Shown here in pieces: positions 1 to 37,649 of a stretch of 37,649 nucleotides of DNA. The translations under genes and the position numbers were made by a program. Position 1 is the stretch's first letter, and the number at the start of each line of letters is the position of its first letter. This DNA is from Candidatus Lambdaproteobacteria bacterium RIFOXYD2_FULL_56_26 (GTDB lineage: Bacteria; SAR324; XYD2-FULL-50-16), in NCBI GenBank assembly GCA_001783715.1, contig MFNF01000017.1, forward strand, positions 83,366 through 121,014, written 5' to 3'. The notes under the pieces are model-generated. The model was not told the DNA's origin. It saw only the letters and a program-made list of their open reading frames with translations, and did no database searches.

Positions 1-1
1 A

Positions 2-316
2 GGACCTTTTCGATGGTTCCGCCTGCTTGGTTTGGGGCTTTTGCTGGTAGGGCTTTTGGGCTGCGACAGCGGCGGGAGTGACCCCCATGTCAAGGCCTGC
101 ATGCAAGGCTGTCAAGCCAGTCCGCTGCTGACCCACCTCTCGGACAAGGTGATCTTTAAGCCGGTCAAGCTTTGTGAGAACCGGTGCAAGGAAACCAAGG
201 GGACCTGTGTCGAAGGGGTGTCCACCGTTTACAACCCTCAGGCTTGTGTTGCCTTTGGTGCCAACGCCGGACGGGGACCGGGCGAGACCGGGCCGCTGCT
301 CAATTTTAAGAACTAA
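2..316 (+). CDS. Cys-rich lipoprotein, 5' end probably outside the window
   Basis: The reading frame is open from base 2. It encodes a basic stretch (RWFR), a hydrophobic run and a lipobox (VGLLGC), with the lipidated Cys at bases 62-64. This is a lipoprotein signal peptide, so the product should be anchored in the outer or inner membrane facing the periplasm. The mature part is about 84 residues with six further cysteines (CMQGC, CENRC, GTC, QAC), enough for three disulfides. No ATG lies in this frame inside the window. An internal TTG at 32 would remove the positive N-terminus, so the true start is probably upstream or at a non-ATG codon near the edge. I recognise no family. It converges on the UPF0016 gene, 18 bp away. 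Confidence 0.55.
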   Translation, partial: GPFRWFRLLGLGLLLVGLLGCDSGGSDPHVKACMQGCQASPLLTHLSDKVIFKPVKLCENRCKETKGTCVEGVSTVYNPQACVAFGANAGRGPGETGPLLNFKN

Positions 317-334
317 AAAGTTCCCAAGGACCGG

Positions 335-604
335 TCACCGGCCCAGGACCACCCAGATCCCTACGGCGATGAACAGGGACCCGGAAAGGTACTTGAGCCT
401 TTGCGGATCGACCCATTCCCCCAAAAACCTCCCGGCAATGACCCCCAAGACCCCGGCCAGGCCCAAAGCCAATACTACCGCTGCCATGACCGTATAGGTC
501 GCCTTGGTTTCCGAAGAAGCGGCGAGAGCGGCGAATTGGGTTTTGTCGCCCATTTCGGCCAAAAAAATGGTCACAAAGGTGGTGATAAAAATTTTCCATT
601 CCAT
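335..604 (-). CDS. Half-size UPF0016/GDT1-family membrane protein (putative Mn2+/Ca2+ exporter subunit)
   Basis: An 89-aa protein with three hydrophobic helices (about residues 5-23, 38-58, 68-86). The first carries the family signature EMGDKTQ (consensus E-x-G-D-[KR]-[ST]). UPF0016/GDT1 proteins (TMEM165, Gdt1, bacterial MneA) are cation exporters, usually with two copies of this motif in about 190-210 aa. Here only one repeat is present, so the transporter would need to form a homodimer or pair with another half-protein; no second copy is visible in this window. The ATG at 604 is preceded by a GGAG about 10 nt upstream. A longer open frame to 796 is rejected because its N-terminal extension is not family-like. 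The gene is divergent from the HD-GYP gene. Family confident; ion specificity not visible. Confidence 0.8.
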   Translation of the reverse strand: MEWKIFITTFVTIFLAEMGDKTQFAALAASSETKATYTVMAAVVLALGLAGVLGVIAGRFLGEWVDPQRLKYLSGSLFIAVGIWVVLGR

Positions 605-844
605 CGCTGGGATTCTCCGGTTGTAAGGGTTGAGGGGCGCTGGAGGCCAATCATTCAACAGCGGGGCCAGTCGGTCAATGGGGGACTGCCAAAAAGAGCA
701 GCTGTCGGTAGGAAATGCTTTGTTCCAGTGGTGAGTTGGGGCCAAAAACTGTACTGACAGGCCTTGGTTTTGGGCGTAGGCTGGAATCGGAACCAAGGGA
801 TGGACCGAAGGTCCCGCAAATGGAAGGAGCTTGGGAACAACGCC
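605..844. other. Intergenic region between divergent UPF0016 and HD-GYP genes
   Basis: These 240 bp should hold both divergent promoters. I could not pick convincing -35/-10 pairs on either strand. An AAGGAG motif lies about 15 nt before the HD-GYP start at 845. Confidence 0.4.
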
Positions 845-2101
845 ATGAAGTTAAAGGTGGATTTGGGTCAAGCCGTATTGGCTTTGACCGATGCATTGGA
901 TCTGGTGGGGGTGGACAGCTTCCAGCACGGAAAAAGGGTTGGCTTCATGGTCCACCAGGGGGCGAACCTGCGGCCCTGGGACTTGGGGGCAGAGCAGCTG
1001 TTCAACTTGGGCATGCTCCACGACCTAGGGGTTTCCAGCACCTTGACCCACCACTATCTGGTCCAGCAGTTGGCTTGGGAAGGGGCGGAGGAACATGCCC
1101 GGGTCGGTTTTGACCGGTTGCGCCGTTTTGCCCCTTTGGCCGAGCTGGCCCCCTATGTACTTTACCACCACACCCCCTGGGAGCGGTTCAAAGACCTAGA
1201 GGTAGCGCCCGAGGTGGCGATCCTGGCCAACTGGGTGTTTTTGTGTGACCGTGCCGACGTAATGGCCGCCGGGTTTTACCAAAAAAACGTGTTGGAACAG
1301 AAACCCAACATCTTAGAGAGGATCAAAACCCTTTCGGGCAGTTATTTTGCCCCGGAATTGGTGGCGATGTTTTGTGGTTTGGCCGAACATGATGCCTTCT
1401 GGCTTGCCCAGGAACCCAGGCATTTGAACCGGTTTCTGGAGGCCCAATCGAAGCTCCGGGAGCCTTTGGGTTTGGGGTTTGCCCAGGTGCTGCAACTGGC
1501 CCGGATCTTCGCCGAAATCGTGGATACCAAAAGCCGGTTTACCCATGAACATTCGGTTGGGGTCGCCCAGCTTTCCCGGTACCTGGGCCAAAATTTTGGT
1601 TTGGACGAAGAGACCTGCGACAAACTCGAAATCGCCGGGTTGCTGCACGACCTGGGCAAGCTCCAGGTGCCAGATGAGATTTTGGACAAACCCGGCCCCT
1701 TGGATGAGATCGAACGAGCCCGGATCAACCACCACAGCTTTGAAACCTTCCAAATCCTTTCGGCCATCACCGGTCTGGAGGACATCGCCCGTTGGGCTTC
1801 CCTGCACCACGAAAGCCCCGACGGGACCGGTTACCCCTTTGGGGAGCAGGGCACCCAATTACCCCTTGAAGCCAGAATCATTGCGGTTGCCGATGTGTTC
1901 CAGGCATTGGCCCAAAACCGGCCCTACCGCAAACCGCTGGCCCCGATGGCCATTGCCGGGATTTTGGCGGATTTTGCTCGGGCCCAAAAATTGGACCCGG
2001 AGTTGGCCCTTTGGTGCGCCGACCATGCAGAGGATTGCCAACAGGTGGCGCTTTGGAAGGGTCCCTCCGACCTTGCCGCCGAAACTGCGGCTCGTCTTTA
2101 A
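845..2101 (+). CDS. Double-HD protein with canonical C-terminal HD-GYP domain (cyclic-di-GMP phosphodiesterase)
   Basis: A 418-aa soluble protein. Residues about 15-190 form a first HD-type domain (H28, H59-D60, H84, Y107-H108-H109), diverged and without a GYP motif. Residues about 215-395 are a canonical HD-GYP domain: H236, H268-D269 followed by GKLQVP, H296-H297, H321-H322-E323, D326-G-T-G-Y-P331 and D350. HD-GYP enzymes hydrolyse cyclic-di-GMP to pGpG/GMP with a di- or tri-iron centre and so promote motility over biofilm formation. All expected metal ligands are present in the second domain, so activity is likely; the first domain may regulate or bind a ligand. ATG 845 is chosen because upstream in-frame sequence (from 764) is not family-like. 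The J-domain gene starts about 14 nt after the stop, so co-transcription is likely. Confidence 0.85.
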   Translation: MKLKVDLGQAVLALTDALDLVGVDSFQHGKRVGFMVHQGANLRPWDLGAEQLFNLGMLHDLGVSSTLTHHYLVQQLAWEGAEEHARVGFDRLRRFAPLAELAPYVLYHHTPWERFKDLEVAPEVAILANWVFLCDRADVMAAGFYQKNVLEQKPNILERIKTLSGSYFAPELVAMFCGLAEHDAFWLAQEPRHLNRFLEAQSKLREPLGLGFAQVLQLARIFAEIVDTKSRFTHEHSVGVAQLSRYLGQNFGLDEETCDKLEIAGLLHDLGKLQVPDEILDKPGPLDEIERARINHHSFETFQILSAITGLEDIARWASLHHESPDGTGYPFGEQGTQLPLEARIIAVADVFQALAQNRPYRKPLAPMAIAGILADFARAQKLDPELALWCADHAEDCQQVALWKGPSDLAAETAARL

Positions 2102-2115
2102 CCCCAAAGGAAGCC

Positions 2116-3237
2116 TTGGCCGCCGAGACCTTAAAGTTTTTTTTTGGAGTCACCCAGGCCCCCAAGCCCTGGGGCTGGTTTTGGGGCCTTTGGGACAACC
2201 TCTGGGTTCGAGACACTAGGCCGCCATTGCTCTGTGGCTTTGAGGGCCACAAAAAGTTGGCCTTGGCCCAGGTCAAGCGATTGGTCTGCGAGCCCTACCT
2301 GCGGGAACAGGCCTGGGCCCAAGGGATCGAGACCTTTGTGGCCAACCAGACCGGGGTGGACCGGTACGCCAAGTCCTACCTGGAAAACTCGCTTTGGCCT
2401 GCGACCGCCAATCCCTTTGAGAACACCCGGTACGCCTTCCTGCAAAACAAGGATGCCCCGGTCTGGGCGATTGCCCCTACGACCGGCGGTTGGTATTGGG
2501 CGGTTTGGCCCTCTTTGTTTCATTATTTTGCGACCGGGGAACCGGTGGCCCAAGGGGAGGAACTGAGCCAGCAGGAGGCCAGTTTAAAGGCCTTCAGCCA
2601 AGTGGGCAAAAAGCCGGGACAAGGCTTGCCCCCCGGATTTGGCCCCCGGTTTTTGGGCCGTAGGCTTTGTGCCCAACAGTGGGCGGACAGTGGCGCACCC
2701 CTCTTGAGCCCCAACGACTTCCTTTATGGCAACCGGTCCCCCAACTTCATCCAGGTCCAGCAGGAATGGACCGCCCACCAGATTGTCAAGGAATCGGAAC
2801 GATTTTTGTGGGTGTTGCAGCGGCCCTTTCCGTTCCTCAAAACCCCGGATTCAGACCCCACTTCAAAAATCGGGCAGGTGTACAAGGTTTCCCATTCGGA
2901 GCTCAAGGCCCAAGGGCAGGCGTTTTGTCGGGAGTATGAGGGTTATTTCCAAACCGCAGCCTTCCAGGGAAAACCCACCGCCCGGCCCCAAAAACCGGTT
3001 CCTCCGTTGGACCCGAAGCTCCAGGCGGCCCTCAAGCTATTGGCGTTGCCCCAGGAGTTTGACCAAGGGCAGCTGAAAAAACAGTACCACCAGTTGTTGT
3101 TTGTCCACCACCCAGACCATGGCGGGGAGGCGGCCAATTTTGTGGCCTTGAAAAAGGCGTTTGTGTTGGCCAAAAGCGCCTTGGAACAAAAGGAGGCCCG
3201 CCTGCCAAAAAAGACCCTAGGTACCGAGCCGGATTGA
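2116..3237 (+). CDS. Uncharacterised protein with a C-terminal J-domain (DnaJ-like HPD motif)
   Basis: About 373 aa. The C-terminal 60 residues look like a J-domain: a helix, then HHPDHGG (HPD at about 332-334), then FVALKKAF, matching helix II-HPD-helix III. The HPD motif stimulates DnaK ATPase, so this is probably a specialised J-protein delivering a client to DnaK. The first 300 residues are Trp-, Pro- and aromatic-rich, with no signal peptide, no membrane helix and no family I recognise. The start is uncertain. TTG at 2116 follows an AAGGA and sits just after the HD-GYP stop; an in-frame ATG at 2011 would overlap that gene by about 90 bp. The tight spacing suggests an operon with the HD-GYP gene. 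Confidence 0.6.
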   Translation: MAAETLKFFFGVTQAPKPWGWFWGLWDNLWVRDTRPPLLCGFEGHKKLALAQVKRLVCEPYLREQAWAQGIETFVANQTGVDRYAKSYLENSLWPATANPFENTRYAFLQNKDAPVWAIAPTTGGWYWAVWPSLFHYFATGEPVAQGEELSQQEASLKAFSQVGKKPGQGLPPGFGPRFLGRRLCAQQWADSGAPLLSPNDFLYGNRSPNFIQVQQEWTAHQIVKESERFLWVLQRPFPFLKTPDSDPTSKIGQVYKVSHSELKAQGQAFCREYEGYFQTAAFQGKPTARPQKPVPPLDPKLQAALKLLALPQEFDQGQLKKQYHQLLFVHHPDHGGEAANFVALKKAFVLAKSALEQKEARLPKKTLGTEPD

Positions 3238-3300
3238 CCTTTCGTCGAGGGTTGGATAGCTTGACCTTTCACCAGACCTAATATTCAGAGGGGGAGACCG

Positions 3301-3735
3301 TTGGCGAATCAGGAATGGAATAAAGCCTTGGAAACCGGATTGTTGTGGCAAGACCACCAACACCGGCGGTTCTTTGCGATCAGAGACCTGTTGCTGAAAA
3401 GCGCCGAAAGCGCAGATTCAAAACTGTTTGAGCGGACCTTGGTGTTGCTGGAACATTATGTGGCCGACCATTTCAGCACCGAAGAAGCCTACATGAACGA
3501 GACCCATTACCCGGAACTGGCCGACCACCTCAAGGAACACCAAACCTTCGCCAAGATGGTCCAACGGGCCAAACGGGAATATTTGGCCTACAAAAAGGCC
3601 CTGGACGAAGGAGACGACACCGCCCACAACCCTTGGATCGACTTGGGTCTGGACCTGGAAATCTGGTTTGTGGAGCACATCCGCGGGTCGGACCACCGGT
3701 TGGGGGAGTTTCTGCTCCAGCAAAACCGCCCGTAG
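3301..3735 (+). CDS. Single-domain bacteriohemerythrin (non-heme di-iron O2-binding protein)
   Basis: A 144-aa all-helical hemerythrin with the full set of di-iron ligands. H21 lies in DHQHRRFF, H57 and E61 in ADHFSTEE, H76 and H80 in HLKEH, and H126 and D131 in EHIRGSD. These bind O2 reversibly through a non-heme di-iron site; bacterial examples carry, store or sense oxygen. The start is TTG at 3301, supported by a strong purine-rich site (GAGGGGGAG) about 5 nt upstream and by the normal family length. There is no fused output domain. It converges (27 bp gap) with a block encoding a second di-iron family protein (ODP) and a kinase, suggesting an oxygen-related neighbourhood. Confidence 0.92.
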   Translation: MANQEWNKALETGLLWQDHQHRRFFAIRDLLLKSAESADSKLFERTLVLLEHYVADHFSTEEAYMNETHYPELADHLKEHQTFAKMVQRAKREYLAYKKALDEGDDTAHNPWIDLGLDLEIWFVEHIRGSDHRLGEFLLQQNRP

Positions 3736-3762
3736 TTGGACCCAAGTTTTGGGGTGGGTCGG

Positions 3763-4671
3763 TCAATAAACCTTGGGCAAGCTGAAGGCGAACTGACTGC
3801 CTTGCCCCGGTTTGGAAGTCACCCAAATCTTGCCGCTTTGGGACTCACAAAGCTCTTTGGCCAGGAACAACCCCAGGCCGGTGCCGTATTCTTTTGCCGT
3901 CCCTGTCGCAGATTCCACCAGCTGGTTTTTGAACAACCGATCCAAAACCTCGGGCGCAATCCCCACGCCGGTGTCGATCACCCAAAAGACCCACTCCCGG
4001 TTCCGCTCCTCCAGCTTGACCAGCACCTCTCCGTTGGCGGTGTATTTGATGCCGTTGCTGATCAGGTTGCGCAGGATAGTTTGGGTCATGTGCCGGTCCG
4101 CCTGGATCTCGGAACCGGCGGGCATTTCGCACTTGAGGGAAATCGATTTGTTTTTGGCATGGGACTCAAAGAGCATAAACAGCTCTTGGACCAATTTGTT
4201 GGCCTCAAAACGGACCGGCTGGGGTTTGATCTGGCCGCTCAGGCCCCAGATCCAGGTGAGCAGGTTGTCCACCAGCTCAACCCCGCTCAAGGCCACCGAG
4301 TGAACCATGCCGATGTGCTCTCCCAGGCTTTCCAGGTTGGGGGGCTGGAGATTTTTGCTCAACCCCTCGGCAATGCCGATCAGGTTGGTAAAGGGGGATC
4401 GCAGGTCGTGGGCCAGGATCGACAGCAACCGGTCTTTGGTGGCGTTGGCGACCTTGAGTTCCCGTTCCAGCCGGGTCTTTTGGTCCAATTCCCGTTGCAG
4501 GCTCTTTTTGCTGTTGTTGATCCCGTAGATAGTGGCGGTCAAAAGGTTGGCCTTGACCTGGCTCAGGTAGGCCTGACAGCGCATGTTCAGGGCTTTTTCG
4601 GCCAAGGAGCGGTTGATGTCCCGAACCTCGGAAACATGCCGCCCTCCGGTAGTGAGGATACTTTCTTTCAC
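3763..4671 (-). CDS. Soluble histidine kinase without its own sensor domain, coupled to the ODP gene
   Basis: A 302-aa kinase with no transmembrane segment. Residues 1-78 are a helical linker. HisKA follows with the phosphoacceptor H88 in AHDLRSPF, then HATPase_c with the N-box around N202/N206, G1 DTGVGIAP (233-240) and G2 GTGLGLFLA (263-271). There is no PAS, GAF or other recognised sensor. GTG 4671 overlaps the stop of the upstream ODP gene in a GTGA tetranucleotide, so the two are probably translationally coupled. I infer that the ODP protein supplies the sensing function in trans. No cognate response regulator is adjacent. The reading frame extends to 4704, but that would invade the ODP gene by 37 bp. 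Confidence 0.85.
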   Translation of the reverse strand: MKESILTTGGRHVSEVRDINRSLAEKALNMRCQAYLSQVKANLLTATIYGINNSKKSLQRELDQKTRLERELKVANATKDRLLSILAHDLRSPFTNLIGIAEGLSKNLQPPNLESLGEHIGMVHSVALSGVELVDNLLTWIWGLSGQIKPQPVRFEANKLVQELFMLFESHAKNKSISLKCEMPAGSEIQADRHMTQTILRNLISNGIKYTANGEVLVKLEERNREWVFWVIDTGVGIAPEVLDRLFKNQLVESATGTAKEYGTGLGLFLAKELCESQSGKIWVTSKPGQGSQFAFSLPKVY

Positions 4672-5423
4672 GGCAAGGTCCCTCCGGTCAGATCGATCCC
4701 GCAAGGCAGGTTCCGCAGGTGCTCGATCGCCCGGGGCACAAACGACCCTTCCAAGATGGAACCGTGTTGGGGCAAGATCCGCTGGATGTCAAACCGCTCC
4801 AGTTTTTGCAAGAAGTCCTTGAGGACTCGATTGGAGGGGATGATCAACTGGTGCCAACGGCTCATGGATTCAAAGGCGGCATCTTCGGAGGCGAACAGGG
4901 ACCAATGGTCCGAAAGGCCGCCGAAGATGTCGGAGCTGAACAGGCTTTTGGACTCGTGGTCGTAGGTGACAATCCCAAAGGGGGAATGCAAAAAAGGGGT
5001 GTGCAAAAACTCCAAGACCCTTCCACTTTTGAGCTCCAATTTGCCGCCATTTTTGTCCACCTCATAAAACGGGGACTTCACCCCATAATGTTGGACCAAC
5101 CGGGTCAGGCTGGAATGGTTGACCAGCTTGAGGTCGTCCCTGCCGATCAGGTCTTCGACCACGGCGATGTTGCCGCAAACGTCCGGGTCCTGGTGGCTCA
5201 AGACCACGTGGGTGATTTCTTCGGGGTTGATGACATCAATCACCTTGCGCATGACCACCGAAAAGTGGGGGATCGAGCCTGGGTCAAAGAGCAACACCTC
5301 TTCGTCGTCAATGATCAGGTAGGGGTTGCAGTGCAGGTCCGCCTCTTGGTCGTAAAATCCCACCCAATAGATGTCCCGGAGAACGGCAATGGGGTTTTCA
5401 TAATCAAGGGCTTTGACTCTCAC
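4668..5423 (-). CDS. ODP-type metallo-beta-lactamase-fold di-iron protein (putative O2/NO sensor)
   Basis: A 251-aa beta-lactamase-fold protein of the flavodiiron-like ODP (oxygen-binding di-iron protein) type. Visible candidate ligands are H77-x-D79-x-D81 in SHQDPDV, H146 in FLHSPFG, D165 in SSDIFGG and H220 in LPQHG. V82 replaces the second His of ordinary HxHxDH hydrolases. This pattern, with an N-terminal YWVGFYD, is typical of ODP proteins, some of which bind O2 at a di-iron site and signal to chemoreceptors or kinases. There is no flavodoxin or rubredoxin domain, so an NO/O2 reductase role is less likely. GTG 5423 is my preferred start. An in-frame ATG at 5570 would overlap the upstream gene by 80 bp and add a basic, non-family extension. 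The stop overlaps the kinase start (GTGA). Confidence 0.8.
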   Translation of the reverse strand: MRVKALDYENPIAVLRDIYWVGFYDQEADLHCNPYLIIDDEEVLLFDPGSIPHFSVVMRKVIDVINPEEITHVVLSHQDPDVCGNIAVVEDLIGRDDLKLVNHSSLTRLVQHYGVKSPFYEVDKNGGKLELKSGRVLEFLHTPFLHSPFGIVTYDHESKSLFSSDIFGGLSDHWSLFASEDAAFESMSRWHQLIIPSNRVLKDFLQKLERFDIQRILPQHGSILEGSFVPRAIEHLRNLPCGIDLTGGTLP

Positions 5424-5490
5424 GTTTGAGCCTGGGAAAAGGTGGATTTTGGGCTGGATGGGCCAAGGATAATGGTTTGGTCTTAAAAGA

Positions 5491-5865
5491 TCAATTTTTT
5501 TCTCTTTTTTGGGATTCCTCTGCCAACGTCCAGACCCCGGTTTGGAGTAGGGGAAGCGCTTGTGCCTCATTGCGCAGGTACACCCAAGCGGAAAACCAGC
5601 CCAAAGGTTCGGTCCAAACCGGTCTCAACACTCTTTGGTAGTAGTGGGGAGCTTCCTCCAGTTGATCGAGCCGTTCCAACTGCTCCAATGAAACAAAATA
5701 AACCTCCCCCTCCAGGGAACCGGACCCCAAACAGGCGTAAGGGTATCCGGGTCCAAGGTGCAGGCTCAAGCCCTCCATTTTGGCCGCCCAGCCTTGGGCC
5801 GGGGCCAGATAGTGGTGATTTTTGTGGCCCTTTTTGAGGGTGCCATAAACAAAGACTGCTTCCAC
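5491..5865 (-). CDS. Gamma-glutamylcyclotransferase-like (AIG2/GGCT fold) protein
   Basis: A 124-aa protein starting VEAVFVYGTLKKG, the substrate-binding YGTL loop of the GGCT/AIG2 family. The likely catalytic acid is E70 in LDQLEEAP, followed by YYQR. Members cyclise gamma-glutamyl amines to 5-oxoproline, in glutathione turnover or gamma-glutamylamine metabolism; the substrate cannot be read from sequence. GTG 5865 is chosen because the longer open frame (to 6027) lies inside the upstream kinase and the family normally begins 5-8 residues before YGTL. It sits 17 bp after the hybrid kinase stop and 67 bp before the ODP start, so a four-gene transcript is plausible. A link to gshB elsewhere in the window is thematic only. 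Confidence 0.8.
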   Translation of the reverse strand: MEAVFVYGTLKKGHKNHHYLAPAQGWAAKMEGLSLHLGPGYPYACLGSGSLEGEVYFVSLEQLERLDQLEEAPHYYQRVLRPVWTEPLGWFSAWVYLRNEAQALPLLQTGVWTLAEESQKREKN

Positions 5866-5882
5866 AAGGCCAAAGGGAAGGG

Positions 5883-8800
5883 TTAAACCATCACCTGCAA
5901 TTCTTCCAGGGTACGTTGCAGCTCCCCCTTGAGTTGGACGCTTTGGGGGCAGGAGGAGAGGACAAAGTGGGCGGTGCGGATCACGTCCATGTACCGGGGG
6001 TTTTGGGGCAAGGTCTTGAGGCTGCAATACTTGTCCAAAATTCGGGTCCGCAGCCGCCCCTCGTCCTGGTAGATCCGCCAGATTCCGCTTTTCTCGGCCA
6101 AGTCGAATTTGGTTTCTCCACTGCTGTTTTCCCAGCAGTCCAAGGCCAATTGCATGACCTTAACGATCTGTTCGCGAAAATCCGCTTCCGAACGGACCGG
6201 TTTTTTCTCTTGGGTCTGGAGGCTTAAAACCCAATCGCCGCTTTCGAGTTTGGCCATGCTGACCAAGGAACCGTCCTTGCGGGAAGATACGCCGGGCAAG
6301 GGGTCCAGGCGGGTTGATTTTTTTGCCGCTTCCTTGAGCTGTTCGGCCCCGTCAAAGAGTTTGTCCAAGGAAGGCAGTTGGTCCGGCCCCAGGCCAAAAT
6401 GGATACGTGCCGATTGGTTGGCGTACCGGGGGAGCAGTTGGACATCCAGCAGCAATACCGGTCCCGGTGTTTTGTCCAAAATGCTGATCAGGCTTTCCCT
6501 AGTCCTGGAGAGTTCCCTTTGGGTTTGGTCGAGCAGGGTGATCCGTTCGGTCAAACTGGCGTTTTCCTTGATTTTAAGGTGCAGCTCCAGCCGGGCCAGC
6601 AGTTCCTTGCCCAAGATCGGCTTGGTAATGTAGTCGTTGGCCCCCGCCGCAAAGGCTTCCTCCAGCCCCCCGGCGTGGGATTTGGCGGTGAGGATCAAGA
6701 TCGGCAGCACCTCGGGAGAGAAAAGCCGCCGCATCTCCTTGCAGACCTCATAACCGTTGATGTTGGGCATCATCAGGTCGAGCAGGACCAGATCGGGGGT
6801 CAGGTCTTCCAAAATCTCCAGTCCCTCAACGCCGCCGGGGGCGGAGATCACCTGATAGCCTTGGTGTCCCAGGATGTCTTCGAGCAGGGCCACGTTGCCC
6901 GGTTCATCATCGATGACCAGAATTTTGGTCCCCAATTGCTGGACCAGTTCGACCTGATGCGGCTGGGTCTCTTTTTTGGGCGGAGGTTCGGAGTAGCTGC
7001 GCAGGCTCTTGGCGGCAGGCAGACAAAAGGAAAAAGAGGTCCCTTGACCCGGCTGGCTCATCATCTCCAAACGGCCACCTTGCAATTCGATCAGTTGCAA
7101 GGTGATCGAAAGCCCCAGTCCACTGCCGCCCATCTCGTCGATCACCTCGGGATGCTCCCGTACAAAAGGCTCGAACAGCCGTCCCCATTGTTTGATGGCG
7201 ATGCCGATACCGGTGTCTTTGACTTCGATGCTGATGCTGTCCCCGAACTCCCGGGCCATGAGGGTCACTTCCCCCTGGTGGGTGAACTTGACCGCATTGC
7301 CCAGCAGGTTAAAAAGAATCTGTTGCAGCCGGTTTTCATCGGCCATTACAAAGGGAAGCCCCTTTTCAAACTCGAAGTTCAAGGACAGGTGCTTGGAATG
7401 GGCCAAAGGCTCCACCAGACTGATCACCATTTGGCCCAGCTGGGAGAGGTCCACCGGCTTGATCTCCAAGGTCAACTTTTTGTTTTTCAGCGCTGCAAAG
7501 TCCAAGATGTCGTGGATCAAGTGGGTCAGCCGCCGCCCCATGGCCAGGATCAGGCCCAGCTGGCTGGTTTCCTTGGGGCTGAGCCGAGAGGAGGCACTTT
7601 CCTGCAACCGTTCGGTCAGACCCAAGATTCCGAACAAAGGGGTGTTCAGTTCGTGGGTGGTGTTGGCCAGGAACTCGTCCTTGAGTTGGTCCAGTTGGGT
7701 CAGCTCTCGGTTTTTTTCGCCGATCTTCAGCGCATGTTGCCGTTCCTGTTCCAACAAGGCCTGATGGGCGGCATTCCGCTCCCTGGCCAGCAGCCTGATC
7801 CGGTCGCCGACCGCAAAAATGAGCAGCAACATCTCGGCCACCGTCCCCAGATGCATGAACCAGTCGAGCCCCACGGGACTCTTGACGAACCCCAGGTACT
7901 GGAAAGCCAACAGGATGCCGCAAAGCTCCATCAACAAAAAGGCCACAATAAAATAAACCGAGGCACTCACCTTTTTGCGCCAAGCGAAAATAGAGATGAC
8001 CAAGGTGCAAGAAAGACTGGCAATGACCAAAAGGCTCAAGATTTGGGAGGCCAGCGGGAAGGGAGCGAGGTAGAGCAGGCCCAGGTTGAGCCCCAAAAGG
8101 GCGCTGAGCCCTTGGATGATCTTGGAGCCCTGGGGCAGGTTGGTTTTGATGTCCAGAAACCGGTGGGTAAACCGCAAGGTTCCGAGCATCATCAAAACCA
8201 CCGACCCGGCGTACAGACGGTTTAGGGCCGGTGGCCCCAAATTGGGGGCCAGGAAGTTACGGAATAGACCATCGTAGATACAAAAAAGCCAAATTTCGGT
8301 GGCAACCAGCAGGAAATATTCAAAAAAGCTCCGCTCCCTCAAAATGAAAAAACTCACCAAAGAGGCGAGAGCCATGATCCCTAAAAACCCGTTGAAAAAA
8401 CCCTCACCCAGGTAGCTGGAACTTTGGGCCCGGCTGAACGCTTGGGAATCGTGAAAGTTCAGGTTAAAGGCCACCGAGCCTTCGTCTTTGACCAACAGTA
8501 AAAACTCTTTGGTTTCACCGGCCAAGAAGGGGATCACAAAAATCGGGTGGAGGTAAAACTCTTGGAGCCGACCGACCGGGACTTGTTCGCCGGACTGTTG
8601 TACCGAGTCGTTGGCGAGGCTGTACAGGTCCACCTGGTCGATCAGGGAGCTGGTCAATTCCAGGACCTGGGTGGTCGGGGCCGCAGAGTGGTTGGTGACT
8701 TTGAGGTGGATCCACTCGTTCCCCTGGCCAAAACCGTACAGGAATCGATTCCCCCTTTGGGGGACAAAGTCCGTTGTAGAAAGCTTGTTTTTGACTTCCA

Positions 8801-8927
8801 GGTAAGAGAGGTTTCCCGCCCCGTTGGAAAGGGAGGAGCTTTCCCAAACCACTTCGCCTTGGGCGCAAGCGCAAGCCGGGGCCAAACCCAAGACAGCCCA
8901 AAACAGGGCCAAAACAATTTGTTTCAT
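5883..8927 (-). CDS. 7TMR-DISM hybrid histidine kinase with internal receiver and extra C-terminal domain
   Basis: 1014 aa. Signal peptide 1-22 (ends ACACAQ), a DISMED2-type periplasmic ligand domain about 25-170, and seven hydrophobic helices about 178-378 (7TMR-DISM). A coiled linker leads to HisKA with H425 in THELNTP. HATPase_c has its N-box at 540-548, DTGIGI 571-576 and GGSGLGLS 600-607. A receiver follows at about 668-785 (acidic pair D673/D674, phosphoacceptor D717, K769). After a coiled coil and a PAS-like part (about 805-905) comes a C-terminal block (about 915-1005) rich in W, Y and R, including W950 and NPRYMDVIRTAHFVL. That block resembles a conserved tail I recall from other 7TMR hybrid kinases; its function is unknown to me. 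DISMED2 folds resemble carbohydrate-binding modules. ATG 8927 has AGGGAA about 9 nt upstream. It heads the GGCT-ODP-kinase series. Confidence 0.9.
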   Translation of the reverse strand: MKQIVLALFWAVLGLAPACACAQGEVVWESSSLSNGAGNLSYLEVKNKLSTTDFVPQRGNRFLYGFGQGNEWIHLKVTNHSAAPTTQVLELTSSLIDQVDLYSLANDSVQQSGEQVPVGRLQEFYLHPIFVIPFLAGETKEFLLLVKDEGSVAFNLNFHDSQAFSRAQSSSYLGEGFFNGFLGIMALASLVSFFILRERSFFEYFLLVATEIWLFCIYDGLFRNFLAPNLGPPALNRLYAGSVVLMMLGTLRFTHRFLDIKTNLPQGSKIIQGLSALLGLNLGLLYLAPFPLASQILSLLVIASLSCTLVISIFAWRKKVSASVYFIVAFLLMELCGILLAFQYLGFVKSPVGLDWFMHLGTVAEMLLLIFAVGDRIRLLARERNAAHQALLEQERQHALKIGEKNRELTQLDQLKDEFLANTTHELNTPLFGILGLTERLQESASSRLSPKETSQLGLILAMGRRLTHLIHDILDFAALKNKKLTLEIKPVDLSQLGQMVISLVEPLAHSKHLSLNFEFEKGLPFVMADENRLQQILFNLLGNAVKFTHQGEVTLMAREFGDSISIEVKDTGIGIAIKQWGRLFEPFVREHPEVIDEMGGSGLGLSITLQLIELQGGRLEMMSQPGQGTSFSFCLPAAKSLRSYSEPPPKKETQPHQVELVQQLGTKILVIDDEPGNVALLEDILGHQGYQVISAPGGVEGLEILEDLTPDLVLLDLMMPNINGYEVCKEMRRLFSPEVLPILILTAKSHAGGLEEAFAAGANDYITKPILGKELLARLELHLKIKENASLTERITLLDQTQRELSRTRESLISILDKTPGPVLLLDVQLLPRYANQSARIHFGLGPDQLPSLDKLFDGAEQLKEAAKKSTRLDPLPGVSSRKDGSLVSMAKLESGDWVLSLQTQEKKPVRSEADFREQIVKVMQLALDCWENSSGETKFDLAEKSGIWRIYQDEGRLRTRILDKYCSLKTLPQNPRYMDVIRTAHFVLSSCPQSVQLKGELQRTLEELQVMV

Positions 8928-9206
8928 CAGGAAATTCCCTCAAGTTAACCGCAATGGTATCTTGCCCATCCGAACCAGCCCCCGGTTTCCTTGGGGCAAT
9001 CACCAACAAAAGATACCGGCCTGGAGGCCCGCTCCAACCCACAAAGGCCCACCCAAACTTACAGCGGCAGGGACCCGGAACGACAAGGCCGACTTCAGGG
9101 AACAGCTTAGTCCGATTCCAAACTTGGAGCAAGACAAACTCCCCCCATTGCGCCGACCCAACCGGCCCAAAGGGCCCCGTCAAAACAAGGGCCAAGGAAC
9201 AGAGAG
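8928..9206. other. Intergenic region upstream of the 7TMR hybrid kinase
   Basis: 279 bp between two minus-strand genes. It should contain the promoter of the 7TMR kinase operon. Only weak inverted repeats are visible (GCCCC/GGGGC at 8978-8997, GGCCC/GGGCC near 9166-9178), neither followed by a U-tract. I see no confident promoter and no ORF with family features. Confidence 0.4.
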
Positions 9207-11411
9207 TTAGATTCCGCTGCCTTCGCCGGGACCGGAGCTTTCAAAGACCAGCAGCAGAAAACGCTCCAGGTCGCTGTGGGGCATCCTCAGCCCTTGTTGC
9301 GTCCACAGAGCCTTTGGCCCCTCTTGCTGGAAGGAGTGAGAGAATTCCAACAAGCTCGAAGCGGACTTGAGGACTTCCAGGTACTGGAGAAACAGGTCTT
9401 GCTCCCAAGGAGGAAGCATGGAGGTGACCGCCGAAAGCTCGACGACCTGGGGCTCGGAGGGCAGGCCCAACCGTTGGGCCAGACTTTTGGAGAGTTGCAC
9501 CTCCCCGGTCTCAGGGCTCCAGATCCAACTGCCCAACGGGGTCAGGGCGGCCTGATGGACAAACCCGGCGGTCAGGCCCAAACAATGTTGGGCCAGTTGT
9601 TTTTCATCGGTGATGTTCCTGGTGATCATCAAGACTTGCCCCGAAAGGACCGAGAGCATTCTGCCGTCAAAAAAACGCTCCCCGTTGAGGTCGGTCACCG
9701 AATAGGTAAACCGAACCAACCGCTCCCCCTGGTTGATTTTTGCCAGTCCCAAACGGATTTTTTCGCAAGCTTGGGGAGGGAACAGTTGGTCGATTTGGCT
9801 GTCGATCAATTTGTGGGGCGGCAGGTTGAGGTCGGAAAAATTGTTCACCTGATACCCCTTGATTTGTCCTAGGGGCGTCATCCACAGGTACAGGTCCGCA
9901 AAGGCTTTTAAGATGTTGCTCAGTTCGACTTGTTTCTCCCGGTTCGCCGCTTCCTGCTCTTGGCGTTTGGTGATGTCCCGGATCACCACCACAAAATAGG
10001 CTTTTTGGGCGATTTCACAGTAGTGGCTGGTCACTTCCACCGGCACTGGGTGTTTGCTGCTCGACTGGGCAACGGTTTGGAGCACCAGACTGCCTTTGGC
10101 CTTGCACTCTAGGGCGGAGCGTTCCCAACCGGCCAAGTCGTTCAGTTTGAGGTCCAGTTCATAAACCCTTTTTTGGAGCAATTGCGCACGGGGCAGGCCA
10201 AAGAGTTCGCAGGTAGGTTGGTTGAAGTCCACAAACCTGCCATCTTCCCGGTCCAAAACGGCAATGGCATCCACACTTTGGTCCACCATCTCCTTGAAAA
10301 ATTGCAACCGTTCCTTGTCCCGTTGCAGTTCGGTGATGTCTTGGGCGACCATCAAAAAGCCCTGGGCCTTGTCTTGGCTGAAGTGCGGGGTGTGGGTCAG
10401 GAGCAGGGTCCGTTTCCCTTGCCGGGGGTCTTGGTAGGTAAACTCCATCTGCACCCTTTCCCCGGCCAGGGCCTCTTCAAACTGCGGCTTGAGCCTGGAA
10501 TACAGCGGAGTCGGCAAGATGTCCGCCATTCCCTTGTGCAACAGGTCGGACATAGGGCGGCCCACCCAGTCGCAGTAGGCCCGGTTGGCGTAAAGAAATT
10601 TGAGCCGGTTGTCCACATAGGCGATCAACAAAGAAAGACTGTCCCCAATGCTGCCCAAGATCCGTTGCTCCCCTTCGGCCCGCTGGGGGGTGACGTTCTG
10701 GATCAGCACCAGCCCGCTCAGTTCGCCGCTGGCAAGGGGTTGGGGCAGGAAGTGGCAAAACAGTTCCAGTTCCCCATCGTTGGTCTCAAAAAGACTGCCT
10801 TGGCCTTGGAGAGCGAGGCGGCAAAATTCCTCGAATTGTGGGGAAAGCTCCAACAAGCCGGACTTGGACAGAGGCTTGCCGATCACGTCCAAGGAAAAGT
10901 TGCTGATTTTGTACATCAGTTCACCGCCGCAAAGCAGGACCAACAGGTCCTTGTCGAACCAGATGACCGCCAGATTGGGCAGGTTGCCCAACAAACCGCC
11001 CATCAGCGCACGGAGGTCTTCGAGCTTGTGGCCGTGTCGTTGGAAAAAAACCTGGAAACGTAGCTGTACCATCTCCATGTCGGGGGAGCGGACCCAGTAG
11101 TCTTCGGCCCCCAACTGGAAAGCCAGCAGCTCTCGACTTTCATGGTAGGCGCTGTCGGTAAAGACCAAAGGCGGGGGGTTGCTCTTTTTTTGGGCCAGGA
11201 GGTTTTGTGCCCACAAGGAGGGGTCAAAGTCCGGGTGGTCCAAGGCAAGCACCACCAAGTCCGGCTCCGGGTCCCAGGATAGCGGTTGTGCCGGGTCCGA
11301 TTCAAGTTGGTGGAAGTCCGGCCGGAGGTTCAAAAAAGTCCGGCTTTCTTCCCAGAAGGGGTCGAGCAGCAACACCCTTTTGGGTCGGTTGGCAAGAATT
11401 GAATAGACCAT
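9207..11411 (-). CDS. Multi-PAS sensory protein with degenerate receiver and no output domain
   Basis: 734 aa, soluble. Residues about 10-125 fold like a receiver but lack its chemistry. The N-terminal acidic pair is reduced to LLLDP, the phosphoacceptor position in DLVVLALD is Ala (nearest Asp shifted by two), and the conserved Lys is Arg in DYWVRSP. Four or five PAS/PAC modules follow at about 150-260, 265-375, 380-495, 505-625 and 640-725. Three end in PAC-like motifs (QDITELQ, RDITKRQ, RNITDEK). The chain stops after the last PAS-like region with no kinase, GGDEF, EAL, HD or DNA-binding domain. ATG 11411 is chosen over the in-frame TTG at 11417 because CAGG lies 6 nt upstream. It could be a scaffold or adaptor for neighbouring kinases or chemoreceptors, or could have lost its output domain. 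Confidence 0.8.
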   Translation of the reverse strand: MVYSILANRPKRVLLLDPFWEESRTFLNLRPDFHQLESDPAQPLSWDPEPDLVVLALDHPDFDPSLWAQNLLAQKKSNPPPLVFTDSAYHESRELLAFQLGAEDYWVRSPDMEMVQLRFQVFFQRHGHKLEDLRALMGGLLGNLPNLAVIWFDKDLLVLLCGGELMYKISNFSLDVIGKPLSKSGLLELSPQFEEFCRLALQGQGSLFETNDGELELFCHFLPQPLASGELSGLVLIQNVTPQRAEGEQRILGSIGDSLSLLIAYVDNRLKFLYANRAYCDWVGRPMSDLLHKGMADILPTPLYSRLKPQFEEALAGERVQMEFTYQDPRQGKRTLLLTHTPHFSQDKAQGFLMVAQDITELQRDKERLQFFKEMVDQSVDAIAVLDREDGRFVDFNQPTCELFGLPRAQLLQKRVYELDLKLNDLAGWERSALECKAKGSLVLQTVAQSSSKHPVPVEVTSHYCEIAQKAYFVVVIRDITKRQEQEAANREKQVELSNILKAFADLYLWMTPLGQIKGYQVNNFSDLNLPPHKLIDSQIDQLFPPQACEKIRLGLAKINQGERLVRFTYSVTDLNGERFFDGRMLSVLSGQVLMITRNITDEKQLAQHCLGLTAGFVHQAALTPLGSWIWSPETGEVQLSKSLAQRLGLPSEPQVVELSAVTSMLPPWEQDLFLQYLEVLKSASSLLEFSHSFQQEGPKALWTQQGLRMPHSDLERFLLLVFESSGPGEGSGI

Positions 11412-11505
11412 TTTCAACCTGAGGCCAAGGTTCGCTGCCAGCCTAGCACAAAGTCAGGGAAAAGAAAAATTTTTCCGGTCTTTGGAAGGAGGTGGTGGCG
11501 GAAGG

Positions 11506-11560
11506 CGGGCAACCCTTTTGGGGAGGGTTGCTCGGGAAAGGCCAAGGTTAGGCCCTTCCC
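11506..11560 (-). terminator. Two tandem hairpins downstream of the CZB chemoreceptor gene
   Basis: Arms GGGAAAGGCC (11534-11543) and GGCCCTTCCC (11551-11560) form a 10-bp stem with one mismatch and a 7-nt loop. Next to it, CGGGCAACCC (11506-11515) and GGGTTGCTCG (11525-11534) form a second stem with one G-U pair. They begin 5 bp after the chemoreceptor stop. Neither has a U-run on the minus strand, so they may be weak or factor-assisted terminators, or 3'-end protecting structures before the PAS gene. Confidence 0.4.
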
Positions 11561-11564
11561 AAGA

Positions 11565-13466
11565 CTACGCCGCCTTGCTGCTGGAGGCTTGGATACTGCG
11601 AAGCAGTTCCACCAATTGTTCCGACAAAGGATAAAACTTCTCCAGTCCCTTTTTGGCGGTCCCCTCGTCACCGGCGGTCAGGGATTCGATCACCTGCCGG
11701 ATGGTGTTGTGGATCTCTTCGTGGACCGGCTCGATTTGGGTCATTTCTTTAAAGTGACCATATTCCTGGAGGGCACCGGCATAAAGCCATTTTCCGAACC
11801 GACAATGCCGGTGAGAAACAAACTGCGCCCCTTCGATCGAGTCGTTCCCATTGATCAAGCGCTCCAATCTGCCTTTCCAGACCATGTGGTCTTGGATGGC
11901 CTTTTCAAAGATGGTGGAGTCGGAGAGCTTGAACCGATTGATCAGGCCGCCCAACTGCCGACTGATTTCCTCCGCCTCGACCACGCTGCTGTTGATCCGG
12001 CCCATGCTTTCGAGCACTTCGCTGGAGTTGGCGGCCATGGTGGCCGAACTGGCGGTCAGCCGCTCGGCCCCGCCGGTCAGGTTGTTCAACAGTTTGGCAA
12101 TCTCGGCAATCGCCTTGGTGGTTTCGGTGACGCTGGACTTGATTTCGGTGGAGGTGATGCTCTGCTGCTCGGAAGCGGAGCTGATCGCTTGGGCGGAATG
12201 GGAGATGCCGTTGACGGTGCGGACGATCTCGTTGATCACCTTGGAGGCCGCCCGGACTTGGTCTTGGACGGTTTTGATCTTGTTGGTGATTACCTCGGCG
12301 CTTTTGGCGGTTTGGTCGGCAAGGTTTTTGACCTCATGGGCGACCACCTCAAACCCTTTGCCCAGCTTCCCGGCACTGACCGCCTCGATGTTGGCGTTGA
12401 GCGCCAACATGTTGGTTTGGGCGGCGACCTTTTGGATCATCGAAGAAACGGAGCCGATCTCCATGGCCGAGTCGTTGAGCGCCTGCATGCTTTTGTCCGC
12501 TTCTGCCGCCTTGGCCCGGGCTTCTTGGATCACTGAAGTGGCATCCAAGGACATTTTGGCCACCTCTTGGATGGAGCCCGCCATGTGTCCCACCGATTCT
12601 TCCACCCCTTCCATGGTGTTGGAAATTTCGTTGGCTGCCGCCGAGATGCTGTTGATGGCACCGTTGATCTCCTCGGAGCTTCTGGCGGTGGTGTTGATGC
12701 TGTGGTTCATGCTCTCGACCGCCCCCGCCACTTGGCTGGCCCGGCGGTTGATGTCATCGGTGTTGTTGTTCAACTGGTGGGCGGCAACGGTGATTTCCCG
12801 GATCATGTTGTTCAGATCGGTGGTCATCTTTTGCAGCGCCCGGCCCAATTCATCGGAACTTGAAGTGAGGGAGATGTCCAAGGACAGGTCGCCGGTGGCG
12901 ATTTGCCCGGCCACCTTCACCTTGTCGGTGAGGTTTTTGAGTGCCCGTTCCAGGCTGATGCCCAGGGAGTCGTTGTTGCTTTCCCGCTCCATGGTTTCCG
13001 AAAGGTCCCCTTGGGCGATTTTTTCCAGAAACATTGCCTTACGTTTGAGGTTGGAAACCATATTGTTCATAGCCACGCCCAACCGGTCGTCCTCGGAGAT
13101 CACGGGGCAGGAAACCTCCAGGTCCCCATGGGCGACCTTTTCGGCCATTTCTATCTTGCAGGTCAAAATCTCGGAAAGATGGACCAAGCTTTCCCCCACT
13201 TTGCCAAAGTCCCCTTTCCCACCGAGAGCCTGGGTCAAGGAAAGATCGCCGGAGGCCAAGACCTCTTCGAGGCATTGGTTGATCTGGTTCATCGTCCCTT
13301 CGACCCCTTGGATGGACAAGACGATAAAGACCAAAAAGCCCAGTAAACAAGCGCCAAAGGCCAAGTAAGCGATGGTGCCGCCGACCATCAGGGCCGTAAA
13401 AAAGCTGAACGTTATCCCCCCAGCTCCTAAAATTCCCAGAAAGGTCATTTTGGATTTCACGCTCAT
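11565..13466 (-). CDS. Chemoreceptor with HAMP array and C-terminal CZB zinc-binding domain
   Basis: 633 aa. Two adjacent N-terminal transmembrane helices (about 10-33 and 36-56) have almost no periplasmic loop, so sensing is probably cytoplasmic. Three HAMP-like segments follow (about 60-245; each contains a GDL motif such as HGDLEV, QGDLSE, TGDLSL). The MCP signalling domain tip is [15 protein letters not shown], with VSAG where most receptors have ARAG. The C-terminus (about 520-605) is a CZB domain: H527, W530, C555 in HCRFGKWL, and H582/H586 in VHEEIH, the 3His/1Cys zinc site. CZB receptors sense Zn2+ or, through the Cys, hypochlorous acid. ATG 13466 has GAGGGTGG just upstream. No CheA/CheW genes are near. 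Confidence 0.92.
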
Positions 13467-13694
13467 GCCACCCTCAGATGCAATTTTGTGTTGTCTTAAC
13501 GTAAGGCCTGTCTTGGCACCCTACCTCAAAGAAGAAAAAATGCAAAGCCCAAGAAAGAGAGCAAAACAATTCAGAGGGGGGAGGTTTTTGGCAGTTGCAG
13601 GAACAGGGGAAAAGTTTAAATCTAGGATGGAAGAACGTTCACAAGCCTTTTGCCGCCAAAGGACTGGTTTTAACCCTCAAACCCAGCCAGCGCA
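13467..13694. other. Divergent intergenic region between chemoreceptor and export operon
   Basis: 228 bp that must hold both divergent promoters. I checked for sigma28 (TAAA-N15-GCCGATAA) and sigma54 (TGGCAC-N5-TTGC) elements. A TTGGCAC near 13514 lacks the -12 half. A weak plus-strand TTGCAG-N16-TAAATC lies near 13595-13622. Nothing is convincing. Confidence 0.35.
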
Positions 13695-14861
13695 ATGATA
13701 CAAAACAGTAGGGCCAAAGCCGTTTGGTCCTGCCTCTTCCTTTGGGGGGGCTTGGCCTGCCTTTGGGGAACGGTGGTTTTAGCCCAGGAAAGCCGGGCCG
13801 AACTCCCCCCGCCCGAGCCATCAGCCCAAGAAACCAGTACCGAGGACCGAGCCTGGGATTTTTCGGGAGAGTGGACCGGCTTTTTGGGGCAAACCTTTGG
13901 GGACCAGGACCTTTCCTTTTGGGGAGGCCGCTACTTGCCCAAATGGACGGTGGACACAGAGCTGGATGGACCGGTGCGCTTCGAGGCCGAATTGATCCCT
14001 TACCTTGCCTACAGCGCCCAAACCTCTCCAACCGGTAGTACCGACCAAGCCAAGTCCAGCCTTCACCGGGCCTGGGTCCGGTTTTACGATGAGAACCTGG
14101 GGACCAGGCTGGGGTTGCAGGAAATCCGCTTTGGGCCGGGAAAGGTCTTACGTTCCTTACAATGGTTTGATACCCTGGACTACCAGGACCCGACCGGCTT
14201 TTCCGAAGCGGTAGAGGGACTGTTGGTCCGTCGGTATTTTGAGAACAACAGCAACCTGTGGGTTTGGGGCTTGGTCAATACCAAGGACCAGCGGTATGGC
14301 CAAGCGATTTTTTCCACCGCCAAAGATCGGCCCCAGTGGGGCGGTAGGATGGAGATGCAGGCAGGGCGGGGCGAAATGGCGGTGAGCTTTAACCACTCCC
14401 AAGTGAGCCTGTACAACCAGCAAGCGGTGGTGCCAGAAAACCGCCTGGGCCTGGAGTTCCACCAAGACCTGGGGGTAGGGGTTTGGGGAGAAGGAGCGGT
14501 GAGCCAAAGGTCCAACACCGGCTACCAACCGGCCACCGATTTCCTGGGGACCTTGGGGCTGGACTACACCTTTGCCGTCCTGGGTGGGCTGTATGTGTTG
14601 GTGGAGCAACAGGGCCAAAAGATCGGCACCTCCGGGGAGGGCTTCACCCAAAGCCGAGGGGCCTACTCTGGGAGCCTGCCCTTGTCGGTGCAAGAACAGG
14701 TTCGGGCGACCTACCTGGAAAGCGACGGCGGACAAAGCAGTTGGCAGTTGGACTACCGGTTTACTTCGGACGCTTGGGTCTTCGGGTTGGTGGGGACTGG
14801 GTCGTACCTCCAGGGGGAAACACGTAACGGATTGGTATTATTGGCACAATGGAATCATTGA
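13695..14861 (+). CDS. Predicted outer-membrane beta-barrel protein, first gene of a Lol-like export operon
   Basis: 388 aa with a signal peptide (hydrophobic 12-30, likely cleavage after VVLA30). A Pro/Glu-rich linker (about 31-50) precedes a region of alternating hydrophobic and polar residues rich in W, Y, F, G and Q to the end, as in porin-like barrels of 14-18 strands. Strand-like examples are WTVDTELDGPVRFEAELIP and the final GLVLLAQWNH. The chain lacks the usual terminal Phe. I recognise no specific family. Only 24 bp separate it from the ABC ATPase gene, so it is probably co-transcribed with the exporter and could be its outer-membrane partner or substrate. No strong ribosome-binding site precedes ATG 13695, so the start is moderately certain. 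Confidence 0.7.
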   Translation: MIQNSRAKAVWSCLFLWGGLACLWGTVVLAQESRAELPPPEPSAQETSTEDRAWDFSGEWTGFLGQTFGDQDLSFWGGRYLPKWTVDTELDGPVRFEAELIPYLAYSAQTSPTGSTDQAKSSLHRAWVRFYDENLGTRLGLQEIRFGPGKVLRSLQWFDTLDYQDPTGFSEAVEGLLVRRYFENNSNLWVWGLVNTKDQRYGQAIFSTAKDRPQWGGRMEMQAGRGEMAVSFNHSQVSLYNQQAVVPENRLGLEFHQDLGVGVWGEGAVSQRSNTGYQPATDFLGTLGLDYTFAVLGGLYVLVEQQGQKIGTSGEGFTQSRGAYSGSLPLSVQEQVRATYLESDGGQSSWQLDYRFTSDAWVFGLVGTGSYLQGETRNGLVLLAQWNH

Positions 14862-14885
14862 CCCACTACATTTGAGGCACCTGAA

Positions 14886-15602
14886 ATGGCAACCGAAGCT
14901 TTGATCCAGGCCAAAGGTTTGGACAAGATTTATCCGGTAGGGGACCAACAGTTTTACGCCCTCAGCCAAGTGGATTTCACCTTGGGAGCCGGGGAATTTA
15001 CTGGTTTGGTCGGACCCAGCGGTTCGGGGAAGACCACCTTGCTCAATCTGGTCGGGGTCTTGGACCAGCCCAGCCACGGGGACTTGGAGGTCTTTGGCCG
15101 TTCAGCCGCTCGGTTGAGCGCCCAAGAGGCGGCGAGTCTTCGGGCCCAGTCCATCGGTTTTATCTTCCAGTCCTACAACCTGCTGCCGGTTTACACGGTC
15201 TTTGAAAACGTCGAGCTGCCCCTGCTGTTGCTGGGTCACCCGGCTTCCCAACGCCGCAAGTGGGTGGCAGAGGCCTTGGAGTGGGTGGGGATGAGCGAGA
15301 AAAGCCGGGAGCGGCCCAGCCGCCTTTCGGGTGGCCAAGCCCAGCGGGTGGCCATTGCCAGGGCCATGGTCAAGCGACCCTCGTTGGTTCTGGCTGATGA
15401 ACCTACCGCCAACCTGGATTCGGAAAACTCTCACCTGATTTTGAGTACCCTGGCCAAGATCAACCGGGAAACCGGGGCGAGCTTTTTGTTCTCCACCCAC
15501 GACCCCAAGGTGATCGGCTACCTGCGGCGGCAAGTGAGCCTCAAGGACGGGCGGATCGAGTCGGACCGGTGGTTGGGTGAACCGGGGCAAACCAAGGGAT
15601 AA
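14886..15602 (+). CDS. ABC transporter ATPase, LolD/MacB type
   Basis: A 238-aa ABC ATPase with complete motifs: Walker A GPSGSGKT (43-50), Q-loop Q95, signature LSGGQ (147-151), Walker B LVLADE (167-172), D-loop ANLD and switch H205. The FQSYNLLP segment after the Q-loop and the overall length fit the LolD/MacB/FtsE class, which works with FtsX-fold permeases by mechanotransmission rather than channelling substrate. GAGG lies 8 nt before ATG 14886. The first permease starts 1 bp after its stop. Proposed role: power extraction of a lipoprotein or lipid from the inner membrane together with the two permeases. Confidence 0.93.
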   Translation: MATEALIQAKGLDKIYPVGDQQFYALSQVDFTLGAGEFTGLVGPSGSGKTTLLNLVGVLDQPSHGDLEVFGRSAARLSAQEAASLRAQSIGFIFQSYNLLPVYTVFENVELPLLLLGHPASQRRKWVAEALEWVGMSEKSRERPSRLSGGQAQRVAIARAMVKRPSLVLADEPTANLDSENSHLILSTLAKINRETGASFLFSTHDPKVIGYLRRQVSLKDGRIESDRWLGEPGQTKG

Positions 15603-15603
15603 A

Positions 15604-16773
15604 ATGATCTTCCAACTGGCCTTAAAAAATCTTTGGGCAGGCCGTCTGAGGACTTGGCTGAACCTCCTGGTTCTTTCCCTGACCTTGGGGACGATGATTT
15701 TTATCCAGGCGCTGATGGAAGGGACCTTGGAGCAGATGCTCAAAGCCAGGATGGCCGAGGAGGTCGGCGGCGGACAGCTGTGGTTTGGCCCTTATGACCC
15801 CTTGGACCCGCTCAGCTTAGAAAAGGCCAACGGCCCCCTGCCGCCCGAGGTGGCTTTGGCGGTGGACCGAGGGGAGGCCACGGTGGTCCTGGCCCTGTTT
15901 GGCACCGCCTATCCCCAGGGACGAATGACTTCGGTGGTGCTCAAAGGGATCAACCCGAACCAATCGGTCCTGGCGCTCTCCTTTGCCCCCCTGGCCCAGG
16001 CCCCGCCCTCGGTGGCATTGCCGGTGATGGTGGGGGAGCGGATGGCCAAGCAGCTTTCCTTGGCCGTGGGGGACCGGTTTACCCTCTTGTGGCGAGCCCA
16101 GGCCGGGGCCTTTGATGCCTTGGAAGTCCAGCTGGTGGGGCTGTTCTCGACCCAAGTCCCCTCGATGGACCAGGGGCAGCTTTGGTTTCGCCTCGAAGAC
16201 CTGCAACGGATGAACGGCACCGCCGGGCAGGCCAGTCTGGTGGTCTTCCGGCACCATCCCCCCGCCTCCCAAGGCGTTTGGACCGCCAAGAGCCCCGAAA
16301 CCTTGATGCAAGACAGTATTGAGATGATGGCCACCAAATCGGCGGGGAACCGGCTGTTCTACCTCCTGCTCCTGATGCTCAGCCTCTTGGCGGTTTTTGA
16401 TTCCCAGGCCCTGGCGGTCTTCCGGCGGCGCAAGGAGGTGGGGACGTTGATGGCCTTGGGCTTTTCCAACCAAAAAATCTTAGCCCTGTTTTTGGCCGAA
16501 GGGATGGGGTTGGGGCTCCTGGCCAGCCTTTTGACCCTCGCCTGGGGTTGGCCATTGGCCGGGTACTTGGTGCGGGAGGGCCTAGACTTTGGGGTCTCTG
16601 GGGACAGTTACGGCATGGCGCTTAGCAGTCGATTTTACCCTGCCTTTTCGGCCCAGATGGTTTTGGAAAGTTTTGGGATCGTAAACCTATTGGTGAGCTT
16701 GGTCAGTTTCTTGCCCTTGCGCAAGATCACCGGCCTCAGCCCTGCTGATGCCATCCGGGGGAACTGGCTGTGA
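15604..16773 (+). CDS. FtsX-fold ABC permease (LolC/E- or MacB-like), first copy
   Basis: 389 aa with the MacB/LolCE topology. One N-terminal helix (about 16-36) is followed by a large periplasmic domain (about 40-250), then three helices (about 254-276, 300-325, 352-376) and a conserved cytoplasmic end (LRKITGLSPADAIRG). The RRRKEVGTLMALGFSN segment between helices 2 and 3 is the coupling motif that contacts the ATPase. ATG 15604 follows AAGGG by 6 nt; an earlier in-frame ATG at 15577 would lie within the ATPase gene. Its stop overlaps the next gene's start (GTGA). Two different permeases argue for a LolCE-like heterodimer over a MacB homodimer. Confidence 0.9.
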   Translation: MIFQLALKNLWAGRLRTWLNLLVLSLTLGTMIFIQALMEGTLEQMLKARMAEEVGGGQLWFGPYDPLDPLSLEKANGPLPPEVALAVDRGEATVVLALFGTAYPQGRMTSVVLKGINPNQSVLALSFAPLAQAPPSVALPVMVGERMAKQLSLAVGDRFTLLWRAQAGAFDALEVQLVGLFSTQVPSMDQGQLWFRLEDLQRMNGTAGQASLVVFRHHPPASQGVWTAKSPETLMQDSIEMMATKSAGNRLFYLLLLMLSLLAVFDSQALAVFRRRKEVGTLMALGFSNQKILALFLAEGMGLGLLASLLTLAWGWPLAGYLVREGLDFGVSGDSYGMALSSRFYPAFSAQMVLESFGIVNLLVSLVSFLPLRKITGLSPADAIRGNWL

Positions 16774-18041
16774 TCCGATTTTTGACCCTCGGTTTGGTCC
16801 GTGACAAACACCGAAGCTGGGGCCCTGTGGCCATGGTGGCCCTGGGGGTCGCCTTGTGCGTACTTTTGGAAGCTTGGATGTCCGGGGCTCGCAACAGCTA
16901 CATTGAAACCAACGCCCTGCTCAGCACCGGTCACGTGAAGATCCAAACCGCCAAGGCGATTGGGGACCACCAGGAAAAGGCCTTGGACTTGGCTCTGCTG
17001 GGGCTGGGGGATTTGGTGGGCGAGTTGGAGAAAAACCAACCGGACCTGGAATGGGTGCCTCGGGTTTATTTTGGGGCGTTGCTGGATGCCTCCCTTAACG
17101 AAACCGGTACCCAAGCGCCGGTTGCCGGGATGGGGTTTGCCCTCTGGGGGGGCAAAAGCGAGGTGGAAAGACTCAAGCTCCGGCAAAACCTGACCCAAGG
17201 CCGGTTACCGGTGGAGCCCAACCAAGCGCTGGTCAGCGACCGTTTGTTCAAAACCCTGGGGCTGCACTTGGGCCAAAAGGTGACGATGATCGGTTCGGAC
17301 TTTAACGGCTCCATGGCGGTGGTCAACCTTGAGGTGGTTGGGACCTTGCGCTTTGGGGTCGCCCAGCTCGACAAGGGGGCCTTGGTGATGAACCTGGGGG
17401 ACGTTCAAAGGGTGCTGGCCCTTGAGGACGGAGCTACCGAGCTGTTGGGCTTTTTTAAGGCCGGAAGGTACCTCCCGGAACGGGCGGCGGCGCTGGCGAA
17501 ACACTACAACTTGGAACACCATTCCGGGGAAACCCCTTTTGGCCCCCGGATGTTGACCTTGGAGGAACAAAACGACCTGGAATCTCTGTTAAAAACCGTT
17601 GAGGCCACCGGAGCCGCCACCACCTGGGTGTTTGTCCTGGTCCTGGGGGTGCTGTTGCTCAATGCGGGCTTGATGGGCGGGGTGCGGCGGTATGGGGAAC
17701 TGGGCTTGCGGCTGGCCTTGGGGGAAAGCAAAAGGCACCTGTACCTCTCCTTGGTGGCCGAAAGTTTGGTGGTCGGCCTGACCGGCTGCACCTTGGGGTT
17801 GGCACTGGGGCTGCCGTTTGCCCTGTACCTGCAAAACCACGGTCTGGACTTGCAGGGCATGATCACCGGCCAAACCGCCATGTTGATCTCCGACACCATC
17901 AGGGCGGAGGTGAGCCTCAAAACCTTGGCCGCCGGGCTGCTGCCGGGACTCTTGGCCCCGCTGTTGGGCTCCTCTTTGGCGGGGTTGGTTATTTTTGGCC
18001 GGGACACCAGCCAACTGTTCAAGGAACTGGAGGCAACGTGA
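16770..18041 (+). CDS. FtsX-fold ABC permease (LolC/E-like), second copy
   Basis: 423 aa. One N-terminal helix (about 15-35) with a SWGPVAMVALGVALC start, a long periplasmic domain (about 38-285), three C-terminal helices (about 290-310, 330-355, 380-405) and the coupling segment RRYGELGLRLALGESK. The periplasmic domain is larger than and different from the first permease, consistent with a heterodimer in which one subunit contacts a LolA-type chaperone. The GTG start overlaps the previous stop, and the gene's own stop overlaps the next GTG, giving two GTGA junctions in a row and tightly coupled synthesis. Confidence 0.9.
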   Translation: MIRFLTLGLVRDKHRSWGPVAMVALGVALCVLLEAWMSGARNSYIETNALLSTGHVKIQTAKAIGDHQEKALDLALLGLGDLVGELEKNQPDLEWVPRVYFGALLDASLNETGTQAPVAGMGFALWGGKSEVERLKLRQNLTQGRLPVEPNQALVSDRLFKTLGLHLGQKVTMIGSDFNGSMAVVNLEVVGTLRFGVAQLDKGALVMNLGDVQRVLALEDGATELLGFFKAGRYLPERAAALAKHYNLEHHSGETPFGPRMLTLEEQNDLESLLKTVEATGAATTWVFVLVLGVLLLNAGLMGGVRRYGELGLRLALGESKRHLYLSLVAESLVVGLTGCTLGLALGLPFALYLQNHGLDLQGMITGQTAMLISDTIRAEVSLKTLAAGLLPGLLAPLLGSSLAGLVIFGRDTSQLFKELEAT

Positions 18042-18778
18042 AAAAAACCTTCCTGCTGGCCCTCGCCCTTTGGGGACCAACCTTGGCCTGGGCCGCCACC
18101 CCGACGGCAAGGCAGATTTTGGAAAGGATGGACAAAAACACCTTCAGCCAAACCCAGGTTTCGATTTCCACCATGACCGTCCACGGGGAACGGGGGGACC
18201 GAAACATGACCGTCCAGACCTGGACCCAAGGGAAGGACCGGAGCTTTTCCTTGTACCTGGCTCCGGCCCGGGACAAGGGGACCAAGATGTTGAAACTGGG
18301 GGACAAGCTTTGGATCTACTACCCCAGCGCCGACAAGGTAGTGGCGATTGCCGGGCATATGCTCAAAAATTCGATGATGGGCTCCGATCTCTCTTACGAA
18401 GACCTGATGGAAAACAGCTCGTTGGTTGAAGCTTATGAAGCCCAGTTGGTGGGGGAGGAAACCCTGCTGGACCGGAAGGTCTGGGTGCTCGAATTGACCG
18501 CCAAGGAGCCAGAGCGGGCTTACCAAAAACGAAAACTCTGGGTGGACCAGCAACAGTACCTTGCCTTGCGCCAAGAGTTGTTTGCCCAAAGCGGGATGTT
18601 GCTCAAACGGATCGAGGTCAAAGAGGTGATGGCCACCGCCAAGGGCTGGTATCCCAAGCGGGTGTTGTTTAAGGATGTACTCAAGACTGGTTTGGGGACC
18701 CAGTGGCAGATCGAAGAGTTGGAACTGGACCCGCCCATTCCGGCCTCAAGGTTCAACAAATCCTCCTTGGGCCGTTAG
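18038..18778 (+). CDS. LolA-like periplasmic outer-membrane lipoprotein-sorting protein
   Basis: 246 aa with a clear Sec signal peptide (MKKTFLLALALWGPTLAWAA, cleavage after AWA). The mature part is beta-rich with WTQGKDRSFSLYLAPARDKGTK, LWIYYPSADKVV and KRKLWVDQQQYLALRQ, typical of the LolA-like/COG2834 group. These half-barrel proteins carry lipoproteins or other lipids across the periplasm and are often encoded beside FtsX- or MMPL-type exporters. At about 225 mature residues it is longer than classical LolA (about 180). The GTG start overlaps the permease stop. Its TAG overlaps the TAA of the convergent rhodanese-fusion gene by 4 bp (TTAG), leaving no room for a terminator. Confidence 0.87.
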   Translation: MKKTFLLALALWGPTLAWAATPTARQILERMDKNTFSQTQVSISTMTVHGERGDRNMTVQTWTQGKDRSFSLYLAPARDKGTKMLKLGDKLWIYYPSADKVVAIAGHMLKNSMMGSDLSYEDLMENSSLVEAYEAQLVGEETLLDRKVWVLELTAKEPERAYQKRKLWVDQQQYLALRQELFAQSGMLLKRIEVKEVMATAKGWYPKRVLFKDVLKTGLGTQWQIEELELDPPIPASRFNKSSLGR

Positions 18779-19605
18779 GAGCTGTGCTGCCGGAAGTATC
18801 GGTCCGCCTCGATTTTGAGCAGGTCCAGGTGGGTGCATTCCTCCTCGGCCAAGTCCAAAAAAAGTTTTTCCGTTGCTGGGCTGAGGGCGGTTTGGGAAAG
18901 GCGCATGTAAAGGTCAAAGGCCTGGGCTTCGATCCCCATGGCAAAGTCAAAGACATCTTCAGGTAGGTTCAAGAACAGTTCCATCTCTTTGCAAACCGCA
19001 CTCACCTGGGCCCCGGATTCAACCAGTTGGCCATGTTTGGGGTTGAACTTGGGTCCTTGGGGCCTAGTGGAACTGGCGGCCAAGGCGGCCTTGTGCCGTT
19101 CTTCAAATTCCACCAGATGGGACAGCAGTTTGGCGCAGATCGGGTTGGGAACCCGCAGGGAGAGTTTGTGGTAAAGCCTGCCCAGGCCGTCTTCCATCGC
19201 AAAGGCGAGGCTCAAGGCATCCTCGAACTCCGCTTCCGGCTCCAGCAGGGTGAGGTGTTGCTCGTAGGGGCCTTTGGCCCGCAGGCCCGACCAGACCAAG
19301 TACCCGCCGACCAGATTTTTGACTTCCGTGATCCCTTGGCTGGCTAGCCATTGGCAAGCGGCCAGACTCCTACTGCCCGCCCGGCAATAGACCAGATAAC
19401 TCTTGTGGGCCGACAGGGACACGTTGCCTTTGAGCAGTTCGGGCAGAGGCAGCAGCCGGGCCCCGGCAATGTGCCCTTCTTTGTATTCGGCCGGTTGGCG
19501 AACATCAAGGATCTCGTAGGTTCCCAAAGGCCGCTGTTCCAAAAAGGCCGCAGCTTCGGGAACCGTGACGTTCTTAACGTTGCCGACGATCTGATTCCAT
19601 TGCAC
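18775..19605 (-). CDS. Rhodanese-rubrerythrin-like (ferritin-like di-iron) fusion protein
   Basis: 276 aa, cytoplasmic. Residues 1-110 are a rhodanese domain with catalytic C74 in the loop YCRAGSRS and the DVRQPAEYKEGHIAGA signature, expected to carry a persulfide. Residues about 125-270 are a four-helix ferritin-like domain with a full di-iron set: E138 (AMED), E168 and H171 (FEERH), E226 (GIEAQ), E256 and H259 (EEECTH). No rubredoxin-type CxxC domain is present. Similar fusions in anaerobes are thought to link sulfane sulfur or peroxide handling; the exact reaction is unproven. The GTG start at 19605 is supported by AGAGGTG 5-6 nt upstream. It lies beside trxC, which could supply reducing power. 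Confidence 0.88.
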   Translation of the reverse strand: MQWNQIVGNVKNVTVPEAAAFLEQRPLGTYEILDVRQPAEYKEGHIAGARLLPLPELLKGNVSLSAHKSYLVYCRAGSRSLAACQWLASQGITEVKNLVGGYLVWSGLRAKGPYEQHLTLLEPEAEFEDALSLAFAMEDGLGRLYHKLSLRVPNPICAKLLSHLVEFEERHKAALAASSTRPQGPKFNPKHGQLVESGAQVSAVCKEMELFLNLPEDVFDFAMGIEAQAFDLYMRLSQTALSPATEKLFLDLAEEECTHLDLLKIEADRYFRQHSS

Positions 19606-19641
19606 GAAGCACCTCTGGCCAAACGGAGAACGACTGGACGA

Positions 19642-19654
19642 ATCTGTCCCAGAT
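19642..19654. promoter_or_regulatory. Short dyad at the predicted transcription start of the rhodanese fusion
   Basis: ATCTG-TCC-CAGAT is a perfect 5-3-5 inverted repeat. It sits just downstream of the proposed -10 (19662-19667), about where transcription would begin, a usual place for a repressor operator. It is short enough to occur by chance. Confidence 0.35.
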
Positions 19655-19661
19655 CGGCTCC

Positions 19662-19691
19662 AGTATAGCGTAGGAGGGAAGAGAAGAACAA
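19662..19691 (-). promoter_or_regulatory. Sigma70-type promoter for the rhodanese fusion
   Basis: On the minus strand TTGTTC (19691-19686) and TATACT (19667-19662) are separated by 18 bp. The predicted start is near 19655, giving a 5' leader of about 50 nt before GTG 19605. Confidence 0.5.
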
Positions 19692-19721
19692 GGTAAAACT
19701 ACGGATCAAAACAACGGCTTT

Positions 19722-20150
19722 TCACTTGAGGTGCTGTTCGATCCAGCTTTCCAACTGCAACAGCGACATGGCCCCGCTGATTTGGGCCAATTCCTCGCCC
19801 CCCTGGAGCAGGACCAGGGTGGGGATCGAGCGGATCAAAAAGCGGGTGGACAGCTCCCGTTCCGCTTCGGTGTCCACCTTGCCGACCCGAATTTTGGGTT
19901 CCCACCTTTGGGCCGCCTGTTCCAAAATGGGTGCCATCATTTTGCAGGGGCCGCACCAGTCGGCCCAGAAGTCCACCAGGATGGGGACCTCCCCGCCTAC
20001 CTGGGCGATGAAGTTGGACTGGGTCAGAGTCAGGGGCTTGCCGGTGAAAATTTGGGCCTTGCAGGTGCCGCATTTGGCCAGATGGGCCGGTTTGTGGTTG
20101 GGGATGCGGTTTTTGGTGCCACATTGCGGGCAAGGGACAATCTGGTTCAT
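19722..20150 (-). CDS. trxC: Thioredoxin 2 with N-terminal zinc ribbon
   Basis: A 142-aa TrxC-type thioredoxin. Residues 1-35 hold a zinc ribbon with C7/C10 (CPQC) and C27/C30 (CGTC); the zinc tunes redox potential and can be released by oxidation. Residues 40-142 are a complete thioredoxin fold with the active site WCGPCK (C66/C69) and the cis-proline in RSIPT. It is a general cytoplasmic disulfide reductase, in several bacteria part of the peroxide response. GGAGG precedes ATG 20150 by about 4 nt. It has its own promoter with a dyad in the spacer (separate entries), is divergent from the FmdB-type gene and lies upstream of the rhodanese fusion on the same strand. Confidence 0.95.
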   Translation of the reverse strand: MNQIVPCPQCGTKNRIPNHKPAHLAKCGTCKAQIFTGKPLTLTQSNFIAQVGGEVPILVDFWADWCGPCKMMAPILEQAAQRWEPKIRVGKVDTEAERELSTRFLIRSIPTLVLLQGGEELAQISGAMSLLQLESWIEQHLK

Positions 20151-20183
20151 AGGCCTCCAACATAAATGATCTTCCTTGGGTTG

Positions 20184-20212
20184 AATATAGCGGCAAATCT
20201 TTGCCCTGTGAA
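20184..20212 (-). promoter_or_regulatory. Sigma70 promoter of trxC
   Basis: On the minus strand TTCACA (20212-20207) and TATATT (20189-20184) are separated by exactly 17 bp; each hexamer matches consensus at five of six positions. Predicted start near 20177, about 27 nt before the ATG. Confidence 0.65.
20192..20205. promoter_or_regulatory. Perfect 14-bp dyad inside the trxC promoter spacer
   Basis: GGCAAA-TC-TTTGCC lies wholly between the -35 and -10 of trxC. A protein bound here would block or remodel RNA polymerase binding, so it is a good operator candidate. The regulator is not in the window. Confidence 0.5.
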
Positions 20213-20255
20213 TCCCTGGTTTGGGAAAGAATTTTTGGGGCGCTAGAAAAAAGGA

Positions 20256-20284
20256 TTTACATTAGGGCGAAAAAATAATAATAT
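20256..20284 (+). promoter_or_regulatory. Sigma70 promoter of the FmdB-type gene
   Basis: TTTACA (20256-20261) and TAATAT (20279-20284) with a 17-bp spacer, in an AT-rich patch that contrasts with the GC-rich surroundings. The start should fall near 20291, about 30 nt before the ATG. Confidence 0.65.
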
Positions 20285-20299
20285 TCATATATCCGAATA
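20282..20299. promoter_or_regulatory. Dyad overlapping the -10 of the FmdB-type promoter
   Basis: TATTC-N8-GAATA is a perfect 5-8-5 inverted repeat covering the end of the -10 and the predicted start site. It could be an operator, but the AT-rich context raises the chance background. Confidence 0.3.
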
Positions 20300-20321
20300 A
20301 CAATTTATCGGAGCATCGGAC

Positions 20322-20528
20322 ATGCCTTTGTATGAATACCAATGCCCCAGTTGTGGGCAATCCTTTACCGAGCTGCGCAAGCACGATGAAAAGGACCGAC
20401 CCCTGTCTTGCCCCCATTGTGGCAAAGAGGTTTCCAACCGTTTGGTGACCGCTTCTGCTCTGGGTGGAAGCGAGGGGACAGCGGGCCGAGGGGCCGGTTC
20501 CTCTTGCGGGACCTCTGGGTTCCGGTGA
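20322..20528 (+). CDS. FmdB-family zinc-ribbon small protein
   Basis: 68 aa beginning MPLYEYQC, the FmdB/CxxC_CXXC_SSSS family start. C8/C11 (CPSC) and C30/C33 (CPHC) form a zinc ribbon. A Gly/Ser-rich tail with one more Cys (C62) is also family-typical. The family is named after a putative regulator of formamidase genes, but its molecular role is unproven. GGAG lies 8 nt before the ATG. It is monocistronic: its own promoter upstream and a strong intrinsic terminator about 45 bp after the stop. Confidence 0.9.
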   Translation: MPLYEYQCPSCGQSFTELRKHDEKDRPLSCPHCGKEVSNRLVTASALGGSEGTAGRGAGSSCGTSGFR

Positions 20529-20570
20529 GGCTAACCGCCACAGAGCCAGGCTGGCTTTGCTAAAAAGAAT

Positions 20571-20612
20571 AGCCCCGGCGCTTGACCTGCCAAGCTCCGG
20601 GGCTTTTTTTTT
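20571..20612 (+). terminator. Strong Rho-independent terminator after the FmdB-type gene
   Basis: AGCCCCGG (20571-20578) pairs with CCGGGGCT (20597-20604). Inside, after a c/t mismatch, GCTTG pairs with CAAGC around a 6-nt loop. A run of T to 20612 follows directly. An A-run before the stem could let it act in both directions. Confidence 0.88.
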
Positions 20613-20649
20613 GCCTTTTTCCCAAGAACGTGCCCGGCACAGCGGCCCC

Positions 20650-20679
20650 TTGAAGGAATCCGGTCCAAGGGAGTATCCT
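20650..20679 (+). promoter_or_regulatory. Possible promoter of alanine dehydrogenase
   Basis: TTGAAG (20650-20655) and TATCCT (20674-20679) with an 18-bp spacer, each four of six to consensus. It lies between the FmdB terminator and the ald start, so a promoter is expected here. Confidence 0.42.
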
Positions 20680-20711
20680 GGAGCCAACCTCACCTCAACC
20701 CCAATGCCACC

Positions 20712-21752
20712 ATGATCTTAGGGATACCCAAAGAAACCAAGACCGCCGAAAGAAGAGTCGCCTTGATCCCCCAGGACTGCGCCCGGCTGGTCGCCGCCGG
20801 AGCCAAAGTGTTGATGGAAGAGGGGGCCGGTCGGTCCGCCGGGTTTAAAGATGCCTTGTACTTGCAGTCAGGGGTTTCTCTGGTCCCAGGGCCGGAGCCC
20901 CTGTTTGCCCAGGCGGAACTGATCGTCAAGGTCAAGGAACCTCAGGCGCAAGAGCTGGAGCGGCTGGAAAAACGGCACCTGTTGTTTTGTTACCTCCACC
21001 TGGGTGGCAATCCGAACTTGACCCAAGCCTTGCTGGACAAAGGGCTGACCGCCTACGGCTTTGAGACGGTTGGCCAAGCGGGGCAGACCCCGCTGTTGGC
21101 CCCCATGTCGGCGATTGCCGGGAGGCTGGCGGTGCAGCTGGGGGCCAGATTTCTGATGGCCGCCCAAGGGGGCAGGGGGACTTTGCTGGGCGGGACCTTG
21201 GACCATCCGGGCGGAGAAGTGCTGGTGCTGGGGGCCGGGATTGCCGGGACCGAAGCCGCCGCTTTGGCTTGGGGCATGGGGGCCCGGGTGCAGGTCCTGG
21301 ACCTGCGGCCCGAGGCCTTGGACCGACTGGTGGCCAGACTGCCGGGGGTGGCGGTGGAGGTTGCCGGGCCGGGGCTGCTCGAAAGGTTCTTGCCCCAAAC
21401 CGATCTATTGGTGGGCGCAGTTTACCTCAAGGGCCGCAAGGCACCCAGGGTGGTCAGCACCCAGCAGATGGGCCTGATGCCCAAAGGGGCGGTGGCGGTG
21501 GACATCTCCATTGACCAGGGGGGCTGTTTTGAAACCTCCCGCCCTTGTACCCATGAATCCCCCACCTACCTGGAACAGGGGGTGATCCACTCGGCAATCA
21601 CCAACCTTCCGGCCGCCGTGCCGCACACCGCTTCGGTGGCGCTTTCCAAGGCGATCACGCCGTTTGTGTTGCAGTTGTTGCAAGGGAAAAGAGACCTGGA
21701 ATTGCAGGCCGGACTGAACCTGGAGGCGGGGCAGCTCAGGATCGAGCTGTAA
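20712..21752 (+). CDS. ald: Alanine dehydrogenase
   Basis: 346 aa. NAD-dependent oxidative deamination of L-alanine to pyruvate and ammonia, or the reverse. It starts MILGIPKETKTAERRVALIP. Substrate and catalytic residues visible are R15, K75 (KVKEP) and H96 (YLHLGGN). The NAD Rossmann motif is GAGIAGTEAA (174-183), and the DISIDQGG active-site segment is at 264-271. NLPAAVPHTAS near 299-309 is also characteristic. It is about 25 residues shorter than usual (about 370): the chain stops after GLNLEAGQLRIEL and lacks the normal last helix, which may affect oligomer packing. Its stop lies 9 bp from the convergent response-regulator stop. Confidence 0.93.
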   Translation: MILGIPKETKTAERRVALIPQDCARLVAAGAKVLMEEGAGRSAGFKDALYLQSGVSLVPGPEPLFAQAELIVKVKEPQAQELERLEKRHLLFCYLHLGGNPNLTQALLDKGLTAYGFETVGQAGQTPLLAPMSAIAGRLAVQLGARFLMAAQGGRGTLLGGTLDHPGGEVLVLGAGIAGTEAAALAWGMGARVQVLDLRPEALDRLVARLPGVAVEVAGPGLLERFLPQTDLLVGAVYLKGRKAPRVVSTQQMGLMPKGAVAVDISIDQGGCFETSRPCTHESPTYLEQGVIHSAITNLPAAVPHTASVALSKAITPFVLQLLQGKRDLELQAGLNLEAGQLRIEL

Positions 21753-21761
21753 GGGAGCCGG

Positions 21762-22156
21762 TCACAGATGGACTCCCATCTCTTTGAGCTTTTTGTAAAC
21801 CAGATCGGGGGTGAAGGGCTTGACCACATATTGGTCGCACCCGGCTTGGATGCTGGTCAAGACCGTGTCCCGGTCCGAATGGGCGGTGACCATCAAGACC
21901 TTGACCGGGGATTTGACTAACATGGGTTTTTCCCCTTCCATCTCCCGAATCTCGATGAGGATTTCCGTGCCACTGCGGTCGGGTAGGCCGACATCAAGGC
22001 TGATCAAGTCGTAAGGCTCCCCTTTCAGTAAGGCTTGCTCAAACAGTTTGATCGCCAAGGTCCCGGTCTCGACTTCCTTGCACTCCCCATAGCTGGCGAG
22101 GATTTTGGCCATTTTTTTGCGGCTGACCAGCTCGTCGTCAACCACTAAAATCTTTC

Positions 22157-22160
<4 letters not shown>
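21762..22160 (-). CDS. Stand-alone response regulator receiver
   Basis: 132 aa, one receiver domain only: acidic pair D8/D9 (VVDDE), phosphoacceptor D56 (ISLDVGLPDRSG), T92 and K114 (VVKPF). There is no output domain, so it acts as a CheY/Spo0F-type phosphocarrier or by protein contact. An insertion between beta4 and alpha3 (about residues 74-85, EGEKPMLVKSP) lengthens it slightly. Its ATG overlaps the stop of the 1027-aa hybrid kinase in an ATGA, so it is very likely made with that kinase and receives phosphate from its HPt domain. Confidence 0.9.
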
Positions 22161-25240
<3,080 letters not shown>

Positions 25241-25300
25241 GAGAAAGAGGGTTTTGGGTTTGGCCCAGTCTAACCCAGGTCAAGGAAGAAACCAACCAGT

Positions 25301-25343
25301 AAACAAAAAGAGAACCGGCAGGGCCTAAGCATCGGCACCTGCC
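25301..25343 (-). terminator. Probable intrinsic terminator after the Cache chemoreceptor gene
   Basis: GGCAGG (25317-25322) pairs with CCTGCC (25338-25343). An inner GCC/GGC extension separated by one bulged base gives a 9-bp stem with an 8-nt loop. On the minus strand a T-rich tract (CTTTTTGTTT, 25310-25301) follows about 6 nt after the stem. It lies 34 bp beyond the chemoreceptor stop and separates it from the hybrid kinase gene. Confidence 0.55.
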
Positions 25344-25376
25344 AGTTTCTTCCGGCCCCCTCTGGGTCACAAAAAA

Positions 25377-27473
25377 CTAAAAACCGTCAAAGTCGTCACG
25401 CATCGGGATCTCGTGGGCCGGCTTGACCACCCGGTTGGGCTTGGTCCCGTGGGTCAACAAGGCAGGCTTGCGGACCGGAGCGGGGCTGGTCTGCACTTCT
25501 TTGGAGATTCTGGCAGCCGGAGCCGCCTTTTTGTTGTGGGCTACCGGTTCAAACTGGGCCGCTTCCGCCGTCCGGTTGACCCCAAAGTGGGAGGCCATCT
25601 GGGCCACCAGGACCTTCAAGGATTCCGCCTGGGCATTGAGTTCCTCTGCGGCGCTGGCCGATTCTTCGGCGTTGGCGGCATTGGACTGGGTGACTTGGTC
25701 CAGTTCAGTGATCGCCTGGGCGACTTGGGTAACCCCCATGGCCTGTTCCTTGGAAGAGGTCTGGATCCCGTTGACCAGCCCATTCACCTCGCTGGTTTTT
25801 TCCGCCGACTTTTGGGACAGGCCGGAGATTTGGACCACCAGACCGGCGACCTGGGAAGCTTGGTCCAGGATCCCCTTGAGCACCTCTTCCCCTTCTTTGA
25901 CGTAGGCTTCCCCTTGTTTGGCTTTTTGGTTTGATTCCTTGATCAAGCTGCCGATCTCCTTGGCTGAAGACTTGGAGGACTCGGCCAGCTTGCTCACTTC
26001 GTCGGCGACCACCGCAAATCCCTTGCCCTGCTCCCCGGCCCTTGCCGCTTCAATGGCGGCGTTGGTGGCGAGCATTTTGGTTTGGTGGGTGATTTCGTTG
26101 ATCACTTCGATGATGTCGGCCACCTTGTTGCTGGTCACCAAGATTTCGCTCATGGAGCGGGAAATCAGGCTCATCGCCTCACCGCCCTTTTTGGCGGCCG
26201 CTTCCGCCTGTTTGGATAAACCGGCGGCAGACTGGGCGTTGGTTGCCGATTGGGCCACCATTTCGGCCATTTCCACCACTGCTTGGGCGGTATTGGCGGC
26301 ACCGGAGGAATTGTTTTCCGCCTGGGAAGCGACTTCTTCCATGCTCGCCGAAACCTCCTCAAGGCTCGCCGCCTGTTCGGTTGCCCCTTGGGAGAGCTGC
26401 TGGGCCCCCGAAGAAATCTGCTCGGAGGCCGAAGCCACTTGGTCGGAGGCGCTGTTCAGTTCCCGTACGACCAAGCTGAGAAAGTTGACCTCGCCCCTCG
26501 CCACCCAGGCGATCAAGGCGATCACCGCCAACACGACCACCAGCGCCAAACCGGTGATCAGGTAAACCTGTTTTTCCAAGGCCACCACGGGGATGTCCAC
26601 CTCTGCCATGTCGATCTCAGCGAGCAGAGCCCAGTTGAGGCCGTTGACCTTGAGCGGGGTGTAGGCGGAGACCACTAAATTCCCGTTGTAGGCGGTGATA
26701 TGTTTTTCCCCGATTTCTCCTCTCAAAGCTGCTTTCGCCCCTTCGGTATCCACCTTGCCTAGCTCGGGATTTTTGAAGGAGGCCAGGACGGAGTGGTTTT
26801 TGGGGTCCAGGTAGGAGTCGGACCGCATCAACAGATCGGGGCCGATCAGGTAAGTTTCCCCGGTTTCGCCCATGCCGTCTCGGACTTGCATGATTTTATC
26901 GATGTCCTCCATGGGGACTTGGAGGGCCAAAATCACGTCCAGCTTGCCGTTGACCATCACCGGATGGGCGATAAAGGCGGCTGCATCGCCGTTGCTGGGG
27001 GCGTAGGATTCAAAGTCGGCCATGGCAGAGTCGCCTTTTTGCAACACTTCCCGTACTAACTTACCCAGGTTGGTGGAAGCATATTTGCCGTTGATCAGGT
27101 TGGACTGGTAGTCCGCTTCCTTGGCGACTGTGTAAAAAACATACCCGTCAGGGCGGATCAAAAAGAGGTCGTAGTAGCCATGCTCTTTTTTGTAGGCTTC
27201 CAGAAAACCAAAGTTGGGCTCGTAGTTCCCGTGAAAAGTTTCAACTACTTGCGAAAGCAAATGAATGTCCGCTTCCAACTGCTCCATGTAGTCCATGATC
27301 ATCTTCTCTTTGAGCTCCCGGACCGCCACCAAATGCTCTTCGGCGGAATGTTCCAAGGCTTTTTCGGCGGATTGGAGGGAAAGGTAAGACAAACCCAGCA
27401 ATGGCAAGATGCCGATCACTGCAATCAAGACCAACCCAATGGCCACTTTTTTACTGAAGGTCATTTTTTTCAT
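25377..27473 (-). CDS. Cache-type transmembrane chemoreceptor
   Basis: 698 aa. TM1 at about 9-29. A periplasmic domain (about 30-310) resembles Cache: an amphipathic first helix with [20 protein letters not shown], then [23 protein letters not shown] and [16 protein letters not shown], which are dCache ligand-pocket motifs. TM2 is at about 318-338. The MCP signalling region (about 350-640) has the normal tip [24 protein letters not shown] flexible tail ends DDFDGF, like the acidic-aromatic C-termini of tethered receptors. Small organic ligands such as amino or organic acids are plausible. ATG 27473 follows GGAGGGG about 9 nt upstream. An earlier start at 27551 would add a polar, non-family extension before TM1. 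Confidence 0.9.
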
Positions 27474-27633
27474 TTGCCACCCCTCCCAAGAGGATTTGTC
27501 CGTTGGACCAAAAGACTGCTGCGTTGGTTTGTCCCGAAAACTCTTTGACAAGGTCGAAGGTCCGGCCCGAACGTTGAATCAAATCGAGGTCTGAGGCGGG
27601 TTCCCCCTACCGCTTGGTCCAATTGTACCGAAG

Positions 27634-27665
27634 TTTATAGAACTAATCCAGGATTTAGTTGTCAC
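27634..27665 (-). promoter_or_regulatory. Possible chemoreceptor promoter with MerR-like long spacer filled by a dyad
   Basis: On the minus strand GTGACA (27665-27660) and TATAAA (27639-27634) are 20 bp apart; each matches consensus at five of six positions. The dyad AACTAATCC-A-GGATTTAGTT (27641-27660, one bulged base) fills the spacer. A long spacer containing the operator is the hallmark of MerR-family promoters. The leader to ATG 27473 would be about 155 nt. Confidence 0.4.
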
Positions 27666-27675
27666 TTTATAACCC

Positions 27676-27685
27676 TGCCTAGGCA
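27676..27685. repeat. 10-bp palindrome TGCCTAGGCA
   Basis: A perfect palindrome about 10 bp upstream of the proposed -35 of the chemoreceptor promoter. It could be an activator or repressor site. Its core CCTAGG is rare in many genomes. Confidence 0.3.
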
Positions 27686-27708
27686 ATGACTTGAATTCCC
27701 GTTATTTG

Positions 27709-27751
27709 CTCTGGTTTTGTCTTTTGAAAAACGAATCAACCCAAACCAGAG
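27709..27751. repeat. 9-bp inverted repeat downstream of the DsrE-like cluster
   Basis: CTCTGGTTT (27709-27717) and AAACCAGAG (27743-27751) are perfectly complementary with a 25-nt loop. It lies 54 bp after the stop of the DsrE-like gene. There is no U-run on the minus strand, so it is either a weak terminator or a regulatory dyad for the chemoreceptor. Confidence 0.35.
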
Positions 27752-27805
27752 GCGAGAGCAAGGTGGGCAAAAAGGAATGATTTTTAGGGGAAAGGGTCTG
27801 GAGTT

Positions 27806-28105
27806 CTACAAAACTACAATTTGGTCGGAAAATTGGTGCAACATGGCATGTTGGAGTTGAGTCCCTCGCTTGAGGGACCGGGGAACCTTTTCTAGGGCGA
27901 TCTTGAGGCTCCGAGCGCTGGTTTCACAAAAACTGATCCCTGCCCCGGCTTGGGCCAACTCGGGCAACAAAGGGTCTTCCAGCAGCCGGACCCCGTCATC
28001 GTTCAAAAAGACCTTGACCGACCAACCCCTTTCCAGCGCAGCCCTGGCCAACCCTTCCAGGTGGTTTTTTTGGTCGCCGTTGACCACCAAAATTCCCAAT
28101 TTCAT
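27806..28105 (-). CDS. DsrE/TusD-like small protein, third gene of a DsrEFH-like cluster
   Basis: 99 aa, beginning MKLGILVVNGDQKNHLEGLARAA. An alpha/beta core with VKVFLNDDGVRLLEDPLLPELAQAG is followed by C60 in ISFCETSA. The pattern F-x-x-DGV-x-x-L and a Cys after a G-x-x-I strand fits the DsrE/DsrF-like superfamily, whose members carry persulfide sulfur in TusBCD and DsrEFH relays. The assignment rests on fold-like pattern only. It starts 4 bp after the preceding gene's stop. No dsrAB, dsrC/tusE or tusA gene is in the window, so its place in sulfur transfer is inferred. Confidence 0.55.
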   Translation of the reverse strand: MKLGILVVNGDQKNHLEGLARAALERGWSVKVFLNDDGVRLLEDPLLPELAQAGAGISFCETSARSLKIALEKVPRSLKRGTQLQHAMLHQFSDQIVVL

Positions 28106-28109
28106 CGGT

Positions 28110-28298
28110 TCAGTTCCAGCTCAAAAGTTGGTCCTTGGGCTCCAAGGCTTCGATCTGGTCCAGCACCCTCCGGTAATCCAGGTCCGGTCCAAAGAGGTCC
28201 AGCCGGATCACCAAGGCACCCTTGGCCTCACGAGCCAAAAGCAGCCTCTCCAGTAACCCGTCACTTGAGGGGGATTTTTTTAGCAACAAAAGTTTCAT
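28110..28298 (-). CDS. Small protein, possibly shortened DsrH/TusB-like
   Basis: 62 aa with no cysteine. The start MKLLLLKKSPSSDGLLERLL recalls the LH-x-x-x-KSP opening of DsrH/TusB proteins, but the protein is only about two-thirds of their usual length (about 95 aa). It lacks the DGV loop and ends LLSWN. It lies 2 bp after the stop of the first gene and 4 bp before the third, so it is translated as part of the cluster. It may be a degenerate middle subunit or an unrelated small partner. Confidence 0.45.
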   Translation of the reverse strand: MKLLLLKKSPSSDGLLERLLLAREAKGALVIRLDLFGPDLDYRRVLDQIEALEPKDQLLSWN

Positions 28299-28300
28299 GG

Positions 28301-28573
28301 CTACAAGGGGATCAGACGGTCAAATTGAAGCAAAGCCTCGGTAAAGGCTTCGGGGCTGAGCCGCAACTCTTCGGGAGCCTGGGGATGGTCAAAATGAAGC
28401 GGCACCTCCATTTCCAGGGCGTTCTTGCGCTGTATCACCGCCATTTCGTCCTGGGCGGGTAGGCACTGGGGGAAAAAAACCTCCGCTTCGTCGCCGAGCA
28501 GGAGCAACCCCAAGGCCATTCGCATCGCTTCCGCCTGCCTAGTTTGGGTGATCAAGCCGATTTTCAGGGCCAT
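28301..28573 (-). CDS. DsrE/DsrF-like small protein, first gene of the cluster
   Basis: 90 aa, starting MALKIGLITQTRQAEAMRMALGLLLLGDEAEVFFPQC. Beta-strand, helix of the ALGLLL type, then EVFF is the DsrE/F-like opening. C37 follows the second strand. ATG 28573 is preceded by GGAGG 9 nt upstream; an in-frame start at 28708 lies beyond the predicted promoter and is rejected. Together with the next two genes it forms a compact three-gene unit with gaps of only 2 and 4 bp. Confidence 0.55.
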   Translation of the reverse strand: MALKIGLITQTRQAEAMRMALGLLLLGDEAEVFFPQCLPAQDEMAVIQRKNALEMEVPLHFDHPQAPEELRLSPEAFTEALLQFDRLIPL

Positions 28574-28613
28574 GTTTTGACCTCCAAGGGAAAAGTGGGT
28601 CCCAGGAGCGCAT

Positions 28614-28641
28614 TTTATACCCAGGCGGAATTGGAAATCAA
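28614..28641 (-). promoter_or_regulatory. Sigma70-type promoter of the DsrE-like cluster
   Basis: On the minus strand TTGATT (28641-28636) and TATAAA (28619-28614), 16-bp spacer. The start would fall near 28607, about 34 nt before ATG 28573. Confidence 0.52.
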
Positions 28642-28741
28642 GGGCAGCATTTGGGGTAAGGGTCTTGGGGAGAGAAAAATTTATTTCTTTTGGTTTGACT
28701 TCTGCCAAACTCCCGACTAAACCAGCTTATCTGTATTTGCG

Positions 28742-28756
28742 AATATCCTAATATCC
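28742..28756 (+). repeat. Direct repeat AATATCC upstream of the short chemoreceptor
   Basis: AATATCC-T-AATATCC, two 7-bp copies with an 8-bp period, contains a TAATAT that could be a -10 (a weak TTATCT lies 16 bp before it). It sits about 70 bp before the chemoreceptor start, in the 249-bp divergent region. Confidence 0.3.
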
Positions 28757-28822
28757 ATACTCCAACCTTTGACGGTTTTGCGCCCGCAAATTGGCTGGTG
28801 TTCCACCAACCGAAGAGTCAAA

Positions 28823-30028
28823 ATGAGAAAGTTTCCGTCGCCGTTACGTTTGTTTTTGAAATTGAGCATCTTGAGCCGTCTTTATGGGGCCATATTGGGC
28901 TTTGGCGTGCTGATGGGTCTCCTCTTTCCCCTTTATGCCCAGTTTTTTGTGGACTGGAAACCGGGGCTCAAACTCTGGTTTGATCTGGGCTGCATCTTGG
29001 CCGGGTCTATGATCGGGCTGATCAACATTTGGATCGTAAAAAAGACGCTGCTCAAGACCTTGGGTTTGGGGATCAACATGGCCAACACCCTGGCCCAGGG
29101 GGACCTGACCTTGGAACTGAAGGGGCCGGTTTCCCCGTGCCAAGTGGGCCAATTCCTCCGCTCCTTGGAAAGTATGCGGCTCCATTGGTCCCAGTTGATC
29201 GAAAAGGTCGCCTCCAACGCCAACGGGCTTGACTGGGCCACCAAGTCCCTGGCCGCAATGGGCGGCAAGATCGAAGAGGAGATGAAAGGGCTGCAACAAA
29301 AGACCCAAGACATGACCCAGTTGGTTTCGGAAACCTCCTCTTCGGTCCTCAAGATGCTGGAGTCCGCCACCCTGGTGGCCGCCCTGACCAACGAAGCAAA
29401 AACCCAGGCCGGAAGGGTGCAAGAGGGGGCCCAGGAGGTGGAGGAGGTGCTGTCCGCCCTGCACCAATCCATGGCCGGGATCAGCCAGAGTTCCAAGGAA
29501 GTGGTCCAAGTAGTGGGCACCATCACCAACATCGCCAGCCGCACCAACCTGCTGTCCCTCAACGCCGCCATCGAAGCGGCCAAGGCGGGGGATGCAGGCA
29601 GGGGCTTTGCGGTGGTGGCCGCCGAGGTGCGGTTGCTGGCCGACCAAGCGGGGCAGGCGGTCAACCGAACCCATGTCCTGATCGAAACCAGCAACCACAA
29701 AATCACCTTGGGGGAAAACAAGATCGGCCAGTTGGACCAAACCTTCAGCCTCACCCAAACCGCCATTGCTACCATCTCGGGGCAGGTGGACGGGGTCGCC
29801 CAGGTGATGGACCGGCAAAAATCGATGATCAACGGGGTGCAGGAAAACACTGGCCGGCTGGGCCTGATTTCTGCGGAAATGCCCCGGTCGATCCAGGGCT
29901 TTGCCAAGGTGATCGACGAGGTCAACGAATGGGCCGAAGAGGTGCGGGAAATGGTGCTTGAATTGCGCCAGGAAATGGGGGCTTTTCGGTTGCCCGGCCA
30001 ACAGGCTAAAACCTTACCCACGGCCTAG
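28823..30028 (+). CDS. Short chemoreceptor with minimal periplasmic loop
   Basis: 401 aa. TM1 (about 18-42) and TM2 (about 53-73) are separated by about ten residues, so there is no periplasmic ligand domain. A HAMP-like segment (about 75-130, AQGDLTLEL) leads to an MCP signalling domain with the tip [34 protein letters not shown]. No CZB, PAS or CheR-binding tail is seen. It may sense membrane or cytoplasmic state, or act with a soluble sensor. ATG 28823 is preferred over 28769 because the upstream residues are polar and non-family. It is divergent from the DsrE-like cluster. Confidence 0.87.
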
Positions 30029-30140
30029 GGCCAGGGGGTAGCCAAATTTTGCGCTTTTGCTTGGCCAGAAGGCCCAAGGCTGTTAGGGTAAGCCTATTGA
30101 TTGCCCCAACTACACCAGCGCAAAGGGCGGTGACGTTATT

Positions 30141-32546
30141 ATGGCTGCTAGGCCTTGGTTCAAAAAAATCCTGCTGCTGCTCTGGGCGGTTACCTTGGGT
30201 GGGTCCACCGGTCTTGCCGGTTCCTTGAGTTTCGACCAACTCCAACACCTGCTTTCCAAACCCTTGGCCTTTGGGCTTTTGACCATGGTGGTCGGGGAAT
30301 CCAGTCCCAAAGAGGGAGGCCGGGTGGACCTGATCCAGGCCCAGCTCGTGGCCCAAGGGGTTAAGCTGGAGCTGGACGGGGCCTATGCCCTGCTCAAGGA
30401 CGATGCCGTCACCTTGGTGTTTCCCAGTGGCTTCCAGCCCCAACAGGGCCGCGGGGTCCAGTTCAAAAACCTCACCCTCCGTTTTGAAGCCGCCGATCTT
30501 GCCCCCGGACAAGTACGCCGCTTTTCCTTTGCCGCCGAATTGATCCAAACCGGGGATTGGCGCATCAAGGGTGCGGCCGGTCGGTCCTTTGAGTCCACCG
30601 GCCCCCTGGAAGGGGAGTTGAAGGCGCAAGAAGTGGTTTGGCTCAAGGAAGTCGGGTTGAGTGTCCCCTTGCAGATGGAGTTTCACGACTTCGCTTTGAC
30701 CCTCAAGGCCCAGGACCAAGTAAGCCAGGGTCAGCTGGACTTCACTTTCTTGCTGGTGAGCCCGGAACTGAAGCTCAAAAGTCTTCGGTCCCAAAGCCGT
30801 TTTCGGTTTTCCCAGGAAAGCTTTTTGGCGCTGAAAAATGCCGACAACCCCAAGAGCCAAAAGACCGCATGGCGGGCCTGGATCAACGAGGTTTCGGCCA
30901 GCCTCAACAGCAAGAGCAGGCTTGAGGGGTTCTCGTTCCAGGACCCGGCCTCGGGGGAAACCCTGGAGCTGGCCCAAGGGGAACTGGAGATCGAACAGGG
31001 GCTGGACCAGGGACTGTTCGGGTCGGGCCGCTATGAAACCACGCTGAAGCTGAGCTTGGACCGGTTTGTTGCCTCCATGTTGCAGGGAGAACTGAAGATC
31101 AAGCACTTTTTGGCCCAGTCTTCAGGCAGCTACGGTTCCCAAGCGAGCCAGCGGTACCAACAGTCTGAAGTGGACCAAGAGGCAGGTTTGGCCCAGCTCC
31201 TGGCCTTACTGGGCGATTCCAAGACCCTGTGGGAACTGAATGTCGAGGGCCTGGAACTCAACGGGGGCAAGGACCCGATGCGGATTGCCCTGTTGTCGGT
31301 CAAAGGCAACACCCAGGGACAGGGGGGGAAACTGGACCTGGAGCTGAACCTACAAGCCCAAGGCAAGCGGCCCGAAAGTTCGGGGGTCCTGTCCCAAATC
31401 GACCACAAGACTTCGCTCAAGCTCAAGGGCATTGCCCTGGAAGAACTGGTCCAGACCCTTCAAGCCCTGGGTCCCGGCCACGACTCGGAGCAGTCCTTTG
31501 CCATTTTGTGGCAGTTGTTGACCCCCAGTCGCTTGGAGCTGGATTCCAGCACCACTTTGGGCGGTCAGGCCGGGGTCAGCCTGAAGCTGGCCCGGTTGCA
31601 ACCCCAAGCGGCACAAAGCCTGGAACTGGGATACTTGGATTTTGTCTCCAAAGTGTATCCCGCCCATGGCACGGAATTCTTTTTGACCCAACTGGGCCGC
31701 ACTGGCCACCTGATGGGTGGGTTGACGGTCATGCACTGGCAAAGGTTGGCCCAAGGGTGGGACGGCGAGGAACAAGGCCCCTGGACCCAAACCATCAACG
31801 AACAGAAGGGCAATTTTTTTGACCTGGACGGCTTCCGTTTGACCAACGATTTTTCGGTCTTGGAAGGGGAGCTGAAAGTCAACGGCAAGTCATTGGCCCA
31901 CCTGGGGGAAAGCCCTCTTTACGAGGTCGAGGTGGAAGAAAAGACCTTGCGGCCGCTGTACGCCAAGTGGCTCAACCACGACCCCAAGCTGCCCTTTGGC
32001 CTGGGCCGGATGGTGGCCGAAGGGAGGCAGGTGCCGCAAAACGACGAGTTGGCCCTCGCTTGGTTTGCCCAGGCTTCGGAGGCCGGAGACCTCAATGGCC
32101 GGGCCTATTATGCCGGAATGCTGCTCGAAGGACGAGGCACGGCACAGGACCTGGACCGAGGCAACCAGTTGCTCTTGCAGCCTCTGCAGGCAGGGAACCT
32201 TTACGGAATCTACTTTGCCGGTCGGGCCGCCCAGTTCGGCTACGGCAGGGCCGCCGACCCGGCCCAAGCCAAGGTGCTGCTGGACAAAGCCGCCCGAGCG
32301 GGGCTTGATCTGGCGATGCTGGACCTGGGCCTGATCCTGTTGGACTCCAAACAAAGCCAGGCGGAGGTTGAGGCGGGGATGAGGTGGATTGAGTTTTCCG
32401 CTCGTACCTACCCGGAAGCGGCCTATGTGGCCTTTGAGCTTTTTAAGCTCTCCAATCCCGAATCTGCCTTGGCTTACCTCAAACAGGCGGCTGCCATGGG
32501 GCACCAGAAGGCCAAGGAAGCGCTGGTAATTTTGGAGAGCCAATAA
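30141..32546 (+). CDS. Large periplasmic protein with C-terminal Sel1-like repeats
   Basis: 801 aa. N-terminal signal sequence or anchor (hydrophobic 9-26, TGLAGS). Residues about 28-590 are beta-rich with many LxLxL strands (LTLRFEAADLAPG, LKLSLDRFVAS, LDLELNLQAQ), reminiscent of AsmA- or DUF945-type periplasmic proteins, but I cannot assign a family. Residues about 600-800 contain four to five Sel1-like/TPR-like helical repeats (LPFGLGRMVAEGRQVPQNDELALAWFAQASEAG, then AYYAGMLLEGRGTAQDLDRG). Sel1 repeats mediate protein contacts, often with cell-wall enzymes. The combination of a large beta domain with terminal Sel1 repeats is unusual. It follows the chemoreceptor by 112 bp and may have its own promoter. 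Confidence 0.7.
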   Translation: MAARPWFKKILLLLWAVTLGGSTGLAGSLSFDQLQHLLSKPLAFGLLTMVVGESSPKEGGRVDLIQAQLVAQGVKLELDGAYALLKDDAVTLVFPSGFQPQQGRGVQFKNLTLRFEAADLAPGQVRRFSFAAELIQTGDWRIKGAAGRSFESTGPLEGELKAQEVVWLKEVGLSVPLQMEFHDFALTLKAQDQVSQGQLDFTFLLVSPELKLKSLRSQSRFRFSQESFLALKNADNPKSQKTAWRAWINEVSASLNSKSRLEGFSFQDPASGETLELAQGELEIEQGLDQGLFGSGRYETTLKLSLDRFVASMLQGELKIKHFLAQSSGSYGSQASQRYQQSEVDQEAGLAQLLALLGDSKTLWELNVEGLELNGGKDPMRIALLSVKGNTQGQGGKLDLELNLQAQGKRPESSGVLSQIDHKTSLKLKGIALEELVQTLQALGPGHDSEQSFAILWQLLTPSRLELDSSTTLGGQAGVSLKLARLQPQAAQSLELGYLDFVSKVYPAHGTEFFLTQLGRTGHLMGGLTVMHWQRLAQGWDGEEQGPWTQTINEQKGNFFDLDGFRLTNDFSVLEGELKVNGKSLAHLGESPLYEVEVEEKTLRPLYAKWLNHDPKLPFGLGRMVAEGRQVPQNDELALAWFAQASEAGDLNGRAYYAGMLLEGRGTAQDLDRGNQLLLQPLQAGNLYGIYFAGRAAQFGYGRAADPAQAKVLLDKAARAGLDLAMLDLGLILLDSKQSQAEVEAGMRWIEFSARTYPEAAYVAFELFKLSNPESALAYLKQAAAMGHQKAKEALVILESQ

Positions 32547-32699
32547 CCCTTGCTGCGGAAATTTTCTGGCGGTAGGCTGAGTTGTTTTGCCAGGGCCGAT
32601 CTGCGGCACTTGAAAGACGGAAAATCCGAGTGCCCCGAAGGTATCTGGAGAATTAACCCCAAATCACCTTGACCGGTCGATTTTTTTTTGGAGCTGCCT

Positions 32700-33656
32700 T
32701 TGCACTTTCTTTTTTGGATGGACCCCTACGAAACCCTCAACCTGGAAACCGAAACCTCCCTTTTGATGATGGGAGAGTTGATGAAGCTGGGCCACCAAGT
32801 GGACTGGGTGGAAATGGAAGGTCTTTCCATGGAAGGGGCCGACCTGTGGGGGCAGGTGCGCAGCTTGCGGGCGGTCAAACCCTTTGCCCTGACCCCGCCG
32901 GTCCACAAACCCCTGGGCGGCTATGATGCTTTGGTGGTCCGCAAGGACCCGCCCTTTGAGATCAACTATTACCACAGCACCCTGCTCTTGGACCACTTGC
33001 CCAAACGGGTGGTGCAGATCAACCCGGTGGCGGCGCTGCGCCAGTTCAACGAAAAACTATTTGGCCTCTTTTGGCCCCACTTGACCCCACCCACCTGGAC
33101 CGGGATGGACCTGGAGGGCCTCTTGGCCTTTGCCTTGGAACACCAAAAGATTGTGGTCAAGCCCCTGGACGACTGTTCTGGCCGTGGGATCACCTTGGTG
33201 GAAGCCGCCCAGCCGGGGCTCCGGGAAAATCTGGCGGACCTGCTGGGGGCGGGACCGGGGAAAAAACGATTTGTCACCGCCCAAAGGTTCATCCCCAAGG
33301 TGAGCGAAGGGGACAAGCGGATTTATCTGGTCAATGGAAAGCCGCTCGGCTGGGTCAACCGGGTCCCGGCGGCAGGAAATTTCCTGGGCAACATCCACCA
33401 GGGGGCGGTCTGCAAATCCACCGAAATCACCGCCAAGGAAGCAGAGATCGTGGAGTTTTTGGGGCCCCAACTGCGCAGCCGGGGCCTCTTTTTGGTGGGA
33501 CTTGATCTGGTCGGGGAATGGGTCACTGAAATCAACTTGACCAGCCCTTCGGCGATCCGGCAGATCAACGAGGTGATGGGCAAAAACCTGGAAATTGAAC
33601 TGGTCGCCCAGATGGTGGAGTACGTCAGGGCAGAACAGGGGCGGGCAAAGGGCTGA
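32700..33656 (+). CDS. gshB: Glutathione synthase
   Basis: 318 aa, the usual GshB length. ATP-grasp ligase joining gamma-glutamylcysteine and glycine. Visible family features are the start FLFWMDPYETLNLETETS, RKDPPF (81-86), the ATP-binding KPLDDCSGRGI (154-164), GDKRIY (205-210), the RVPAAGNFLGNIHQGA loop (221-236) and the metal site EINLTSPS (277-284). The start is TTG 32700, supported by GGAG 6 nt upstream; the earlier TTG at 32688 lies before this GGAG and is less likely. No gshA is in the window. The gamma-glutamylcyclotransferase-like gene elsewhere here could act on gamma-glutamyl compounds of this pathway. Confidence 0.93.
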   Translation: MHFLFWMDPYETLNLETETSLLMMGELMKLGHQVDWVEMEGLSMEGADLWGQVRSLRAVKPFALTPPVHKPLGGYDALVVRKDPPFEINYYHSTLLLDHLPKRVVQINPVAALRQFNEKLFGLFWPHLTPPTWTGMDLEGLLAFALEHQKIVVKPLDDCSGRGITLVEAAQPGLRENLADLLGAGPGKKRFVTAQRFIPKVSEGDKRIYLVNGKPLGWVNRVPAAGNFLGNIHQGAVCKSTEITAKEAEIVEFLGPQLRSRGLFLVGLDLVGEWVTEINLTSPSAIRQINEVMGKNLEIELVAQMVEYVRAEQGRAKG

Positions 33657-33662
33657 TACCCC

Positions 33663-33691
33663 TTGGCAGAACGGTTCTTCCGGCCTAGACT
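33663..33691 (+). promoter_or_regulatory. Possible promoter of the NDH-2 gene
   Basis: TTGGCA (33663-33668) and TAGACT (33686-33691) with a 17-bp spacer. The start would be near 33698, leaving a leader of about 55 nt that contains a short hairpin. Confidence 0.42.
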
Positions 33692-33715
33692 GCCCCTATT
33701 GCAAAAAAAACGAAT

Positions 33716-33733
33716 CTGAGGAAGGAACCTCAG
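33716..33733 (+). promoter_or_regulatory. Hairpin in the NDH-2 leader
   Basis: CTGAGG-N6-CCTCAG forms a perfect 6-bp stem ending 19 nt before ATG 33753. There is no U-run, so it is not an obvious terminator for gshB. It could influence translation or mRNA stability. Confidence 0.3.
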
Positions 33734-33752
33734 GCTAAAACAGAAAAAGGGA

Positions 33753-35021
33753 ATGGAGACGAAAAAAGTTGTGATCGTAGGCGGCGGGTTCGCCGGACTG
33801 AACTGCGCCAAGGGGCTGCTCAACCATCCGGGGATCGAGATTACGCTGATCGACAAAAGGAACTACCACCTGTTCCAACCGCTGCTCTACCAAGTCGCCA
33901 TGGCCAGCCTGGGCTCAGCTGAAATCGCCCAGCCGATTCGGGCGCTGTTCGGCGGGGGAAAAAACATCCGGGTCCTCAACGATGAAGTGGTGGCGGTGGA
34001 CCGGGAAAAACGGGAAGTGGTCACCTTGTACAGCCGTTATGGCTACGATTTTCTGGTCCTCGCTTGCGGGGTGCAACACAGCTACTTCGGCCATGAGGAA
34101 TGGGAGGAGTTTGCTCCGGGCCTCAAAACCTTGGAGCAGGCTACCGAGATCAGGCGACGGGTGCTTTCGGCCTTTGAAATGGCCGAACGGGAGACGGACA
34201 AACAAAAGCAAAAGCAGTTTTTGACCTTTGTGGTGGTCGGCGGTGGACCGACTGGCGTGGAGTTGGCCGGAGCGATCGGCGAGATGAGCCGTTTCACCTT
34301 GGCCAACGACTTTTGGCACATCGACCCCAGCTTGGCTCGGGTGATTTTGATTGAAGCGGGGGCCAGGATCCTGCCCAGCTTCCACCCCAAACTGGCCCAA
34401 CAGGTGGCCCGGGACCTGGAAGGTTTGGGTGTGCAGACCTGGACCTCCAGTACCGTCACTCACATCGACAAGGACGGGGTGACCGTCGGAGAAGAGCGGA
34501 TCTTGTGCTCCACCGTCCTGTGGGCCGCCGGGGTGCAGGCGACTCGGCTCAATCAGGCCTTGGAAGTAGAGCGGGACCGGCTGGGGCGAATCTTGGTGGA
34601 AGAGGACATGAGCCTCAAAGGGGACAAAAACATCTTTGTCATCGGCGACCAGGCGCACTTCCAGCACCACACCGCCACCCCATTGCCCGGCCTAGCTCCG
34701 GTGGCAACCCAGATGGGCCGGAAGTTGGCCAAAAACATCAAGGCAGAGTTGTCCGGAAAACCCAGGGAGCCCTTCTCCTACGTGGACAAAGGCCAAATGG
34801 CCACTATCGGCCGGAGCAAGGCGATCGTAGAGATCGGATCCATCCGGTTTGGTGGCTTTTGGGCTTGGGTCACTTGGCTGTTGATCCACATCTATTACCT
34901 ATTGGGTTTTAAAAATCGTTTTTTTGTGATAATCCAGTGGGCTTGGGCTTACCTTTCCAAAGGCAGACCTTCTCGGTTGATTACGGGGGCATATTGGCGT
35001 TTTTATGGCCAAAAGAAATAG
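33753..35021 (+). CDS. ndh: Type II NADH dehydrogenase (NDH-2)
   Basis: 422 aa flavoprotein. FAD-binding GGGFAGL (10-16), NAD(P)H-binding GGGPTGVELAGAI in the middle, FAD-closing IGDQAHFQ and the quinone-side APVATQMG helix are all present. The last 60 residues hold hydrophobic, Trp-rich helices (FWAWVTWLLIHIYYLLGF, then FFVIIQWAWAYLSKG) that dock NDH-2 on the inner membrane. It oxidises NADH and reduces quinone without pumping protons, useful when electron flow must run fast or oxygen must be lowered. Sulfide:quinone reductase is the main alternative, but the conserved catalytic Cys pair is absent. A 6-bp hairpin follows the stop directly. Confidence 0.9.
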   Translation: METKKVVIVGGGFAGLNCAKGLLNHPGIEITLIDKRNYHLFQPLLYQVAMASLGSAEIAQPIRALFGGGKNIRVLNDEVVAVDREKREVVTLYSRYGYDFLVLACGVQHSYFGHEEWEEFAPGLKTLEQATEIRRRVLSAFEMAERETDKQKQKQFLTFVVVGGGPTGVELAGAIGEMSRFTLANDFWHIDPSLARVILIEAGARILPSFHPKLAQQVARDLEGLGVQTWTSSTVTHIDKDGVTVGEERILCSTVLWAAGVQATRLNQALEVERDRLGRILVEEDMSLKGDKNIFVIGDQAHFQHHTATPLPGLAPVATQMGRKLAKNIKAELSGKPREPFSYVDKGQMATIGRSKAIVEIGSIRFGGFWAWVTWLLIHIYYLLGFKNRFFVIIQWAWAYLSKGRPSRLITGAYWRFYGQKK

Positions 35022-35022
35022 C

Positions 35023-35040
35023 GCACTTTAACGGAAGTGC
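35023..35040 (+). terminator. Short hairpin directly after the NDH-2 stop codon
   Basis: GCACTT-TAACGG-AAGTGC, a perfect 6-bp stem 1 nt after the stop, without a U-tract. It may be a weak terminator or a dyad associated with the TATACA (35052-35057) that could serve as -10 for the next gene. Confidence 0.3.
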
Positions 35041-35124
35041 CTTGAACCTACTATACATTTCTGTCGGCCTGTGGCTCCAAAGAGCCGGATACTTAAGGCC
35101 GACACCCAACCCCAAAGGCGTTTT

Positions 35125-36909
35125 ATGCCCCTAGACCTGACGAAACTGAACCAAGACCAACTGGTTTGGTATGCCAAGCTCTTGATTTCCGTGGTGCTTG
35201 CGGATGAACAAATTGCTGCCTCGGAAGTGAAGTTCATCAAAGGCATCCTCAGGCATGTGGAGGACCAAGGGCTGCAAAAGAGCTTGGTCAACATGCTGGA
35301 AACCCGCCAGATTCCGACCTTGGAACAACCCAAGGGGCTGGACAAGTTCCAGCTGGCCGAGATCCTCACCCAATTGATCGAAATTTGTATCTCCGACCTG
35401 GATTTCCAAAAAAAGGAAGAAAACCTGATCCGCAAGGCGGCTAGGGTCTTTGACTTCCACGACATGTACACCCGGGATTTGATCCTCTGGGGCCAGGACG
35501 GGCTGATGGCCAAGGCGGCCCAGCAGAAATTGGTCTCCAAGAAGATCAACGACGAGGAATTTATCGTCCCGGTCGCCAAGCTGGATACGGAGCAAAAAAA
35601 GTGGTACATCGACGTGATCGTTGCCGCTTTGATTTTGGAAGGCATTGAAGAGGAACGGGAGAAGGACCTGCTCAAAAAGATGATCCTCTCCACCCCTTCG
35701 AGGGAGGAGCAGTTTTTGCTGCGCAACCATGTGCAGATGAAGCACCGTCCGCCGCTCAAACGTCCGCCCAAGATGCCCGAAGAGCTGTTGGTGATGATCT
35801 TCATGGAGGTGATCCAGATTTTCACTCGCCAAGGGGACATCGGCTACCACGGCAGCCAGCTGCTCAAACTTCTGGCTGACCTCTCCAGGATGTCCACCAA
35901 GGCCTATACGGACGTGATGGACTGGGCCAACCGGCTGATCCTGTGGAAACTCAAACGCAAAACCCTGGTGGCCAACGTGCGGCTCAACACCTCCTTGGAG
36001 GACCAGGAGGCGGAATCTCGAGGGTTGCTGGTCATCCATCCACAACTCAATTCGGTCCAGGTACGCAAGGTCAAGTGTTTTGTCTGCAACAGCCCGGCGG
36101 AATTCAACTACTACCAGCTCAAACAAAACAGCCAAAAGCCCAGCCAAAATATCTTCCAGATCCCCACCTACAAAGAGGCCAACGAAGGCTTTCAGTTCGT
36201 GGACTTTAATCTGGTCAAGGTGACGGTCTGCCCGACCTGCTATTTCAGCTCGACCAGCCGCAACCAGTTTCATGTCTCCGAAAAGGACAAAACCCCGGTG
36301 GAAATCGCCAACCCCAAGTTCCACGAACAGTGGGTGGAAGGGAAACAGAAGCGGGAAGACCAACTGGGGGACCGGAAAAATGAGGTCTTGGACATCTATC
36401 GGTCCGAGCCGACCGTGCTCTTGACCTACGATTTTGCCGTCGAGGCGGGCTTGGCGCTCGCCCAAAGCAGTGGTTCCATCTTGTGGCAGTGGCAGGTGAT
36501 CCTGTTGCGGCTGACCCAAGCGGAGATCCTGCTCACCGTTAAACGGGTGGACGAGGCGCACAACAAACTGAGAACGGCGATGAGCGAGGCGGAGCGCCTG
36601 TTCATCAACAGTACCGACCAATCGATGGGCTTTCGGACCGGGCGGTTTTTGCTGGTCGCCAACCTGTACTTGCAGGACGAAAAAAATGCCATGCAGTACT
36701 ATGATTTTTTCGTGCGGTTCAAACAAGACAAGCTGGACTTTGTTACCAACGAGATCAAGGCGGAATTCAACCGTTACTTCACCGAAACTCATCAGATATG
36801 GGACCGCCGGGAGAGTTACGGCAAGGCCGAACTAGAGGGATTCCACCTGAAGAAATTCAAACGAGAAGGCAAGGCGGAAGGGGAAGAAGGCACTCCAAAC
36901 CCAGGGTAA
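35125..36909 (+). CDS. TerB-like repeat protein with DUF2225-type zinc region
   Basis: 594 aa, cytoplasmic. Two to three TerB-like helical units fill about residues 5-110, 153-200 and 215-260 (YAKLLISVVLADEQIAASEVKFI and its counterpart YIDVIVAALILEGIEEEREKDLL). TerB-type folds bind metal or calcium through acidic residues. A DUF2225-like part follows: CFVC (C318/C321) and CPTC (C369/C372) flank a stretch with FQFVDFNLVKV, making a zinc ribbon. The C-terminal 190 residues are helical, TPR-like, with AEILLTVKRVDEAHNKLRTAMSEAERL. Function unknown. ATG 35125 has AAAGG 7 nt upstream; an in-frame ATG at 35071 gives a basic, unsupported extension. The SDR gene starts 3 bp after the stop. Confidence 0.75.
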   Translation: MPLDLTKLNQDQLVWYAKLLISVVLADEQIAASEVKFIKGILRHVEDQGLQKSLVNMLETRQIPTLEQPKGLDKFQLAEILTQLIEICISDLDFQKKEENLIRKAARVFDFHDMYTRDLILWGQDGLMAKAAQQKLVSKKINDEEFIVPVAKLDTEQKKWYIDVIVAALILEGIEEEREKDLLKKMILSTPSREEQFLLRNHVQMKHRPPLKRPPKMPEELLVMIFMEVIQIFTRQGDIGYHGSQLLKLLADLSRMSTKAYTDVMDWANRLILWKLKRKTLVANVRLNTSLEDQEAESRGLLVIHPQLNSVQVRKVKCFVCNSPAEFNYYQLKQNSQKPSQNIFQIPTYKEANEGFQFVDFNLVKVTVCPTCYFSSTSRNQFHVSEKDKTPVEIANPKFHEQWVEGKQKREDQLGDRKNEVLDIYRSEPTVLLTYDFAVEAGLALAQSSGSILWQWQVILLRLTQAEILLTVKRVDEAHNKLRTAMSEAERLFINSTDQSMGFRTGRFLLVANLYLQDEKNAMQYYDFFVRFKQDKLDFVTNEIKAEFNRYFTETHQIWDRRESYGKAELEGFHLKKFKREGKAEGEEGTPNPG

Positions 36910-36912
36910 AAT

Positions 36913-37584
36913 ATGGACAGGGTTTTGATCACCGGGGCCAGCCGGGGTATCGGCAGGGAATTGGTTGAGCAGTTTGCCGCCCTGGGCTGGGAGGTGTATG
37001 CCGCCCTCAGGACCCCGATGGGCACTCCCTTTCCCCCAGGGGTGGTCCCCTTGGAACTGGACCTCAAGGACCCCGCCAGCCCGGCCCGGATGTCCAAGGC
37101 CCTGAAGGGCAAGCCCTTGGACTTGCTTTGGAACAATGCCGGGCTGTACGGATTGGGGGCTTCAAGGATCGGGGAGATCGACCCCCAGGAATGGCAGGAG
37201 GTCTTGACCGTCAACAGCCTGGGCCCCTTGTTGGTGACCCAAGCCCTGTTGCCCAACCTCAAGTTGGGCCAAAAAAAATGGGTGGTTGCCACCTCCAGTA
37301 CCATGGGTAGCATCGGCGAAAATACCTCCGGCGGTTCTTATGCCTACCGGGCCAGCAAGGCGGCGCTCAATAGCACCGTCAAAAGTCTGGCCCAAGACCT
37401 GGGTCCATCGGGGTTTACCTGTGTCGCTTTTTGCCCCGGATGGGTCAAAACCGACATGGGCGGGACCTCGGCCCCCCTGGAAGCCAAAACCTCGGTTGCC
37501 GGGTTGATCCAACAATGTTTGAGCCTGACACGGCGGGACAATGGTCGGTTCCTCAATTGGCAGGGCCGGGAAATCCCCTGGTAG
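36913..37584 (+). CDS. Short-chain dehydrogenase/reductase
   Basis: 223-aa classical SDR. Cofactor motif TGASRGIG (7-14), NNAG (74-77), structural N101, catalytic S133 region (ATSSTMGS) and Y145-x-x-x-K149 (YRASK). PGWVKTDMGG follows, as in the C-factor/CsgA-like subgroup of short SDRs (about 220-240 aa). R11 in the glycine loop and R33 after beta2 suggest NADP(H). The substrate cannot be told. It lies 3 bp after the TerB-DUF2225 gene and is probably co-transcribed with it. Confidence 0.88.
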   Translation: MDRVLITGASRGIGRELVEQFAALGWEVYAALRTPMGTPFPPGVVPLELDLKDPASPARMSKALKGKPLDLLWNNAGLYGLGASRIGEIDPQEWQEVLTVNSLGPLLVTQALLPNLKLGQKKWVVATSSTMGSIGENTSGGSYAYRASKAALNSTVKSLAQDLGPSGFTCVAFCPGWVKTDMGGTSAPLEAKTSVAGLIQQCLSLTRRDNGRFLNWQGREIPW

Positions 37585-37649
37585 GGCCTAGATAGTGTGG
37601 TCACGAGATTGACAATTCGATAAAATGCTGTCATGCCCCACTTATCAAA
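37585..37649. other. Terminal 65 bp, no gene recognised
   Basis: A consensus -35 (TTGACA, 37609-37614) has no matching -10 at 16-18 bp. TGACA/TGTCA (37610-37614 and 37629-37633) form an inverted repeat with a 14-bp gap. The promoter or operator of a gene beyond the window is possible. Confidence 0.25.

Follow-up and report, generated by a model that had tools for sequence, protein, structure and literature searches.

The closest described relatives of the locus analysed here are the oxygen-binding di-iron proteins (ODPs) of Treponema denticola (TDE2498) and Thermotoga maritima (PDB 6qnm, 6r9n, 6qrq, 6qwo), which are sensors for soluble MCPs. In T. denticola, the target of ODP is a soluble receptor that has no sensor of its own (PMC7666581, PMC6978683). 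According to the summary of Muok 2019 in PMC7319448, ODPs fall into three groups, which are found in MCP operons, in other signalling operons, and as fusions with signalling domains. The metallo-beta-lactamase (MBL)-type di-iron domain of ODP is also common to flavodiiron proteins such as FprA and NorV. Stand-alone gas sensors beside sensor-less kinases are known from the NosP/NahK and H-NOX/kinase pairs; these contain haem, whereas ODP is a di-iron protein, and they have no homology to ODP.

The locus was found in a stretch of 37,649 nucleotides from Candidatus Lambdaproteobacteria bacterium RIFOXYD2_FULL_56_26 (contig MFNF01000017.1), which is named the window in the following. Like the proteins of T. 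denticola and T. maritima, with which it has Pfam family, fold, and ligands in common, the ODP of the window stands alone, and its coupled partner is a cytoplasmic signalling protein that lacks a sensor. However, the identity is only 26-31%, the partner is a HisKA kinase and not an MCP, and the protein belongs to a different branch of the ODP tree. The general arrangement, in which ODP has been recruited to diverse outputs, is already known as a kind from the groups summarized in PMC7319448. The view of a first-pass annotation of this DNA, that no description of the arrangement exists, was therefore too strong. An adaptor segment is not mentioned in the summary in PMC7319448, nor are kinase pairs described there in detail. 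New are the adaptor, its occurrence strictly together with ODP, and the exchange of outputs behind it, none of which was found in the literature examined. The features of the locus are compiled in Table 1.

Table 1. Features of the window at and around the ODP-kinase locus.
Feature	Position	Strand	Remarks
HD-GYP phosphodiesterase-like protein	845..2101	+	PF13487 E=8e-36; upstream of hemerythrin, same strand
Hemerythrin, 144 aa	3301..3735	+	PF01814 E=7.6e-11; convergent with kinase
Soluble HisKA/HATPase_c histidine kinase	3763..4671	-	302 aa from GTG; without PAS/GAF/HAMP
Adaptor A, conserved helical segment, kinase residues 1-78	4438..4671	-	alignments, genome searches, shuffle test
Start/stop overlap GTGA	4668..4671	-	ODP stop and kinase start; translational coupling
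ODP (oxygen-binding di-iron protein family)	4668..5423	-	251 aa, GTG start; putative sensor subunit
Gamma-glutamylcyclotransferase-like (GGACT) ORF	5491..6027	-	PF06094 E=5.9e-21; between hybrid kinase and ODP
7TMR-DISM hybrid histidine kinase/response regulator	5883..8927	-	upstream of ODP

The ORF at 4668-5570(-) matched PF19583 (ODP) with E=3.3e-61 and 207 bits (curated cut-off 27.2) and was also matched by PF00753. Since the homologues begin about 48 residues into this 300-aa ORF, the GTG at 5423 was taken as the start, in agreement with the earlier assignment; the longer version is unlikely for the same reason and because its additional residues would be encoded within the GGACT gene region. 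The closest sequences of solved structure were those of T. maritima (E=4e-32) and T. denticola (E=2e-22), followed by flavodiiron proteins. The ligands H77-x-D79-x-D81, H146, D165, and H220 are invariant across six homologues, and the set HxDxD, H, D, H agrees with that of 6qrq and 6qnm, the best solved relatives. Thus, the di-iron ligands listed in the first-pass annotation are all present. An AF2 model built from the six homologues reached a pLDDT of 86.7. With this model as a Foldseek query, structural matches 1-9 were ODP chains, and the TM value to T. maritima ODP was about 0.8. Pfam detected no flavodoxin or any other domain after ODP: the protein stops at residue 251, where the kinase follows, which fits the earlier statement that an electron-transfer domain is missing. 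The protein is accordingly predicted by the model to be an MBL fold devoid of a flavodoxin domain, and it further differs from FprA and NorV in its HxDxD motif, which replaces HxExD, and in its separate branch.

The kinase matched PF00512 (HisKA, E=2e-6) and PF02518 (HATPase_c, E=5e-23) and nothing else in Pfam. Its phospho-acceptor H88, located in an LAHDLRSPF motif, is invariant, and the GTG start is supported by the alignment of residue 1 with the start codon of the homologues. The GTGA shared by the ODP stop and the kinase start is present as described. The kinase had been regarded as having no sensor domain; this is correct, but its start is not empty, as the first ~78 residues form a conserved segment. 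A scan of positions 3200-6000 yielded no sigma-70-like promoter site, and terminator-like matches were near chance level. The 7TMR-DISM hybrid kinase has a receiver domain of its own and a counterpart of 45% identity at the same position in genome G003; it is a possible operon member with ODP. The GGACT ORF is missing from the corresponding place in G003.

G003 belongs to another genus of the same family and keeps the gene order of upstream hybrid kinase, ODP, kinase, hemerythrin, and HD-GYP. Its ODP is 76% identical to that of the window, and its kinase, a full-length homologue, is 46-47% identical. In G001, which represents a third genus, the ODP (55% identity) is followed by a diguanylate cyclase in place of the kinase, and this cyclase has homology to the N-terminus of the kinase in the window over its first ~90 residues. 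In G006, a single protein combines ODP with GGDEF and receiver domains. The alignment revealed the same N-terminal segment, named adaptor A, in the kinase of G003, the cyclase of G001, an HK-REC protein of G355, and an HK of G382, the latter two being genomes from the gammaproteobacterial-class sample. At the junction of ODP and kinase, a 4-bp ATGA overlap is found at the same place in G003 and G355, and a 3-bp gap in G382. The inspection of gene neighbourhoods suggested in the first-pass annotation has therefore confirmed the pair and its overlap.

Adaptor A has the core NR.L.EKAL.MRC.AYLSQVK..LL..TI..INHSKK with the invariant residues N20, L23, E25, L28, C32, Y35, V39, K40, L43, L44, T47, and S54. 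Pairwise scores were 15-34 standard deviations over those of shuffled sequences. About 730 genomes were searched, namely the phylum of the window, a class sample of 369 genomes, and 300 and 13 genomes from the orders to which G382 and G355, respectively, belong. Adaptor A was detected in five genomes only, once per genome and each time directly after ODP; as the profile was built from the same five sequences, this exclusivity means that there are no further close copies, and distant ones may be missed. The segment heads kinases in four of these genomes and a diguanylate cyclase (GGDEF) in the fifth; the combination of ODP with a sensor-less kinase carrying adaptor A is thus rare. A known domain was considered as well and rejected: no Pfam family covers the segment of the window, and the PDB matches were generic coiled coils. 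In a model of the kinase, one helix extends from residue 5 to about residue 106 and into HisKA, which is only suggestive given the low confidence of this model (pLDDT 69).

For a broader survey, a profile built from six ODPs was applied with a threshold of E<=1e-45 to the phylum of the window (52 genomes) and to the classes of a gammaproteobacterial MAG (369) and of a third MAG (48). This resulted in 32 ODP domains (4, 11, and 17, respectively), and in 32/32 a signalling output is fused to ODP or follows it directly. Half of them (16) are intact fusions to GGDEF, in some cases together with PAS or REC, to a SpoIIE phosphatase with TPR, or to a nucleotide cyclase, where the SpoIIE output of three fusions (G439, G443, G444) was deduced from equal length. 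Another two are fused to SpoIIE, but their frame is broken. In the remaining 14 cases, the gene directly next encodes a kinase, GGDEF protein, or cyclase on its own, at distances of roughly -61 to +8 bp according to the gene calls; large overlaps hinge on the choice of the start, which is ambiguous in G059. A named survey of genome contigs gave two loci only, and a further phylum gave none. Fusobacteria bacterium ZRK30 has ODPs of 36-37% identity on three plasmids (CP102406, CP102407, CP102408). On the two plasmids examined, a GGDEF gene overlaps the ODP gene by 4 bp, and the GGDEF frame is split in CP102407.

Several of these loci deserve mention in their own right. The two examined plasmids of ZRK30 carry a plasmid-borne copy of an ODP-GGDEF sensor pair outside the three survey groups. 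ODPs fused to a SpoIIE-type PP2C phosphatase and TPR (L101, L102, L104, L105, L109) form a large family in the class of 48 genomes, and class III adenylate/guanylate cyclases adjoin ODP or are fused to it at L103, L025, L110, and L111. The genome of the window contains a second ODP locus (G000:C11:11258-13430; L032:8258-10440) with two tandem ODPs, to which L033 and L034 also belong as loci of this type. The ODPs are preceded by a helical protein of ~208 residues with an MCP-tip-like motif (SLEFIAINAGIASKQA), which is conserved in G003 and G005 and looks like a reduced MCP-type partner of ODP. Weak MCP partners, with PF00015 below the cut-off, stand beside ODP elsewhere in the phylum (L035, L040).

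The survey bears on the role of the ODP itself. The protein could be an enzyme, a scavenger of O2 or NO or a hydrolase, that is co-transcribed with the kinase for regulation while the kinase senses something else. Fold and ligands are indeed common to flavodiiron O2/NO reductases and MBL hydrolases. However, no flavodoxin or rubredoxin is attached as electron donor, no other input domain is present in the kinase, and the same ODP clade includes fusions with GGDEF, cyclase, and SpoIIE outputs, as is typical of sensory inputs. An enzymatic role is therefore improbable. Judged from these sequences, the ODP of the window is very probably a detachable sensor subunit. This role had been proposed in the first-pass annotation; the conserved 4-bp overlap, the dedicated adaptor, and the fusions to GGDEF, cyclase, and SpoIIE speak for it.

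A maximum-likelihood tree was calculated for 43 ODP-type domains. The five ODPs accompanied by adaptor A form one clade (99/96), even though a different class is the source of two of them, and the output switches between HK and GGDEF inside this clade. The partners in a second clade (100/100; L025, L103, L107, L108) are kinases or cyclases; three of them have another N-terminal segment in common (shuffle z 10-18), which is missing in the partner at L103. A third set of ODPs, near the MCP-type ODPs, is accompanied by GGDEF proteins and one kinase, and these partners have a weaker coiled-coil start in common (z 4-10). A comparison of this tree with the N-termini of the partners indicates that the type of adaptor tracks the ODP lineage and that the enzyme changes. 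A single universal adaptor was rejected, as the adaptor A profile gave no significant match to the partners in other ODP branches. According to the shuffle tests there are three adaptor families in place of one, of which group C is weaker. We lean slightly towards the view that ODP serves generally as a di-iron sensor subunit that can be plugged in: each lineage would recognise a short helical adaptor of its own and remain paired with it while the enzyme behind it (kinase, diguanylate cyclase, or nucleotide cyclase) is swapped, or fusion of ODP to the enzyme would make the adaptor dispensable.

For the window, the link between ODP and kinase is well supported, and we consider it likely that the two form a two-protein sensor kinase in which the di-iron ODP is docked on the adaptor of the kinase. 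ODP would bind two irons in its MBL fold and would report the status of O2 and/or Fe(II) through its conformation or through oligomer contacts. It would dock on the N-terminal helical adaptor (residues 1-78), and since this would run into the HisKA dimerisation helices, docking could set autophosphorylation. We infer that ODP and kinase touch each other physically and that they do so at the adaptor. O2/Fe(II) as the signal is transferred from the ODP of T. denticola and would hold by analogy. A variant compatible with the two-protein sensor kinase is that the pair is real but responds mainly to NO, Fe(II), or the redox state, and not to O2. NO is reduced by the flavodiiron relatives, and the T. 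denticola ODP reportedly responds to iron as well as oxygen (a finding attributed to Muok 2019, which is cited in PMC7666581). On the other hand, the ligand set of the window ODP is identical to that of the structurally characterised O2-binding ODPs. We regard this variant as possible, but less likely than not.

The hemerythrin next to the kinase was initially seen as a partner that buffers or delivers O2. It matches its family, and the pattern H, HxxxE, HxxxH, HxxxxD with all seven ligands, as noted earlier, is found in the proteins of the window and G003 (55%) alike; the distance from the kinase stop to the hemerythrin end is indeed 27 bp. A module of three parts, in which the hemerythrin supplies or buffers O2 for ODP and ODP controls the kinase, could be proposed from the fact that the hemerythrin adjoins the kinase in the window as well as in G003. 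However, the gene is on the opposite strand and forms part of a larger block of synteny, to which the HD-GYP and hybrid-kinase genes also belong, and the genomes of the window and of G003 encode seven and sixteen hemerythrins, respectively. Moreover, when a hemerythrin profile was applied to all ODP loci examined, none was detected near ODP outside the window and the syntenic locus of G003. The count of hemerythrins at ODP loci, recommended in the first-pass annotation, thus speaks against its own proposal: the module of three parts is very unlikely, and the hemerythrin was rejected as a general part of an ODP module.

The hemerythrin is probably a neighbour outside the ODP-kinase unit. Its likelier partner is the HD-GYP protein, because hemerythrin-HD-GYP fusions exist: Ferrovum Bhr-HD-GYP, like VcBhr-DGC, connects a di-iron O2/redox input to a c-di-GMP output (PMC8846402). 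In the window, the hemerythrin and HD-GYP genes share a strand, but in contrast to these fusions they are separate, and ODP has an unrelated di-iron fold. The HD-GYP orthologue of G003 is 61% identical and begins at the Met of 845, and the hemerythrin gene of G003 lies 100 bp downstream of it on the same strand. Two further observations concern this region. The HD-GYP protein encoded at positions 764-2101 of the window has an extra N-terminal HD-like half (HDLG...YHH), which results in an HD-[HD-GYP] architecture conserved at 61% in G003. Just left of the window (L043:12931-13353), another hemerythrin stands beside a hybrid kinase and is syntenic in G003, too.

A 2022 census of the sensory inputs of c-di-GMP signalling contains no occurrence of "ODP" or "lactamase"; ODP-GGDEF fusions and pairs are present in several of the groups searched here. 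If the proposed role is true, ODP would be a widespread di-iron sensor of O2/iron for two-component, c-di-GMP, and cyclic-nucleotide signalling, and not mainly for chemotaxis. The natural swap of the output behind one adaptor would then provide a small docking unit and a design from which a gas-sensing kinase with a detachable sensor could readily be made.
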